A stretch of DNA of 64,000 nucleotides from Glutamicibacter nicotianae (GTDB lineage Bacteria; Actinomycetota; Actinomycetes; Actinomycetales; Micrococcaceae). Shown one piece after another: positions 1-64,000 of the stretch. The DNA lies in NCBI RefSeq assembly GCF_006539525.1, contig NZ_BJNE01000007.1, positions 62,001-126,000 of the forward strand, given 5' to 3'. The position numbers and the translations under genes are program-made. The notes beneath the pieces were generated by a model that was not told where the DNA came from, ran no database searches, and was given only the letters and a program-made list of their open reading frames with translations. Each line of letters opens with the position of its first letter. Positions within the stretch are counted from its first letter, which is position 1.

Positions 1-2
1 CA

Positions 3-485
3 TTCATACTGAGCATTGTCCTGCTGTTGTCGGCCAAGGTTGGGTTCAAGCAACTGCGCATGCCATTGATGTCGTTGGCCATGATCCTCAGCGTGGTGTT
101 TGTTCTCCTGGGATTGCAAACAGATTGGGGCAATGCCATAGTTTCGGTTCTGCGGCTCCTGACCATGTGCTTGTTTGCGTATTCTGTCAGCCTGACCACA
201 AGCTTCGACGCCATGCTGGAACTGTTCCAGCAGGTTGCATCTCCCCTACGTTTCATCGGGGCGAATCCTGCGCAAATCGCCTTGGGTTTATCCATGACTA
301 TTCGCTTCATTCCGGAATTGAAAAAGGTATATCTGGAAGTTAGCGAGGCACAGCATGCTCGTGGCCTGGGCAACAACCCGTTGGCCGTGAGCGTTCCGCT
401 AGTGATCAGGTCACTAAAAATCGCAGACGAAACAGCTGAGGCGCTCGACGCCCGCGGCTACGATTCAGCTCCATACCGACGCTAG
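3..485 (+). CDS. bioN: Energy-coupling factor transmembrane protein, EcfT/BioN type (5' partial)
   Basis: The reading frame is open from the first bases of the window, so the N-terminus lies outside; 160 residues are visible against about 200 or more for the family. EcfT is the membrane scaffold that couples ECF ATPases to a substrate-binding S component. The visible part has several hydrophobic stretches and, near the C-terminus, the two Ala-Arg-Gly coupling motifs of the family: QHARGLG at about residues 118-123 and LDARGY at about 149-153. BioY follows 43 bp downstream, so the substrate is most likely biotin. The ATPase gene (bioM) is presumably upstream, outside the window. A TTG at 27 is only an internal codon. 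Confidence 0.85.
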   Translation, partial: FILSIVLLLSAKVGFKQLRMPLMSLAMILSVVFVLLGLQTDWGNAIVSVLRLLTMCLFAYSVSLTTSFDAMLELFQQVASPLRFIGANPAQIALGLSMTIRFIPELKKVYLEVSEAQHARGLGNNPLAVSVPLVIRSLKIADETAEALDARGYDSAPYRR

Positions 486-528
486 TCCATTTGTCCTTCA
501 ACCTCACTCGCACTGACAAGGAATTCTT

Positions 529-1110
529 ATGCCAACGAAAACCGACTCAACATCGCAGACGCGCAACACTGTCTATGTAGCGGTCTTTGCCGCAATGATC
601 GCCGCTATGGGGCTCCTCCCGCCCATAACGCTGGGAATCATCCCTGTGCCGATTACCCTGCAAACTCTCGGTGTCATGCTGGCCGGTGCGTTGCTTGGGC
701 CGTGGCGCGGAGCATTGGCCTCACTTGTGGTGGTTGTCCTGTCATTGGCAGGATTGCCCCTGTTATCTGGTGGACGCGGAGGGCTCGGCGTCCTCTTCGG
801 GCCGACCGGAGGTTACCTCGTTGGCTGGATTTTCGGCTCCCTCGTTATCGGAGCACTCTTCAAATACTGGGTCCTGCGCAATGAAAATAAGGGTGTCCGA
901 TTCGTGTCCGGACTGATCTCGGTGCTCCTCGGGGGCGTCGTTGTCATCTACTTGTTCGGAGTTCCGTGGACCGCGGCTACTACCGGGCTTGGTCTGGGAA
1001 CTTCGCTGCTGGGCTCGCTCGGCTTCCTGCCAGGGGACGTCTTCAAGGCTGTCGTGACGACATTGGTGGCATTGACCGTGCATCGCAGCTACCGCGGGTT
1101 GATGGGCTAG
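529..1110 (+). CDS. bioY: Biotin ECF transporter S component BioY
   Basis: The 193-residue integral membrane protein matches BioY in length and character, with hydrophobic helices and the glycine-rich central region GPTGGYLVGW typical of the family. BioY is the high-affinity biotin-binding subunit and works with the EcfT scaffold and ATPases. ATG start preceded by an AAGGAA ribosome-binding site. It sits between bioN and an acyl-CoA ligase gene that starts 5 bp after its stop, so the four genes look like one operon. No obvious BirA or BioR operator could be assigned, since the operon promoter is outside the window. Confidence 0.9.
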   Translation: MPTKTDSTSQTRNTVYVAVFAAMIAAMGLLPPITLGIIPVPITLQTLGVMLAGALLGPWRGALASLVVVVLSLAGLPLLSGGRGGLGVLFGPTGGYLVGWIFGSLVIGALFKYWVLRNENKGVRFVSGLISVLLGGVVVIYLFGVPWTAATTGLGLGTSLLGSLGFLPGDVFKAVVTTLVALTVHRSYRGLMG

Positions 1111-1114
1111 TTCC

Positions 1115-2557
1115 GTGGAACTGTGGCAGTCGCTGGCGAGGTGGGCCGACCAACAACCGGATCGCCTTGCCGTGCTGACTCCTGGAAGACAGCTGACCTA
1201 CGGGCAGCTAAAGAGGAGAAGCAGCGCTATCGCCCGGCAGCTGGATTCATTGCAGAGCACTCGCATTGGTGCGCGTACCAGCGACCCAATAGAAATGGCC
1301 ATCGCCTTCTACGCCATTGCGGCCAGTGGCAAAACGTTGGTTGTCATTGACCCCGCTTGGCCCGAGAATTTGGCAAGCACGATGGCAGCGAGCCTTCACT
1401 GCAAGTACATGATTGAATCTCCCAATTTGACGACATTGCCCGGGGTATCAAGGCTCATGGCATTTCCAGAGTCGCCGGCGGACGACGACTACGTCGCGTC
1501 CGCGGCAAACTTATCCGGTTCCCGCGACTTGCTAGTCATATGCACTTCGGGAAGCTCATCGCGGCCCAAACCGGTAGTCCGGACGGTTGGCTCCTGGGAA
1601 GAATCCTTGAGTGCAGGTTCCCGAATCCTGGGCGCTTCGCTCGATCAGGCCACGCTCTGCCCGAGTCCAATATCCCATGGCCTGGGACTGTACGCGATGG
1701 TCGAATCCGTTCATTCTGGCGGCACATTCTTGGCTACCGGAAAATGGGATCTGAACGGCATGAGGTCGTTGCTCTCTCAGTCCAGTTGCACCCGCATCGT
1801 CAGTGTCCCGACAATTCTCAGGAGGGTGCTTGAGCTGGCCGAGCCGACTTTTCTGTCCAACCTGCTAGTAGTTGTCAGTGGCGGCGAGGCGCTGCACCAA
1901 GAAACAGTGCAATTGCTTCATGAGATCGCCCCTATGGCACGTTGCGTTGAATACTTCGGAAGCAGCGAACACAGCCTCATCGCCTATCGCGAACGCAAAC
2001 CCGACCAGCCCGCATCACCATATTTCGAAGGCCAGTTGTTTCCAGGAGTTCGGGCACACATCCATGGCAAAGATTCTGCTACCGGTTTCGGCCTGCTCTA
2101 TATCGATAGCCCTTTCAATGCCAAAGGCTACGATGCCAGCTCGGAAGCGTCCGTTTCCCGATGCGGCAAGTCGATCGGCATCGGAGATCGTGCGATGCTG
2201 GCGTCGGGTTCAGCCCGCGTCGTGCTCGCTCGCCGCAACGACGAGATGATGAATCTCAACGGCAACAATATCCACCCCGGTGAAGTCAGCGCAGCACTGG
2301 AATCCGTCGGACTGCCCAACGCCATCGTACGACTAGATGAATCGGGTCCTGAACCCCAAATGGTGGCGTACACCGTTTCGCCACCACGCAGTCGGTCCAC
2401 GCTTGTCTCCGGCCTCGGGCAACATTTGTCGCGATACAAGATCCCTCACCGGATTACGTACCTGAGATCGTGGCCGGAAACCTTCAGCGGCAAATTGAAT
2501 ACCGCGGCGTTGAATGACCAGGGCTTGGACATCGAACGGAGCGACTGGCTCAGATGA
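1115..2557 (+). CDS. AMP-forming acyl-CoA ligase, BioY-linked
   Basis: A 480-residue member of the acyl-adenylate-forming superfamily. Visible core motifs are the phosphate-binding loop CTSGSSSRPKP (about 143-153), the substrate/adenine motif YFGSSEHS (280-287), a GD pair at 357-358, the hinge region around RRNDEMMNLNGNNIHPGE (373-390) and the C-terminal lysine motif FSGKLN (Lys460). Such enzymes activate a carboxylate as an acyl-AMP and transfer it to CoA or a carrier. GTG start 4 bp after bioY; its stop overlaps the thiolase ATG by 4 bp, implying translational coupling. The family resembles the ligase encoded beside BioY in Bacillus subtilis (yhfT). A pimelate or related acyl substrate is only an inference. 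Confidence 0.8.
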   Translation: MELWQSLARWADQQPDRLAVLTPGRQLTYGQLKRRSSAIARQLDSLQSTRIGARTSDPIEMAIAFYAIAASGKTLVVIDPAWPENLASTMAASLHCKYMIESPNLTTLPGVSRLMAFPESPADDDYVASAANLSGSRDLLVICTSGSSSRPKPVVRTVGSWEESLSAGSRILGASLDQATLCPSPISHGLGLYAMVESVHSGGTFLATGKWDLNGMRSLLSQSSCTRIVSVPTILRRVLELAEPTFLSNLLVVVSGGEALHQETVQLLHEIAPMARCVEYFGSSEHSLIAYRERKPDQPASPYFEGQLFPGVRAHIHGKDSATGFGLLYIDSPFNAKGYDASSEASVSRCGKSIGIGDRAMLASGSARVVLARRNDEMMNLNGNNIHPGEVSAALESVGLPNAIVRLDESGPEPQMVAYTVSPPRSRSTLVSGLGQHLSRYKIPHRITYLRSWPETFSGKLNTAALNDQGLDIERSDWLR

Positions 2558-3735
2558 ACAAGGCATACATCATTGACGCGGCACGTACCCCGATCGTCAG
2601 GGCAGGCAAAGAATTCTCCCGGGTTGGTGCTGATCATCTGCTTGCGCAGGTGATCAATACGCTATTGGAACGAACCGGAATTTCTCCTGCTCAAGTCGAC
2701 CATGTGTTTGCAGGAAACGCGGCTGGTCCGGGAGGAAATATTGCCCGCGTGTCTGCGTTGGCATCGGTACTGCCGAACACTGTCGGCGCGACGAGCATTG
2801 ATGCCCAATGCGCTAGTGGATTGGACGCCATTGCAGCCGGTGCCCGAATGATCCGCTGCGGTGAAGCCCATGTTGTTGTGGCAGGCGGAGTGGAGTCCGT
2901 GAGTACGGCTCCGTGGCGCGTCGAAAAGCAATCATCCGTTGTCGATCCGCCAAGGCTATACTCGCGTGCGCGATTCACCCCGGCTCCCGATCCAGATCCC
3001 GACATGGGCGTTGCCGCGGAAGCCATTGCCCAGTCCAAGGCGATTACCCAGGAACGTCAAGACGAGTTCGCTTTGCGCAGCCATCGACGTGCCCTGCGCG
3101 CTCAATCTGCCGGACTCTTCGCGGATGAGCTCGTTTCCATCGGCACGAGTAGCGGACGAATCGCGTCTGACGCCTGCCCCAGGTCCGGGCTGACACTCCG
3201 AAAGCTCGCAGCACTCAAGCCCGCCTTCGTACCCGGTGGCACGGTCACGGCGGGAAACTCCTGCCCGATCAATGACGGGGCGGCCGCGGTGATCTTGGTC
3301 AGCGGACAAATGCGCCGGGCGCTGAAAGCGAACTTTGCACTGCGATATCTGGCCTCAGCGCACGGTGCCTGCGATCCCGAGATTCTTGGAATGGCGGCAG
3401 TGCCGGCTTACCGAAAGCTGATCAGTCTCTTGCCGTCTGCCACCGCATCCGGCACTCCCCTCATTGAATTCAATGAAGCCTTTGCCGTTCAGGCGCTCGC
3501 ATGCCTCGATGAATTGGGAATTCCAGAGCAAAACGTGAATCTCAATGGCGGAGCCTTGGCATTGGGCCATCCATACGGTGCCAGCGGTGCAATTCTGACT
3601 ACACGCTTGTTTTGGCAGTCGCAGCAGGCCCAAGTGGATGGCCAGCAAGCCATAGCCCTCATGGCTGCTGCCGGTGGTACCGGAAGCGCCCTTGCATTCG
3701 AGTCAACCCTTCATCTGGATTTCAATGACTGTTAA
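2554..3735 (+). CDS. Thiolase-fold protein lacking the second catalytic cysteine
   Basis: A 393-residue thiolase-family protein. The acylation cysteine is present in QCASGLDA (Cys86), as are the NEAF motif and the GHPYGASGA histidine motif near residue 340. The C-terminal motif, normally C-x-GGGQG with the proton-shuttling cysteine, reads AAAGGTGSA here, putting alanine at residue 371 where cysteine is expected. It may therefore not catalyse ordinary Claisen condensation or thiolysis efficiently, or it may belong to a divergent subfamily. It overlaps the upstream ligase gene by 4 bp. The order BioY, acyl-CoA ligase, thiolase parallels yhfU-yhfT-yhfS of Bacillus subtilis. Its stop abuts the convergent DUF59 gene. 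Confidence 0.8.
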   Translation: MNKAYIIDAARTPIVRAGKEFSRVGADHLLAQVINTLLERTGISPAQVDHVFAGNAAGPGGNIARVSALASVLPNTVGATSIDAQCASGLDAIAAGARMIRCGEAHVVVAGGVESVSTAPWRVEKQSSVVDPPRLYSRARFTPAPDPDPDMGVAAEAIAQSKAITQERQDEFALRSHRRALRAQSAGLFADELVSIGTSSGRIASDACPRSGLTLRKLAALKPAFVPGGTVTAGNSCPINDGAAAVILVSGQMRRALKANFALRYLASAHGACDPEILGMAAVPAYRKLISLLPSATASGTPLIEFNEAFAVQALACLDELGIPEQNVNLNGGALALGHPYGASGAILTTRLFWQSQQAQVDGQQAIALMAAAGGTGSALAFESTLHLDFNDC

Positions 3736-3736
3736 G

Positions 3737-4090
3737 TTAGATATTGAACCCTAGCGCTCTCATTTGATCCCGACCATCATCGGTGATGCGCTCCGGACCC
3801 CACGGCGGCGTCCAAACCCAAGTAATAATGTGATTCTCGACGAGATCTTTCAGTGCTTCATCGATCTGCGCTTCAAGAATCTCGGTCAGCGGGCACGCAG
3901 GAGTTGTCAATGTCAGGTCAATGTCCAGAACGGAGTCGTCGCTAAAACGCAACCCGTAGAGCAGGCCCAAATCAACGATATTGACTCCCAGCTCGGGGTC
4001 AATTACGTCCTTGAGCGCCTCTTCGATTTCTCCTAGCGGACGTCCTGCGTGGGCACTCGCATCTGGTGCTGTTCCAGTCATGCTGGACAT
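3737..4090 (-). CDS. DUF59/MIP18-family Fe-S assembly protein, second SufT-like paralog
   Basis: A 117-residue DUF59 protein. The core reads DPELGVNIVDLGLLYGL followed by LTLTTPACPLTE with the conserved cysteine, and it ends in WGPERITDDGRDQMRALGFN. Members assist maturation or transfer of iron-sulfur clusters. It is very similar to the neighbouring protein at 4265-4609, with identical C-terminal blocks, so the pair looks like a tandem duplication. A strong AGGAGG ribosome-binding site lies just upstream of its ATG. A terminator separates it from the suf operon, and the 174-bp AT-rich spacer suggests its own promoter. A candidate iron box sits in that spacer. Confidence 0.85.
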   Translation of the reverse strand: MSSMTGTAPDASAHAGRPLGEIEEALKDVIDPELGVNIVDLGLLYGLRFSDDSVLDIDLTLTTPACPLTEILEAQIDEALKDLVENHIITWVWTPPWGPERITDDGRDQMRALGFNI

Positions 4091-4102
4091 CTCAATCCTC
4101 CT

Positions 4103-4121
4103 AGAGGTATGCCTAATTTAA
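4103..4121. promoter_or_regulatory. Candidate DtxR/IdeR-type iron box
   Basis: Compared with the classical consensus TTAGGTTAGCCTAACCTAA, this 19-bp window matches at 13 positions, including the core AGGT..GCCTAA. It lies directly upstream of the AGGAGG ribosome-binding site (4097-4102) of the second DUF59 gene, in an AT-rich stretch that probably holds its promoter. Occupancy by an iron-loaded DtxR-family repressor would make this paralog an iron-starvation gene. The match was made by eye and is not proof of binding. Confidence 0.35.
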
Positions 4122-4210
4122 TTAAACGCAACTTTACGCACGTTTTTCTGATTTTTCGACCCTTTCAGCAGGATGCTCAGGGCGAATACAGCAGAGGCTC
4201 AGCATTAACG

Positions 4211-4245
4211 AACAAAACCGCGTACCCTTTCGGTGATACGCGGTT
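4211..4245 (-). terminator. Rho-independent terminator of the suf operon
   Basis: A 9-bp perfect stem (4216-4224 with 4237-4245) with a 12-nt loop is followed on the minus strand by TTTTGTT. It lies 20 bp past the stop of the sufT gene and separates the suf operon from the second DUF59 paralog. Confidence 0.75.
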
Positions 4246-4264
4246 CTGTTCTCTTCAGGCGTGA

Positions 4265-4609
4265 TTAGATGTTGAAGCCCAGGGCTCGCATCTGATCGCG
4301 ACCGTCATCGGTGATTCGTTCTGGACCCCAAGGCGGCATCCAGACCCAGTTCAGACGGTGGTCGTCTACAACGCTCTCCAGCGCCTTGGCAACCTGCTCT
4401 TCGATGATATCGGTGAGCGGGCAGGCGGCAGTGGTCAACGTGAGGTCCAGCAAAAGCACACCGTCATCAGCGTACTTCAGGCCATATAGCAAGCCCAGGT
4501 CGACAATGTTGACACCCAATTCCGGGTCAATGACGTCCTTGAGCGCTTCCTCAACGTCTTCCAGAGGAGTCGTAGCGGCTCCCGTGCTCTGTTCGGTCGA
4601 TTCGCTCAT
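4265..4609 (-). CDS. sufT: SUF-associated DUF59 protein SufT
   Basis: A 114-residue DUF59/MIP18 protein with DPELGVNIVDLGLLYGL, the conserved cysteine in LTTAACPLTD, and the C-terminal PPWGPERITDDG block. In Actinobacteria the last gene of the suf operon commonly encodes this family, thought to act as an accessory factor in Fe-S cluster maturation. It starts 10 bp after the sufC stop and is clearly part of that operon. The usual cysteine desulfurase (sufS) and scaffold (sufU) genes, normally between sufC and this gene, are not here. A near-identical paralog lies just downstream. Confidence 0.85.
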   Translation of the reverse strand: MSESTEQSTGAATTPLEDVEEALKDVIDPELGVNIVDLGLLYGLKYADDGVLLLDLTLTTAACPLTDIIEEQVAKALESVVDDHRLNWVWMPPWGPERITDDGRDQMRALGFNI

Positions 4610-4619
4610 GACTGTACCC

Positions 4620-5378
4620 TTAGGCCTTGACGTTCAGGTAACGGTCGTAGCCTTCTTCTTCCAGACGGTCAGCCAGCTCTGGACCGCCCTCTTCGGCTAC
4701 CTTGCCGTCAACGAACACGTGCACGAACTCTGGCTTGATGTAGCGCAGAATGCGGGTGTAGTGGGTGATCAGCAGGGTGCCCATCTCGTTCTCGGCCTGC
4801 GCGCGGTTGACGCCCTCGGAGACAACCTTCAGAGCGTCGACATCCAGGCCTGAGTCGGTCTCGTCCAGCACTGCGAACTTAGGCTTGAACAGTTCCAGCT
4901 GCAGGATTTCGACACGCTTCTTCTCACCACCGGAGAAGCCTTCGTTCACGTTGCGCTGCGCGAAGTCGGCATCGATCTTCAGCTTGGTCATCGCTTCCTT
5001 GACGTCCTTGGTCCAGGTACGCAGCTTAGGAGCTTCGCCGTCGATTGCGGTTTTTGCGGTACGCAGGAAGTTGGTCATGGTTACGCCTGGCACCTCTACC
5101 GGGTACTGCATAGCCAGGAACAGTCCAGCCTTTGCACGCTCGTCAACGCTCATCTCCAGGACATCTTCACCGTCGAGGGTGATGGAGCCGGAGGTGACGT
5201 TGTAGCGCGGGTGGCCAGCGATGGTCGATGCCAGGGTCGACTTGCCCGAGCCGTTGGGGCCCATGATTGCGTGGGTTTCGCCGGTCTTGATGGTCAGGGT
5301 TACACCCTTGAGAATTTCCTTCTCGCCCTGCTCGGTGTCAATCGAGACGTGCAGGTCCTTGATTTCCAGAGTAGACAT
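4620..5378 (-). CDS. sufC: Fe-S cluster assembly ATPase SufC
   Basis: A 252-residue ABC-type ATPase that powers the SufBCD scaffold complex in the cytoplasm. Walker A is GPNGSGKST (40-48), the family signature FSGGEKKR (148-155) and Walker B VLDETDSGLD (170-179), the ETDSGLD form being typical of SufC rather than of transporters. No membrane partner gene is present. It lies 61 bp downstream of sufD and 10 bp upstream of sufT. Full length and intact. Confidence 0.96.
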   Translation of the reverse strand: MSTLEIKDLHVSIDTEQGEKEILKGVTLTIKTGETHAIMGPNGSGKSTLASTIAGHPRYNVTSGSITLDGEDVLEMSVDERAKAGLFLAMQYPVEVPGVTMTNFLRTAKTAIDGEAPKLRTWTKDVKEAMTKLKIDADFAQRNVNEGFSGGEKKRVEILQLELFKPKFAVLDETDSGLDVDALKVVSEGVNRAQAENEMGTLLITHYTRILRYIKPEFVHVFVDGKVAEEGGPELADRLEEEGYDRYLNVKA

Positions 5379-5439
5379 ACGTCGTTCCGTTTCTTTCTAA
5401 AAAGCGCTAAGGCTAAAAAGCTGGTGAAGCAGGCACTAG

Positions 5440-6720
5440 CTAGTTGCTAGTTGCAGCCAATTCTTCTTCGATGGTTTCGGTCAGACGCTCCTGCAGAGCC
5501 TCATCGCCAATCTGCTGAACAATTTCGTTCAGGAATCCGCGCACTACCAGGCGGCGAGCGGTCTTTTCATCGATACCGCGAGCCATCAAGTAGAAGAGGT
5601 GCTCGTCGTCGAAGCGGCCGGTGGTCGATGCGTGGCCAGCACCATCGATCAAGCCGGTTTCGATTTCCAGGTTTGGAACCGAATCGGCGCGGGCGCCATC
5701 GGTCAGAACCAGGTTGCGGTTGGCTTCGTAGGAGTCGGTGCCCACAGCAGCCTTCTGGATCAGCACATCGCCAACCCAGACGGTGTGCGCGTCCTTGCCC
5801 TGCAATGCACCCTTGTACAGCACGTTCGACTTGCAGTTGGCCACAGCGTGGTCAACGAACAGGCGGTGCTCCAGGTGCTGGCCGGCATCAGCGAAGTACA
5901 GGCCGTAGAGCTCGATCTCAGCGCGTTCGCCAGTGAAGCGGGCCGATGGGTTCACACGAACCAGGTCGCCACCGAAGGACACGGCGATGTGCTTGAAGGA
6001 AGCGCCAGCTGCAACCAGTGCCTGCTGCGAGGACGCGTGGACTGCGTCATCTTCCCAAGCCTGCAGCGAGATCACGGTCAGGCGTGCGTTGGCCTGGACG
6101 TCGAACTCGACGTTCTGGGCCAGCACTGCCGAACCTACGTGATCCAGCACGACGGTAGCTTCGGAGTTCTCCTCGGCGACAACGATCACGTGCTGGGCTG
6201 CCGCTGCCAGCGACTCGCCGGTGATGCGCAGAGTTGCCTTGGCACCCTCGGCATTCTTCGGGATGGTAACCACGTGGGTCTCGGAAGCGTACTTCCAGGC
6301 GTTTGCCGACACGCGGTCATCCGGGGTGTGCGCAACGCCGTTCAGGGCATCGTCAGCCGCAACAACCGACAGCTTGGCGATGTCGTTGCCGGTCAGCTCG
6401 ATCTTCGGAGCTGCGCCGGTGAGCTCATCGGTATGCAGGCCCTTGAGGCGCTTGAGCGGGGTGAAGCGCCAGTCCTCTTCACGGCCGGTCAGCTTGGCGA
6501 AATCATCAACGTTGGTGCTGGTCGGTCGACCAGCACGCGACGAATCCGGAACGCCAACGCCGCCGCCATGGCTGTGCGCCTTGGTGGAGGCGCCAGCCAG
6601 CGGCGAGCCGCCGTTGTCGTTGATCGGCGAAAGGTCTTCGCCCTCTTCGGTGAAACCAGGAATCGATGGTGCGCCGATGCGCGCCTTCTCTTCTGGGATA
6701 TGGGTGGTGGTCTCCGACAT
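5440..6720 (-). CDS. sufD: Fe-S cluster assembly protein SufD
   Basis: A 426-residue SufBD-family protein. The C-terminal half carries the family beta-helix and the ending ARGIDEKTARRLVVRGFLNEIV, close to the corresponding region in SufB. SufD pairs with SufB to form the scaffold on which clusters are built with SufC ATPase. The first 70 or so residues are polar, low in complexity and include HSHGGG, unlike SufB. It starts 2 bp after the sufB stop, indicating co-translation. Confidence 0.95.
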   Translation of the reverse strand: MSETTTHIPEEKARIGAPSIPGFTEEGEDLSPINDNGGSPLAGASTKAHSHGGGVGVPDSSRAGRPTSTNVDDFAKLTGREEDWRFTPLKRLKGLHTDELTGAAPKIELTGNDIAKLSVVAADDALNGVAHTPDDRVSANAWKYASETHVVTIPKNAEGAKATLRITGESLAAAAQHVIVVAEENSEATVVLDHVGSAVLAQNVEFDVQANARLTVISLQAWEDDAVHASSQQALVAAGASFKHIAVSFGGDLVRVNPSARFTGERAEIELYGLYFADAGQHLEHRLFVDHAVANCKSNVLYKGALQGKDAHTVWVGDVLIQKAAVGTDSYEANRNLVLTDGARADSVPNLEIETGLIDGAGHASTTGRFDDEHLFYLMARGIDEKTARRLVVRGFLNEIVQQIGDEALQERLTETIEEELAATSN

Positions 6721-6722
6721 TC

Positions 6723-8183
6723 TTAGCCGACCGATCCTTCCATCTGAAGTTCAATAAGGCGGTTCAGTTCCAGCGCGTACTCCATCGGCAGCTCGCGTGC
6801 AATTGGCTCGACGAAGCCGCGCACGATCATTGCCATGGCCTCGTCCTCGGCCAGGCCGCGGGACTGCAGGTAGAACAGCTGTTCCTCGGACACGCGGGAA
6901 ACCGTTGCCTCGTGGCCCATGGTCACGTCATCCTCGCGGACGTCGATGTATGGATAGGTATCCGAACGCGAGATCTGGTCAACCAGCAATGCGTCGCAGA
7001 CCACCGAGTTCTTGGTGCCCTTGGCGCCTTCCTGGACCTGTACCAGGCCGCGGTAGGCCGAACGGCCGCCATTGCGGGCTACCGACTTGGCAACAATTGC
7101 CGAGGAGGTGTTCGGTGCAATGTGGACCATCTTGGATCCGGTGTCCTGGTGCTGGCCTTCGCCGGCGAAGGCGATGGACAGGGTCTCGCCCTTGGCGTGC
7201 TCGCCCACCAGGTAGACAGCCGGGTACTTCATGGTGACCTTTGAGCCGATGTTGCCATCGAACCATTCCATGGTGGCGCCTTCTTCACAGATAGCACGCT
7301 TGGTCACCAGGTTGTACACGTTGTTGGACCAGTTCTGGATCGTCGTGTAGCGGACGCGGGCGTTCTTCTTCACGATGATTTCCACAACAGCCGAGTGCAG
7401 CGAGTCCGACTGGTAGATCGGCGCGGTGCAACCCTCGATGTAGTGCACGTATGAGCCCTCATCGGCGATGATCAGGGTACGTTCGAACTGGCCCATGTTT
7501 TCCGTGTTGATACGGAAGTAAGCCTGCAGCGGGATTTCCACGTGGACGCCCTTCGGGACGTACACGAACGAGCCGCCGGACCATACGGCGGTGTTCAGCG
7601 AAGCGAACTTGTTGTCGCCTGCTGGAATGACCGAGCCGAAGTACTCCTGGAAGATCTCCGGGTGTTCCTTCAGACCGGTATCGGTGTCAAGGAAGATGAC
7701 GCCCTGTGCTTCAAGGTCCTCACGCAGCTGGTGGTAGACGACCTCGGACTCGTACTGGGCGGCAACACCGGAAACCAGGCGTTGTTTTTCAGCCTCGGGG
7801 ATGCCCAGTTTGTCGTAGGTGTTCTTGATGTCTTCTGGAAGATCTTCCCACGAGGTTGCCTGCTTCTCGGTGGAACGCACGAAGTACTTGATGTTGTCGA
7901 AATCAATACCCGAGAGGTCTGGACCCCAGGTAGGCATTGGCTTGCGATCGAAGTACTTCAGCGCCTTCTGGCGACGCTCCAGCATCCATTCTGGCTCGGA
8001 CTTCAGGGCAGAAATATTCGCCACTACGTCCTTGTCAACGCCACGGCGCGCATTTGCACCCGCGTCGTTCTTATCTGACCAGCCGTACTCGTAATTGCCG
8101 ATTCCGTGGAGTTCGGGGTTCTTCTCCAGAATCTCGGAAATTACACCCGGGTCGGCAGACTCCTGTGCAATCTGATCCGTCAT
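6723..8183 (-). CDS. sufB: Fe-S cluster assembly scaffold SufB
   Basis: A 486-residue SufB. It has the N-terminal region with the YGWSDKNDA motif, a conserved middle [10 protein letters not shown] and the C-terminal block [21 protein letters not shown]. SufB is the main scaffold subunit and accepts sulfur and iron for de novo cluster assembly. Its ATG overlaps the sufR stop by 4 bp, so repressor and first structural gene are translationally coupled, as in other actinobacterial suf operons. No intein is present, in contrast to the mycobacterial sufB. Confidence 0.97.
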
Positions 8184-8965
8184 CGCGGCCTCTCCTGCTT
8201 CGTGAACTGAATTCGAGTTCTCTTCTCGGCGCGCATTGGCGCCTTTTCACGCCCCACAGGGATGTGGGTCGTGCACACGTGTCCTCCGCCGGCCAGTGTC
8301 GACAGTCGTCGAACGTCGACGCCCAGCAAGCGGGCGAACATTTCAGTTTCCATGTCGCAAAACACCGGAAACTCTCGTGCCAAGTCTTGTATCGGGCAGT
8401 GCCCCTGGCATAGCTGCACGCTATGCATCAGAGCAGATGCCACTTTGGTATCCACTTTTCGGGTGTATCCGACGAATCCATCGGCACTGAGCAGGTTGCC
8501 CAGCACTTCGGCTCGTGCTTCCAAACCTTCAACGCCGACCAGTGCTTTGGCGTACCGCTCCTCCATGGATGCGAATCGATTACGCGCAAACTTGCGAATC
8601 GCGTCCTCGCCAGCCGCATCCCCGAGCATCTTCAATGCATCGGAAGCGATCTCCAAGTAGTCGTTGCCCAGCTTCGTCTGACCGCGGTGCGAAAGCACGT
8701 AGCGGCGAGACGGGCGTCCAGCACCGGTCTTCTGGTTGGCTACCAGTTTTACCTCGACGAGTCCCGATTTCGAGAGCGCGTCCAGGTGGCGGCGGACCGC
8801 AGCAGGCGTGAAGCCCAGCTTGTTTCCAAGCTCGGCGGCACTGACCGGTCCGTCCTCTAATACTGCGTATAGGACGCGGTCACGCGTGCGCTCCTCGGTA
8901 TCCCCAACTGCGCCAAGCGTCGCGGCAGCGGAGCCACTAGCTGATTCTGAATTTGATGAATACAC
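8180..8965 (-). CDS. sufR: Fe-S sensing transcriptional repressor SufR
   Basis: A 261-residue regulator with an N-terminal winged helix-turn-helix ([20 protein letters not shown], about residues 40-60). A C-terminal cysteine cluster, LCQGHCP, then VFCDM and later GHVCTT, is suited to hold an Fe-S cluster. SufR represses its own operon when clusters are sufficient. GTG start; no ribosome-binding site is visible, and CATGAT six bases upstream of the start could be a -10 element of a leaderless transcript. It heads the suf operon and is divergent from the ABC transporter genes. Confidence 0.93.
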
Positions 8966-8998
8966 AACACAATCATGCGTAAATTTTTACTCTAGGTC

Positions 8999-9018
8999 TA
9001 GTAAGGAAGGACTTACTA
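8999..9018. promoter_or_regulatory. Candidate SufR operator palindrome
   Basis: A perfect inverted repeat TAGTAAG-N6-CTTACTA lies 34 bp upstream of the sufR start. It abuts a possible -35 hexamer (TAGACC, minus strand, 8995-9000) positioned 17 bp from CATGAT, the possible sufR -10. Its position in the divergent region suits autorepression. The half-sites differ from the published cyanobacterial and mycobacterial SufR sites, so the assignment rests on symmetry and location. Confidence 0.45.
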
Positions 9019-9143
9019 AGGGCAAGCTAGCCCGACTAGGGCGTTGCCTGCCTCAAACCTCTTGCACTTCCATTGTCTCGCCCCCTTAAGCGGAACTCGA
9101 GGCTTGGTGACCAACCACTCAACTCAGCCAGTTCGACATGTCG

Positions 9144-9149
9144 TAGAAT
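9144..9149 (+). promoter_or_regulatory. Likely -10 element of a leaderless transcript
   Basis: TAGAAT lies exactly six bases upstream of the GTG start of the ABC ATPase gene, and no ribosome-binding site is present. Transcription would begin at or next to the start codon. No convincing -35 was found. Confidence 0.5.
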
Positions 9150-9155
9150 GTTCTA

Positions 9156-10109
9156 GTGTCTTCTGTATCCCCCAGCCTCGTCATCAACGAGCTGGCCAAA
9201 GATTTAGGTCCAGTCCCCGCCTTGGACAATCGCATGCTGCGAGTCCTGGAGTCGGTGTCCCTAAAAGCTTTTCCCGGTCAGGTCACCACGCTTTTAGGAG
9301 CTAACGGAGCCGGCAAGTCCACGACTCTGGCCTGTGCCCAGGGGCTGCTTCAGCCCGAAGGCGGCACAGTCGAACTCCTGGGCCAGAATCCCTTCGGCGA
9401 CAACCCCGAATTGCGCTCCCGCGTCGGAGTCATGCTCCAGGATGGCGGTTTGCCTCCGTCAATGCGCCCGATTCCGCTCTTGCGGCATGTCGCATCCCTC
9501 TATCAGAAGCCCATTGACATTGATGCGTGAATCACACGCCTTGATCTCGAGTCATTCGGCACCCGCACGATCCGGCGTCTATCCGGCGGCCAAAAACAGC
9601 GCGTCGCATTGGCAGTCGCGTTGGCCGGAGATCCGGAAGTGCTTTTCCTCGATGAGCCAAGCGCCGGATTGGACCCGCAGTCGCGCCAGGTGGTTTTCGA
9701 CCTCATTGCCGAACTTCGCGATGCTGGCAAGGCCATCATCTTGACGACCCATCTCATGGACGACGCACAGCGTCTCAGCGACTATGTCTACATCATCGAC
9801 AAGGGCTGCACCGTGGCGCAGGGCACCGTTGCCGAGCTGACTGCCCGCGCTGCCGAAGACCAGGACACCCGCCCGGTCTCTTTCTCGGCCCCAGCTGGCC
9901 TGCGGCTGCCTGAACCGCCGGCAGGATTGCGTCTGGAAGAAACCGCCTCCGGCCAGTACCGCCTCGACGGGGTCAACTCCCCCGAACACTTGAACTGGCT
10001 CACGCAGTGGTGGCTGAAGGAAAGCATCTTGCCAATCGAGCTTAATCTCCAGTCTCGAAGCCTCGAAGACGTTTTCCTCGAAATCGCGATCAAGGAGGAA
10101 AAAGCATGA
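9156..10109 (+). pseudogene. ABC transporter ATPase interrupted by an in-frame TGA
   Basis: An ABC-2 exporter ATPase split by one stop codon. The first 124 codons contain Walker A GANGAGKST (48-56). TGA at 9528-9530 follows, and the same frame continues without a shift to 10109 with the signature LSGGQKQR, Walker B VLFLDEPSAGLD and switch TTHLMDDA. Termination would separate Walker A from the signature and Walker B, abolishing function. Re-initiation at TTG 9609 would start inside the signature region. The downstream permease overlaps by 4 bp and is intact. A recent nonsense mutation, a base-call error or recoding are all possible. The gene is syntenic with the ABC pair between suf and ctaA in other Actinobacteria. 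Confidence 0.8.
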
Positions 10110-10870
10110 GCCAAGCACTCACGCGCTCCAATGCTGCCTCGCCACTGCGCAGAATCCTGAACCAAGGCAGATACGAATCCATCCAGATGCTCAGCAATGG
10201 CGAGCAACTCATTCTCGCTGTTGTCATGCCGCTCATTGCGCTGTTCGTGCTTACCCTCACCGATCTCGTCAATAACGTGGCCGACCGAAGCATTGATGCA
10301 GCTGTACCCGGCGTGCTCGCCCTGTGCGTCATTTCAACGGCTTTCACCGGACAGGGAATCGGGACAGGTTTTGACCGCCGCTACGGCGTGCTGACCATGT
10401 TCTCAACGACCCCATTGGGGAAAACCGGACTGATTTTCGGCAAAGTCATTGCAGTGCTGTCCGTCTTGTTGATCCAGGTCGTCTTGATCTGCTCAGTCGC
10501 GCTGCTGTTCCTGGATTGGCATCCGAACCCCTGGGGAATCCTCCCGGGTATCCTCTTCTTGCTCTTGGGTGCAGCGGCGTTTACCGCGCTGGGCCTGCTC
10601 ATTGCTGGCACCGTTCGCCCTGAAGCGACGTTGGCCATCACCAACCTTGCCTGGATCCTGCTGGCCGGCGCCGGCGGTGTCCTGTATCCCTTGAGCATGG
10701 CCCCAGATTGGGCACAGCCGACGCTGAATGCACTGCCTTCGGCAGCGCTGGGCGATGCCATGCGCGATGCCCTCATCCATGGCCAGTTCAGCATCGCTGG
10801 ACTGATTTTCTTGATCCTCTGGGCAGCAGCCGGCTCCTTTGCAGCCATCAAGCTGTTCAAATGGAGCTAA
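10106..10870 (+). CDS. ABC-2 type transporter permease
   Basis: A 254-residue membrane protein with about six hydrophobic segments, typical of ABC-2 permeases (IILAVVMPLIALFVL region near residue 35, then GLLIAGTVRPE and a C-terminal helix). Its ATG overlaps the ATPase stop by 4 bp, so the two form one exporter. Substrate unknown. It is followed 30 bp later by ctaA, and this neighbourhood is conserved in Actinobacteria, so a role linked to heme or cytochrome assembly is possible but unproven. If the ATPase is truly broken, this permease lacks its partner unless another ATPase substitutes. Confidence 0.85.
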   Translation: MSQALTRSNAASPLRRILNQGRYESIQMLSNGEQLILAVVMPLIALFVLTLTDLVNNVADRSIDAAVPGVLALCVISTAFTGQGIGTGFDRRYGVLTMFSTTPLGKTGLIFGKVIAVLSVLLIQVVLICSVALLFLDWHPNPWGILPGILFLLLGAAAFTALGLLIAGTVRPEATLAITNLAWILLAGAGGVLYPLSMAPDWAQPTLNALPSAALGDAMRDALIHGQFSIAGLIFLILWAAAGSFAAIKLFKWS

Positions 10871-10900
10871 CCACCACTCAATTCCAAGAGGGAGATTTCC

Positions 10901-11839
10901 TTGACTTCAGTCCAAGCCAAACAGAGCTGGGCCGATAAGTTGCCCACGAAGGTAAACCGCCTCGTGCATGGTCTGGCGATCGCATCCTTGATCTCGCAGA
11001 TTGGCATTATCGTCACCGGAGGGGCCGTAAGGCTTACCGAGTCGGGACTCGGTTGCTCACATTGGCCCAACTGCGTCCCCGGCTCGATGACTCCTGTTCC
11101 GGAAATGGGTATCCACGGCATCATCGAGTTCGGCAACCGCCTGCTGACCTTCGTCCTGCTGGTTATCGCCGTTGCTTTCCTGGTCTCCATCTGGAAGATG
11201 CGCCCGACGCACCGTACCTTGTACAAACTGGCCGTCGGCTTGCTCGCCGGCATCGCACTTCAGGCCCTTGTCGGCGCCATCACCGTATGGACTGGTCTGA
11301 ATGCCTGGGTTGTGTCGGTGCATTTCCTGATTTCCGGGGCTCTGGTCATCATGGCCACGTTCCAGGTCAACCGTACGGCCAAGGAACTGAAAAGCCGGGA
11401 GATTCCGCGGAGCACCAAGTCCATCGGCCAGATTTCATTTGCCGCATGGATCTTCTCGCTGCTCGCTGTCGCGTTCGGAACTGTCGTAACAGGCACCGGA
11501 CCGCACGCTGGTGATGCCGATGCTCCTCGTCACCTGTTCGATCCACTATTCGTGACCCGGCTGCACACGGCTCCGGTGTACTTGCTGGTCGCCGCCACCG
11601 TTGTTGTTCTCATCCTGGCCTACAAGCAGGGCGGAAACAGCCAGCTTCGCAACGCCATTTGGTGGCTCGTGGCCGCTATCGCGATTCAGGCAGCGATCGG
11701 ATACATCCAGCACTTCAATGGCCTGCCGGTTGCCCTGGTTCTCTCTCACATGCTCGGCGCCAGCTTGTTGCTCTCAGCTTCTGCAAACGTCTGGGACCGG
11801 GCCGCTATCCTTCCGGGATACAGGGTCATCGCTTCATAG
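10901..11839 (+). CDS. ctaA: Heme A synthase CtaA
   Basis: A 312-residue polytopic membrane protein of the COX15/CtaA family, which oxidises the C8 methyl of heme O to give heme A for aa3-type cytochrome oxidase. Seen are GGAVRLTESGLGCSHWPNC with conserved His and Cys, further conserved histidines in IHGIIEFGNR and SVHFLISG, and TRLHTAPVYLL and LSHMLGASLL in the second half, consistent with two four-helix heme-binding repeats. TTG start preceded by AGAGGGAGA. ctaB, which makes the heme O substrate, is convergent 0.8 kb away. Confidence 0.93.
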   Translation: MTSVQAKQSWADKLPTKVNRLVHGLAIASLISQIGIIVTGGAVRLTESGLGCSHWPNCVPGSMTPVPEMGIHGIIEFGNRLLTFVLLVIAVAFLVSIWKMRPTHRTLYKLAVGLLAGIALQALVGAITVWTGLNAWVVSVHFLISGALVIMATFQVNRTAKELKSREIPRSTKSIGQISFAAWIFSLLAVAFGTVVTGTGPHAGDADAPRHLFDPLFVTRLHTAPVYLLVAATVVVLILAYKQGGNSQLRNAIWWLVAAIAIQAAIGYIQHFNGLPVALVLSHMLGASLLLSASANVWDRAAILPGYRVIAS

Positions 11840-11850
11840 CATTCTGCGTA

Positions 11851-11903
11851 AGCGTTTCGGGGGTTGCCCTGCACTCAAAGTGCACGGCAACCCCCGAATC
11901 GCT
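11851..11903. terminator. Strong stem-loop after ctaA
   Basis: An 18-bp stem (11851-11868 with 11886-11903, one mismatch), with an inner GCACT/AGTGC extension, begins 12 bp after the ctaA stop. It is followed by a short TTTAACTATC stretch. Probable terminator. Confidence 0.75.
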
Positions 11904-12570
11904 TTAACTATCTTCTTGTTGTTCCGAGGTCTACGACCCCAGCAATCCAGTGAGTCCTATAGGTAGGCAGCTCCGCTCAGCAAACGACCCGCGCCCAAGA
12001 TCTCCGCCATCGAAAGCAAGCTGGTGCCCCTGGCAATTCGAATCAGCTTGCAACTGCATTCTCGCTTCATCAAACCGGCAACGGCACGCCATCCTCGACT
12101 TGCCGCTCCCGTCCTTCTTTTTCACAGCGCTCTGCTGCCAAAGCCTCGCCGTCTTCGATAACCTATACCGCTACCATGACGTTGCCACATTTCTCGCCTG
12201 ATAGCTTGATGGACTTCAGAGAAATCACGTGCCTCTGGCGGTGAGTTCATCGAGCGACGGGTATCCAGCAATCCGCTGTTGATCATCGCCGCAAACACAG
12301 AATACGAGCTCCCGCAACGGAGTTACCCTCCAGGAGATCAAAGGTTGCAGCAAGTTCCGTGCCGCATTCATCACTGTCCGTTTTGGAACCGAGCGCGTAG
12401 AGGTCGGCAGCCCGCCAGTGAATGGCAGGTTATGACTTCTTTGGTGCTGGACAGGCACAACCGGGAGTTGCGTCGACTAAGCCAGAATTATCAAAGGACC
12501 CAGTTTCTGCTCCGGTTGAATGAATGGCCCAGATGCATCCAATGCACTAGAGACCGGCGTGCATAAGCTA
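11904..12570. other. Intergenic stretch with no recognised gene
   Basis: About 670 bp between the ctaA and ctaB terminators. Only short overlapping frames occur on both strands, without good ribosome-binding sites and with composition unlike the flanking genes. A minus-strand frame at 12225-12458 has a faintly protein-like C-terminus but no recognisable motif. The stretch could be decayed coding DNA. No tRNA, structured RNA or repeat was recognised. Confidence 0.5.
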
Positions 12571-12625
12571 AAGAAAAGCGCCTTGCTTGGAAACCAAACG
12601 AATTTGGGTTCCAAGCAAGGCGCTT
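12571..12625 (-). terminator. Terminator of ctaB
   Basis: A 17-bp perfect outer stem (12576-12592 with 12609-12625) carries an inner CCAAA/TTTGG stem. On the minus strand it is followed by TTTCTTTAGC. It lies 25 bp past the ctaB stop. Confidence 0.8.
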
Positions 12626-12650
12626 GTGAAGCTTCGTTGCGGAGTTGAAC

Positions 12651-13628
12651 TCAGCCGAACAGCGGGCTGCCCACGAACGGATCAATGGCCAATGCCAAGA
12701 AGACGATCGACAAGTAGGTGATGGAGATGTGGAAGACCTTCATGGCCTTGCGGTTGATCTCAGCCGGCTTGTGGTCGTTCTGCGCCTCGCGGTAAAGCAC
12801 GTGGGACTCGTAGACGAACCACAAACCTGCGCCGCCCGCGATTGCGGTATACACGATGCCGGCGCCACCCAGTGGAACCAACAGCATCGAGCAAACGACG
12901 GTGGCCCAGGCATAAAGCACGACCTGCACCGAAACGCGGCGGGCATTGGCGATCGCGCCAAGCATTGGCACCGAAGCCGCGTTGTAGTCATCCGCGTACT
13001 TCATGGACAGCGGCCAGTAATGCGGCGGTGTCCAGAGGAAGATCACCAGGAACAGGATGATCGCTGGCCACTCAATTGTGTTGGTCACTGCAGCCCAAGC
13101 AATCAGTACAGGCATGCAGCCGGCGATGCCACCCCACACAATATTCTGAGCCGTCCGGCGCTTGAGGATCAAAGTGTAGAACACCACGTAGAGCAGAATG
13201 GCCGCCAGGCCCAACGCGGTCGTCAGCGGATTCGTGCCAACCCAGAGAATCACCAAGGATGCGATTGCCAGGGCCCAAGAGAAGACCAAGGCTTCCTTCG
13301 GGGTCAGGTCACCAGTCACCAAAGGGCGCCCCTTGGTACGCTTCATCAACTTGTCCATATCGCGATCGATATAGCAGTTGAATGCTCCGGATGCGCCTGC
13401 GGCCATAGCTCCACCAACGAGGGTGGAAATCATCAGCCAGACGGAAGGAAAGCCCCGCTCGGCAAAGATCATGGTCGGAAGGGTGCTCACTAGCAGCAAC
13501 TCGATAACGCGAGGCTTCGTCAACGCCACATACGCATTGGCCTTGCGCTTCAGAAAGTCGCCGGCAGTTTCATCAGGCTGACGCGATGCGCGTGGCACTG
13601 ATGCTGCGGCGACACTTTGAGTCTTCAA
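12651..13628 (-). CDS. ctaB: Protoheme IX farnesyltransferase CtaB (heme O synthase)
   Basis: A 325-residue UbiA-type prenyltransferase with many membrane helices. The first Asp-rich motif is [20 protein letters not shown] and the second [14 protein letters not shown]; both bind Mg-farnesyl diphosphate. It transfers farnesyl to heme b, giving heme O, the substrate of CtaA. TTG start. It ends in its own terminator and is convergent with ctaA and divergent from tkt, an arrangement common in Actinobacteria. Confidence 0.95.
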
Positions 13629-14400
13629 TTAAACGCACTCAGTTCTTCACGGGTACAAGACAGACACATTCATTCTACGCTGGATAGAAATTGAATGAAA
13701 CTCCCCACGGAGAGGATCACATTCAAAAAGGGTGATTTGGCTCAATTTAAATAGTTGCAATGCCCAAACCGGCTACGTACCAAGCGCCGCACCCGATGGG
13801 TGCTCAGATCGATCTCCGGCGTTCGAATCGGCTATCCGGGCCGGTCCTTCACTCAAAACTGCGATTACCTCCAGTTCAGCAGGCGGGGGCCAAGAGCCCC
13901 GCCCGTTCACGCACCGGCCACTTGCACAGGCGGCAGCCTCCGAGGCAGCGGCCACAGGACCTCGGCCTTTAATAGACGTCAGATATTCTTGGCACCCGCA
14001 GCACCAGGACAAATTCCACAAGCGGTAAGCAACATGGAAACAAGATTCATTTTTTGTACACCTCCCCAGGGCAACGCGTCAGCAACTCCGGGTATACAGC
14101 CATCCGGGACACACCTGCAACGACCTGTGCACCATTGCGCAGAATGACTGAGCGCTTGGCTCAGGCCAAGGCATGAAAGGTCACATCGGGTCGCACCCCT
14201 GCGCAAACCGAATAATTATGTGTCATCTTGCTAAATCCAGCGCCCGAAGGCGCCGTTTCGCGATAGAGTTGACTCAGATTGCGCCGTCGCGACCTGCATT
14301 CCTCTAACTTAAGCAATATCGGAGGCATGGGGAGGCGACGGCGTATTGCGTGTCAGCGGGAGGCATCTCCCGTCCAAGCCTGAATGGAAGGAACGCCGCT
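13629..14400. other. Divergent intergenic region between ctaB and tkt
   Basis: About 770 bp with no supported gene. It must hold the promoters of ctaB and of the tkt operon. Candidates near tkt are TTGACT at 14269-14274 and an AT-rich stretch around 14307-14319, but no convincing -10 was paired. A short hairpin CTGAGC-N5-GCTCAG occurs near 14147-14163. Frames in this stretch are shadows with arginine- and proline-rich translations. Confidence 0.5.
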
Positions 14401-16515
14401 GTGGCGACTGAATCCTTAGTTGAAGAATTCTCACTGACCGAGTTGGACCGTAAGGCCATCGACACCACCCGTGTCCTGGCAGCCGACGCCGTCGAAAAGG
14501 TTGGCAATGGCCACCCCGGTACCGCAATGAGCTTGGCTCCTGCCGCCTACTTGATTTTCCAGAAGCACCTGCGCCACAACCCGAAGGATCCGAACTGGAT
14601 CGGCCGAGACCGTTTCGTGCTTTCCCCAGGCCACACCTCGCTGACCCTGTACCTGCAGCTGTTCCTCTCCGGCTACGGCTTGGAAATGCAAGACATCGAA
14701 GCGCTGCGCACCTGGGGCGCGAAGACCCCTGGCCACCCTGAGTACGGCCACACCGCCGGCGTCGAGATCACCACCGGCCCACTGGGCCAGGGCCTGGCCT
14801 CCGCCGTTGGCTTCGCCTACGCCCAGCGCCGCATGCGCGGCCTGCTGGATCCAGCCGCCGAAGCCGGAACCAGCCCCTTCGACCATACTGTCTACGTCAT
14901 CGCTTCCGATGGCGACCTGCAGGAAGGCGTCACCTCCGAAGCTTCCTCGCTGGCCGGCCACCAGGAACTGGGCAACCTTGTGGTGATCTACGATGACAAC
15001 AAGATCTCCATCGAGAACGACACCGACATCGCCTTCACCGAGGACGTGCTGGGCCGCTACGAGTCCTACGGCTGGCACACCCAGCGCGTTGACTGGACCG
15101 CCACCGGCGAATACGTCGAGGACATGGCCGCACTGGACGCCGCCATCCGCGCCGCCAAGGCCGAGACCTCTCGCCCGTCGATCATCTCGCTGCGCACCAT
15201 CATCGGCTGGCCATCGCCAACCAAGCAGAACACCGGCGGCATCCACGGCTCGAAGCTAGGTGCCGAGGAAGTTGCCGGCCTGAAGAAGGTGCTGGGCTTC
15301 GACCCGGAGAAGAACTTCCAGATCGAGGATGACGTGCTGGCCCACGCCCGCGAAGTCGCAACCCGCGGAGCGCAGCTGCACGCCTCGTGGAACGAGACCT
15401 TCAACGCCTGGAAATCTGCAAACCCGGAAGAGGCCGCCCTGCTGGAACGCCTGCAGGCTGGCGAGCTGCCAGAAGGCTGGACCGAGAAGCTTCCTACCTT
15501 CGAGCCTGGTTCCACCATGGCCACCCGCGCCGCGTCGGGCAAGGTCATCAACGCGATCGCCGACGAGCTGCCAGAACTCTGGGGCGGCTCCGCCGACCTG
15601 GCCGGTTCGAACAACACCACCATCGAGACCGCGAAGTCCTTCGCTCCCGAGCGCCGCTCCACCGATTCCTGGTCGGCCAGCCCGTACGGCCGTGTGCTGC
15701 ACTTCGGCATCCGCGAGCACGCCGCCGCGTCGATCGTCAACGGCATCGTGCTCTCCAGCCCGACCCGCGCGTTCTCCGGCACCTTCCTGATCTTCTCCGA
15801 CTACCAGCGTCCGGCCATCCGCCTGGCCGCGCTGATGGGCGTCCCGTCGATCTTCGTCTGGACCCACGACTCCATCGGCCTGGGCGAAGACGGCCCGACC
15901 CACCAGCCGGTGGAGCAGCTCGCCTCGCTGCGCATCATCCCGAACTTCGACGTTGTCCGCCCGGCGGATGCCAACGAGGTCGCCTACGCCTGGCGCGGAA
16001 TGCTGGAACTGTCCACCACCCCATCGGGCATCGTGCTCTCGCGCCAGAACCTGCCGATCTACGACCGTTCGGCCACCGGCTTCCGCGGCGCCGAAGGCAC
16101 GCTGAAGGGCGGCTACATCCTGGCCGAGGCCGTGCGCGACGGCGCCGAGACCACGCCGGATGTCATCCTGCTGGCCACCGGCTCCGAGGTCGAGCTCGCC
16201 GTCGAGGCCCGCGAAGCGCTGGCGGCCAAGGACATCGCGGCGCGCGTCGTCTCGCTGCCGTCGCTGGAATGGTTCGCCAAGCAGGATGCCGCCTACCGCG
16301 AAGAGGTCCTTCCGGCAGCAATCACCGCCCGCGTTTCGGTGGAGGCCGGCGTGGCCCAGGGCTGGCGCGAACTGGTTGGCGCCCACGGCGAAATCATCTC
16401 GCTGGACCACTTCGGCGCGTCCGCCGACTACAAGAAGCTGTACTCGGAATTCGGCATCACCACCGAGGCAGTGATCGCTGCCGCCGAAACCTCCATCAAC
16501 AACGCTGCCAATTAA
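14401..16515 (+). CDS. tkt: Transketolase
   Basis: A 704-residue thiamine-diphosphate enzyme of the pentose-phosphate pathway. Visible: VGNGHPGTAMSLAP, the ThDP/Mg motif ASDGDLQEGVTSEA, and GEDGPTHQPVEQLASLR. The GTG at 14401 is chosen because GGAAGGAA lies just upstream and the protein then begins with the family N-terminus; the frame is open to a GTG at 14350, which would add 17 unrelated residues. It heads a tightly packed operon with tal 18 bp downstream. Codon use is strongly biased to C/G third positions, as expected for a highly expressed gene. Confidence 0.96.
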   Translation: MATESLVEEFSLTELDRKAIDTTRVLAADAVEKVGNGHPGTAMSLAPAAYLIFQKHLRHNPKDPNWIGRDRFVLSPGHTSLTLYLQLFLSGYGLEMQDIEALRTWGAKTPGHPEYGHTAGVEITTGPLGQGLASAVGFAYAQRRMRGLLDPAAEAGTSPFDHTVYVIASDGDLQEGVTSEASSLAGHQELGNLVVIYDDNKISIENDTDIAFTEDVLGRYESYGWHTQRVDWTATGEYVEDMAALDAAIRAAKAETSRPSIISLRTIIGWPSPTKQNTGGIHGSKLGAEEVAGLKKVLGFDPEKNFQIEDDVLAHAREVATRGAQLHASWNETFNAWKSANPEEAALLERLQAGELPEGWTEKLPTFEPGSTMATRAASGKVINAIADELPELWGGSADLAGSNNTTIETAKSFAPERRSTDSWSASPYGRVLHFGIREHAAASIVNGIVLSSPTRAFSGTFLIFSDYQRPAIRLAALMGVPSIFVWTHDSIGLGEDGPTHQPVEQLASLRIIPNFDVVRPADANEVAYAWRGMLELSTTPSGIVLSRQNLPIYDRSATGFRGAEGTLKGGYILAEAVRDGAETTPDVILLATGSEVELAVEAREALAAKDIAARVVSLPSLEWFAKQDAAYREEVLPAAITARVSVEAGVAQGWRELVGAHGEIISLDHFGASADYKKLYSEFGITTEAVIAAAETSINNAAN

Positions 16516-16533
16516 GGAACTGAAGTACATATC

Positions 16534-17637
16534 ATGAGCAACCCGAATACTCAGGCCCTGTCCGACGCCGGCGTCTCCATCTGGCTGGACGACCTTTCGC
16601 GCGAGCGCCTGACCAGCGGCTCCCTGGCCAAGCTGATCGAAGAGAAGAACGTCGTCGGCGTCACCACCAACCCGGCAATCTTCGCCGCGTCGCTGTCCAA
16701 GGCAGAGGTGTACGGCGAGGCGATCGCCGAGCAGAAGCACCGCTCCGTCGAGGACGCGATCACGGAAATCACCAGCGACGACGTGGCAGCGGCCTGCGAC
16801 CTGTTCAAGGGCATCTACGAGTCCTCCAACGGCTTCGACGGCCGCGTGTCCATCGAGGTGGACCCCCGCCTGGCGCACGAGACCGCACCGACCATCGCCC
16901 AGGCGAAGGCCTTGTACGAGCGCGTGAACCGCGAAAACGTGCTGATCAAGATCCCTGCCACCATCGAAGGCCTGGAAGCCATCACCGAAACCATTGCCGC
17001 CGGCATTTCGGTGAACGTGACCCTGATCTTCTCGCTGGAACGCTACCGCGAGGTCATCAACGCCTACCTGCTGGGTCTGGAGAAGGCCCATGCCGCCGGC
17101 CTGGACCTGTCCAAGATCCACTCGGTCGCGTCCTTCTTCGTCTCCCGCGTGGACACCGAGATCGACAAGCGCCTGGATGCCATCGGCACCGACGCGGCAG
17201 CGGCAGTGCGCGGGCAGGCCGGCGTGGCCAACGCCCGCCTGGCCTACCAGGTCTTCGAGGAGTCCTTCGCTTCGGCCCGCTACGAGGTGCTGAGCGCTGC
17301 CGGCGCCAACGTGCAGCGCCCGCTGTGGGCTTCGACCGGCGTGAAGGACCCCGCCTACCCGTCGACCCTGTACGTGACCGAACTGGTCGCCCCGCAGACG
17401 GTGAACACCATGCCGGAGAAGACCCTGGATGCCACCGCGGCCGAAGCCGAGATCCGCGGCAACGCGATCGCCGGCGGCTACGATGCCGCCAACCGCGTGC
17501 TGGACAAGCTCGCCGCCCTGGGCATCGACTACAACGAGGTCGTGAACCTGCTTGAGGTCGAGGGCGTGCAGAAGTTCGACGTCGCCTGGAACGAGCTGCT
17601 CCAGGACATGGCCGAGGCCCTGAAGGGAGCCAAATAG
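16534..17637 (+). CDS. tal: Transaldolase
   Basis: A 367-residue transaldolase of the longer bacterial type, moving a dihydroxyacetone unit between sugar phosphates in the non-oxidative pentose-phosphate pathway. [16 protein letters not shown] near the N-terminus, the Schiff-base lysine region [11 protein letters not shown] and the phosphate-binding [13 protein letters not shown] are present. Its stop codon is followed immediately by the pgi ATG with no spacer. This type of transaldolase exists in some bacteria as a fusion with a glucose-6-phosphate isomerase like the one encoded next door. Confidence 0.95.
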
Positions 17638-19212
17638 ATGGAACTTGGCCTGGTAACTTCTGGACAGGCTCTGGCCTCCGTCGATGCGCTGCTGCCGCAG
17701 CTGATCGACGCGAAAATCGGCAGCCGCATTGCCGCGCAGGATCCCACCATCTGGGGTCCGGCGGCCGAGGCCGAATCCTCCATCCGCCTGGGCTGGGTCA
17801 ACCCCTTCGAGGCGGCCGGCAAGCTGATCCCGCAGATCCTGGATCTGCGCGACGAGCTGCAGGAGGAAGGACTGACCCGCATCGTGCTGTGCGGCATGGG
17901 CGGATCCTCGCTGGCCCCTGAGGTCATCACCGCGCACGACGAGGTGGACCTGGTCATCTGCGACACCACCGATCCGTCGATGGTCAAGGGCATCGTGGAA
18001 ACCGATCTGGAGCACACCGTCGTGGTGGTCGCCTCCAAGTCCGGCTCCACGGTGGAGACCGATTCGCAGCGCCGTGCGTTCACCGCAGCCTTCGAGGCGG
18101 CCGGCATCGACCCGGCCACCCGCCTGGTGCTGGTGACCGACCCGGGTTCGCCGATGGACAACCCGGAAGGGGTGCGCGCGGTCTTCAACGCCGACCCGAA
18201 TGTGGGCGGCCGCTACTCGGCGCTGACCGCCTTCGGCCTGGTTCCCTCGGGCCTGGCCGGCGCCGACATCGAAGCGCTGGTGGAAGAATCCGGACTGATC
18301 AACGACGTGCTGGCAATGGACGACGAGGACAACCTCGCGCTGCACCTGGGGGCGGCCATGGCCACCGCCGGCCGCGACAAGCTGCTCATCGCCTGCGTGG
18401 GCGATGCCCTGCCGGGCTTCGGCGACTGGGCCGAGCAGCTGATCGCCGAATCCACCGGCAAGGACGGCAAGGGCGTGCTGCCGGTTGCCGCGCATGTGGA
18501 TGCGCCCGAGCTGCAGAACCCTGCGCAGGATGTGCTGCCGCTGTTCATCTACGAGCAGCTGCCGGAGGAAATCGACGAGGACTCCACCGCCGTGCACTTC
18601 AGCGCGCCGCTGGGCACCGCGTTCATGATCTTCGAGTACGCCACCGCCGTGGCCGGCTACCTGCTGGGCATCAGCCCGTTCGACCAGCCGGATGTCGAGG
18701 CCGCGAAGGTGGCCGCGCGTTCCATGCTCGAAGCGCCGGCGCAGAGCGCACCGGATGCCGTGGACGGCCCGGTCGAGCTCTACGGCACCGAGGCCGCGAA
18801 CCTGGAAGCAGCCCTGGATGCGCTCACCGCGCAGCTGCCGGACGATGGCTACCTCGCCATCCAGGCCTACCTGGATCGCACCGCCGACCAGCAGCTCGAA
18901 GCGCTGCGTGATGCTCTGGCTGAGAAGACCGGCCGTCCGGTCACCTTCGGATGGGGCCCGCGCTTCTTGCACTCCACCGGCCAGTACCACAAGGGCGGCC
19001 CGGCACAGGGCGTGTTCCTGCAGGTCACCGCGGATCACCAGGAAGACCTTGAGATCCCTGGCCGCCCGTACACCTTCGGCGGGCTGATCACCGCCCAGGC
19101 TATCGGCGACGGCGCGGTGCTGGCTGACGCCGAGCACAACCGTCCGGTGCTGCGCGTGAACCTCACGGACCGCGCGGCGGGAATCGCCGCCCTGCTAGAG
19201 GCAGCGAAGTAA
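17638..19212 (+). CDS. pgi: Glucose-6-phosphate isomerase, short type related to transaldolase fusions
   Basis: A 524-residue isomerase with the SIS phosphosugar fold: LCGMGGSSLAPEV and VVASKSGSTVET near residues 80-145, and DPGSPMDN further on. It interconverts glucose-6-phosphate and fructose-6-phosphate. It resembles the isomerase half of bifunctional transaldolase/phosphoglucose isomerases more than the classical 550-residue Pgi, and lies directly after tal with zero intergenic bases. Together tkt, tal and pgi recycle pentose phosphates into glucose-6-phosphate for zwf 7 bp downstream. Confidence 0.9.
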   Translation: MELGLVTSGQALASVDALLPQLIDAKIGSRIAAQDPTIWGPAAEAESSIRLGWVNPFEAAGKLIPQILDLRDELQEEGLTRIVLCGMGGSSLAPEVITAHDEVDLVICDTTDPSMVKGIVETDLEHTVVVVASKSGSTVETDSQRRAFTAAFEAAGIDPATRLVLVTDPGSPMDNPEGVRAVFNADPNVGGRYSALTAFGLVPSGLAGADIEALVEESGLINDVLAMDDEDNLALHLGAAMATAGRDKLLIACVGDALPGFGDWAEQLIAESTGKDGKGVLPVAAHVDAPELQNPAQDVLPLFIYEQLPEEIDEDSTAVHFSAPLGTAFMIFEYATAVAGYLLGISPFDQPDVEAAKVAARSMLEAPAQSAPDAVDGPVELYGTEAANLEAALDALTAQLPDDGYLAIQAYLDRTADQQLEALRDALAEKTGRPVTFGWGPRFLHSTGQYHKGGPAQGVFLQVTADHQEDLEIPGRPYTFGGLITAQAIGDGAVLADAEHNRPVLRVNLTDRAAGIAALLEAAK

Positions 19213-19219
19213 GGCACGA

Positions 19220-20740
19220 ATGAGCAATCCACTACGCGACGCCCGCGACCGGCGGCTTAACCGCATTGCCGGTCCGGGCGCGCTGGTGTTCTTCGGAATC
19301 ACCGGCGACCTTGCCCGCAAGAAGCTCATGCCAGCGGTCTACGACCTGGCCAACCGCGGCCTGCTGCCCCCGAACTTCGCGATCGTCGGCTTCGGCCGCC
19401 GCGACTGGACGGCGCAGGACTTCGCCGACCAGGCCCGCGAATGGATCCTGGCCAGCGCCCGCACCCCCTTCAACGAAACAGTCTTCGCCCAGCTGGCGGC
19501 CGGCATGCGATTCATCTCCGGCGCCTTCGACGATGACGGCGCGTACGAGCAGCTTGCCGCCACCCTGGACGAGCTGGCCGAATCGCGCTCCACCGGCCGC
19601 AACCACGCCTTCTATCTCTCGATCCCGCCAAGCTGGTTCGAGGTGGTGTGCCAGAAGCTCTCCGAGCACAAGCTGGCCAAGGACAAGAACCCGGGCTGGG
19701 AGCGCGTGGTCATCGAAAAGCCCTTCGGGCACGACCTGGCCAGCGCCCGCGAGCTCAACCAGATCGTGGAGTCGGTGTTCCCGCCGGATGCGGTGTTCCG
19801 CATCGACCACTACCTGGGCAAGGAAACGGTGCAGAACCTGCTGGCGCTGCGCTTCGGCAACCAGATGTTCGAGCCGCTGTGGAACAACAAGTACGTGGAC
19901 CACGTGCAGATCACCATGGCCGAGGACATCGGCATCGGCGGCCGGGCCAGCTACTACGACGGTGTGGGCGCCGCCCGCGACGTCATCCAGAACCACCTGC
20001 TCCAGCTGCTGGCGCTGACTGCCATGGAGGAGCCCATCTCCTTCGACGCCGATCACCTGCGCAGCGAGAAGGAAAAGGTGCTCACCGCGGTGAAGCTGCC
20101 CGAGGACCTGGGGGCGGCCAGCGCCCGCGGCCAGTACACCTCCGGCTGGCAGGGCGCCGAAGAGGTCGTCGGCTTCCTCGACGAGGAGGGCTTCAACCCG
20201 AAGTCCAAGACCGAGACCTATGCCGCGGTCAAGCTGGAGATCAACACCCGCCGCTGGTCCGGCGTACCGTTCTACCTGCGTGCCGGCAAGCGCCTGGGCC
20301 GGCGCGTCACCGAGATCGCGGTGGTGTTCAAGAAGGCCCCGAACTTGCTGTTCACCGACCATGAGGACGACGAGTTCGGCCAGAACGCCTTCGTGATCCG
20401 CGTGCAGCCCGATGAGGGCGCGACCATCCGCTTCTCCTCCAAGGTGCCCGGCACCCAAATGGAGATCCGCGACGTGACCATGGACTTCGGCTACGGCAAC
20501 GCCTTCACCGAGTCCTCCCCCGAAGCCTATGAACGGCTGATCCTCGACGTGCTGCTCGGCGAACCGCCGTTGTTCCCGCGCCATGAGGAAGTCGAGCAGT
20601 CCTGGCGCATCCTGGATCCTTTCGAGGAGTACTGGGCCTCGCTGCCCACCCAGCCGGATCCCTACGCTCCGGGCTCCTGGGGACCTGAAAGCAGCGACGA
20701 GCTGATGGCCAAGGATGGAAGGACGTGGCGACGACCATGA
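19220..20740 (+). CDS. zwf: Glucose-6-phosphate 1-dehydrogenase
   Basis: A 506-residue enzyme performing the first oxidative step of the pentose-phosphate pathway and generating NADPH. The nucleotide-binding GITGDLARKKLMPAVYDL and the active-site RIDHYLGKETVQN are intact. ATG start just downstream of pgi; the 3' end overlaps opcA by 16 bp. OpcA is known to be needed for full G6PDH activity in Actinobacteria and cyanobacteria, and the coupling fits a complex made together. Confidence 0.96.
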   Translation: MSNPLRDARDRRLNRIAGPGALVFFGITGDLARKKLMPAVYDLANRGLLPPNFAIVGFGRRDWTAQDFADQAREWILASARTPFNETVFAQLAAGMRFISGAFDDDGAYEQLAATLDELAESRSTGRNHAFYLSIPPSWFEVVCQKLSEHKLAKDKNPGWERVVIEKPFGHDLASARELNQIVESVFPPDAVFRIDHYLGKETVQNLLALRFGNQMFEPLWNNKYVDHVQITMAEDIGIGGRASYYDGVGAARDVIQNHLLQLLALTAMEEPISFDADHLRSEKEKVLTAVKLPEDLGAASARGQYTSGWQGAEEVVGFLDEEGFNPKSKTETYAAVKLEINTRRWSGVPFYLRAGKRLGRRVTEIAVVFKKAPNLLFTDHEDDEFGQNAFVIRVQPDEGATIRFSSKVPGTQMEIRDVTMDFGYGNAFTESSPEAYERLILDVLLGEPPLFPRHEEVEQSWRILDPFEEYWASLPTQPDPYAPGSWGPESSDELMAKDGRTWRRP

Positions 20741-21678
20741 TGATCGATCTTCCCAACACCACCACCTCCAAGGTGGCCAAGAAGCTGATCTCCTCGCGCC
20801 GCACCCACGGCGTGGTGGCGCTGTCCCGCGTGCTGACCCTGGTGGTCATCACCCGCGAGGGCTTCGCCGAGAACGCGATCGAGGCGGCCAACCTGGCCAG
20901 CCGCGAGCACCCCTGCCGGATCATCGTGGTGGTGCGCGGCAACAAGTCCGAGGCCAACCGCCTGGACGTGCAGATCCGCGTGGGCGGGGACGCCGGCGCC
21001 TCCGAAGTGATCGTGATGCGCACCTACGGCCCGGATGTCGTGGCCGACGAGGCGCTGATCTCCGCGCTGCTGCTGCCCGATGCACCGATCGTGGCCTGGT
21101 GGCCGCATGGGGTGCCGCAGGATCCGGCCGGCACCGCGCTGGGCAGGCTGGCGCACCGCCGCATCACGGATTCGGCGGAGACCGAGGACCCGACCGCCGC
21201 GCTGTTCAGCCGCATTGCCACCTACCGGGCCGGAGACACCGACCTGGCTTGGACCCGGCTGACCCTGTGGCGTGCCCAGCTGGCGAGCATCATCGACTTG
21301 ATCGGCACCGACGGGCTGACCGCCATCACCGTGAAGGGCTCGGACAATTCGCCGTCCACCACCCTGCTGGCGGCCTGGCTGACCCTGTGCCTGGACGTCC
21401 CGGTGACCATCGCCGCGGACAAGTCCAACGGCGGGCTCTCCAGCGTCCGGCTCGCCCGCGAAGACGGCGACGTGGAGCTCTCGCGCCCCTCCGGCGCGGT
21501 TGCCCACCTGTACCTGCCCGGCAGCGCGCCGCAGCGCATCTCGCTGCCGCGGCGTTCGGTGGCAGAATGCCTGGCCGAGGAGATGCGCCGCCTGGACGCC
21601 GACGACGTCTTCGGCGAGGTCATCACGAAGGGCCTGGCCCTGACCAACCTGAGGAGCATCAGATCCAGTGATCGCTAG
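20725..21678 (+). CDS. opcA: Glucose-6-phosphate dehydrogenase assembly protein OpcA
   Basis: A 317-residue OpcA-family protein, with the conserved PIVAWWPHGVPQDPAG segment in the middle. OpcA allosterically supports or assembles G6PDH. The GTG at 20725 overlaps zwf by 16 bp and follows GGAAGGAC; an ATG at 20737 is an alternative. Its last 11 bp overlap pgl. No catalytic motif of its own is known. Confidence 0.93.
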   Translation: MATTMMIDLPNTTTSKVAKKLISSRRTHGVVALSRVLTLVVITREGFAENAIEAANLASREHPCRIIVVVRGNKSEANRLDVQIRVGGDAGASEVIVMRTYGPDVVADEALISALLLPDAPIVAWWPHGVPQDPAGTALGRLAHRRITDSAETEDPTAALFSRIATYRAGDTDLAWTRLTLWRAQLASIIDLIGTDGLTAITVKGSDNSPSTTLLAAWLTLCLDVPVTIAADKSNGGLSSVRLAREDGDVELSRPSGAVAHLYLPGSAPQRISLPRRSVAECLAEEMRRLDADDVFGEVITKGLALTNLRSIRSSDR

Positions 21679-22408
21679 GCAGATTCTCATCCACGAGGAT
21701 GCACAGGCTACCGCCCACGCCATCGCCGCCCGGCTGATCACCACGATCGCCGATGCGCTGGCGGCCCGCGGTGTCGCCCATGTGGTGGTCACCGGCGGTT
21801 CGCTGGGCATCGCCGCCTTGGAAGCCGTCGCGGCCAACCCCGCCAAGACCTCGGTCAATTGGTCGCAGGTGCACTTCTGGTGGGGCGACGAGCGTTTCGT
21901 CGCCTCCGATTCGGCTGACCGCAATGTGCGCCAAGCTGCCGCCCTGTTCGACGCGCTCGACGACCTGGGGCTGGACCGCGCCACCGTGCACGCGATGGGC
22001 GCCAGCGACCAGTACGAGACAGCAGAGCAGGCCGCCGCAGCCTACGCACGGGAGCTGGCCGAGGAAGCCGAAGAAGGCGCGCTGAATCCGGCCTTCGATG
22101 TGCTGATGCTCGGCATGGGCCCGGACTCGCATGTCGCCTCGCTCTTCCCCAACCACACCCGGTCGGATGAGCCAGGAGTCATCGCAGTCCACGACTCCCC
22201 CAAGCCGCCGGCGGACCGCGTTACGCTCTCCATGGGCACGATCAATACCGCCAAGGAGGTGTGGCTGCTCGTGGCCGGCGCCGAGAAGGCCCCGGCACTG
22301 GCCGCCGCGCAGCACGAGGTCAACGAGGTTGCCGTCCCTGCTTCGGCCGTGCACGGCACTGAAGCTACCCGCTGGATCATCGACCGCGCCGCGGCCACCT
22401 TGCTCTAG
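21668..22408 (+). CDS. pgl: 6-phosphogluconolactonase
   Basis: A 246-residue member of the DevB-type phosphogluconolactonase family, hydrolysing 6-phosphogluconolactone made by Zwf. It has VVTGGSLGI near residue 40, HFWWGDERFV near 75 and LGMGPDSHVASLFP, all typical of this glucosamine-6-phosphate-isomerase-like fold. GTG start inside the opcA end (11-bp overlap); last gene of the operon, followed by a terminator. Confidence 0.94.
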   Translation: MIARQILIHEDAQATAHAIAARLITTIADALAARGVAHVVVTGGSLGIAALEAVAANPAKTSVNWSQVHFWWGDERFVASDSADRNVRQAAALFDALDDLGLDRATVHAMGASDQYETAEQAAAAYARELAEEAEEGALNPAFDVLMLGMGPDSHVASLFPNHTRSDEPGVIAVHDSPKPPADRVTLSMGTINTAKEVWLLVAGAEKAPALAAAQHEVNEVAVPASAVHGTEATRWIIDRAAATLL

Positions 22409-22422
22409 CCAGCACCTCATCG

Positions 22423-22463
22423 CCGGTGCCGTGATCCTGAACTTTTCGGGATCGCGGCACCGG
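22423..22463 (+). terminator. Terminator of the pentose-phosphate operon
   Basis: An 18-bp near-perfect stem (22423-22440 with 22446-22463) starts 14 bp after the pgl stop and is followed by CCTTCGCTTTT. Confidence 0.8.
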
Positions 22464-22501
22464 CCTTCGCTTTTCCAGCACCGCCTGCCCGAGAGGATTC
22501 C

Positions 22502-23482
22502 ATGCTTTCCGCACCGTTGCCCGAAGCCGCGCAGCCCCGCAAGGTCACCGTGATCGGTGCCGGGGTCATCGGCCTGTCCACTGCCCATGAGCTGGCCGCC
22601 GCCGGCCACGAGGTCACCGTGATCGCCGACCAGCAGCCGCAGCAGACGGTCTCCGCGGTGGCCGCCGCCATCTGGTTCCCCTACCACTCGGAGAACTCCG
22701 AAGCTGCCGACCTGCTGCTCGCCCGTTCCCTGGCACGCTTCGAGCAGCTGTCGGGCATCGCGGAAACCGGCATCGATCTGCGTTACGGACTGAACTTGGA
22801 GGGCTCGGCGGACGAGGACCGCTCCTGGGCGAAGATCGTCACCAACGCCGCCGAAGCACCGGCAGAAGCGATCCCGCCGATTGCGGCCGCCGGAATGCAT
22901 GCCACGGTTCCGGTGATCACCATGCCCACCTACCTGTCCTGGCTGCAGGACCAGGTCGCGGCCTTGGGCGTGCGGTTCATCTGGCGCACGGTCGATTCCT
23001 TCGACGAGCTGAAGGACGATGCCGACACCGTCGTGCTGGCAGCCGGCTTGCGCGGCGGCGAGCTCACCGGGGACGACCAGAGCGTCTACCCCATCCGCGG
23101 CCAGGTGATCCGCCTGGCCAACACCGCAGGACTGTCCGACTGGCTCTGCTATGACGAGCATCCGCAAGGCGTCAGCTACATCATTCCGCGCCGCGATGAC
23201 ATCTTCGTTGGCGGAACCGACGTGGACCACGATTTCAACCTCGAAGCCGACCCGCAGACCGCCACCGAGATGCTCAGCCGTGCGATCGGCCTCGTCCCGG
23301 AACTGGAAGGCTGCGAGGTCCTGGAGCACAAGGTGGGGCTGCGCCCGGCACGCGAGACGATCCGCCTGGAGCGCATCGAGGGGCATGCGGTGCCCGTCAT
23401 TGCCGCCTACGGTCATGGAGGCGCCGGCGTGACCCTGTCCTGGGGCACCGCGCAGCGCGTCGTGGAACTGCTCGGCAGCTAG
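22502..23482 (+). CDS. FAD-dependent D-amino-acid oxidase
   Basis: A 326-residue flavoprotein of the DAO family. The dinucleotide-binding motif VIGAGVIGLSTAHEL is at 16-30, VAAAIWFPYH around 58-67 matches the DAO active-site loop, and the C-terminal GHGGAGVTLSWGTA is the family FAD/substrate motif. It oxidatively deaminates D-amino acids to keto acids, ammonia and hydrogen peroxide. GAGAGGA precedes the ATG. It is flanked by two stem-loops and appears to be transcribed alone; no D-amino-acid transporter or racemase gene is near. Confidence 0.88.
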   Translation: MLSAPLPEAAQPRKVTVIGAGVIGLSTAHELAAAGHEVTVIADQQPQQTVSAVAAAIWFPYHSENSEAADLLLARSLARFEQLSGIAETGIDLRYGLNLEGSADEDRSWAKIVTNAAEAPAEAIPPIAAAGMHATVPVITMPTYLSWLQDQVAALGVRFIWRTVDSFDELKDDADTVVLAAGLRGGELTGDDQSVYPIRGQVIRLANTAGLSDWLCYDEHPQGVSYIIPRRDDIFVGGTDVDHDFNLEADPQTATEMLSRAIGLVPELEGCEVLEHKVGLRPARETIRLERIEGHAVPVIAAYGHGGAGVTLSWGTAQRVVELLGS

Positions 23483-23494
23483 CGATGCCCTCGG

Positions 23495-23537
23495 CTTGCC
23501 GGCAGCCGCGCAGATACTGCGCGGCCGCCGGTTCAAG
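23495..23537 (+). terminator. Putative terminator after the D-amino-acid oxidase gene
   Basis: An inner perfect 8-bp stem CCGCGCAG-ATA-CTGCGCGG is extended outward by imperfect pairing of CTTGCCGGC with GCCGGTTCAAG. There is no strong T-tract, so it may act weakly or with Rho. Confidence 0.5.
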
Positions 23538-23587
23538 CTCTCCCCCAGCGGCCTGGCCGGCACCGCCATCGGTGACGGGAATCACCA

Positions 23588-23615
23588 TTGACACCCGTTT
23601 TTCCGGGCGTAGTAT
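23588..23615 (+). promoter_or_regulatory. Consensus housekeeping promoter of ktrB-ktrA
   Basis: TTGACA (23588-23593) and TAGTAT (23610-23615) are separated by 16 bp, which is close to the vegetative sigma-factor consensus. The ktrB ATG follows 60 bp later. No c-di-AMP riboswitch-like structure is seen in this short leader. Confidence 0.7.
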
Positions 23616-23675
23616 TTCCTTCGTACTCCTCGTCCCACGGTTTCGCGAGACGTTATTCCTACGATTGCGATCTCC

Positions 23676-25037
23676 ATGAATTTTCCCGCGCCCCGGCCGG
23701 CCGCGCAGCACAGCGTGCTGGCCAAACCGGCACGCGCAGTAGCATTTGCCTTCGCCGGTGCGATTCTCGTTGGCGGATTGCTCCTGTCCTCCCCGGCAGC
23801 CAATACCCAAGGCGTCTTCACATCCTTGGTCGACGGGATCTTCACTGCCACGTCAGCGGTGTGCGTGACCGGCCTGACTGTCTTGGACACCGCAACCCAC
23901 TACACCCTCTTCGGCAAGCTCGTCATCCTCATCCTGATCCAGGCCGGCGGCCTGGGCCTGATGCTGATTGCCTCGCTGCTGAGCATGCTGGTCATCGGCC
24001 GCATTGGCTACCTCACCCGGCTATCCACCCAACGCGAAAGCTCCGCGGTATCAGGCGAAGATGTGCGCACCGCCGCATTGATGATCATCAAGCTGTCGCT
24101 GGCCATCGAATCCGTCGTGGCGGCCATCTTAGCCATCCGCTTCGGGCTGGCCTACGGCGACGATCCAGCCGGTGCGATCTGGCATGGCGCATTCCATGCA
24201 GTCTCGGCCTTTAATAACGCGGGCTTCGCCCTGTATTCGAATAACCTGATGGACTTCGTCGCTGACCCGTGGCTCTGCATCCCTATCAGCCTCGCCATCA
24301 TCCTTGGCGGCCTGGGCTTCCCGGTCCTGGTCCAGCTGAGGCAGCACTGGCGGAACACGCTGAAATGGAGCATGAACACCCGTCTGGTTCTTCTGATGAC
24401 CGCATTGCTGCTCGTTGGCGGCACCATCTTCATCACCGCTATGGAATGGACCAATCCGAAGACTCTCGGCGAGCTCGAACCTGCGCAGCGGATCCTGGCC
24501 GGATTCTTCCAATCTGTGCAGACGCGCACCGCAGGCTTCAACTCCATCGACATCGGCGCGATGCATCCAGCCTCCTGGCTGGGCATGGATGTGCTGATGT
24601 TCATCGGCGGCGGACCGGCCGGCACCGCCGGCGGCATCAAGATCACCACGGCCGCGATCCTGCTGTTCATCATCATGACCGAGCTACGCGGCGAGACCGC
24701 AGTCAACGTCCTGGGCAAGCGGCTCTCCCGCTCGGTGCACCGCCAAGCCATCACGGTGGCGCTGCTGGGCGTCGCGGCGGTGTTCGCCGGCACGATGGGC
24801 CTGCTGCTGCTCACCAACTATTCCCTGGACCGCTGTCTCTTCGAAGCCACCTCGGCATTCGGCACCGTCGGGCTGTCCACGGGCATTACCCCGGACTTGC
24901 CGGATCCCGCCAAAGGCATTCTCATCGCGTTGATGTACCTCGGCCGCGTCGGTGTCCTCTCGCTGGGTTCCGCGCTTGCCCTGCGCGATCGAAAAGCGCT
25001 CTATGAACTCCCCAAGGAAAGGCCTTCAATTGGCTAA
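23676..25037 (+). CDS. Potassium uptake channel subunit, TrkH/KtrB family
   Basis: A 453-residue membrane protein of the TrkH/KtrB family. All four pore-loop motifs are visible: AVCVTGL, FNNAGF, TRTAGFNS and FGTVGLSTG, whose glycines form the K+ selectivity filter. It forms the ion pathway and needs the cytoplasmic KtrA ring. No clear ribosome-binding site precedes the ATG. Its 3' end overlaps the regulatory subunit gene by 8 bp. It begins downstream of a near-consensus promoter. Confidence 0.9.
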   Translation: MNFPAPRPAAQHSVLAKPARAVAFAFAGAILVGGLLLSSPAANTQGVFTSLVDGIFTATSAVCVTGLTVLDTATHYTLFGKLVILILIQAGGLGLMLIASLLSMLVIGRIGYLTRLSTQRESSAVSGEDVRTAALMIIKLSLAIESVVAAILAIRFGLAYGDDPAGAIWHGAFHAVSAFNNAGFALYSNNLMDFVADPWLCIPISLAIILGGLGFPVLVQLRQHWRNTLKWSMNTRLVLLMTALLLVGGTIFITAMEWTNPKTLGELEPAQRILAGFFQSVQTRTAGFNSIDIGAMHPASWLGMDVLMFIGGGPAGTAGGIKITTAAILLFIIMTELRGETAVNVLGKRLSRSVHRQAITVALLGVAAVFAGTMGLLLLTNYSLDRCLFEATSAFGTVGLSTGITPDLPDPAKGILIALMYLGRVGVLSLGSALALRDRKALYELPKERPSIG

Positions 25038-25725
25038 GCTACTGAATTTTCGCAATGATGCCAAGGGACTGCCCAAAGCTCACTCCGTGGCGGTGATCGG
25101 GCTCGGGCGCTTCGGAGAATCCCTTGCCCTGGAACTGATGAAGTCAGGAACCCAAGTTCTGGGCATCGACGTGCACGAGAACAACGTCCAGTCGCTGAAT
25201 GGCGAAATGACCCAGGTGGTCCGTGCCGACGCATCAAGCCGCGAAGTCCTGGAACAGCTATCGATCCACGAATTCGACCGTGTGGTGGTGGCCGTGGGCA
25301 GCCACCTGCAGTCATCCATCCTGTGCTGCTCGCTCTTGGTCAGCATGGGGATCCCGCAGATCTGGGCCAAGGCGCAAGATGATCGGCATGGACTGATCCT
25401 GGAGCAGCTGGGGGTCCATCACATCGTCTACCCGGAGAAGGACATGGGCAAGCGTGTTGCCCACCTGGTGCGCGGATCCATGATGGACTATCTGGAGGTC
25501 GATCCAGGCTATGCCATGGTCAAAATGAGCGCGCCAGCCACGTTGCATGGGGTGAAGCTCAGCGATGCGGCGGTGCGCAACAAGTACCGGGTGACCATCG
25601 CGGCCACGACCAATGCTGCCGGCGAATGGCAGAACACCGACGGCAACACCGTCCTTAGCACCGGCGACAAGATTCTCGTGCTAGGCTCGATTGCCGATAC
25701 GGAGAAATTCGGGCAACTGGCCTGA
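25030..25725 (+). CDS. Potassium channel regulatory subunit, TrkA/KtrA family
   Basis: A 231-residue RCK protein: a Rossmann domain with VIGLGRFGESLALEL near residues 18-32 and a downstream acidic GIDVHENN strand end, then a TrkA-C domain. It binds NAD(H) or ATP/ADP and gates the KtrB channel. TTG at 25030 is preferred because AAGGAAAGG lies seven bases upstream; the frame is open to 24952, but that would place 26 extra residues inside ktrB. c-di-AMP binding is known for some KtrA C-domains and is possible here. Confidence 0.88.
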   Translation: MAKLLNFRNDAKGLPKAHSVAVIGLGRFGESLALELMKSGTQVLGIDVHENNVQSLNGEMTQVVRADASSREVLEQLSIHEFDRVVVAVGSHLQSSILCCSLLVSMGIPQIWAKAQDDRHGLILEQLGVHHIVYPEKDMGKRVAHLVRGSMMDYLEVDPGYAMVKMSAPATLHGVKLSDAAVRNKYRVTIAATTNAAGEWQNTDGNTVLSTGDKILVLGSIADTEKFGQLA

Positions 25726-25732
25726 TGACGCG

Positions 25733-25771
25733 CAAGAGGCGCCCTCCACGTGATGTGGAAGGCGCCTCTTG
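25733..25771. terminator. Bidirectional terminator between ktrA and secG
   Basis: An 11-bp perfect stem (25733-25743 with 25761-25771) has an inner TCCAC/GTGGA stem. It sits in the 67-bp space between convergent genes and can serve both strands. Confidence 0.75.
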
Positions 25772-25792
25772 GCTGCTGCGGAAGGGTGCTGC

Positions 25793-26044
25793 CTAGGCTT
25801 CGACGCTGAATCGAAGCACCAGGGCAAGGCCGATGATCACGGCACCCCAGATCAGACCGAGAACGATGGTGATCCGGTTCAGGTTGCGCTCGGCAACACC
25901 TGAAGATCCCATGGAGCTGGTCATGCCACCGCCGAACATGTCGGACATACCGCCACCACGACCCTTGTGCAAAAGGATCAAAAGGGTGAGCAGGACGCTT
26001 GTGATGCCCAGCAATACCTGCAGAATGATCTTGATAATATCCAA
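25793..26044 (-). CDS. secG: Preprotein translocase subunit SecG
   Basis: An 83-residue protein with two hydrophobic helices flanking a glycine-rich cytoplasmic loop (HKGRGGGMSDMFGGG, about residues 26-40), the hallmark of SecG. It associates with SecYE in the plasma membrane and aids protein export. Last gene of the gap-pgk-tpiA-secG cluster, 22 bp after tpiA, as in many Actinobacteria. Confidence 0.92.
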   Translation of the reverse strand: MDIIKIILQVLLGITSVLLTLLILLHKGRGGGMSDMFGGGMTSSMGSSGVAERNLNRITIVLGLIWGAVIIGLALVLRFSVEA

Positions 26045-26066
26045 GTCGACGGTTCCTTAGTTAGAT

Positions 26067-26882
26067 TCAGTCGGTGACGAGATGATGCTCGAACCTGACA
26101 ATATTAGCAAATTCCTCGGCATCCAGGCTGGCACCGCCAACCAACACGCCATCGACATCGCGTTCGCGCATGATCGATGCGGCATTTGCTGCCTTAACAC
26201 TACCGCCATAGAGCAGTTGCGTCTTCTCGGCAATCTCCGCTCCGAAGCGCTCGGCCAGCGCACCGCGAATCGCGGCGCACATTTCCTGCGCGTCGGCCGG
26301 TCCCGCAACTTCACCGGTACCGATGGCCCACACCGGCTCGTAGGCGATGACCAGGTTTGCGGCCTGCTCAGCGGTAACGCCTTCCAGCGACTGCGCCAAC
26401 TGTTCCAAGGTGAAAGCCACGTGCTCGCCGGCCTTGCGCACTTCCAGGCCTTCGCCGACGCAGAGCATCGGGGTCAGCTCGTGGCGGTACGCGGCAGCCA
26501 GCTTGGCGGCGATCACCTGGTTGGTCTCGTTGTGGTACTCGCGACGCTCGGAGTGGCCTACCAAAACGTAGGTGCAACCGAGCTTCTTGAGGAACTGGCC
26601 CGAGATTTCACCGGTGTACGCGCCTGAATCCTGCGCCGACAGATCCTGGGCACCGTAGACGATGTCCAGCTTGTCGCCCAGGATCAGTGTCTGCACGCCG
26701 CGGATGTCGGTGAACGGAGGGAACACAGCGACCTCAGCACGATCGTAATCGTGTTCGTGGTCCTTCAGGGTCCACGCCAGCTTCTGCACCAGGGTGATCC
26801 CCTGGACGTGGTCCATGTTCATCTTCCAGTTGCCGGCAATCAGCGGCTGGCGCACAAAAGCGCCGTTCTGCGAAATGGTCAT
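26067..26882 (-). CDS. tpiA: Triosephosphate isomerase
   Basis: A 271-residue TIM barrel with AGNWKMN near the N-terminus (catalytic Lys), VGHSERR (catalytic His) and [11 protein letters not shown] (catalytic Glu), then [11 protein letters not shown] phosphate binding. It interconverts dihydroxyacetone phosphate and glyceraldehyde-3-phosphate. It starts 2 bp after the pgk stop, so the two are co-translated. Confidence 0.97.
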
Positions 26883-26884
26883 TC

Positions 26885-28114
26885 TTAGCCTTCCAATGCG
26901 GCAACACCCGGCAGGGTCTTGCCTTCGAGGTACTCCAGCGAAGCACCGCCACCGGTGGAGATATGGCCGAAGTCATCCTCCGAGAAACCCAGCGCGCGGA
27001 CAGCCGCGGCCGAATCGCCACCGCCTACTACGCTGAACGCTTCCGAGTCCGCCAGAGCCTGCGCGACGGTACGGGTACCCTCAGCGAAAGCAGGAATCTC
27101 GAAGACGCCCATTGGGCCGTTCCAGAACACGGTGTTGGCGCTGGTGATGTAGCTTGCGAACAGTTCAGCGGACTTCGGACCGATGTCCAGCCCAAGGCCG
27201 TTGGAGCCGAAGCTGGCTTCCTCGATCTTGTCTGCCGCCAGCACCTCATGCTCAGCATCGGCACCGAACTTGCTTGCCACAACGACATCGCTAGGCACGA
27301 TGATGTCGCAGCCGAGCTGCTCGGCCCGCTTCAGGTACTCCTGGCAGGTGGCGATCTGGTCTTCTTCAAGCAGCGAGCCGCCAATGGCGTGGCCCTGCGC
27401 CTTGAGGAAGGTGAACGCCATGCCGCCGCCGATCAGCAGCTGATCAGCCTTGCCCAGCAGGTTGTCGATGACAGCGAGCTTGTCCGAGACCTTGGACCCG
27501 CCAAGCACCACCACGTAGGGGCGCTTCGGCGCCTCGGTCAGGGTCTTGAGGACCTTGACCTCGGTAGCCACCAGGTCGCCCTGGTAGCTCGGCAGCAGGC
27601 TGGCAATGTCGTAGACCGAAGCGTGCTTGCGGTGCACGGCGCCGAAAGCGTCGTTCACGTAGGCGCCGTTCTCGCCGGTCAGCGCAGCCAGCTCCTTGGC
27701 GAACTCTGCGCGCTGCGCATCGTCCTTGGACGTTTCACGGGCATCAAAGCGGACGTTCTCCAGAACCAGAACGGAGCCTTCTTCAAGGTTTGCCGCAGCC
27801 TGGCGGGCAGAGTCGCCCACCACGTCTTCGGCGACAATTACGTCGAAGTCAGCCAGTTCGTTCAGGCGGTTCGCTGCTGGAGCGATGGAGTACTTGGCAT
27901 CGACCTGGCCCTTGGGGCGTCCCAGGTGGGCCATCACGATGACCTTTGCGCCGGCCTCGGCCAGCTTGCTGATGACTGGCAGCGACGCGCGGACGCGGCC
28001 ATCATCGGTCACAGTTGCACCGTCGAGCGGCACGTTCAGGTCACTGCGGACCAGAACGTACCGTCCGCGGACGCCGTTGTCAGCGATCAATTCGTCAATG
28101 GTGTGAGAAGACAT
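26885..28114 (-). CDS. pgk: Phosphoglycerate kinase
   Basis: A 409-residue kinase with the N-terminal [11 protein letters not shown] substrate motif, GGSKVSDKL and the C-terminal nucleotide-binding GGGDSAAAV and [13 protein letters not shown]. It makes ATP from 1,3-bisphosphoglycerate. It lies 16 bp downstream of gap and 2 bp upstream of tpiA. Length is typical. Confidence 0.97.
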
Positions 28115-28130
28115 GTCTCTAGGTTATCGA

Positions 28131-29201
<1,071 letters not shown>

Positions 29202-29230
29202 TTAAGAGGACACTCCGTTGTGCCGTGCTT

Positions 29231-29258
29231 GCGGATCCCAGCCGGAGCTGGGATCCGC
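29231..29258. terminator. Perfect stem-loop between sodA and gap
   Basis: A 12-bp perfect stem (29231-29242 with 29247-29258) with a CGGA tetraloop. On the minus strand it is 63 bp after the sodA stop and 93 bp before the gap start. It lacks a T-tract in either direction, so it may be a sodA terminator, a processing site or a structured gap leader. Confidence 0.5.
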
Positions 29259-29321
29259 AACACACTAGAAACATACTACGCTATATCAGCGGAGAATGTG
29301 AGCTAACTTACCAGGTAAGTA

Positions 29322-29951
29322 TTACTTGCCTGGAACGATCAGCGATGCTGCACCGTTGCGTGCGGCTTCGAAACGCGCCTGGACATCTGCCCAGTTCACG
29401 ATGTTCCAGAAGGCCTTGACGTAGTCTGCCTTAACGTTGACGTAGTCCAGGTAGAAGGCGTGCTCCCACATGTCCAGCATCAGCAGCGGGGTGGTTGCCA
29501 CTGGGATGTTGCCCTGCTGATCGTACAGCTGCTCGATGACCAGCTGGCCGCCCAGTGCGTCGTAGGCCAGGACTGCCCAGCCCGAGCCCTGCAGGCTCAT
29601 GGCAGCAGCAGTGAAGTGGCCGCGGAATGCGTCGAACGAACCGAAGAAGTCATCAATGGCAGCTGCCAGCTCGCCCTCAGGCTTGTCGCCGCCTTCTGGG
29701 GACAGGTTGTTCCAGAAGATCGAGTGGTTGGTGTGGCCGCCCAGGTGGAAAGCCAAGTCCTTGGACAGCTTCGGGATGTTGCCGAACTCGCCCTTTTCGC
29801 GAGCTTCAGCCAACTGCTCCAGTGCCGAGTTTGCGCCTGCAACGTAGGTTGCGTGGTGCTTGGAGTGGTGCAGTTCCATGATGCGAGCCGAGATGTTCGG
29901 CTCCAGTGCAGCGTAGTCGTACTGCAGTTCTGGCAGTGAATAAACAGCCAT
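29322..29951 (-). CDS. sodA: Superoxide dismutase, Fe/Mn family
   Basis: A 209-residue SOD. Metal ligands are visible in [11 protein letters not shown] (first His), [12 protein letters not shown] (second His) and [14 protein letters not shown] (Asp and His). It dismutates superoxide in the cytoplasm. ATG at 29951 is preferred over the upstream start at 29972 because GAGGAGAA sits just before it and the mature family N-terminus [15 protein letters not shown] follows. Metal specificity (Mn or Fe) cannot be read reliably. It lies between whiA and gap. Confidence 0.95.
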
Positions 29952-30012
29952 GATTCTCCTCAATCTTCTCAATTGGTTGAATCTCCACGGGAGGGCTCCC
30001 GCGGGGACATTT

Positions 30013-30993
30013 TTAGTGTTCCAGTTCTTCTCCTGGAACGCTGGACTCCGTACCGGGTATTCCCAGATCGCTCGCCTTTTTATCCGCCATAGCCAAGAGG
30101 CGGCGAATTCGGCCAGCGATGGCGTCCTTGGTCATTGGCGGTTCGGCCATCCGGCCGAGCTCATCCAAGGAGGCTTGCTTGTGCTCCAGGCGCAGCAGCC
30201 CCGCATAGCGCAGGTGCTCTGGAACCTCGTCGCCCAAGATTCCCAACGCACGCTCGACGCGCGCCCCGGCAGCGACCGCCGCCTGGGCACTGCGCCGCAG
30301 GTTGGCGTCGTCGAAGTTCGCCAAGCGGTTGGCGGTGGCGCGCACTTCCTTGCGCATGCGGCGTTCTTCCCAGACCATCAGCGCATCGTGGGCGCCCATG
30401 CGGGTGAGCAGCTGGGCGATGGCATCGCCATCACGGATCACTACGCGGTCAACGCCGCGCACCTCGCGGGCCTTGACCGTTAGACCCAGGCGGCGAGCCG
30501 CACCGACCAGGGCCAATGCTGCTTCCGGTCCAGGGCAGGTAATTTCCAATGCGGAACTGCGTCCTGGTTCGGTCAGCGAACCATGGGACAGGAATGCGCC
30601 TCGCCATACCGCTTCGGCGTCGGCGGTGGAACCGTTGACGATGACCGAGGGCAGGCCGCGTACCGGCCGGCCGCGCTGATCAAGCAGGCCAGTCTGGCGG
30701 GCCAGCACTTCTCCATCCCTGGACACGCGCACGATGTAGCGGCTCCCCTTGCGGATGCCAGAACCGGAAACCATTACGATCTCGGCATCGTGCCCGTACA
30801 GCTCGCCAATAGCGATCTTCAACCGCCGGGCGGTCGCTGCCAGATCCACTTCTGCTTCGATGACAATTCGCCCGGAGACAATATGCAGTCCGCCGCTGAA
30901 GCGCAGCATGGTCGAAACCTCGGCCTTGCGGACCGACGGCTTGCGAATCTCTACCCGCGACAGCTCGTCTTTGACGGAAGCCGTCAATGCCAT
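30013..30993 (-). CDS. whiA: DNA-binding protein WhiA
   Basis: A 326-residue WhiA with an N-terminal LAGLIDADG-homing-endonuclease-like domain and a C-terminal DNA-binding domain around [21 protein letters not shown]. WhiA is a developmental transcription factor in Streptomyces and a division-linked DNA-binding protein in other Gram-positives. AAGGGAG precedes the ATG. It is the last gene of the uvrC-rapZ-yvcK-whiA series. Confidence 0.95.
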
Positions 30994-31020
30994 GAATCAA
31001 ACTCCCTTACTTGGATCTTC

Positions 31021-32046
31021 CTAAGATCCGATCGCGGTAAACACCTCATGATAGGCCGCCGCTAGTCGCAACGGGTCGTGCACGGCACGACCGTCAGATA
31101 CTCCTACTGTACTAAAAAAGACCCGCGCGCCGAGTTTTTGCGCTGCCAGCTCAAATCGCTCTTTGTTACGGATCTTGGATTCGTCGGCAATAATCGCATC
31201 GAACTTGATCTCGGGTGCGTAGCGGACCAGCACCTCCAAGTGCGCGGCGGCATCCATCCCGGCGGTCTCGGCGGTGTCGAAGGCCAGATTCATGGTCAGC
31301 AGCTTCTTGGCTGTTGTCGATGCCAGAGCCTGGCGCATATCTGGCAGCAGCAGATGCGGCAGCACCGAGGTGTACCAGGATCCGGGACCAAGAATCACCC
31401 AGTCCGCCAGATCGATGGATTCCAGCGCTTCGGAGCAGGCCGGCGCATCGGATGGCTCCAGATAGACATTGGTGACCAGACCGCCAGATCCGGCGCGGGC
31501 CAGCTTGGCCTGCCCATCGATGCGGCGGCGCACCAAGGTGTCGTTCACCGGGTCCGATTCGAGTACCTCGCCATGGATGGACAGCGGAACGGTGCTCATC
31601 GGCAGGACCTGGCCGCGGGCACCGAGCAGCGCTCCGGCCCAGCGCAGCCCAGCTACCGGGTTGTCGAGCAACTCCCAGAGGGCAAGGATCAGCAGGTTGC
31701 CAACGGCATGCCCGTTCAAGGGCTCTTCGATGTTTTCGGTCGATTCGAAGCGGTACTGCATGACATCGCGCCAGGTCCGACCCCAGTCGTTGTCATCGCA
31801 CAGCGCGGCCAAGGCCATGCGCAAGTCGCCCGGGGGCAGCACATCGAACGAGCCCCGAAGGCGCCCGGAGCTGCCGCCGTCATCGGCCACCGTAACGATG
31901 GCGGTGAGGTCGGTAGTCAGGCGACGCAGGGCAGAAAGCGAGGAGGACAAGCCATGTCCGCCGCCCAAGGCAACCACCGATGGGTTGCGGTAATCATCGC
32001 TTCGCGTCAGTCCCTGGATCGGGATCGGACCTGTGGCAAAGGCCAT
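31021..32046 (-). CDS. yvcK: YvcK/CofD-like gluconeogenesis factor
   Basis: A 341-residue YvcK-family protein with VVALGGGHGLSSSLSALR near residue 24 and VTVADDGGSSGRLR near 55, both UDP-sugar-binding signatures of this CofD-like fold. In other Gram-positives YvcK is needed for growth on gluconeogenic carbon and for cell-wall precursor balance. It lies 5 bp after rapZ and 27 bp before whiA. Confidence 0.93.
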   Translation of the reverse strand: MAFATGPIPIQGLTRSDDYRNPSVVALGGGHGLSSSLSALRRLTTDLTAIVTVADDGGSSGRLRGSFDVLPPGDLRMALAALCDDNDWGRTWRDVMQYRFESTENIEEPLNGHAVGNLLILALWELLDNPVAGLRWAGALLGARGQVLPMSTVPLSIHGEVLESDPVNDTLVRRRIDGQAKLARAGSGGLVTNVYLEPSDAPACSEALESIDLADWVILGPGSWYTSVLPHLLLPDMRQALASTTAKKLLTMNLAFDTAETAGMDAAAHLEVLVRYAPEIKFDAIIADESKIRNKERFELAAQKLGARVFFSTVGVSDGRAVHDPLRLAAAYHEVFTAIGS

Positions 32047-32051
32047 TGCTC

Positions 32052-32945
32052 CTACTCACGCCCCAGATCTCGGTGGCTGATGTTCACCCGTACGTTCGGG
32101 AACTGTGCCAGCCGCCGGCCCAGCTCGATGGTGGTTGCCACCGAGCGGTGCTTGCCGCCGGTGCAGCCCACGGCGATGGTCGCGTAATGCTTATTCTCGC
32201 GGCGGTAGCCCTCGAAGACTGGTTCAAGCGCCTTCAGGTAGTTCGTGATGAACTCGCTGGTGCCTTCTTGGCTGAGGACATAGTCCGAGACTTCCTTGTC
32301 CTTGCCCGTCTGCGGGCGCAGTTCAGGAACCCAGTGGGGGTTGGGAATGAAGCGGACGTCTGCCACGTAGTTGGCGTCCGCCGGCAAGCCGTACTTGAAG
32401 CCGAAGCTCATGACGTTGATGCGCAGGATGATCGGCCCGGATTCGCTGAACAGCTCATTGACTGCACGCGCCAGGTCGTGCACCGACATGGTCGTGGAGT
32501 CCAGGATGATTTCGGCGGCTTCGCGCAATTGGTCGGTGATTCCGCGTTCGCGCTTGATGCCGTCGACGATGCGGCCGTCGTCCTGCAGCGGGTGCGGCCG
32601 GCGTCCCTGCTCGAAGCGGCGAATCAGCACCTCGTCGCTGGCATCCAGGTAGACCAGCCGGAATTTCACTCCGCTGGCCGTCAGGTTCGCCAACGCGTCG
32701 CGGATCTCCGGGAACATTTCCTTGGAGCGTACGTCCATCACGACAGCCATCTTCGGGATAGAACCCTGCGAGCGGCTCATCATCTCGGTCAGGGGTCCGA
32801 GCATGGCCGGTGGAAGGTTCTCCACTACGTACCAGCCCTGGTCTTCCAGAGCATGCGCGACGGTGGTGCGACCGGCACCTGACATGCCTGTCACGATCAC
32901 GAGTTCGGACTCAGGGGGTTTTACAGCTTCATACTCAGCGGTCAT
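32052..32945 (-). CDS. rapZ: RapZ/YvcJ-family nucleotide-binding protein
   Basis: A 297-residue P-loop protein with GMSGAGRTTV near residue 20, in which the usual Walker lysine is arginine, and the C-terminal VGCTGGKHRSVA block. Family members hydrolyse nucleotides; in E. coli RapZ controls glucosamine-6-phosphate synthase through small RNAs. In Actinobacteria the RNA role is unproven. It lies 9 bp downstream of uvrC. Confidence 0.93.
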   Translation of the reverse strand: MTAEYEAVKPPESELVIVTGMSGAGRTTVAHALEDQGWYVVENLPPAMLGPLTEMMSRSQGSIPKMAVVMDVRSKEMFPEIRDALANLTASGVKFRLVYLDASDEVLIRRFEQGRRPHPLQDDGRIVDGIKRERGITDQLREAAEIILDSTTMSVHDLARAVNELFSESGPIILRINVMSFGFKYGLPADANYVADVRFIPNPHWVPELRPQTGKDKEVSDYVLSQEGTSEFITNYLKALEPVFEGYRRENKHYATIAVGCTGGKHRSVATTIELGRRLAQFPNVRVNISHRDLGRE

Positions 32946-32954
32946 ATCACAAGG

Positions 32955-34898
32955 CTAGTCGACAATTTCGCCGGTAGTCATATTCACACCGGTTAATGAA
33001 GCGTCTTCTAGGGACTCTTTGATGGAAGTAGCAAGTTTTTCACCGACGCCGGGCACTTCCATCAGTTCGGCGACGCTTGCGGCCCGGATCTTCTTCATCG
33101 ACCCGAAGTGCTTGCGCAGGGCGGCCTGCTTGGCCTTGCCCAGGCCCGGGATCGCATCCAGATCGGAAGCGATCATCGATTTGGCCCGTTTGGCCCGATG
33201 GAAGGTGATCGCGAAACGGTGGGCCTCGTCACGAAGCCGCTGGACCAGATACAGCGAGGCGGAAGCTCGCGGCAGGATCACCGGGAACGGATCATCCGGC
33301 AGCCACAGTTCCTCCAGGCGCTTGGCCAAGCCGACGACGGGAATATCATCGATTCCCAGATCGTCCATGGCCTTTTGCGCGGCGGCCACCTGCGGCGGGC
33401 CGCCATCGACGATCACCAGGGAAGGCGGGTAGGAGAATTTCTTCTTTTCCTGCTCGCCGGTGGCTTCATCCACTTCCCCGGTGGCGAAGCTCGTCGGGTC
33501 GACCTTCTCCTTCAGGTAGCGGCTGAAGCGGCGGTAGATCACGTCGTACATGCTGGCGGTATCGTCGCGTGCGGCCTCGCCGGTGATGGAGAACTTGCGG
33601 TACTCGCTCTTCTTCGGAAGACCGTCCTCGAAGACCACCATGGAAGCGACCACGTTAGTTCCCTGGGTATGCGACGCGTCGTAGCATTCGATGCGCAGCA
33701 GCGCCTGCTCCGCTCCCAGGGCGTCCTGCAGTTCCTGCATGGCCAGCGATCGCGTGGTGATATCGCCTGCGCGCTTCGATTTGTGCAGGCGCAGCGCTTG
33801 TTCCGCATTCTCCACAACGGTGGCTGCCAAAGCCGCCTTGTCGCCGCGCTGGGCGACGCGCAGGGAGACCTTGGATCCGCGCAGCTCGGTAAGCCAGGTG
33901 GTGACGTCCTCGATGTCTTCGGGCAGTGCCGGAACCAGGATTTCCTTGGGAATCCGGTCTGCGTGATCGGCGTAAATCTGGGTGAGCAGCTGCTCGACGA
34001 ATTCTGCGTCGGTGGTATCTGCGACCTTTTCAACGACCCAGCCGCGCTGCGAGCGGATGCGGCCGTCGCGGACATGGAAGACCTGCACGGCGGCCTCCAG
34101 CTCATCGCCATGGATGCCGAAGATGTCGGCTTCGGTCCGGTCGTCAAGGACCACTGCGTTGCGTTCGAAGACCCGGTTCAAGGCAGCGATGTCATCGCGA
34201 TAGCGGGCGGCCTTCTCGTATTCGAGCTCCGCGACGGCTTCCTGCATCTTCACGGTCAGCGCCTTGGTGAACTTGGTCGCCTCGCCGCCCATGAAGGTGC
34301 AGAGGTCATCGGCCAGTTGGCGATGGTCTTCCTCGCTGATCCGTCCGACGCAGGGAGCTGAGCACTTGTCGATGTAGCCCAAGAGGCACGGACGGCCCGA
34401 GGCTTCGGCACGCTTGAACACGCCGGGTGCGCAGCTGCGCACGGGAAAGACCCGCAGCAGCGTATCGAGGGTTTCGCGGATGGCCTTGGCCGGATAGAAC
34501 GGGCCGAAATACTTCACGCCCTTGCGCTTGTCACCGCGCATCACCAGGGCGCGCGGGTACTTCTCATTGAGCGTGACTGCCAGGTACGGGTAGGTCTTGT
34601 CGTCGCGGAAAACGATATTGAACCGGGGGTTGTATTCTTTGATCCAGGAATACTCCAGCTGCAGCGCTTCCAGCTCGGACCCCACCACGGTCCATTCCAC
34701 GGACCCGGCAGTGAAGACCATCGCCCGGGTTTTCGGCGTGAGCCGATCTGGGTTGGCGAAGTAGGAGGTCAAGCGGTTGCGCAGGACCTTGGCTTTGCCG
34801 ACGTAAATGACCCGGCCGTGTTCGTCGCGGAAACGGTACACGCCCGGTTTCGTGGGGATGTCCGAGGTCTTCGGACGGTAGCTTGCCGGATCAGCCAT
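32955..34898 (-). CDS. uvrC: Excinuclease ABC subunit C
   Basis: A 647-residue UvrC with the N-terminal GIY-YIG nuclease (GVYRFRDEHGRVIYVGKAK, about 19-37), a UVR domain (MQEAVAELEYEKAARYRDD), an RNase H-like second nuclease and C-terminal helix-hairpin-helix motifs (AIPGLGKAKQAALRKHFGS; VPGVGEKLA). It makes the dual incisions in nucleotide excision repair. uvrA and uvrB are elsewhere in the window. It is 3 bp downstream of plsC. Confidence 0.97.
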   Translation of the reverse strand: MADPASYRPKTSDIPTKPGVYRFRDEHGRVIYVGKAKVLRNRLTSYFANPDRLTPKTRAMVFTAGSVEWTVVGSELEALQLEYSWIKEYNPRFNIVFRDDKTYPYLAVTLNEKYPRALVMRGDKRKGVKYFGPFYPAKAIRETLDTLLRVFPVRSCAPGVFKRAEASGRPCLLGYIDKCSAPCVGRISEEDHRQLADDLCTFMGGEATKFTKALTVKMQEAVAELEYEKAARYRDDIAALNRVFERNAVVLDDRTEADIFGIHGDELEAAVQVFHVRDGRIRSQRGWVVEKVADTTDAEFVEQLLTQIYADHADRIPKEILVPALPEDIEDVTTWLTELRGSKVSLRVAQRGDKAALAATVVENAEQALRLHKSKRAGDITTRSLAMQELQDALGAEQALLRIECYDASHTQGTNVVASMVVFEDGLPKKSEYRKFSITGEAARDDTASMYDVIYRRFSRYLKEKVDPTSFATGEVDEATGEQEKKKFSYPPSLVIVDGGPPQVAAAQKAMDDLGIDDIPVVGLAKRLEELWLPDDPFPVILPRASASLYLVQRLRDEAHRFAITFHRAKRAKSMIASDLDAIPGLGKAKQAALRKHFGSMKKIRAASVAELMEVPGVGEKLATSIKESLEDASLTGVNMTTGEIVD

Positions 34899-34901
34899 GG
34901 C

Positions 34902-35573
34902 CTATTTCGCGTCCGGCGGCAGCTGGTTGTAGGAATCGACGCGTTCCTGGCCGGACAGTTCGGCAATCGCATCCACGATCCGGTCTGTGGCCTGGCGGCG
35001 CTGCGGCAACGGGTGCTTGCGTCCCAGCTGGTCGAAGTACAGTGGCTCGCCATAGTGGATCTGGAATTTGGCAGGCTTGAAGCCCTTGGAACCAGCAGGC
35101 TGCAGCTTCTCCGTGCCGATCAGCCCGACCGGGACCACTGGCACACCGGTGGTCAGCGCCAGCCAGCCCACGCCGGTGCGTCCCCGGTACAGCTTGCCGT
35201 CGCGCGAACGGGTGCCTTCCGGGTAGATTCCGATGCCGGAGCCGCCCTCGATGATTTCCACCAGCGAGTCGAGCGCCGCCACGGAGGCCGCCTGCTCGCC
35301 ACGCTGCACCGGGATGGATCCCACGGATTCGAAGAAGGTCTTCATCATCTTGCCCTTCAGGCCAGGAGTGGTGAAGTATTCAGCCTTCGCGAAGAACGCC
35401 ACGTCGCGCGGGGTCAGCGCCTGGATGATCAAGGAGTCGAAAAAAGACAAGTGGTTGGAGGCGACAATGAAGCCGCCTTCCATCGGGACGTTCTCCAGCC
35501 CGGTTACTTCCGCACGGCAGACGCCGTGGATGATGCCCCGAATCGACGAACGGGTCATGGTGTAGATGCTCAT
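34902..35573 (-). CDS. plsC: 1-acyl-sn-glycerol-3-phosphate acyltransferase-like protein
   Basis: A 223-residue PlsC-type acyltransferase. The catalytic NHLSFFD motif (consensus H-x4-D) and the phosphate-binding PEGTRSRDGKLYRGRTG are present. It would acylate lysophosphatidic acid or a related lysolipid at the membrane. It is packed between the HAD phosphatase gene and uvrC with at most 3 bp spacing, so it probably shares their promoter. The exact acceptor is not certain. Confidence 0.88.
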   Translation of the reverse strand: MSIYTMTRSSIRGIIHGVCRAEVTGLENVPMEGGFIVASNHLSFFDSLIIQALTPRDVAFFAKAEYFTTPGLKGKMMKTFFESVGSIPVQRGEQAASVAALDSLVEIIEGGSGIGIYPEGTRSRDGKLYRGRTGVGWLALTTGVPVVPVGLIGTEKLQPAGSKGFKPAKFQIHYGEPLYFDQLGRKHPLPQRRQATDRIVDAIAELSGQERVDSYNQLPPDAK

Positions 35574-36284
35574 CTACTTTGCACCTTCCTGCATGAAGTC
35601 TTCGTCGAAGTTAATGGTGTTTGCCCGTTCGGCGCCGAGCAGCAACACGGCCAGATCCCGGGCGGTCACGGCTATGGCGTCCGCCTGCTGCAGTTCGTCG
35701 CCTTGGGCAAAGCCCCAGGCGACACCGATGGATGCCACCGAATTCTCGCGGGCGGCATCCCAATCGTAGTGCCGATCCCCCACCACGACGCTGCGCTCCG
35801 GGTCCAGCTGGCCGTGCTCCAGGGCCTCGGCTACGATGTGCGTCTTGCTCGAACCCATGCTCCCGTGTTCATCCGCATTGCCGTGAATCGCGTCGAGATG
35901 CGCATCCAGGCCTTTGCGTGCAATGAGCTGGCGCGCGATGTTGATCGGCTTGGCAGTGGTCACCGCAACATAGATCCCGGCTGATCTCAAAGCATCCAGC
36001 AGCGCCACGATGCCCGGGTAGACCATGGATTCAGCCATGCCGGCTTCCGCATACCGGGCGCGGTAGGCGGCAATGATGGAACCGATGTTCTCATCGGTGA
36101 CGCCGTCTAGCGTGCGCAGGCCGATTTGCAGGGGCGGGCCCACCAGCGCTTCCACCCGGGCTTCGCCCGGATCGGCCAAACCGTGGGAGGTCACCGCGTG
36201 GCGGATACCCGAAGTGATGGCACCGGCGGGGTCCACGAGGGTCCCGTCCAGGTCGAAGAGCACGCTTGTTACCGACATATTCAC
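35574..36284 (-). CDS. HAD-superfamily phosphatase, phosphoglycolate-phosphatase-like
   Basis: A 236-residue HAD hydrolase. Motif I FDLDGTLVDP, motif II VTTAKP and the motif III/IV region VVVGDRHYDWDAA are seen, with a helical cap between them. It may dephosphorylate phosphoglycolate, pyrophosphate or a nucleotide, and the substrate cannot be set from sequence. The frame starts with GTG at 36284; ATG at 36278, with AGGTG just upstream, is equally likely. First gene of the plsC-uvrC-rapZ-yvcK-whiA series. Confidence 0.85.
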   Translation of the reverse strand: MNMSVTSVLFDLDGTLVDPAGAITSGIRHAVTSHGLADPGEARVEALVGPPLQIGLRTLDGVTDENIGSIIAAYRARYAEAGMAESMVYPGIVALLDALRSAGIYVAVTTAKPINIARQLIARKGLDAHLDAIHGNADEHGSMGSSKTHIVAEALEHGQLDPERSVVVGDRHYDWDAARENSVASIGVAWGFAQGDELQQADAIAVTARDLAVLLLGAERANTINFDEDFMQEGAK

Positions 36285-36364
36285 CTAGCCATCTTCCCAT
36301 GAAGCGGACGTGGGTTAGCAATCCATAACTAAAATTGCATATGTCGAACATTCTCCGCGAGGCA

Positions 36365-39235
<2,871 letters not shown>

Positions 39236-39241
39236 GAAGCA

Positions 39242-39276
39242 ATACTAATCGAAAACTGCTTCGAATACATGTACGA
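39242..39276 (-). promoter_or_regulatory. uvrA promoter with SOS (LexA) box
   Basis: On the minus strand, TAGTAT (39247-39242) ends six bases before the uvrA GTG. The 16-mer TCGTACATGTATTCGA (39276-39261) is a near-palindrome that matches the Gram-positive LexA consensus TCGAAC-N4-GTTCGA at all but two positions. It overlaps the expected -35 region, where a repressor would block RNA polymerase. Confidence 0.7.
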
Positions 39277-40572
39277 ATGGACGCATCTCACAGTTAAATC
39301 TGGAAACCCCTGATCCGGTGCTCGGCGAGCGCCCCACGCCACCGCCCAAACAAGTCCAGGCGCTGGACTGCCAACAAGGCACCGCCCGCGAATGACTGCT
39401 GGGCTGTTCGCTCGCGGGCAGTCCGCCGCCTCCATTCGGCACCCCGAGCACGGCGCCCTGGACACTAGTTATCGACGGATTCCGGGGCTGGATCGGTGGC
39501 AGACGGCATGGTGTAAGCGGTCAACCCCTTTTCACCTTCCAGGACCACGGTGGCGCTTTCCTGGTAGCCGGCCCGCTGGAATTCGGCGAACAACGGCAAT
39601 TGATCGCTCTTCTTGCGAGTATCGCGGTCGCAGGACTGGACTGCCGTTGCCGGCAACAGGTTCGCGGTGTCCTTGTCATTGCCCGAGCGTTACACGTCGA
39701 CGCCGTCAAGTTCCATGGTGCATAGCACGGCTTGCCCCAATCCCTGCTCAATTCCGACGGCTTCGCCGCTGTCGATGTCGACGACCTGCGCGCCTTCGGC
39801 TAGCGGCAAGACCACTGAGTTGTCACCGGCCAGGAATTGCTGCTGCAAGCGCAGTTTCTCCACCAGTTCCTTGTCGGCCATATCCGGCATGGGGAAACTC
39901 CACTTTTCCTTGCCGCTGTGGACATCGATGCCGACGAAATTTCCCTCGAAGTTCTTGATGCCGCCGAGCTTGGCAGTGCCATCATCTTGGGCATTAACTT
40001 CGGCAGTACCGGAATTGATCTGGCAGGTCACCAGGGTGCTGCCGGTGTGAACGCCGTGCAGATCGAGGATGCCCAAGCAGGAGTAATCCGCGCCGGGCAA
40101 CAACCAACGGCCATCGCCGGTCTGCGGGTCAAGCCCCACCAGCATGGAATCCGTTGCCATATCCCACTCGAAATCCCTCCCGCCGAGTTCAAACAGGTAG
40201 AAGGCGCGATTGCCGGAGCCCACCAATGTACTTCGTTCCCCATCGAAGGTCTCCCCAAGCCCAGCCTCCGCTCGTGGAGTAGTGCTCATCGTAGATTTGT
40301 TCGTACTCCTTGTTCCACGCCAGAGCCCCCTCATGGGCATAGCTCAGGACCGACCTGCCGGATTCCTGGTCGCTGGAGATGGAAAGCCCTTCACCGAGAT
40401 AGTAGTCCTCGAGATTTTTCTTCGGATCAGGCATTTCGATGGGCTTCCTTGCCTTCTTCCAGCTGTTCGATTGCCAGTCGTAGTAGTAGTCGACGTTACC
40501 GCCCGTGTCAGGGCTTGCTGCCAACATGCACCAGGTATTGCCGCATTTGCCGGGGCGGTCAATGTCGTAGAG

Positions 40573-40586
40573 GGATCCTGGATCCT
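40573..40586. repeat. 7-bp tandem duplication causing a frameshift
   Basis: GGATCCT occurs twice in direct succession. Deleting one copy joins the two flanking reading frames of the pseudogene into a continuous SKGSLYDIDRPGK segment. Confidence 0.75.
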
Positions 40587-40991
40587 TTGGAGACGCGTTG
40601 CCCGGTTTTCAGGTCGAGCACCGCGGGCCGCACCTTATCCTTCTCCACCAGCTGCAGCAACGACACGTATTTCTCGCCGTTGTTTTCCACCACGCTGACC
40701 TCGAAGGCAATGCCGGACGGCGTGTTGCCGACTTCGGACTTCCGCTTCCAGACTTCTTCCCCGGTGGCCAGGTCCCGGGCTACGAGATAGGGAGTTTTGC
40801 CCACCAGGGTGTCGGCAAGCACGATATTCCCAGCCTCGTCGACGTGGGCTTCGGAGAGCAGCTTGTCCTTGCGGTCCGCACTTGCTCCTGCCCCAGATCC
40901 TGCACGGGCTGTTCGGTCTCAGTGGCGGAAAATCCGGCCAGGGCGCCCAAGAGCAGGGCGGCACCCAGACCGGCGCCCATCTGGCGCTGGC

Positions 40992-41005
40992 GGTGTGCGG
41001 TGTGC
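40992..41005. repeat. 7-bp tandem duplication near the pseudogene start
   Basis: GGTGTGC occurs twice in direct succession. Deleting one copy puts ATG 41023 in frame with the hydrophobic N-terminal segment (MSTFNTAHRQRQMGAG). Confidence 0.7.
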
Positions 41006-41138
41006 GGTGTTGAAAGTGCTCATGGGCGAACTCCCGAATATCCGGTGCTCATTCTCAGGTGCGGACGCGTGATGTGCGTGTGTGGTGTTGCGTGCAGTCG
41101 ACCAGAATCGCTGCTGGGACCTGGTCGACGCCGTCGGC

Positions 41139-41516
41139 TTATTGCGGCAGCGAGCTGAAAGCCGCTCTGAGGTACTTCACCGCGGTTTCCTCGTCCACCG
41201 ACCACTGCTGCGCGATCCGCGCCAGGTCTGCGGCGGCATCGCTGACTTCCTGCTCGGCCCGGTCCTCGGCGGCCTGGATGACCGTGCCGTGGCGTCCGCG
41301 GGTGACGACCGCACCCTGGAGTTCGAGCTCCTTGTACACCTTGGCCACGGTATTGACCGCCAAACCGAGGGTGCCGGCGAGCGCGCGCACCGAGGGAAGC
41401 TTGGTGCCCGGAGCAAGCTTGCCCTCGGCGACGGCCGTCAGGATTTGCTCGCGGACTTGCTGGTAGGGAGCCACCGTGGACTCCGTGTCCACGCGCAGGA
41501 AGGGCAACTCGGTCAT
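41139..41516 (-). CDS. GntR-family transcriptional regulator, YtrA-like short type
   Basis: A 125-residue GntR protein: a winged helix (PYQQVREQILTAVAEGKL, then LPSVRALAGTLGLAVNTVAK) with only a short C-terminal helical tail, as in the YtrA subfamily. Such proteins usually control neighbouring ABC transporter or membrane protein genes. ATG at 41516 is chosen because the protein then begins with the usual short lead into the HTH; the frame extends to 41801 through DNA of the divergent MBL gene. The gene downstream on the same strand is the decayed beta-propeller, whose loss may have orphaned this regulator. Confidence 0.85.
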   Translation of the reverse strand: MTELPFLRVDTESTVAPYQQVREQILTAVAEGKLAPGTKLPSVRALAGTLGLAVNTVAKVYKELELQGAVVTRGRHGTVIQAAEDRAEQEVSDAAADLARIAQQWSVDEETAVKYLRAAFSSLPQ

Positions 41517-41595
41517 GCGATGTTCCGTTTCGTCGTGTGCTTCATGTCTCTCGAGCCTATCGTGTGGCGGACCGGTTTCACCGTAGTCTGGAGGA

Positions 41596-42255
41596 ATGAA
41601 TGAACTACAGCTAGATGACTTCAGTGTTCGCTGGATTTCGGTTTCGGACATGTCCAACAACGTGTACGTCGTGACCGACAAGGGCAGCGGACAGCAAATA
41701 TTGATCGACGCCGCGGATGACTTCCCGGCCATCCAGGACTTGCTGGCAGCGGCTGCGGCCGACACGCCGAAGGGCGAAGTGCAGGTCACCACGATCGCCA
41801 CGACCCATCAGCACTGGGACCACGTGCGCGCCCTGTCCGACGCGGTGGCCGCCTACCCGGTCCCTACCTATGCGGGGGCCGATGATGTCGCCGGCATCCT
41901 GGAGGAATCCGGCGTGCAGGTGGCGCACCCGCTCTCCCATGGCGATCAAATCCAGTTGGGCGAGGTCACGCTCGAAGCAATCCACCTGCGTGGCCACACC
42001 CCTGGCTCCATTGCATTCGCGCTCGCGGATTCTTCCGGACAGCACATCATCCTCACTGGGGACAGTCTTTTCCCCGGAGGCGTAGGGAACACATGGAAGG
42101 ATCCAGAGCGTTTCGCGTCGCTCTATGCCGATGTCACCTCCCGCATCTTCGACCGGTTCCCGGATGAGACGGTGATCCTTCCGGGCCATGGTGATGGCAC
42201 CACGCTGGGCGCCGAACGCCCCTCACTGCCCGAGTGGCTGGAGCGCGGCTGGTAG
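41596..42255 (+). CDS. MBL-fold metallo-hydrolase
   Basis: A 219-residue metallo-beta-lactamase-fold enzyme. The metal motif THQHWDHV (H-x-H-x-D-H), GHTPGSIAF, the bridging Asp in LTGDSLFPGG and LPGHGDGTT are intact. The fold and motif spacing resemble glyoxalase II-like hydrolases, but the substrate is unknown. TAGTCT lies exactly six bases upstream of the ATG; GGAGGA directly abuts the ATG, too close for a normal ribosome-binding site, so a leaderless transcript is plausible. Divergent from the GntR gene. Confidence 0.85.
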   Translation: MNELQLDDFSVRWISVSDMSNNVYVVTDKGSGQQILIDAADDFPAIQDLLAAAAADTPKGEVQVTTIATTHQHWDHVRALSDAVAAYPVPTYAGADDVAGILEESGVQVAHPLSHGDQIQLGEVTLEAIHLRGHTPGSIAFALADSSGQHIILTGDSLFPGGVGNTWKDPERFASLYADVTSRIFDRFPDETVILPGHGDGTTLGAERPSLPEWLERGW

Positions 42256-42278
42256 GAGCTTGCAGCGGCTGCCACCGG

Positions 42279-42812
42279 CTATTTAGTCGGCGGCAGCTGC
42301 TGGTAGTACAACAGCATCCGCCAGCCGCTTCCCTGAAAGTTGTTGGCGGACCCGTGGCGTTCGTAGAAGCGCCGAGTTGCGGTGTCGTCCTCGTCCACGT
42401 TGATATGCAGTTCCAGGCTTCCGCGCAGCGCCAGTTCCTGCAGCAGGCAGTTGACGAGGGCCGAGCCGACGCTCCGGCCACGCAATGCGGGTTGCACGTA
42501 GAGTTCGTCAAGCACGGCCAGCGGCCCGTCGAAATAGATTGTGGGTCGCAGCGTGACCAGGGCATGCCCGACCAAGCCGCGTCCATTCCCCGCGACGATG
42601 GCGAAACACTGGTCTCCTGCCAGCATGGCCTCCAAGCGCCGTGCAACCACCGCAACAGGCGGGCATGGCGAATCGAATTCCCGATTGAAGTCCGCTTGCA
42701 AGCGGGCCAGGTTCAGGCTGTGCTCCGGTCCCGCAAGAAAGGCATCGTACGCGTGCGTGCAGAAAGTATGCTCCGTTTGGCTCCCCGGACGCCAGAGCCT
42801 GCAGGCCCGCAA
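42279..42812 (-). CDS. GNAT-family N-acetyltransferase
   Basis: A 177-residue frame with a GNAT core: the N-terminal helix LARLQADFNREFDSP, then VLDELYVQPALRGRSVGSALV with the acetyl-CoA pyrophosphate loop, and the C-terminal DDTATRRFYERHG. The acetyl acceptor is unknown. The N-terminus is uncertain: homologous GNATs start close to the LARL helix, so roughly the first 30-40 residues of this frame may not be translated, and no good ribosome-binding site was found. It lies 18 bp downstream of the Tam-like gene. Confidence 0.7.
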   Translation of the reverse strand: MRACRLWRPGSQTEHTFCTHAYDAFLAGPEHSLNLARLQADFNREFDSPCPPVAVVARRLEAMLAGDQCFAIVAGNGRGLVGHALVTLRPTIYFDGPLAVLDELYVQPALRGRSVGSALVNCLLQELALRGSLELHINVDEDDTATRRFYERHGSANNFQGSGWRMLLYYQQLPPTK

Positions 42813-42830
42813 CGTCCCGGATGAGCGGTG

Positions 42831-43622
42831 TCAGCCGAGCTTGTGGCCAACCATGAAGATCCGGCGGAACGGGAAGTTCGTCAAGATGGTTCCATCCTGC
42901 GAGGTGAATGAAGGGTAGTGGACGGAGACTTCGGCACGGTAGTCGTTCTCGAACTCCAGATAGTCTTCTTGTCCCAGCGCGTGCCGAACGGGCAGCAACG
43001 CGGTACCGCGAACCCAATTCAGGATCGGGTCCTCACCTGCTAGCAGCTGGTGGTACGTGGTCTCCCAGACATTAGCCTGGAACCCCGCGTCCAGGAAGAT
43101 CCGTTGGTATTCATCCGGCTCGCCGACCACGTCCTCATGGCGCAGCACCCCTGCCAGCTTTCCGGACCACTTCGGGCTGTCGGCCACTGCGCGCATTACC
43201 GCATGCGAGGGTGAACCGAAATTGCCCGGGACCTGGATAGCCACGTTCGCACCGGGCCTCAGGTTGACCAGCCATCCTGCCAGCAACTCGCGATGCCCAG
43301 GAAGCCACTGCAGCATGGCGTTGGAGAACAACAGGTCCGTATCGGCGTCAGGGATCCACTGCGTGGCGTCGGCCAGTGCGAAGCCCAGATTCTCCTCGTG
43401 CTCGCTCTGCGAAGCCCGCGCGATCATCTCTGGCGAGGAATCCAGTCCGGTGACCTTCGCCTGCGGCCAGCGCTGGGCCAGCAGCCGGGTCATATTTCCC
43501 GGGCCGCAGCCCAGATCGATGATCTTCGACGCCTCGACCCCTGCCAGCTGTCCCAGCAAATCCTTGTATGGGCGGCCGCGGTAGTCGGAGAATTCAGTGT
43601 ATTTCGTCGGATCCCATTTCAT
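42831..43622 (-). CDS. tam: Trans-aconitate 2-methyltransferase-like SAM enzyme
   Basis: A 263-residue class I methyltransferase. The N-terminal MKWDPTKYTEFSDYRGRP is characteristic of Tam, SAM motif I is IIDLGCGPGNMTRLL (about 35-49), and VTGLDSSPEMIARA follows. Tam methylates trans-aconitate, an inhibitor of aconitase. TAGGCT lies seven bases upstream of the ATG and may be a -10 element, though AGGAAC is also present as a weak ribosome-binding site. Divergent from the helicase gene. Confidence 0.85.
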   Translation of the reverse strand: MKWDPTKYTEFSDYRGRPYKDLLGQLAGVEASKIIDLGCGPGNMTRLLAQRWPQAKVTGLDSSPEMIARASQSEHEENLGFALADATQWIPDADTDLLFSNAMLQWLPGHRELLAGWLVNLRPGANVAIQVPGNFGSPSHAVMRAVADSPKWSGKLAGVLRHEDVVGEPDEYQRIFLDAGFQANVWETTYHQLLAGEDPILNWVRGTALLPVRHALGQEDYLEFENDYRAEVSVHYPSFTSQDGTILTNFPFRRIFMVGHKLG

Positions 43623-43699
43623 GTTCCTGAGCCTAAACCCGAGGCGCAGGCAACATCCAGCCCCCAGTCGTAGTTCTCAACCGATAGGCTAGGAACATC

Positions 43700-46231
43700 A
43701 TGTTGCTCACCGATTATCTGCCAGCAGACACCAAGAACGTATCCGACGACGAAATCTACGAGGCTTTCGGCCAGTGGGTGGCGACGCGCGGCATCAGCCT
43801 CTACCCCGCACAGGACGAAGCGTCGATGGCGCTGGCCGGCGGCAACAACGTCATCCTGGCCACCCCCACCGGGTCGGGGAAGTCCATGGTTGCCATCGCT
43901 GCGCACTTCTATGCCATGGCCCGAGACCAGATCAGTTTCTACACTGCGCCCATCAAGGCCCTGGTCTCCGAGAAGTTCTTCGACTTGTGCAAGATCTTCG
44001 GCGCGGAGAACGTCGGCATGGTCACCGGCGACTCCTCGGTGAACGCCGACGCCCCGATCATCTGCTGCACCGCAGAGATCCTGGCCAACATCGCCCTGCG
44101 CGAAGGCTCCAAGGCCGACGTGGGCTGCGTGATCATGGACGAATTCCACTTCTACGCCGATCCACAGCGTGGCTGGGCCTGGCAGGTTCCGCTGATCGAG
44201 CTGCCGCAGGCGCAGTTCCTGCTGATGAGCGCAACCCTGGGCGACGTCACCCGCTTCGAGAAGGAACTCGAAGAACGCACCGGCAAGACCACGGTCACGG
44301 TCGCGCACACCGAGCGTCCGATCCCATTGCACTTCTACTACTCCATGGACCCGGTGCAGGAAGCCGTGGAGGAACTGATCAAGACCAAGCAGGTCCCGAT
44401 CTACATCGTGCACTTTTCCCAGCTCGATGCCATCGACCGCGCGACCGGGCTGATGAGCGTGAATGTGGCCACGCGCGAGGAGAAGGAAAAGATCTCCGAG
44501 ATGATCGGCGGCTTCCGCTTCGCCGCAGGATTCGGCAAGACGCTGAACCGCCTGGTCCGCCACGGCATTGGCATCCACCACGCCGGCATGCTGCCCAAGT
44601 ACCGCCGTCTGGTCGAACAACTGGCCCAGGCAGGCCTGCTCAAGGTCATCTGCGGCACCGATACCCTGGGCGTGGGCATCAACGTGCCGATCCGCACCGT
44701 GGTGATCACTGCCCTGTCCAAATTCGACGGCACCCGCACCCGCATCGTCAATGCCCGCGAATTCCACCAGATTGCCGGCCGCGCCGGACGCGCCGGGTTC
44801 GATACTGCAGGCACCGTGCTGGTGCAGGCCCCGGAGCATGCGATCGAGAACCACAAGGCCATGGAAAAGGCCCTGAAGAAGCATGGCGAGGGCTCGTCCA
44901 AGCTCAAGCAGATCCCGAAGAAGAAGCCGCCGCAGAACTTCGTGACCTGGGGCGAGAAGACTTTCGAGAAGATCGTCGAGGCCGCCCCCGAAACGCTGAA
45001 GTCCTCCTTCCAGGTCTCGCACTCGATGCTGCTGAACCTGCTCGAACGCGAAGACAACGCGTTCGAGGCCGCTGTGCGCCTGCTCAGCGAAAACCACGAG
45101 ACCCCGGCCGCGCAGCGCAAGCTCAAGAAGCGCGCCATCGGCATCCTGCGAGAACTGATCGCCACCGAGGTAGTGGTGCGCCGCGAGCAGCCCGACGAAT
45201 ACGGCAACTGGTATGAGCTGACCGTGCACCTGCAGCAGAACTTCGCGCTGAACCAGCCGCTCTCTCCCTTCGCGCTGGCCGCCCTGGACCTGCTGGACCC
45301 GGATTCCGCCAGCTACGCGCTGGATGTCGTTTCGGTGATCGAGGCGACCTTGGAAAAGCCGCGCCAGGTGCTCTCCGGCCAGGAGAAGAAGGCCCGCGGA
45401 GAGGCCATTGCCGCGATGAAGGCCGAAGGAATGGACTACAACGACCGCATGAACGCGCTGGATGAGGTCACCTACCCGATGCCGCTGGCCGAGAAGCTGG
45501 AGAGCGCGTTCGAGCAGTACCGTTCTGGTGCGCCGTGGCTGGCCGATTTCGAGCTGGCACCCAAGTCGATCGTCCGCGACATGTACGAACGCGCCATGGG
45601 CTTCTCCGATTTCGTCCAGTACTACCAGCTGGCCCGCTCCGAGGGCGTGCTGCTGCGCTACCTCACCGACGCGTACAAGGCCCTGCGCCAGACCGTCCCG
45701 CAGGATGCTCTGCGCGAGGATCTCGAAGACCTCATCGAGTGGCTGGGCGAAATGATCCGCCAGATCGACTCCTCGCTGCTCGACGAGTGGGAAGAGCTCT
45801 CCCGCGGCGAGCTGCACGAGGAAACCGAAACCGCACCGCCTCCGGCACCGGAAAAGCTGACCAGCAATGTGCGGGCCTTCCGGGTGATGGTCCGCAACGA
45901 GATGTTCCGCCGCGTGAAGCTCTTCGCTGACGAGCAAGACAAGGCGCTGGGCGAACTCGATGAGCACAACGGATTCGACGCGGATGCCTGGGCCGATGCG
46001 ATGGATGGCTACTTCGATGAGCACGATGACATCGATGACGGTCCGGTTGGACGCAGCTCCAAGCTGTTCATCGTCAAGGAATTGCCTAACCGCATCTGGG
46101 AAGTACGCCAGGTCTTCGCTGACCCTTCCGAGCACCACGACTGGGGTATTTCCGCGACCATCTCGCTGGATGACTCGGACGAGGTAGGCGAACCGGTGGT
46201 TACCGTGACCTCCGTGGGCCGTCTGGACTAG
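43700..46231 (+). CDS. DEAD/DEAH-box helicase with DUF3516 C-terminal region
   Basis: An 843-residue superfamily 2 helicase. Walker A ATPTGSGKS (54-62), the DEFH box in VIMDEFHFYAD, the motif III-like LLMSATLGD and the motif VI-like HQIAGRAGRAG are present. The C-terminal half matches the actinobacterial DUF3516 helicases related to Ski2-like RNA helicases. The role in RNA or DNA metabolism is not established. AGGAA precedes the ATG. The Nudix gene starts 2 bp after its stop, implying coexpression. Confidence 0.88.
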   Translation: MLLTDYLPADTKNVSDDEIYEAFGQWVATRGISLYPAQDEASMALAGGNNVILATPTGSGKSMVAIAAHFYAMARDQISFYTAPIKALVSEKFFDLCKIFGAENVGMVTGDSSVNADAPIICCTAEILANIALREGSKADVGCVIMDEFHFYADPQRGWAWQVPLIELPQAQFLLMSATLGDVTRFEKELEERTGKTTVTVAHTERPIPLHFYYSMDPVQEAVEELIKTKQVPIYIVHFSQLDAIDRATGLMSVNVATREEKEKISEMIGGFRFAAGFGKTLNRLVRHGIGIHHAGMLPKYRRLVEQLAQAGLLKVICGTDTLGVGINVPIRTVVITALSKFDGTRTRIVNAREFHQIAGRAGRAGFDTAGTVLVQAPEHAIENHKAMEKALKKHGEGSSKLKQIPKKKPPQNFVTWGEKTFEKIVEAAPETLKSSFQVSHSMLLNLLEREDNAFEAAVRLLSENHETPAAQRKLKKRAIGILRELIATEVVVRREQPDEYGNWYELTVHLQQNFALNQPLSPFALAALDLLDPDSASYALDVVSVIEATLEKPRQVLSGQEKKARGEAIAAMKAEGMDYNDRMNALDEVTYPMPLAEKLESAFEQYRSGAPWLADFELAPKSIVRDMYERAMGFSDFVQYYQLARSEGVLLRYLTDAYKALRQTVPQDALREDLEDLIEWLGEMIRQIDSSLLDEWEELSRGELHEETETAPPPAPEKLTSNVRAFRVMVRNEMFRRVKLFADEQDKALGELDEHNGFDADAWADAMDGYFDEHDDIDDGPVGRSSKLFIVKELPNRIWEVRQVFADPSEHHDWGISATISLDDSDEVGEPVVTVTSVGRLD

Positions 46232-46233
46232 GC

Positions 46234-46689
46234 ATGAAGGCGATCAGCTACGTCATCTTGCAACACCGCGATGAGGTTTTGCTGCAGCTGCGCCAAGGAA
46301 CCGGCTACATGGACGGGTACTGGAGCACTGCGGCCGCCGGGCATGTTGAGCCCGGCGAAGCTGCCCAGACCGCCGCCGTGCGTGAAGCCGGCGAAGAGCT
46401 GGGAATCCACATCGATCCGGCACAGCTTCAGCCGTTGTGCACGGTGCATCGTAACCAGCAAGCTGGCAGCTACGTGGATTTCTTCTTCCGCACCAGCCAG
46501 TGGGATGGTGTACCGAGACTTATGGAGCCGGAGCGAGCCGCGCAGCTGCGTTGGTTCCCGGTGGATGCCCTTCCGGATAACCTCGTTGAACAGGAAGATC
46601 TGGTACTTTCCAGGCTGGATTCCGACCTGCCGCCGATCCTTTCCATGGGATTCGGCACGGAAACGCCCCAGCCCCAACGTCTGGACTAG
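46234..46689 (+). CDS. Nudix hydrolase
   Basis: A 151-residue Nudix protein with a perfect box: G-x5-E-x7-RE-x2-EE-x-G-I in GHVEPGEAAQTAAVREAGEE followed by LGI. It would cleave a nucleoside diphosphate linked to another moiety. Placement 2 bp after the helicase suggests a nucleotide-sanitising or RNA-end role, which is inference only. Followed by a terminator. Confidence 0.88.
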   Translation: MKAISYVILQHRDEVLLQLRQGTGYMDGYWSTAAAGHVEPGEAAQTAAVREAGEELGIHIDPAQLQPLCTVHRNQQAGSYVDFFFRTSQWDGVPRLMEPERAAQLRWFPVDALPDNLVEQEDLVLSRLDSDLPPILSMGFGTETPQPQRLD

Positions 46690-46698
46690 TCGCACACA

Positions 46699-46744
46699 AT
46701 GCCCGCAACATCCTGCCGGAAACCGGTAGCAATGTTGCGGGCAT
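46699..46744. terminator. Terminator after the Nudix gene
   Basis: A 13-bp perfect stem (46699-46711 with 46732-46744) with an inner CCGG/CCGG pairing, starting 10 bp past the stop. Confidence 0.75.
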
Positions 46745-46761
46745 CGTCGTAGGGTGTGGCC

Positions 46762-46953
46762 ATGAATGGATTCAAGCTGCGCCTGCTTGGAGCAGGCATA
46801 TTGCTGCTGGTCCTGATAGGGCTGCTCAGCGGTTGGTCGGAACTCTTTGCTTCCGGCGCATGGGTCGCGACCGTTCTCCAACTCGGCCTGATATTCCTCG
46901 GCCTTGCCCTGATCTACCGCGGGGAGAACGCCGAGATGCCCGGGTCCGGCTAG
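46762..46953 (+). CDS. Small two-helix membrane protein, unrecognised
   Basis: A 63-residue protein with two hydrophobic helices (RLLGAGILLLVLIGLLSG and ATVLQLGLIFLGLALIY) and short polar ends. No family is recognised. It starts only 18 bp after the preceding terminator; TAGGGT (46750-46755) lies exactly six bases before the ATG, so a leaderless transcript is likely. An in-frame GTG at 46756 is less likely. It converges with a phosphotransferase gene. Confidence 0.6.
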   Translation: MNGFKLRLLGAGILLLVLIGLLSGWSELFASGAWVATVLQLGLIFLGLALIYRGENAEMPGSG

Positions 46954-46968
46954 CAACAGGTCTTAGCA

Positions 46969-47907
46969 TTACCCCAATCGGGCTTTGAGCCAGGCTACGC
47001 ATGCCGTTGCCTGCTTGGCGTGATAGCTGCGCAGGGTGGGCAGCCCCGGAACTTCTGGCCTGCGCGCGGCATCAACATAGTAGGCAGCCAAACCAGCCAG
47101 CACTCCAGTCAGAGCATCGGAGCTCGCCGAGGCGAAAATCCGGTGGGATGATGCAATGGCGTCCGCATCCAGTGCCGGATCGAAAATCCTGGCCTCAACC
47201 AGCACCGTCAACGCGTCATACCACGCGGCTCCGCGCGAAGCCCACGGCCAGTCGACCAGAAGCACGCCCCCATCTTCGCCCAGCAAGATGTTGTCCGAGC
47301 GCAGATCGGTGTGCACCAGCTGGTTTCCGGCCAGCGCCCCAATTCCTTCGATGGCCAGTTCATGGAGTGCTTCCAGGTTTTGAGCCAACCAAGGGTCAGC
47401 AGGAATCCATTCATCAGCCATGATCCGAGCAAAACCGCTGGCATCCTCGCGCAGATCTACTTCGAGGGCAGGAAGCAAGCTGGTGATTCCAGCTGGCTGC
47501 TGATCCGCCAGCTGCGCGAGCGTGTCCAGCACCCGGATAAGCTCGTCGGCACCCCAGGGAAGCTGCGGGTTAACCCCTGGCGCTTGGTCGAAAATCAACG
47601 CTTCCCAGTCATCCCAGCGAATCCGTCCCAGGAATTTCGGAACCGGCATCGAAGCCGGGAGCATCGCTGCGATCTCCGCCTCTCGCGCATGCAGGGCGGC
47701 GCCCGGGCCATTCAGCCCGTGGCTGACAGCTTTGGCGAACACCTTCTGCCCTGCGGCGGTGAGCAGCCGGTCGGCGCTGCCCGCAGAGAACCCGCCGTAT
47801 TGGCTATGCGCCGTGATGACTTGCGATCCCAGGTGCGATTCAATCAGTTCGCGCAGTTCGGCAGGAAGATCTGGCCAGCTGATGCGCTGGGTGTAGTGGA
47901 TCGGCAT
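46969..47907 (-). CDS. APH-family phosphotransferase
   Basis: A 312-residue aminoglycoside-phosphotransferase/choline-kinase-fold protein. The catalytic loop VHTDLRSDNILL and the metal-binding LVDWPWAS are visible. Family members phosphorylate small hydroxylated molecules, and nothing here points to a resistance role. ATG at 47907 is preferred because PIHYTQRISWPDLP follows; an upstream ATG at 47919 adds four residues. It follows the YdjM-type gene on the same strand. Confidence 0.8.
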   Translation of the reverse strand: MPIHYTQRISWPDLPAELRELIESHLGSQVITAHSQYGGFSAGSADRLLTAAGQKVFAKAVSHGLNGPGAALHAREAEIAAMLPASMPVPKFLGRIRWDDWEALIFDQAPGVNPQLPWGADELIRVLDTLAQLADQQPAGITSLLPALEVDLREDASGFARIMADEWIPADPWLAQNLEALHELAIEGIGALAGNQLVHTDLRSDNILLGEDGGVLLVDWPWASRGAAWYDALTVLVEARIFDPALDADAIASSHRIFASASSDALTGVLAGLAAYYVDAARRPEVPGLPTLRSYHAKQATACVAWLKARLG

Positions 47908-47970
47908 AGTTCGGATCATGCCATGGCCTTAGGCCATCTCCCAAAAATGTTCTGGCGTGCCTGCGGGCAG

Positions 47971-48723
47971 CTAGGCGACGATCAGCGCGATGCCCACATA
48001 GGTGGTCAGTCCCGTGGCCAGCAGCCATTCGGAGGTGGAGCCGGTTTCGCCCAGAATCGGCAGCGCCACCCGGCCGTTGGACTTCCAGCAACCGCCGATG
48101 ACCGGCATCCGGCGGAACCAGCGCGGGGAGCCGATCTTGATCGGCCACAGCAGATTGCAGCCTCCGATGATCAGCATGTCCCCCACCACGTGCGCGATCA
48201 CGCCGATGGCCACCGCCAGCAGGAACCACTGGTTCTCCGCCGGAGTGTTCATCCCCACGAAGGTGCCGGCGGCCAGGGCGATAATCCAGCACAAGAGCGG
48301 CGGCATGAACTTCATGGTCTTCACCGCGAAGGAGATCAGCAGGATCGCGAACAGCGCCGCCGCCGGATAAACCGTCCCCAGGGCCGCGGTTTGCACATCC
48401 CAGCCGTTGGCCAGCCAGGCCAGGAAGATGAAGAAGGCGATGCCGATCAGCGAATGGGTGCCATTGCGGTGCCCGCCGGAAGCAGAACAGATGATCCGGG
48501 TGAAGATGCTGGAAATTGGCGGCAGTGAACGGGCGATCGTGGCCGAATGGTGATCGGCGTCGGGCAGCAGGGCGGCACCTGCGCACACGATCGCTCCGGC
48601 CAGGGTTTCCCAGCGGTCCATTTGGAAGGTGCCCAGCCCCAGGTTCACCGATCCCACGGTGACCGGAGTCGTTATTGCCAACCATGCGGCTGCGCCGCTC
48701 ACCGCGTGGTGTCCACCCATCAT
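47971..48723 (-). CDS. YdjM-family metal-dependent membrane hydrolase
   Basis: A 250-residue protein with several membrane helices and the histidine/aspartate-rich signatures of the YdjM/DUF457 family: MMGGHHAVSGAAAW at the N-terminus, LLPDADHHSATIAR and GGHRNGTHSLIG. E. coli YdjM is SOS-inducible, but the biochemical function of the family is not known. ATG 48723 gives the typical N-terminus; the frame extends to 48747. No SOS box was seen upstream. Divergent from a GNAT gene. Confidence 0.82.
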   Translation of the reverse strand: MMGGHHAVSGAAAWLAITTPVTVGSVNLGLGTFQMDRWETLAGAIVCAGAALLPDADHHSATIARSLPPISSIFTRIICSASGGHRNGTHSLIGIAFFIFLAWLANGWDVQTAALGTVYPAAALFAILLISFAVKTMKFMPPLLCWIIALAAGTFVGMNTPAENQWFLLAVAIGVIAHVVGDMLIIGGCNLLWPIKIGSPRWFRRMPVIGGCWKSNGRVALPILGETGSTSEWLLATGLTTYVGIALIVA

Positions 48724-48785
48724 GCATTCAACCTTAGGTCTGGTCACCGACGTTTTAGCGGTACGACGGAGGTAAGCTGGAACAC

Positions 48786-49274
48786 ATGAGTATTGTGCGT
48801 GAAGCTGTTCCGGGCGACTGCCCGCAGATCTTGGAGATGATCCAGGAATTGGCCGACTACGAGAAGGAACCAGATGCGGTGCACAACACCGTAGCTGATC
48901 TGCAAGAGCACCTCTTCGGCCCCAATCCCCAGGTTTTCGCCCACGTGGCCGAGGATGAATCCGGCGAGCTGAAGGGCATGGCCCTGTGGTTCCTGACCTA
49001 CTCCACCTGGGAAGGCCGGCACGGCATCCACCTGGAAGACCTCTACGTGCGCGAAGCGCGACGCGGTTCGGGCACCGGAACCGCGTTGCTGCGCACCCTG
49101 GCGCAGATCTGCGTCCAGCGCGGCTACAAGCGCCTGGAATGGTCGGTGCTGGATTGGAATGAACCGGCGATCAAGTTCTACGACGCGATCGGCGCCGGTT
49201 CCATGGACGGCTGGACCACACGCCGCCTGGACGGCGAAGCACTGCACGCACTTGGCACCCGAGGAGCAAACTAA
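48786..49274 (+). CDS. GNAT acetyltransferase, diamine acetyltransferase-like
   Basis: A 162-residue GNAT resembling spermidine/spermine or thialysine N-acetyltransferases: an N-terminal IVREAVPGDCPQILEMI, then LEDLYVREARRGSGTGTALL (acetyl-CoA loop) and VLDWNEPAIKFYDAIGA. The substrate is probably a small amine. TAAGCT lies seven bases upstream of the ATG and GGAGG is 11-15 bases upstream, so either leaderless or normal initiation is possible. The next ATG overlaps its stop. Confidence 0.83.
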   Translation: MSIVREAVPGDCPQILEMIQELADYEKEPDAVHNTVADLQEHLFGPNPQVFAHVAEDESGELKGMALWFLTYSTWEGRHGIHLEDLYVREARRGSGTGTALLRTLAQICVQRGYKRLEWSVLDWNEPAIKFYDAIGAGSMDGWTTRRLDGEALHALGTRGAN

Positions 49275-50560
49275 TGCGGCATTACCGCGGCATGGACGTC
49301 ACCGACCATCGCATCGAGGTCCCGCTGGACCATGCAGACCCGCAGGGCGAGAAGATCTCGATCTTCGCCCGCGAGATCAGCACCGACGCATCAAAGCCCT
49401 GGCTGCTGTTCCTGCAGGGCGGGCCAGGCGGCAAGTCCCCGCGCCCCGGTTCCCTCTCCGGGTGGCTGGCCGAAGCCACCAAGCACTTCCGCGTACTGCT
49501 GCTGGACCAGCGCGGCACCGGGCTGTCCACCCCGGCCAACCGCAAGACCCTTCCGTTGCGCGGGGACTCGGCGGCCCAGGCACGCTACCTCACGCATTTC
49601 CGGGCCGATTCGATCGTGCGCGATGCCGAGGCGCTGCGCGAGCACCTGGGCATCGCGCGATGGAGCACCCTGGGCCAAAGCTACGGCGGGTTCTGCACCC
49701 TGACCTATCTCTCGCTCTTCCCGCAGTCGCTCACCCGCTGCCTGGTCACCGGCGGGCTGGCCTCGCTGGATGCCGATGCGAAGACCGTCTACCGTGCCAC
49801 CTACCAGCGCATGGCCGAACGCAACCGCGAGTACTTCTCCTGGTATCCCGAGGACTATGAGACGCTGCACAGGATCTACGAGCATGTGCGCGCCAATGAC
49901 GATGAGCGCCTGCCCAACGGCCAGCGCGTCACCGTCCCGCTGGTGCAGATGCTGGGCATGTACCTGGGCGGCAACACCCGGGTGCACCTGCTGCACCACA
50001 TCTTTGAGGAGGCCTTTAGCGATACCCCGGGCGGCGAACGCCTCTCGGACGCCTTCCTCGAAGCGCTGAACGCGCAGTCCTCGTTCGCATCGAACCCGCT
50101 CTATGCGCTGATGCACGAAACCATTTACGCGCAAGGCGAGGCGACCAATTTCGCCGCGGAACAGGTCTTGCCGGAGTTCCCGGATTTCACACACCACGCG
50201 GCGACCCCGTTGCTGACCGGCGAGATGATCTACGGCTGGCATTTCTCCGACGATCCGGCCTTGCGCCCCTTGGAGGATGTGGCCCGCATCCTGGCCGAGC
50301 ACGAGGGCTTCGGCCCGTTATACGACCTGGACGTGCTGGCCAAGAACAAGGTGCCGGTGGCCGCGGCGGTCTACCACGACGATGTATATGTGGACCGCGA
50401 GCTTTCGCTGCGCACGGCCTCGCAGGTGGCAGGATTGCAGGTGTGGGTGACCGAGGACTACCACCATGACGGCATCGGCGATGACGGCCCGGCGATCTTC
50501 CGCCGCCTGCTGGCCATGGCCAATGGCGAGGAACCCCAGGCCGCGTCCAACGACGACTAG
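49274..50560 (+). CDS. Alpha/beta-hydrolase, S33 prolyl-aminopeptidase-like
   Basis: A 428-residue alpha/beta-hydrolase. LQGGPGGKSPRPG (oxyanion-hole HGGPG-type motif) near residue 50, DQRGTGLS, and the nucleophile elbow GQSYGGFC (about 136-143) identify peptidase family S33. It would release N-terminal proline or act on similar small substrates in the cytoplasm, as no signal peptide is seen. The start overlaps the GNAT stop (TAATG). Candidate Asp and His of the triad lie in YHDDVYVD and EDYHHDG. Confidence 0.85.
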   Translation: MRHYRGMDVTDHRIEVPLDHADPQGEKISIFAREISTDASKPWLLFLQGGPGGKSPRPGSLSGWLAEATKHFRVLLLDQRGTGLSTPANRKTLPLRGDSAAQARYLTHFRADSIVRDAEALREHLGIARWSTLGQSYGGFCTLTYLSLFPQSLTRCLVTGGLASLDADAKTVYRATYQRMAERNREYFSWYPEDYETLHRIYEHVRANDDERLPNGQRVTVPLVQMLGMYLGGNTRVHLLHHIFEEAFSDTPGGERLSDAFLEALNAQSSFASNPLYALMHETIYAQGEATNFAAEQVLPEFPDFTHHAATPLLTGEMIYGWHFSDDPALRPLEDVARILAEHEGFGPLYDLDVLAKNKVPVAAAVYHDDVYVDRELSLRTASQVAGLQVWVTEDYHHDGIGDDGPAIFRRLLAMANGEEPQAASNDD

Positions 50561-50596
50561 ACAAGGGAGCCGATCCGTCAGCTGAGATGGCAAACA

Positions 50597-50638
50597 GGCA
50601 ACGCGCTTGAATCCCGCCGAGGATTCAAGCGCGTTGCC
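50597..50638. terminator. Bidirectional terminator
   Basis: A perfect 18-bp stem (50597-50614 with 50621-50638) with a 6-nt loop lies between the convergent S33 hydrolase and MarR genes. Confidence 0.85.
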
Positions 50639-50640
50639 GA

Positions 50641-51108
50641 TTAAGCCTGCTGTCCGTGGGTGTCCAGCTGCGCGGCGACCTGGCCATTGAGCCGTTGCAG
50701 CAGCGGCACCGCCTGCGCCATAACCTGCCGCTCCTCGGCGCTGAAGGAATCGATGCCGCCTGCCAGCGAAGCGATCGCGCGCTGCCGGTAGGCTTCGATC
50801 GCTTCCTTGCCCTCGCTGGTCAAGCTGACCAAGCTGGCACGGCCGTCCTTCGGGTCCGGCTGGCGCTGCACCAACCCGTCATTCTCCATGCGAATGACCA
50901 GGCCGGTCATGGTCGGCTGCGCAACGCGCTGCTCAACAGCCAAGTCTCCCACGCGTTGCGGACCCAAGCGGTCCAAGGTGGAAAGCACCCGCCACGCGGT
51001 GACTGATCGGCCCTGCCCTGCCGCGCGTCCAAGCAGCCGCGACATGGTGCCCGAGGCGAGTGCCACGCCGGTGGCAATATCGCTGGCTTCTGTTGATGGA
51101 TCGCTCAT
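50641..51108 (-). CDS. MarR-family transcriptional regulator
   Basis: A 155-residue winged-helix regulator: RVGDLAVEQRVAQPTMTGLVIRM is the HTH and RQPDPKDGRASLVSLTSEG the wing with the conserved D-x-R. Targets are unknown; MarR proteins commonly sense phenolics or oxidants. ATG at 51108 has AAGGTGA upstream; the open frame continues to 51177 through the terC terminator and is not used. It is alone between two terminators. Confidence 0.88.
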   Translation of the reverse strand: MSDPSTEASDIATGVALASGTMSRLLGRAAGQGRSVTAWRVLSTLDRLGPQRVGDLAVEQRVAQPTMTGLVIRMENDGLVQRQPDPKDGRASLVSLTSEGKEAIEAYRQRAIASLAGGIDSFSAEERQVMAQAVPLLQRLNGQVAAQLDTHGQQA

Positions 51109-51154
51109 GGGAATCACCTTAGCAGAACTGCATAGGCACACTATCCGGGTACGC

Positions 51155-51196
51155 AAAACCCGCCAGGACCAGTTCAAATGAACCGGTCCCGGCGGG
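51155..51196 (-). terminator. Terminator of the terC gene
   Basis: A stem-loop (51159-51196) that on the minus strand pairs fully, with two G-U pairs, and is followed by TTTTGCGT. It lies 24 bp after the terC stop. Confidence 0.8.
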
Positions 51197-51219
51197 GCTG
51201 TTATTCGCGCTACCCGGGG

Positions 51220-52251
51220 TTAGTCGTGCTTCGCGTGCTCAGCGGCGTCGGCCAATGCGGCGGCTTCGGCGTTCGCGGCTGCGCGCTTGCCCCACGGGCT
51301 CCACAGCGAGAGCACGGTGGCGATGACGATCGCGCCGAGGATCACCAGCAGCGAGAGGCCAACGGAGATGTCCAGCCACGCGTAGTGAAGCGGTTCGCCG
51401 CCGTTGATGAACGGCACCTGGTTCTCGTGCAGGGCGTGGAAGACCAGCTTCACGCCGATGAAGGCCAGGATGAAGCTCAGTGCGTGCTTCAGGAAGACCA
51501 GGCGGTTCATCAGCCCGCCGAGCAGGAAGTACAGCTGGCGCAGGCCCATCAGCGCGAAGATGTTCGCGGTGAAGACGATGAACGCGGACTTGGTCAGGCC
51601 GAAGATCGCCGGAATCGAGTCGAAGGCGAACAGCAGGTCGGTCATGCCGATGGTCACGAAGACCAGCACCATCGGGGTGAACAGCTTCTTGCCGTCGACC
51701 ACGGTGCGCAGCTTGGCGCCATCGAAGTCCTTGGAGATCGGCAGCTTGCTGGTCAGCTTGCTGACCAGGCCGCTTTCCTCGTCCTCGTCCTCGTCCTTGA
51801 GCTGGTTCCATGCGGTCCACAGCAGGAAGGCGCCGAAGATGTAGAAGACCCACGACCACTGCTCGATGATTGCGGCACCGAGCACGATGAAGATGGCGCG
51901 CAGGATCAGCGCGATGATGATGCCGAACATCAGCACTTCCTGCTGGTACTTTCGCGGTACCGAGAAGCGGGCCATGATGATGATGAAGACGAACAGGTTG
52001 TCCACCGACAACGCGTATTCGGTGATCCAGCCGGCGTAGAATTCCTGGCCGAGCTGCGGGCCGGCCTGCCACCAGATCAAGCCGCCGAAGGCGATGGCCA
52101 AGCCGATGTAGATGCTGACGAAGATGCCAGCTTCCTTCATGGAAGGAATGTGCGGACGCTTCGTTACGTACAGTAAGTCAGCGGCCAAGATCACGCACAG
52201 GACTACCAGTGCGATGATCTCGAATTGAAGGCTAATTCCAGAAGTGCCCAC
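51220..52251 (-). CDS. TerC/Alx-family membrane protein, probable manganese-related exporter
   Basis: A 343-residue integral membrane protein of the TerC family with about nine helices. The conserved acidic membrane motifs ITEYALSVDNLFVFI and LFAFDSIPAIFGLT are present. E. coli Alx and other members act in Mn2+ export or metal loading of exported proteins. GTG at 52251 is chosen because it precedes the first helix and follows AAAGGT; the open frame to 52398 runs through a riboswitch-like leader and is not coding. Regulation is probably by Mn2+ through that leader. Confidence 0.88.
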   Translation of the reverse strand: MGTSGISLQFEIIALVVLCVILAADLLYVTKRPHIPSMKEAGIFVSIYIGLAIAFGGLIWWQAGPQLGQEFYAGWITEYALSVDNLFVFIIIMARFSVPRKYQQEVLMFGIIIALILRAIFIVLGAAIIEQWSWVFYIFGAFLLWTAWNQLKDEDEDEESGLVSKLTSKLPISKDFDGAKLRTVVDGKKLFTPMVLVFVTIGMTDLLFAFDSIPAIFGLTKSAFIVFTANIFALMGLRQLYFLLGGLMNRLVFLKHALSFILAFIGVKLVFHALHENQVPFINGGEPLHYAWLDISVGLSLLVILGAIVIATVLSLWSPWGKRAAANAEAAALADAAEHAKHD

Positions 52252-52290
52252 GGACGAGCGACCTTTCGTTGGAGGGTATGTCAAAATCGC

Positions 52291-52420
52291 CGCAAGTCTC
52301 TCCGCCGCCTGCACGGTGCCCGAAATCTTGTGGCACCCGTAGTGCTGGTCGGCTGCTGCGCCCGGCGGAACATCATTGGTCCGCGTGTTGACGTTCACAG
52401 CATTGGGATACTCCCCTACG
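52291..52420 (-). ncRNA. yybP-ykoY (manganese) riboswitch candidate
   Basis: On the minus strand the element opens with CGUAGGGGAGUAUCCC and closes with GGAGAGACUUGCG. CGUAGG pairs with CUUGCG (two wobble pairs) to form P1, the 5' loop has the conserved GGGGAGUA, and the 3' side has the purine-rich GAGAGA just before P1, as in known yybP-ykoY RNAs. The element ends 39 bases before the GTG of a TerC-family gene, the commonest target of this Mn2+-sensing class. The inner helices were not fully folded by hand. Confidence 0.72.
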
Positions 52421-52431
52421 TCCAGTGATCA

Positions 52432-52462
52432 AGTGTAGCGCACAGGAACCGCACAGGGTCAG
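52432..52462 (-). promoter_or_regulatory. Promoter of the terC leader
   Basis: TACACT (52437-52432) as -10 and CTGACC (52462-52457) as -35, 19 bp apart, would start transcription about five bases before the riboswitch P1 stem. Confidence 0.45.
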
Positions 52463-52497
52463 TGGATGTCGCCACACTGCGCTGAACAGCACCCTGG

Positions 52498-54585
<2,088 letters not shown>

Positions 54586-54657
54586 GCTTCCAGCATATCC
54601 ACTTGCACCGGCCGATGGCCGCTCGCCCGAGCCAGCTTTCAGCTTAATGCCCAGGTG

Positions 54658-54906
54658 CTACTTGCGCATCCCGTAACGGATCGCATTGCGCTTGACGGTG
54701 CGCTGGATGCTGCTGCCGAAGAAGCCGACGGTCATGACGGTCGCGGCGGCCAGGCCGATCAGGCCCAGCCAGCCGGAAATGTAGACCACCGGCGAATACG
54801 GCCCGGATTCGCTGGCGACGAATTCCTCGCGGCCGCCGAATCCCAGCCACAGCACCAGTGCTGCGGCAAAGGCGAGCAGGGTGGTCCACTTGCAGATCTT
54901 GTACAT
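54658..54906 (-). CDS. Small membrane protein, unrecognised
   Basis: An 82-residue protein with two hydrophobic helices (TTLLAFAAALVLWLGFGG and VVYISGWLGLIGLAAATVMTV) and a basic C-terminus (IQRTVKRNAIRYGMRK). The family is not recognised. Its ATG is 2 bp after the coaE stop, with CAGGAG as ribosome-binding site, so it is translated with coaE. The context does not indicate a function. Confidence 0.7.
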   Translation of the reverse strand: MYKICKWTTLLAFAAALVLWLGFGGREEFVASESGPYSPVVYISGWLGLIGLAAATVMTVGFFGSSIQRTVKRNAIRYGMRK

Positions 54907-54908
54907 TG

Positions 54909-55505
54909 CTACTCCTGTGCTGGGGCCAATTGGCGGTAGAGGGAGGCGACCTGGGCCTCGAGTTCTTCCAGGCTGCCGGAATTATCCAGCAGGTAGTCGG
55001 CCACTGCCGCCCGCTGCTCGTCCGTGGCCTGAGCGGCCATCCGGGCTTCGGCGTCGTCGCGGCTCCAGCCGCGGTCCTGGACCATGCGGCGGATGCGTTC
55101 ATCATGCGGGGCCTGGACGACGATCACGGCATCGAAGCGGTCCGCCTGCCCGGACTCGACCAGCAGCGGGATGTCCTCCACCACCAGCGCACCGGGTGCC
55201 GCGGCCTCGCGCAGGGCATCTGCCTGCTCGCGCACCAGCGGGTGCACGATCTCGTTGAGCTTGGCCCGCTGCGCCGCATCGGAGAATACGATCGCGCCTA
55301 AGGCGGGCCGGTCCAACGACCCGTCGGGCAGCAGAATCCCCTCGCCGAAGGTGTCCTTGATCGCAGCCAGCCCGGGCGTGCCGGGTTCCACGACCTGGCG
55401 GGCTAATGCGTCGGCATCGATGACGACGGCGCCCAATGATGCTAGTTTGGCCGCGACCGCCGATTTTCCGGAGGCCACTCCCCCGGTCAGTCCCACATGC
55501 TTCAT
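54909..55505 (-). CDS. coaE: Dephospho-CoA kinase
   Basis: A 198-residue P-loop kinase performing the last step of coenzyme A synthesis. Walker A GLTGGVASGKSAVAAKLA is at residues 5-22, DADALARQVV follows, and the lid region RMVQDRGWSRDDAEARM is intact. It lacks the extra C-terminal GrpB-like domain found in mycobacterial CoaE. TAGGGT lies exactly six bases upstream of the ATG, suggesting a leaderless start. Divergent from the YigZ gene with only 25 bp between start codons. Confidence 0.95.
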   Translation of the reverse strand: MKHVGLTGGVASGKSAVAAKLASLGAVVIDADALARQVVEPGTPGLAAIKDTFGEGILLPDGSLDRPALGAIVFSDAAQRAKLNEIVHPLVREQADALREAAAPGALVVEDIPLLVESGQADRFDAVIVVQAPHDERIRRMVQDRGWSRDDAEARMAAQATDEQRAAVADYLLDNSGSLEELEAQVASLYRQLAPAQE

Positions 55506-55511
55506 GCTTCC

Positions 55512-55523
55512 ACCCTATAAACT
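55512..55523. promoter_or_regulatory. Abutting divergent -10 elements for coaE and the YigZ gene
   Basis: TAGGGT on the minus strand (55517-55512) is six bases from the coaE ATG. TAAACT on the plus strand (55518-55523) is seven bases from the YigZ ATG. The two hexamers touch, so their polymerases could not occupy the site together. Confidence 0.45.
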
Positions 55524-55530
55524 AAGGGGG

Positions 55531-56205
55531 ATGAACACCAACGACTCGGCCGCGACCCGGTACACGACTTTGACCAGCGATTGCGTGCACGAGCTGGAAA
55601 TCAAGCGTTCGCGCTTCATCACCTACCTCTACCGGGTCGAGACCGAGGCGGCCGCCCGCGAGCATATTGCCGCACTGCGCAAGAGCCACTTCGATGCCCG
55701 CCACCACTGCAGCGCGTTCATCCTGGGCCCCGATCGGATGGCGCAGCGCTCCAACGACGACGGCGAGCCCTCGGGCACCGCCGGCATTCCGATGCTCGAT
55801 GCCCTGGCCAAGCGCGAAATTGCCGACGGCAGCGTGCTCTCGGACGTGCTGGCCGTGGTGGTCCGCTACTTCGGCGGGATCAAGCTCGGCGCCGGCGGGC
55901 TGGTCCGCGCCTACTCCGAGGCGGTGTCCTCCGCGCTGGACCAGGCGCAGCTGCACCTGCGCCAGCGCATGCGGATCCACACCTTCGCCGCCTCCCACGC
56001 CGACGCGGCCCGCTACGAGAACGAACTGCGCGCCGCCGGCTACCAAATCGAGCCGACCGCCTGGCAGGCCGATGCCGCGATCGTGCAGGTCGGCATCCCG
56101 GACACCCCGGAAGCCGCCGACCAGCTGCGCACCCATATCGCCACGCTCACTTCCGGCGCCGGAGAACTGGCCGCCGCCAACACGCAATGGGTTGACCTGA
56201 TTTGA
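55531..56205 (+). CDS. YigZ/IMPACT-family protein
   Basis: A 224-residue UPF0029/IMPACT protein. The N-terminal domain has KRSRFITYLYRVETEAAA, the family segment HHCSAFILG, NDDGEPSGTAGIPMLDAL and VVVRYFGGIKLGAGGLVRAYSEA; a small ferredoxin-like C-terminal domain follows. Eukaryotic IMPACT regulates Gcn2; the bacterial role is not clear. ATG at 55531 is used; the open frame continues back through coaE and is not coding. It overlaps the next gene by 4 bp. Confidence 0.88.
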   Translation: MNTNDSAATRYTTLTSDCVHELEIKRSRFITYLYRVETEAAAREHIAALRKSHFDARHHCSAFILGPDRMAQRSNDDGEPSGTAGIPMLDALAKREIADGSVLSDVLAVVVRYFGGIKLGAGGLVRAYSEAVSSALDQAQLHLRQRMRIHTFAASHADAARYENELRAAGYQIEPTAWQADAAIVQVGIPDTPEAADQLRTHIATLTSGAGELAAANTQWVDLI

Positions 56206-57383
56206 ACACTGCCGCTGATTCCCACGACGCCGACGAGGGCGCCAGCGCGCTGCAGGCCCTGCTTCCCGCGCTGCGCCGCTGGCCCGATGTCGAAGCGCCG
56301 AACCTCTTCGCCGCCGATGCCTCGGACCGGCTCATCCTTGACTCCTGCGCCGCCGCGTCCGGAACCGGCTCCTGGCCGGCATCCATCGCGGTGATCGGCG
56401 ACCACTACGGCGCGCTGGCACTGGGCTCGCTGGCGCTTGGCAGCACGAGCGTGCGCGTGCACACCGATTCGCTCACCGCCCGCCGGGCCATCGAGGCCAA
56501 CCTGGCCCGGCTGATGCCCGAAGCGGCCGAGCGCCTCGACTTCTTCCCGCTCCAGCAGGTCGCCGCGCAGGCCAGCGTCGTCCTGCTGGCCCTGCCCCGC
56601 GGATTGGACGTGCTTGGCGAGCAGGCCGCCGCGGTGGCCGACGTGGCCGCCCCCGGTGCACGGCTGTTCGCCGGCGGCCGGATCAAGCACATGAGCCGTT
56701 CCATGAACGAGGTGCTCGCGGCGCATTTCGAGCGCGTGGACGTCTCGCTGGCCCGGCAGAAGTCCCGGGTGCTCACCGCCAGCAGCCCGCGCGCCGAGCA
56801 GCCCGCCAGCAGCTTCCCGGCCACCGCCACCCACCAGGTGCGCGGCACCAGCTTCACCCTGCATGCCGGTGCCGGGACCTTCGGCAACGCGCGGCTGGAC
56901 CCGGGCACCCGGCTGCTGTTGGAAAACCTGCCGGATCTGTCCGAACACAGCACGCTCGTCGATTTGGCCTGCGGCAACGGCTCGATCGGCATCTTCGCCG
57001 CCCTGCGCAATCCGCAGCTGCGCGTGGACGCCTCGGACCATTCGGCTTCCGCCGTCGCCTCCACGCTGGCCGCCGCGCAGCGCAACCAGCTGGCCGGCCG
57101 CATCACCGCCGTGCAGGATGATGCCCTGAGCCGCCTGCCCGATGCCAGCGCCACACTCATCACGCTGAACCCGCCCTTCCACATCGGCAACACCGTCACT
57201 GCCGACATCGCGTTCAAGCTGATCGACGACGCCGCCCGCGTGCTCGCCCCCGGCGGCACCTTGCTGTGCGTGTTCAACTCGCACCTGCGCTACCGCAGCG
57301 AACTGGTTCGCCGGGTCGGCCCCACCAGGCAACTGGCCCGCGACAAGACCTTCACCGTCACCGCATCCACCCGCGCGCACTAG
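56202..57383 (+). CDS. RlmG/RsmC-like rRNA guanine-N2 methyltransferase
   Basis: A 393-residue two-domain methyltransferase. The C-terminal domain carries SAM motif I VDLACGNGSIGIFAA (about 253-267) and the NPPFHIG catalytic motif, which is the signature of the RlmG/RsmC enzymes that methylate rRNA guanines at N2. The N-terminal domain is a degenerate copy, as in that family. TTG start overlapping the YigZ stop by 4 bp. Which rRNA position is modified cannot be told from sequence. Confidence 0.82.
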   Translation: MNTAADSHDADEGASALQALLPALRRWPDVEAPNLFAADASDRLILDSCAAASGTGSWPASIAVIGDHYGALALGSLALGSTSVRVHTDSLTARRAIEANLARLMPEAAERLDFFPLQQVAAQASVVLLALPRGLDVLGEQAAAVADVAAPGARLFAGGRIKHMSRSMNEVLAAHFERVDVSLARQKSRVLTASSPRAEQPASSFPATATHQVRGTSFTLHAGAGTFGNARLDPGTRLLLENLPDLSEHSTLVDLACGNGSIGIFAALRNPQLRVDASDHSASAVASTLAAAQRNQLAGRITAVQDDALSRLPDASATLITLNPPFHIGNTVTADIAFKLIDDAARVLAPGGTLLCVFNSHLRYRSELVRRVGPTRQLARDKTFTVTASTRAH

Positions 57384-57444
57384 CTTTTCCACAGCCCGCG
57401 TCCCGCCCCGGCACGCCGCGCGCGACCAGCCGCATGCTGGGTCC

Positions 57445-59145
57445 ATGAGCGGAACAATCAGCCAAGCCCTCGCCGGGCTGGCACAAGCAATCGAGGACAC
57501 GCCGGCCCTCAACGTCGACGACGCCCTGGCCTTGGCCGCGTTCCTCCCCCGCCTGCAGCAGACCCTGCTCCCGGACGCTTCGTCCACCCCGCCCTCCGAT
57601 GTTCCGTCCGCAGGCCGCGTGCCGCACTACCTGCACGACCCGCGCTATGCCCTGGCCTTGGCCACCGCCGCCGAGGCAGCAACCCACCAGGGACAGCGCC
57701 TGCAGATCTACGCGGCCCACCTCGTTGAGGACACCGCCGCCCACACCCTCATCCCGGAAGAGCTGGCCGCTGCCCGCGAGAACCGCAGCGATTTCAGCAT
57801 TCCCGCCACGCGCACCGGAGCGCGGCCCGGCTCCCCCGGCCCCGCGACGCTGTTGGCTTCCTGGCTGCGTACCGAGCATTTCGAAGCGAAACGCCGCATC
57901 CAGGCCGCCCACCACGTCTACGCGCAATACGGCTACCAGCACCAGAGGTACCCTGCACAGTTCCCGCTGCTGGCCGAGCGTTTCAATGACCCGCACCAGC
58001 CGCCAGCCGAAGTGCTCAGCGCGGCCCGGCGCCTGGCCGCGCTGGAACCCACTCTGGACGAATTCGCCGCACCGGCCACTGCCTCGGCGCTCAGCGAAGA
58101 CGGCGAGCTGCTTGAATCCGTCGTCGATGAGCACTTGGATGAGCCTGATCCGGGCACCCGCCGCCGCTTGGTCGGCAACTTCCTCAAGGCCCAGAAGGAA
58201 CGACTCGGCAAGAAGCGGCCCGAAGCGCTGGAAGGGGTGTTCCGGCGAGGTGAACGCGACGGGCTGGTTCATTACGATCTCGCCCTGCGCCCCACCCGTG
58301 CGGAGCTCTTCGAGTCGGGCATCTCGCAAATCGACAATCCACGCTCTGCACCGGGCCAGGCCGCGCGCCAAGCTTTCACCGATCCGCTGCAAGACGATCC
58401 AGGGCAAGACACTGGAGACGGCACTTTCTACCGGCCAGGCAGTGGAACCCATCCGGACTTCGTCACCGATGAAGAAGCCGCGGCCAGCGAAGAACCTGGC
58501 CCTGAGCCACTTTCTCCCGCGGCACGCCGTCTCAACGGCCTGTTGAATTTGCTGGAGATCAATTCGAAACGCTTGCAGGAGCTGCTCCACGCAGTGCAGA
58601 ACGGAGAATCCGGACAGGGCACCGAAGATCTTGCTGGCGGCTCCGTCAAGGTCCCCGCCATCACGCCGAAAATCGTGGTAATGCTGACCTTGGATGAGCT
58701 GGAAGGCCGGGCACGAACCCACGGCATCACCCAGCATGGATTCAAGCTCAACGCTACCGACCTGCGCCAGACCCTCGCCAGGGCACGCATCATCCCGATG
58801 GTGCTCGGCGGCAAGGGCGAGCTGCTGGATATCGGCCGCAGCCAACGCAAGCATCCGGGATACATGCGGCTGGGTATCGCCGTGCGCGATCGCGGCTGCA
58901 TTGTGCCCGGGTGCACCATGGATCCCGAGCGCTGCAACATCCACCACATCTGGTTCTGGTCCGAGGGCGGTGTCACCGCGGTCTATTGGAGCGCGATGCT
59001 CTGCGACACGCATCATCATGACGTGCATGCCGGACTGATCAAGGTCATTCCCGATGGCGGGGTGCCCAAGGTCATCCTGCCCAGCTTCATCGATCCTGCC
59101 CAGCAACCGGTACGCAACAACTACCACATGGCAGCGGCCGCCTAG
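57445..59145 (+). CDS. DUF222/13E12-type protein with C-terminal HNH endonuclease domain
   Basis: A 566-residue protein. A long helical N-terminal DUF222-like region is followed, near residues 480-530, by an HNH nuclease: RDRGCIVPGCTMD, CNIHHIWFWSEGG and LCDTHHHDVH, with paired cysteines for a structural zinc. Such genes occur in multiple copies in Actinobacteria, resemble the mycobacterial 13E12 repeat family and may be mobile or selfish in origin. No intron or repeat borders are seen here. CATGCT six bases before the ATG may be a -10. Confidence 0.85.
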   Translation: MSGTISQALAGLAQAIEDTPALNVDDALALAAFLPRLQQTLLPDASSTPPSDVPSAGRVPHYLHDPRYALALATAAEAATHQGQRLQIYAAHLVEDTAAHTLIPEELAAARENRSDFSIPATRTGARPGSPGPATLLASWLRTEHFEAKRRIQAAHHVYAQYGYQHQRYPAQFPLLAERFNDPHQPPAEVLSAARRLAALEPTLDEFAAPATASALSEDGELLESVVDEHLDEPDPGTRRRLVGNFLKAQKERLGKKRPEALEGVFRRGERDGLVHYDLALRPTRAELFESGISQIDNPRSAPGQAARQAFTDPLQDDPGQDTGDGTFYRPGSGTHPDFVTDEEAAASEEPGPEPLSPAARRLNGLLNLLEINSKRLQELLHAVQNGESGQGTEDLAGGSVKVPAITPKIVVMLTLDELEGRARTHGITQHGFKLNATDLRQTLARARIIPMVLGGKGELLDIGRSQRKHPGYMRLGIAVRDRGCIVPGCTMDPERCNIHHIWFWSEGGVTAVYWSAMLCDTHHHDVHAGLIKVIPDGGVPKVILPSFIDPAQQPVRNNYHMAAAA

Positions 59146-59173
59146 CTCGCGGTCCTACGGCATCCATACCAGG

Positions 59174-60484
59174 TTAGATCAAGAATGGGCGCCCACCGTG
59201 CACGCGCACTGCATGGGCGTTGATACCTATGGGATGCAGGTCGATCCGGTCGATCTCGGCCCGCTTGTTATTGTCGAAGTCATCGCCAAGAACTGAGTCG
59301 CCATTCGGCGTCTTAACCGCCAGGCGTCGTTTGCTGCGGTTCAGCGGTTCGCGTGCGGATTCCGGAGAGTAGTAGGCGCTCGCCTGTTTCCCTCCCCCAT
59401 AGAGCCAGGATGCCCGCACGGCAATCGGGCGCGAGCCCCATCCGCTTAATCCCGCGATGACCAAACGCTGGCCGGTTCCTTCAAGCAGTTTCCCATTCAG
59501 GTTCTCCCCGTAGACCCAGGGCTGGGCCGCAATGCCCAGGAACTCCTCGTGGGAGAGCTGATTGACCGCATACACCCCGTGCTCGGGGCAAACCTCGGAA
59601 CAGAAAATGAATCGCGGATCTTCGAATTCCGTCTTGGATCCGTTCTTGTCGTCGTTCCGGCACAGGCAATTCGCGGTTTCATCCGTGTCGATGAGGATCG
59701 CGTTTCCGCAGGCCCGTAAAGAGGTTGGGCCGATCCGGTGATCCGCTGGCACTTCGAGTGCGAAAAGGCCCATTGCTTGCAGGTGCATCCAGCGCAATAC
59801 GCTGATCAGCAAGCTGATGCCCAACAGGATTGCCGCGGCCAACACGTCAAGCCGGTATCCTTCATCCAAGTCATGCAACGAATGCACTTCTGTGCTGATC
59901 AGTTCCCAGCCCAGCCGGAGAATCGGATAAGCCAGGGCGCCCAACGCCAGTTTCCAGACCGTGGGCGACATTTGCTTGGTGATTCCGAAATCGCGTTCCT
60001 GACCCGCGGCCAGTTCGATGCCGCCTGTTGCTTCACGTTTCCAGGATTTCAGCTGGCGTCTGAACCGGGCATCGAGGATGACTACTGTCAGGGAGAGCAG
60101 AAGGAAATAGGCCATCGACAGCATCAGCATCCGTTGCAGATCCCCGGCAGGGGCCAGCAGCAAATAAACTCCAGCTGCTACACCCAATCCCATCCACGGT
60201 GCTTGCCGGCCGCCGCCGAAGATCATGGCGAGGACGGTAGCGATCATCGAAAAGGACGCGATATGCCAGAAACCCTGGTCGAGGTACGGCGAATGCAGAA
60301 GATCTTGACGGACGAGGATCACTAAAGCAACCAGTGGAAGCCAGGTGGCTGCCGCCACCCAGAAATTGGGAATGGTGCGTGGAACGGACGCCCATTCTTC
60401 GTGGCTGACCTGGCGCATCGGGATCTGACGCCCGGCAACGGTACCTGCCGCGTAGCCTGCCTGCGAATTCCTTGCCGTTGCCAT
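59174..60484 (-). CDS. Six-helix membrane protein with Cys-rich C-terminal domain, unrecognised
   Basis: A 436-residue protein with no family recognised. Six hydrophobic segments lie at about 41-58, 72-90, 96-112, 118-137, 176-193 and 212-230, after a polar N-terminus of 40 residues. The remaining 200 residues are soluble and contain five cysteines: Cys259, Cys273, Cys275, Cys295 and Cys299, spaced like a metal-binding or Fe-S motif (CLC and CSEVC). The tail is charged and ends in HGGRPFLI. It is alone between the HNH gene and rpsA, with a palindrome upstream. It may be a membrane-anchored sensor or enzyme; no function is claimed. Confidence 0.7.
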   Translation of the reverse strand: MATARNSQAGYAAGTVAGRQIPMRQVSHEEWASVPRTIPNFWVAAATWLPLVALVILVRQDLLHSPYLDQGFWHIASFSMIATVLAMIFGGGRQAPWMGLGVAAGVYLLLAPAGDLQRMLMLSMAYFLLLSLTVVILDARFRRQLKSWKREATGGIELAAGQERDFGITKQMSPTVWKLALGALAYPILRLGWELISTEVHSLHDLDEGYRLDVLAAAILLGISLLISVLRWMHLQAMGLFALEVPADHRIGPTSLRACGNAILIDTDETANCLCRNDDKNGSKTEFEDPRFIFCSEVCPEHGVYAVNQLSHEEFLGIAAQPWVYGENLNGKLLEGTGQRLVIAGLSGWGSRPIAVRASWLYGGGKQASAYYSPESAREPLNRSKRRLAVKTPNGDSVLGDDFDNNKRAEIDRIDLHPIGINAHAVRVHGGRPFLI

Positions 60485-60521
60485 GTGCTTATACCTGTCG
60501 TTTGCGAATCCACCTGATCGG

Positions 60522-60536
60522 TAGACTTTTAGTCTA
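60522..60536. promoter_or_regulatory. Palindrome upstream of the Cys-tailed membrane protein gene
   Basis: TAGACT-TTT-AGTCTA is a perfect 6-bp inverted repeat about 40 bp upstream of the gene start, at operator position. TAGACT itself could be a -10 hexamer. Confidence 0.35.
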
Positions 60537-60658
60537 GCGTCAGCAGGTATTAATCTCAGTGCTCCTCGGGAGCTATTTCTGGCCGGCCACCGTCAGCATA
60601 AATAATTACGAAGAAGACTGGCCGCAGCGATAAACCGGACATATCCACGGGTTAACGA

Positions 60659-60693
60659 ACGAAGGTCCAACCCTTGCAGGGTTGGACCTTCGT
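60659..60693 (-). terminator. Terminator of rpsA
   Basis: A perfect 15-bp stem (60659-60673 with 60679-60693) with a 5-nt loop, 48 bp after the rpsA stop. Confidence 0.8.
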
Positions 60694-60741
60694 AGATCAG
60701 CTAAAGCTAATCACGATTTCCGCACGTGGCAGAAGCCGGAA

Positions 60742-62217
60742 TTAGTTGCCGGTCAGCTTCTCGCGCAGTGCAGCCAGTGCTTCGTCCGAAGCCAGGGTGC
60801 CTGCATCGGTGGCTGGTGCCTCCGAGGAGTACGAAGCTGGAGCTGGCTCGGAACCACCGGCAGCAGCAGGCTCAGCTTCTGCATCGGCGGCGATTGCGGC
60901 AGCAACCTGCTTCTTGTGCGCTTCCCAACGCTCCTGGGCAGCAGCGTACTGTGCTTCCCATGCAGCGCGCTGAGCGTCGAAGCCCTCGAGCCATTCGTTC
61001 GACTCTGGGTCGAAGCCCTCTGGGTACTTGTAGTTGCCGGCCTCGTCGTACTCTGCAGCCATGCCGTAGAGTGCTGGGTCGAACTCGGTGCCCTCTGGGT
61101 CAACACCTTCGTTAGCCTGCTTGAGCGACAGCGAGATGCGGCGGCGCTCCAGGTCGATGTCGATGACCTTGACGAACAGCTCGTCGCCCACGGAGACAAC
61201 CTGCTCGGCCAGTTCAACGTGGCGAACTGCCAGCTCGGAGATGTGAACCAGGCCTTCGATGCCGTCTTCGACGCGTACGAACGCACCGAATGGAACCAGC
61301 TTGGTAACCTTGCCCGGTACAACCTGACCCAGTGCGTGGGTGCGGGCGAAGGTCTGCCATGGATCTTCCTGGGTAGCCTTCAGCGACAAGGAAACGCGCT
61401 CGCGGTCCAGATCGACTTCCAGAACCTCGACGGTGACTTCCTGGCCAACCTCGACAACCTCGGATGGGTGGTCGATGTGCTTCCAGGACAGCTCGGAAAC
61501 GTGTACCAGGCCGTCTACGCCGCCCAGGTCCACGAAGGCACCGAAGTTGACGATGGAGGAAACAACGCCCGGACGAACCTGGCCCTTTTCCAGCTTGTTG
61601 AGGAAGGTCGAGCGGACCTCGGACTGGGTCTGCTCGAGCCATGCACGGCGGGAGAGCACAACGTTGTTGCGGTTCTTGTCCAGCTCGATGATCTTGGCTT
61701 CGATTTCCTGGCCGATGTATGGAGCCAGGTCGCGCACACGGCGCATCTCGACGAGCGATGCTGGCAGGAAGCCACGCAGGCCGATGTCCAGGATGAGGCC
61801 ACCCTTGACAACCTCGATGACGGTACCGGTAACGACGCCGTCCTCTTCCTTGATCTTTTCGATGTCGCCCCAAGCGCGCTCGTACTGTGCACGCTTCTTG
61901 GACAGGATCAGGCGGCCTTCCTTGTCTTCCTTGGTCAGGACCAAGGCTTCGACGCTGTCGCCAACGGTGACAACTTCACCTGGGTCGACGTCGTGCTTGA
62001 TGGAAAGCTCGCGGGAAGGGATGACACCTTCGGTCTTGTAACCGATGTCGAGCAGAACTTCGTCGTGGTCAACCTTGACGACGGTGCCTTCGACGAGGTC
62101 ACCATCGTTGAAGTACTTGATGGTGGCATCGACTGCGGCCAAGAAGTCCTCAGCAGATCCAATGTCGTTGATTGCGACGACTGGTGCGCTGTTGTTCTCG
62201 TTCGAGGTGATGGTCAT
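60742..62217 (-). CDS. rpsA: 30S ribosomal protein S1
   Basis: A 491-residue S1 protein with four S1/OB domains at about 36-105, 122-188, 207-277 and 294-363, the last two with GAFVDLGGVDGLVHVSEL and GAFVRVEDGIEGLVHISEL. They are followed by a long acidic, Ala/Glu/Pro-rich tail of about 125 residues. S1 binds mRNA leaders on the ribosome. Actinobacterial S1 usually has four domains instead of the six of E. coli. ATG at 62217 has CGGAG upstream; the open frame runs to 62307 but is not family-like. Confidence 0.95.
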   Translation of the reverse strand: MTITSNENNSAPVVAINDIGSAEDFLAAVDATIKYFNDGDLVEGTVVKVDHDEVLLDIGYKTEGVIPSRELSIKHDVDPGEVVTVGDSVEALVLTKEDKEGRLILSKKRAQYERAWGDIEKIKEEDGVVTGTVIEVVKGGLILDIGLRGFLPASLVEMRRVRDLAPYIGQEIEAKIIELDKNRNNVVLSRRAWLEQTQSEVRSTFLNKLEKGQVRPGVVSSIVNFGAFVDLGGVDGLVHVSELSWKHIDHPSEVVEVGQEVTVEVLEVDLDRERVSLSLKATQEDPWQTFARTHALGQVVPGKVTKLVPFGAFVRVEDGIEGLVHISELAVRHVELAEQVVSVGDELFVKVIDIDLERRRISLSLKQANEGVDPEGTEFDPALYGMAAEYDEAGNYKYPEGFDPESNEWLEGFDAQRAAWEAQYAAAQERWEAHKKQVAAAIAADAEAEPAAAGGSEPAPASYSSEAPATDAGTLASDEALAALREKLTGN

Positions 62218-62435
62218 GTAGTAGGGACTCCGATGTGGATAGATTTGATCAGTCGAAACCCCGGAAGTCCCGGAATTTCGAAGGGGGTAAAACTTGATTG
62301 CGGACACGGCAAAGCCATGGCACGCTGTTCAAGTCTACGCGCCTACCACACCGCGGGTCAAAGCGTAACCCGCTAACATCCACGCCAGCATTTTGTGAAC
62401 TTCGTCATATATATCCGGTTTTCGCCCCCATCCCG

Positions 62436-63749
62436 CTAAAAACCGTGTGGCGTGAATCCCTCGCGCGCCACGCTGAACGCGCGCCGCCAGTTCCCTGCGC
62501 CTGCCCCGCCGACCAGTTCTGCACGGCCGGAATCCAGCAATTGATCAAGTTGCACTGTCCCGAGATAGAGGCCAGCCACCTCCCTTTCAGAGAGCGCGAC
62601 CAGCGGCAGGTCGGGATCGGACTGCCCTTCGTCGATTCGGGTCACCGTGGCGCGGGCATCGGCCACGTCGAAGAGGTAGGTCCCGGAAATCAAATCCATC
62701 CGGTCGTTCACGCGCAACAGCAACCGGGCATCATGCTGGTAACCGCGAACCTGGAAAGCGGCGGCAACATCCAGCACGCGCAGCCATAGCGAATCCTCGA
62801 TGGAACGCACGTGGTAGTCCCGCACGTTGTCCAGCACCTGGCGCAGCGGATCGGCCACCGGACCTTGGCCATGCACTTCCTCCACCAGATCATGGTTGCC
62901 CAGATATTCGAAGAGCTTGATCCGGGCGGCATCGCTGGTGGCGATCAGCTTGTGCACCACGAGCTTCGCCTTTGGTTCGTCCCAGCCGCCGAACTTGTAG
63001 GTGGCGAACCCGCCGAGCTGGCCGGCATCGTCGTAGTAGGCGGCAAAGCGCAGGTTCTTCGGCTTGTCCAAGGTCTCCCAGTTGTCCCAGCGGCCCAGGG
63101 CGTAGCCATTGTCGTACTCGGTGCTGTCCACGGAGCCGAAGGTCCGCTCGAACGCGCGGACGGCCAGCGCGGAGTAGTCAGCTTCGAGGCGGGCAGGATC
63201 GGCGTCCACCACCTTGCCCGGCAGCTGGACTCGCAGCTTCAACCCGCCGGCGCATTTGAGCGTGAAACGGCATTGGAAGGTGGCCGGTTCGAAACCGTAC
63301 CGCCCATAGATCGTCGCTTCCGATGCGGTCAACGCGGCCAGCGGGAATCCTTCCTGCTGGGCATAGGCCAGATCGGCAGTAATCTGCCTGCCCAGCACGC
63401 CGCGCCGCCGATAGCTCGGGGCCACGGTGACCGAAGTGATCTTGTGCGCCGGTACCGGTTCGCCGCCTCCGGCATTGAGCAGCCCAGGAAATGCCCCGTA
63501 GGTGTGCACCGGTTCGGTTGCATGGCGCGAGTGCGGTTCGGCGTGCGGGTCGAACACGAGGCAGAAGCGCATTTTCTGCGCGTAGGTCAGGTCCAGGTAG
63601 TTCTTCCAGTTGGGCTCGTCCGGCAGCTGCTCGTAGAACCCGATCCCGGTGGCCCGATGGAACAGCTTGATCGCTTCGTCGAGTTCCCCGCTTCGCGCAT
63701 CGGCCTGGAAGGTCCGGGTTTCCAGCTGCGGCTGGGGCTCTGTTCTCAT
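62436..63749 (-). CDS. Eis-like GNAT acetyltransferase
   Basis: A 437-residue protein in the Eis family layout: an N-terminal GNAT domain with ITSVTVAPSYRRRGVLGRQI (acetyl-CoA loop) and EATIYGRYGFEPAT, a second degenerate GNAT domain and a C-terminal SCP2-like region, ending in the free-carboxylate tail TPHGF. Mycobacterial Eis acetylates aminoglycosides and host proteins; the physiological substrate here is unknown. ATG at 63749 has AAGGAGC directly upstream; the open frame to 63938 runs through the neighbouring gene and is not used. Confidence 0.88.
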   Translation of the reverse strand: MRTEPQPQLETRTFQADARSGELDEAIKLFHRATGIGFYEQLPDEPNWKNYLDLTYAQKMRFCLVFDPHAEPHSRHATEPVHTYGAFPGLLNAGGGEPVPAHKITSVTVAPSYRRRGVLGRQITADLAYAQQEGFPLAALTASEATIYGRYGFEPATFQCRFTLKCAGGLKLRVQLPGKVVDADPARLEADYSALAVRAFERTFGSVDSTEYDNGYALGRWDNWETLDKPKNLRFAAYYDDAGQLGGFATYKFGGWDEPKAKLVVHKLIATSDAARIKLFEYLGNHDLVEEVHGQGPVADPLRQVLDNVRDYHVRSIEDSLWLRVLDVAAAFQVRGYQHDARLLLRVNDRMDLISGTYLFDVADARATVTRIDEGQSDPDLPLVALSEREVAGLYLGTVQLDQLLDSGRAELVGGAGAGNWRRAFSVAREGFTPHGF

Positions 63750-63819
63750 CGTGCTCCTTGGCGTGGAAGTCGGCTGGTCACAGTCTATGCCCCTGCTGGC
63801 CTGTTGCAAGGGGAAGGCC

Positions 63820-64000
63820 TCACCAGGCATCGGAGAGCTTGGCGAATCGCAGGCCTGAATCCAGCGCCTGGACCAGCCCAAGTGCCAGGCCCTTCGCCGT
63901 GCCCGAAGCTGGCTGGTTGAAGTGCCCGATGCCGACATCCCCGGCGCGCAGCTGGCTAACCTGCGCGGCGACGGTCGTCGCGTCGAAGCTCGCCCCGGCG
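63820..64000 (-). CDS. Polysaccharide deacetylase-like protein, C-terminal fragment
   Basis: A minus-strand frame open to the window edge encodes the last 60 residues of a protein: LRAGDVGIGHFNQPASGTA and GLRFAKLSDAW at the end. The histidine in GHFNQP and the surrounding pattern match the C-terminal part of NodB/CE4 polysaccharide deacetylases. The N-terminus and metal-binding motifs lie outside the window, so the call is provisional. Confidence 0.5.
   Translation of the reverse strand, partial: AGASFDATTVAAQVSQLRAGDVGIGHFNQPASGTAKGLALGLVQALDSGLRFAKLSDAW

Follow-up and report, generated by a model that had tools for sequence, protein, structure and literature searches.

A biotin-import operon of Glutamicibacter nicotianae containing an acyl-CoA ligase and a relocated-cysteine thiolase: a candidate reductive two-carbon elongation module

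The closest described systems to the gene pair reported here are the YhfU-YhfT-YhfS set of Bacillus, made up of BioY, a ligase and a thiolase-like protein, and the yhfT-yhfS pair of Staphylococcus aureus, where the yhfS-yhfT operon is repressed by biotin via BirA (PMC6391492). In Bacillus and Staphylococcus, both genes are known to belong to the biotin regulon, with no function assigned to them in the literature that we found. On the transport side, the model is the BioMNY ECF transporter, with bioM, bioN, and bioY in one operon, and a further thiolase-superfamily enzyme recruited to biotin metabolism is the KAS III-like BioZ, which needs BioF-A-D-B downstream. Regarding the condensing enzymes themselves, canonical thiolases such as those of Z. 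ramigera, human (T2), and T. thermophilus (1ulq) carry the CxS cysteine, the NEAF asparagine, the GHP histidine, and the acid/base cysteine of the CxG loop, while in the SCP2-thiolases the second catalytic cysteine is located elsewhere, on the HDCF loop (PMC7682436).

We analyzed a stretch of 64,000 nucleotides of the G. nicotianae genome (hereafter the window), where the bioMNY arrangement is extended by a ligase and a thiolase gene, with bioM-bioN-bioY-ligase-thiolase forming one tight operon entirely on the + strand. The first gene of the operon, bioM (L002 11194-11883), lies upstream of the window, and bioN, which encodes an EcfT protein of the CbiQ family (Pfam CbiQ, 50.7 bits), occupies L002 11868-12485, equivalent to window positions -132..485, so that its start precedes the window and its 3' part lies at 3..485. 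These genes are followed by bioY, for the biotin ECF S component (529..1110; Pfam BioY, 8e-37), by the AMP-forming acyl-CoA ligase of the ANL superfamily, with a GTG start (1115..2557; Pfam AMP-binding, 5e-39), and by a thiolase-fold condensing enzyme of a clade with a relocated cysteine (2554..3735; Pfam Thiolase_N/C). The bioM and bioN genes overlap by 16 nt and the ligase and thiolase genes by 4 nt (ATGA), with spacers of 43 nt between bioN and bioY and of 4 nt between bioY and the ligase. A preliminary description of the window had reported the run from bioN to the thiolase with 4-bp overlaps or short spacers, and we confirmed its coordinates and added bioM upstream. EcfA, EcfT, and BioY are therefore encoded together, as in a BioMNY transporter, and 529..1110 is the sole BioY in the 3.55 Mb genome.

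Compared with YhfU-YhfT-YhfS, the window operon also includes bioM and bioN, and its predicted operator is of the BioQ type and not of the BirA type. The likeness to the Bacillus set, already pointed out in the preliminary description, holds in that PRK07638 (YhfT) and PRK06690 (YhfS) are the best NCBIfam equivalog models of the ligase and the thiolase, respectively, with 112.8 bits for the ligase against NF005797/PRK07638, under the cut-off of 518, and 298.8 bits for the thiolase against NF005212/PRK06690, under the cut-off of 498. The ligase core motifs TSG, G-x-x-E, and GD are present together with the C-terminal Lys460, all in conserved columns. Its AF2 model (pLDDT 90.9) has DltA, NRPS A-domains, feruloyl-CoA synthetase, and MenE as nearest folds, a set of neighbors that says only that the protein is an ordinary ANL enzyme. 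BioW (TIGR01204) has no match in the window genome, the ligase belonging to the ANL superfamily instead.

The thiolase model (AF2, pLDDT 95.5) has 1ulq as its nearest fold (Z 58.5), and the three canonical thiolases named above share this fold (Z about 57-58). Cys86, the NEAF and GHP motifs, and the alanine at residue 371 had been noted before, and we verified their codons on the + strand of the window: the nucleophilic Cys86 of the CxS loop (TGC, 2809..2811) and His339 of the GHP loop (3568..3570) are invariant in 78 of 78 aligned members, Asn307 of the NEAF loop (3472..3474) is kept in 75 of the 78, with Thr in the other three (TEAF), and Ala371 (GCT, 3664..3666) occupies the canonical acid/base Cys position of the CxG loop, where the same 78 members have Gly (52), Ser (18), or Ala (8), and never Cys. 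Overlooked at that time was Cys237 (TGC, 3262..3264, + strand), in the pantetheine loop with the motif TAGN[AS]C, which is likewise Cys in all 78 members. The loss of the second cysteine is thus not a simple absence, since the pantetheine loop contains an invariant one. This loop, which lines the tunnel leading into the active site (PMC6790690), was named from Ala280-Thr285 of human T2, whose Ser284 lies in it and matches Cys237; the equivalent residue is also Ser in the alignments with the three nearest PDB sequences and in most canonical thiolases. Relative to the canonical enzymes, the family has therefore replaced the CxG Cys by Ala, Gly, or Ser and the pantetheine-loop Ser by Cys, and Cys237 would likely take over the acid/base role in place of residue 371. 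The arrangement also differs from that of the SCP2-thiolases, whose HDCF cysteine sits in the loop equivalent to NEAF, whereas here NEAF is retained (TEAF in the three cases mentioned) and the new cysteine lies in the pantetheine loop; the exchange would be the second natural case, beside the SCP2-thiolases, of a catalytic residue moved between thiolase active-site loops. A second cysteine shifted by one position is not general, as Cys at 370 occurs in two sequences only (L016, L029).

These residues also bear on the earlier suggestion that the protein is holding an acyl group, according to which the ligase would make biotinyl-CoA and the thiolase-fold protein would merely bind or transfer the acyl. 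The loss of the canonical acid/base cysteine fits that idea, but the invariance of Cys86 and His339, the near-invariance of Asn307, and the invariant new cysteine, in addition to the reductases and thioesterase found around the pair in relatives, speak against it, and we regard it as very improbable. An inert pseudo-thiolase is ruled out by the same conservation of Cys86, His339, Asn307, and Cys237. The absence of Cys371 also raises a KAS-like decarboxylating enzyme, a reading set back because the fold and the NEAF and GHP loops are of the thiolase type and Cys237 is present, so that it survives only as a question about the C2 donor.

An alignment of four sequences was used to search 84,980 species genomes for relatives, and the best 80 of more than 593 pattern matches were kept, a sampling in which distant members of the thiolase family are under-represented. 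These best 80 include Glutamicibacter, Arthrobacter, Saccharopolyspora, Streptomyces, Paenibacillus, and other Bacilli, and also Azospirillum, Rhizobium, Sinorhizobium, and some uncultured lineages, and the family members thus span Actinobacteria, Bacilli, Alphaproteobacteria, and others. Together with further thiolases from Actinobacteria, from the window genome itself, and from 200 Bacilli genomes, they gave an alignment of 142 rows, in which a few proteins appear twice (the window thiolase and those of Bacilli genomes that came in along two routes), the distinct count being slightly below 142. The 142 thiolases split without exception into 98 rows with Cys237 and no Cys371 and 44 canonical rows with Cys371 and no Cys237, and the 98 rows form a single clade in the FastTree tree with a support of 0.762. 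At residue 371 these 98 rows have Gly (71), Ser (18), or Ala (9) and never Cys, in line with the non-classical thiolase lacking the second cysteine that had been proposed from the window protein alone. The ligase-adjacent YhfS-type proteins of Bacilli belong to the same clade, having Cys237 and no Cys371; in these genomes the ligase-adjacent thiolases are of the relocated type in 19 of 19 cases, and the nearest unlinked thiolases are canonical in 11 of 11. Two observations had been named beforehand as making a shared pathway unlikely, namely BioY-adjacent thiolases generally keeping the second cysteine and a cluster confined to close relatives, and neither was found: the BioY-adjacent thiolases never keep this cysteine, and the cluster spans phyla. 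In this way, yhfT and yhfS are now tied to a family that crosses phyla, shows a diagnostic change in its active site, and is accompanied by a set of elongation genes.

Since only the thiolase was used to select the loci, the counts of its neighbors are an independent result. Among the best 80 relatives, 74 loci have a thiolase that could be scored, and the ligase adjoins it in 70 of these; BioY is present at 66 of the 80 loci. Six of the 14 loci lacking BioY are cut by contig ends, so that BioY is truly absent from eight, which belong to Paenibacillus, Rhizobium, and Alicyclobacillus; these eight loci, with adequate flanks and no adjacent BioY, count against the explanation that we prefer. The operons of Bacilli often extend into genes for HadA-like (FAS1_DH), HadB-like MaoC, and FabG-like reductase (SDR) proteins, and six loci (L046, L053, L056, L057, L082, L087) contain FabK-like flavin enoyl reductases, with the FabK-like proteins at 277-297 bits, under the FabK cut-off of 453, and the HadA-like proteins also under curated cut-offs, which is a further point against the preferred explanation. 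The rhizobial ligase-thiolase pairs have as flanking genes a YbgC/FadM-type thioesterase and a medium-chain reductase (MDR), and the same type of MDR is found upstream of bioM in Azospirillum and divergently oriented in Streptomyces; its nearest PDB entries are one putative quinone reductase and then mitochondrial 2-enoyl thioester reductases (E about 1e-27). Two unrelated kinds of enoyl reductase plus a thioesterase around the pair suit a sequence of condensation, reduction, dehydration, reduction, and release, that is, the building direction, and the partner enzymes of the relatives indicate a reductive two-carbon elongation cycle with release. The opposite direction, in which the pair would belong to the beta-oxidation of the biotin side chain, could draw on much the same inventory, given that ligase, hydratase-type, dehydrogenase-type, and thiolase genes are beta-oxidation parts too. 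It is nevertheless highly unlikely, because FabK-like and MDR reductases stand in these operons and no acyl-CoA dehydrogenase was noticed there, the acid/base cysteine for thiolysis is absent, and biotin turns the expression of the operon off in S. aureus (PMC6391492).

The explanation that we prefer, while stopping a little short of calling it probable, is that the pair supplies the activation and the chain joining in a C2-elongation module that is reductive, biotin-controlled, and tied to biotin import, with side-chain-shortened biotin as the likeliest substrate. BioMNY would import a carboxylic acid, the ligase would convert it to its CoA thioester, and the acyl group would be transferred onto Cys86 of the thiolase, which would then join it to a C2 unit from acetyl-CoA or malonyl-CoA, the likely acid/base being Cys237. 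The 3-oxo product would be reduced, dehydrated, and reduced again, in some clades by dedicated enzymes (FabG-like SDR, HadA/HadB-like, and FabK-like or MECR-like proteins) and in clades lacking them, presumably including the window genome, by the enzymes of fatty acid synthesis, after which a thioesterase would free the elongated product as an acid. A condensing enzyme of the acetyl-CoA type would have no need of malonyl-CoA, the supply of which is itself biotin-dependent. Bisnorbiotin and tetranorbiotin are products of the beta-oxidation of biotin; the former, or perhaps the latter, would be the likeliest substrate, so that biotin would be rebuilt from its own breakdown products when scarce. 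We infer this substrate from genome context. The full route, in which biotin with a degraded side chain is imported, CoA-activated, and rebuilt by a biotin-repressed C2 cycle with a relocated-Cys thiolase, would be an undescribed form of vitamin salvage that we put forward tentatively, as a possibility that is more doubtful than not; in the open literature searched for norbiotin salvage and for BioY with a thiolase, nothing relevant was found. If it were true, bacteria would share a pool of nutrients in the form of biotin breakdown products, and the number of "auxotrophs" would need revising.

The biotin synthesis genes of the carrier genomes weigh on the choice between this salvage of shortened biotin and the building of a biotin precursor, as proposed in the preliminary description. 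In the latter case, the pair would lengthen a short diacid (e.g., glutaryl-CoA with acetyl-CoA) and so supply BioF or BioW with pimeloyl-CoA or pimelate, as a thiolase-based counterpart of BioZ. Biotin-type regulation agrees with such a role, the elongation and thioesterase partners suit pimelate making equally well, PMC11089781 describes the natural origin of free pimelate in B. subtilis as unknown, and bioA, bioD, and bioB are all found in 31 of the 54 genomes with the cluster, another nine having bioB alone and one bioD only. However, none of the three genes is present in the remaining 13, and BioB, the enzyme of the last step, is missing in 18 of the 74 genomes carrying the ligase-thiolase pair (bioB being absent in 4 of 20 further Bacilli genomes), where a precursor would be useless; precursor building therefore cannot be the general job of the pair, and a general role in making pimelate is ruled out. 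Furthermore, BioW is present in only 12 of 71 genomes, and in the bio operon of the window genome a P450 takes the position of BioI, all of which leaves precursor building unlikely. The thiolase family differs from BioZ in the same sense, since it occurs in genomes without the downstream BioF-A-D-B enzymes. We count the retention of the module in genomes without BioB in favor of salvage: obtaining usable biotin without BioB requires a substrate already holding both rings, which makes side-chain-shortened biotin the best candidate. It has been independently reported that many rhizobia are biotin auxotrophs (PMC8914248). In the window genome, salvage would not be essential, given its complete bioB-bioA-bioF-P450-bioD operon.

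As for regulation, every operator reported here is a predicted one, defined as a consensus match. The predicted actinobacterial BioQ site is TGAAC-N3-GTTCA (PMC3398298), and the box upstream of bioB in the window genome, TTGAACATTGTTCAA, matches this palindrome perfectly. Two tandem boxes of the form TTGAACNNNGATCAA precede bioM, TTGAACACTGATCAA at G000:C7:61053-61067 and TTGAACGGTGATCAA at G000:C7:61073-61087, that is, 947-914 bases before the window, each with one mismatch to TGAAC-N3-GTTCA, as in a promoter of the BioQ regulon. The pattern TTGAACNNNGWTCAA matches exactly at only three sites of the genome, the one before bioB and the two before bioM, and its reversed control pattern has no match anywhere in the whole genome. 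From these BioQ-type boxes and from the BirA sites of Bacilli, the module is predicted to be under biotin control, and such operators, together with the repression by biotin via BirA in S. aureus, lead us to expect it to be switched on when biotin is scarce. The link to biotin drawn in the preliminary description is supported.

Control by biotin, known from S. aureus (PMC6391492) and predicted from the operators, is also what a biotin-sparing lipid synthesis would call for, in which, with acetyl-CoA carboxylase failing at low biotin, the ligase would activate scavenged fatty acids and the thiolase and reductases would elongate them with acetyl-CoA and no malonyl-CoA. This alternative can claim a complete reverse-beta-oxidation-like gene set, and it is indifferent to BioB content, thereby suiting auxotrophs and prototrophs alike. 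Yet the thioesterase of the rhizobial operons frees the acid, which is unwanted for lipids, the tight association with bioMNY across phyla suggests that the imported compound is the substrate, and the ligase model is closer to small-acid than to long-chain ligases, a weak argument; we consider such a lipid role improbable.

Beyond the window genome, the tandem boxes before bioM are kept in five relatives. Near the alphaproteobacterial operons, a search allowing one mismatch turned up no BioR box, and in the Arthrobacter-type and other actinobacterial loci there was no convincing BioQ-like box; both results count against the explanation that we prefer. The 9-mers common to the ligase and bioY promoters of these actinobacterial loci gave nothing consistent. 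In Bacilli, BirA-type operators, accepted with up to 3 mismatches over 16 specified bases, precede the operon in 11 of the loci scored against shuffles; the site of a 12th locus, L095, is weaker, with other windows of that locus scoring equally. At L056, a BirA-type site is present although the operon there has no bioY.

In eight Arthrobacter-type loci (L078, L080, L081, L092, L103, L109, L112, and L118), the ligase-thiolase pair and bioY-bioM-bioN converge, the latter forming a transcription unit of its own. None of these loci yielded a BioQ-like box (TGAAC-N3-GTTCA). Among the actinobacterial members of the thiolase family, which carries Cys237 in the pantetheine loop and no cysteine at residue 371, we also found that the L016 and L029 enzymes have Thr replacing the Asn of the NEAF motif, together with a Cys one position ahead of residue 371, and are an additional active-site variant. 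The nearest unlinked thiolases of Bacilli (L141-L150 and L152) resemble the family in their DRQCGSG motif and in having a DPPMG-like loop, but they retain Cys371 and Ser237; they may be its ancestral sister group.

In the window genome, no BioW was found, and the biotin operon bioB-bioA-bioF-P450-bioD (L121, G000:C6, 8742..3033, minus strand) has a cytochrome P450 gene between bioF and bioD. By operon position, this P450 is a candidate for the role of BioI in B. subtilis, but this is only a guess, because its closest PDB relatives are assorted P450s.

Downstream of the window thiolase, and convergent to it, two FeS_assembly_P (DUF59) genes (3737-4090 and 4265-4609, both minus strand) adjoin the suf genes, share 68% identity, and are apparently a tandem duplication. 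In Ammoniphilus (L119), the thiolase gene is followed after 50 bp by a gene for a molybdopterin oxidoreductase with an Fe4S4 domain (8193-10241, plus strand).
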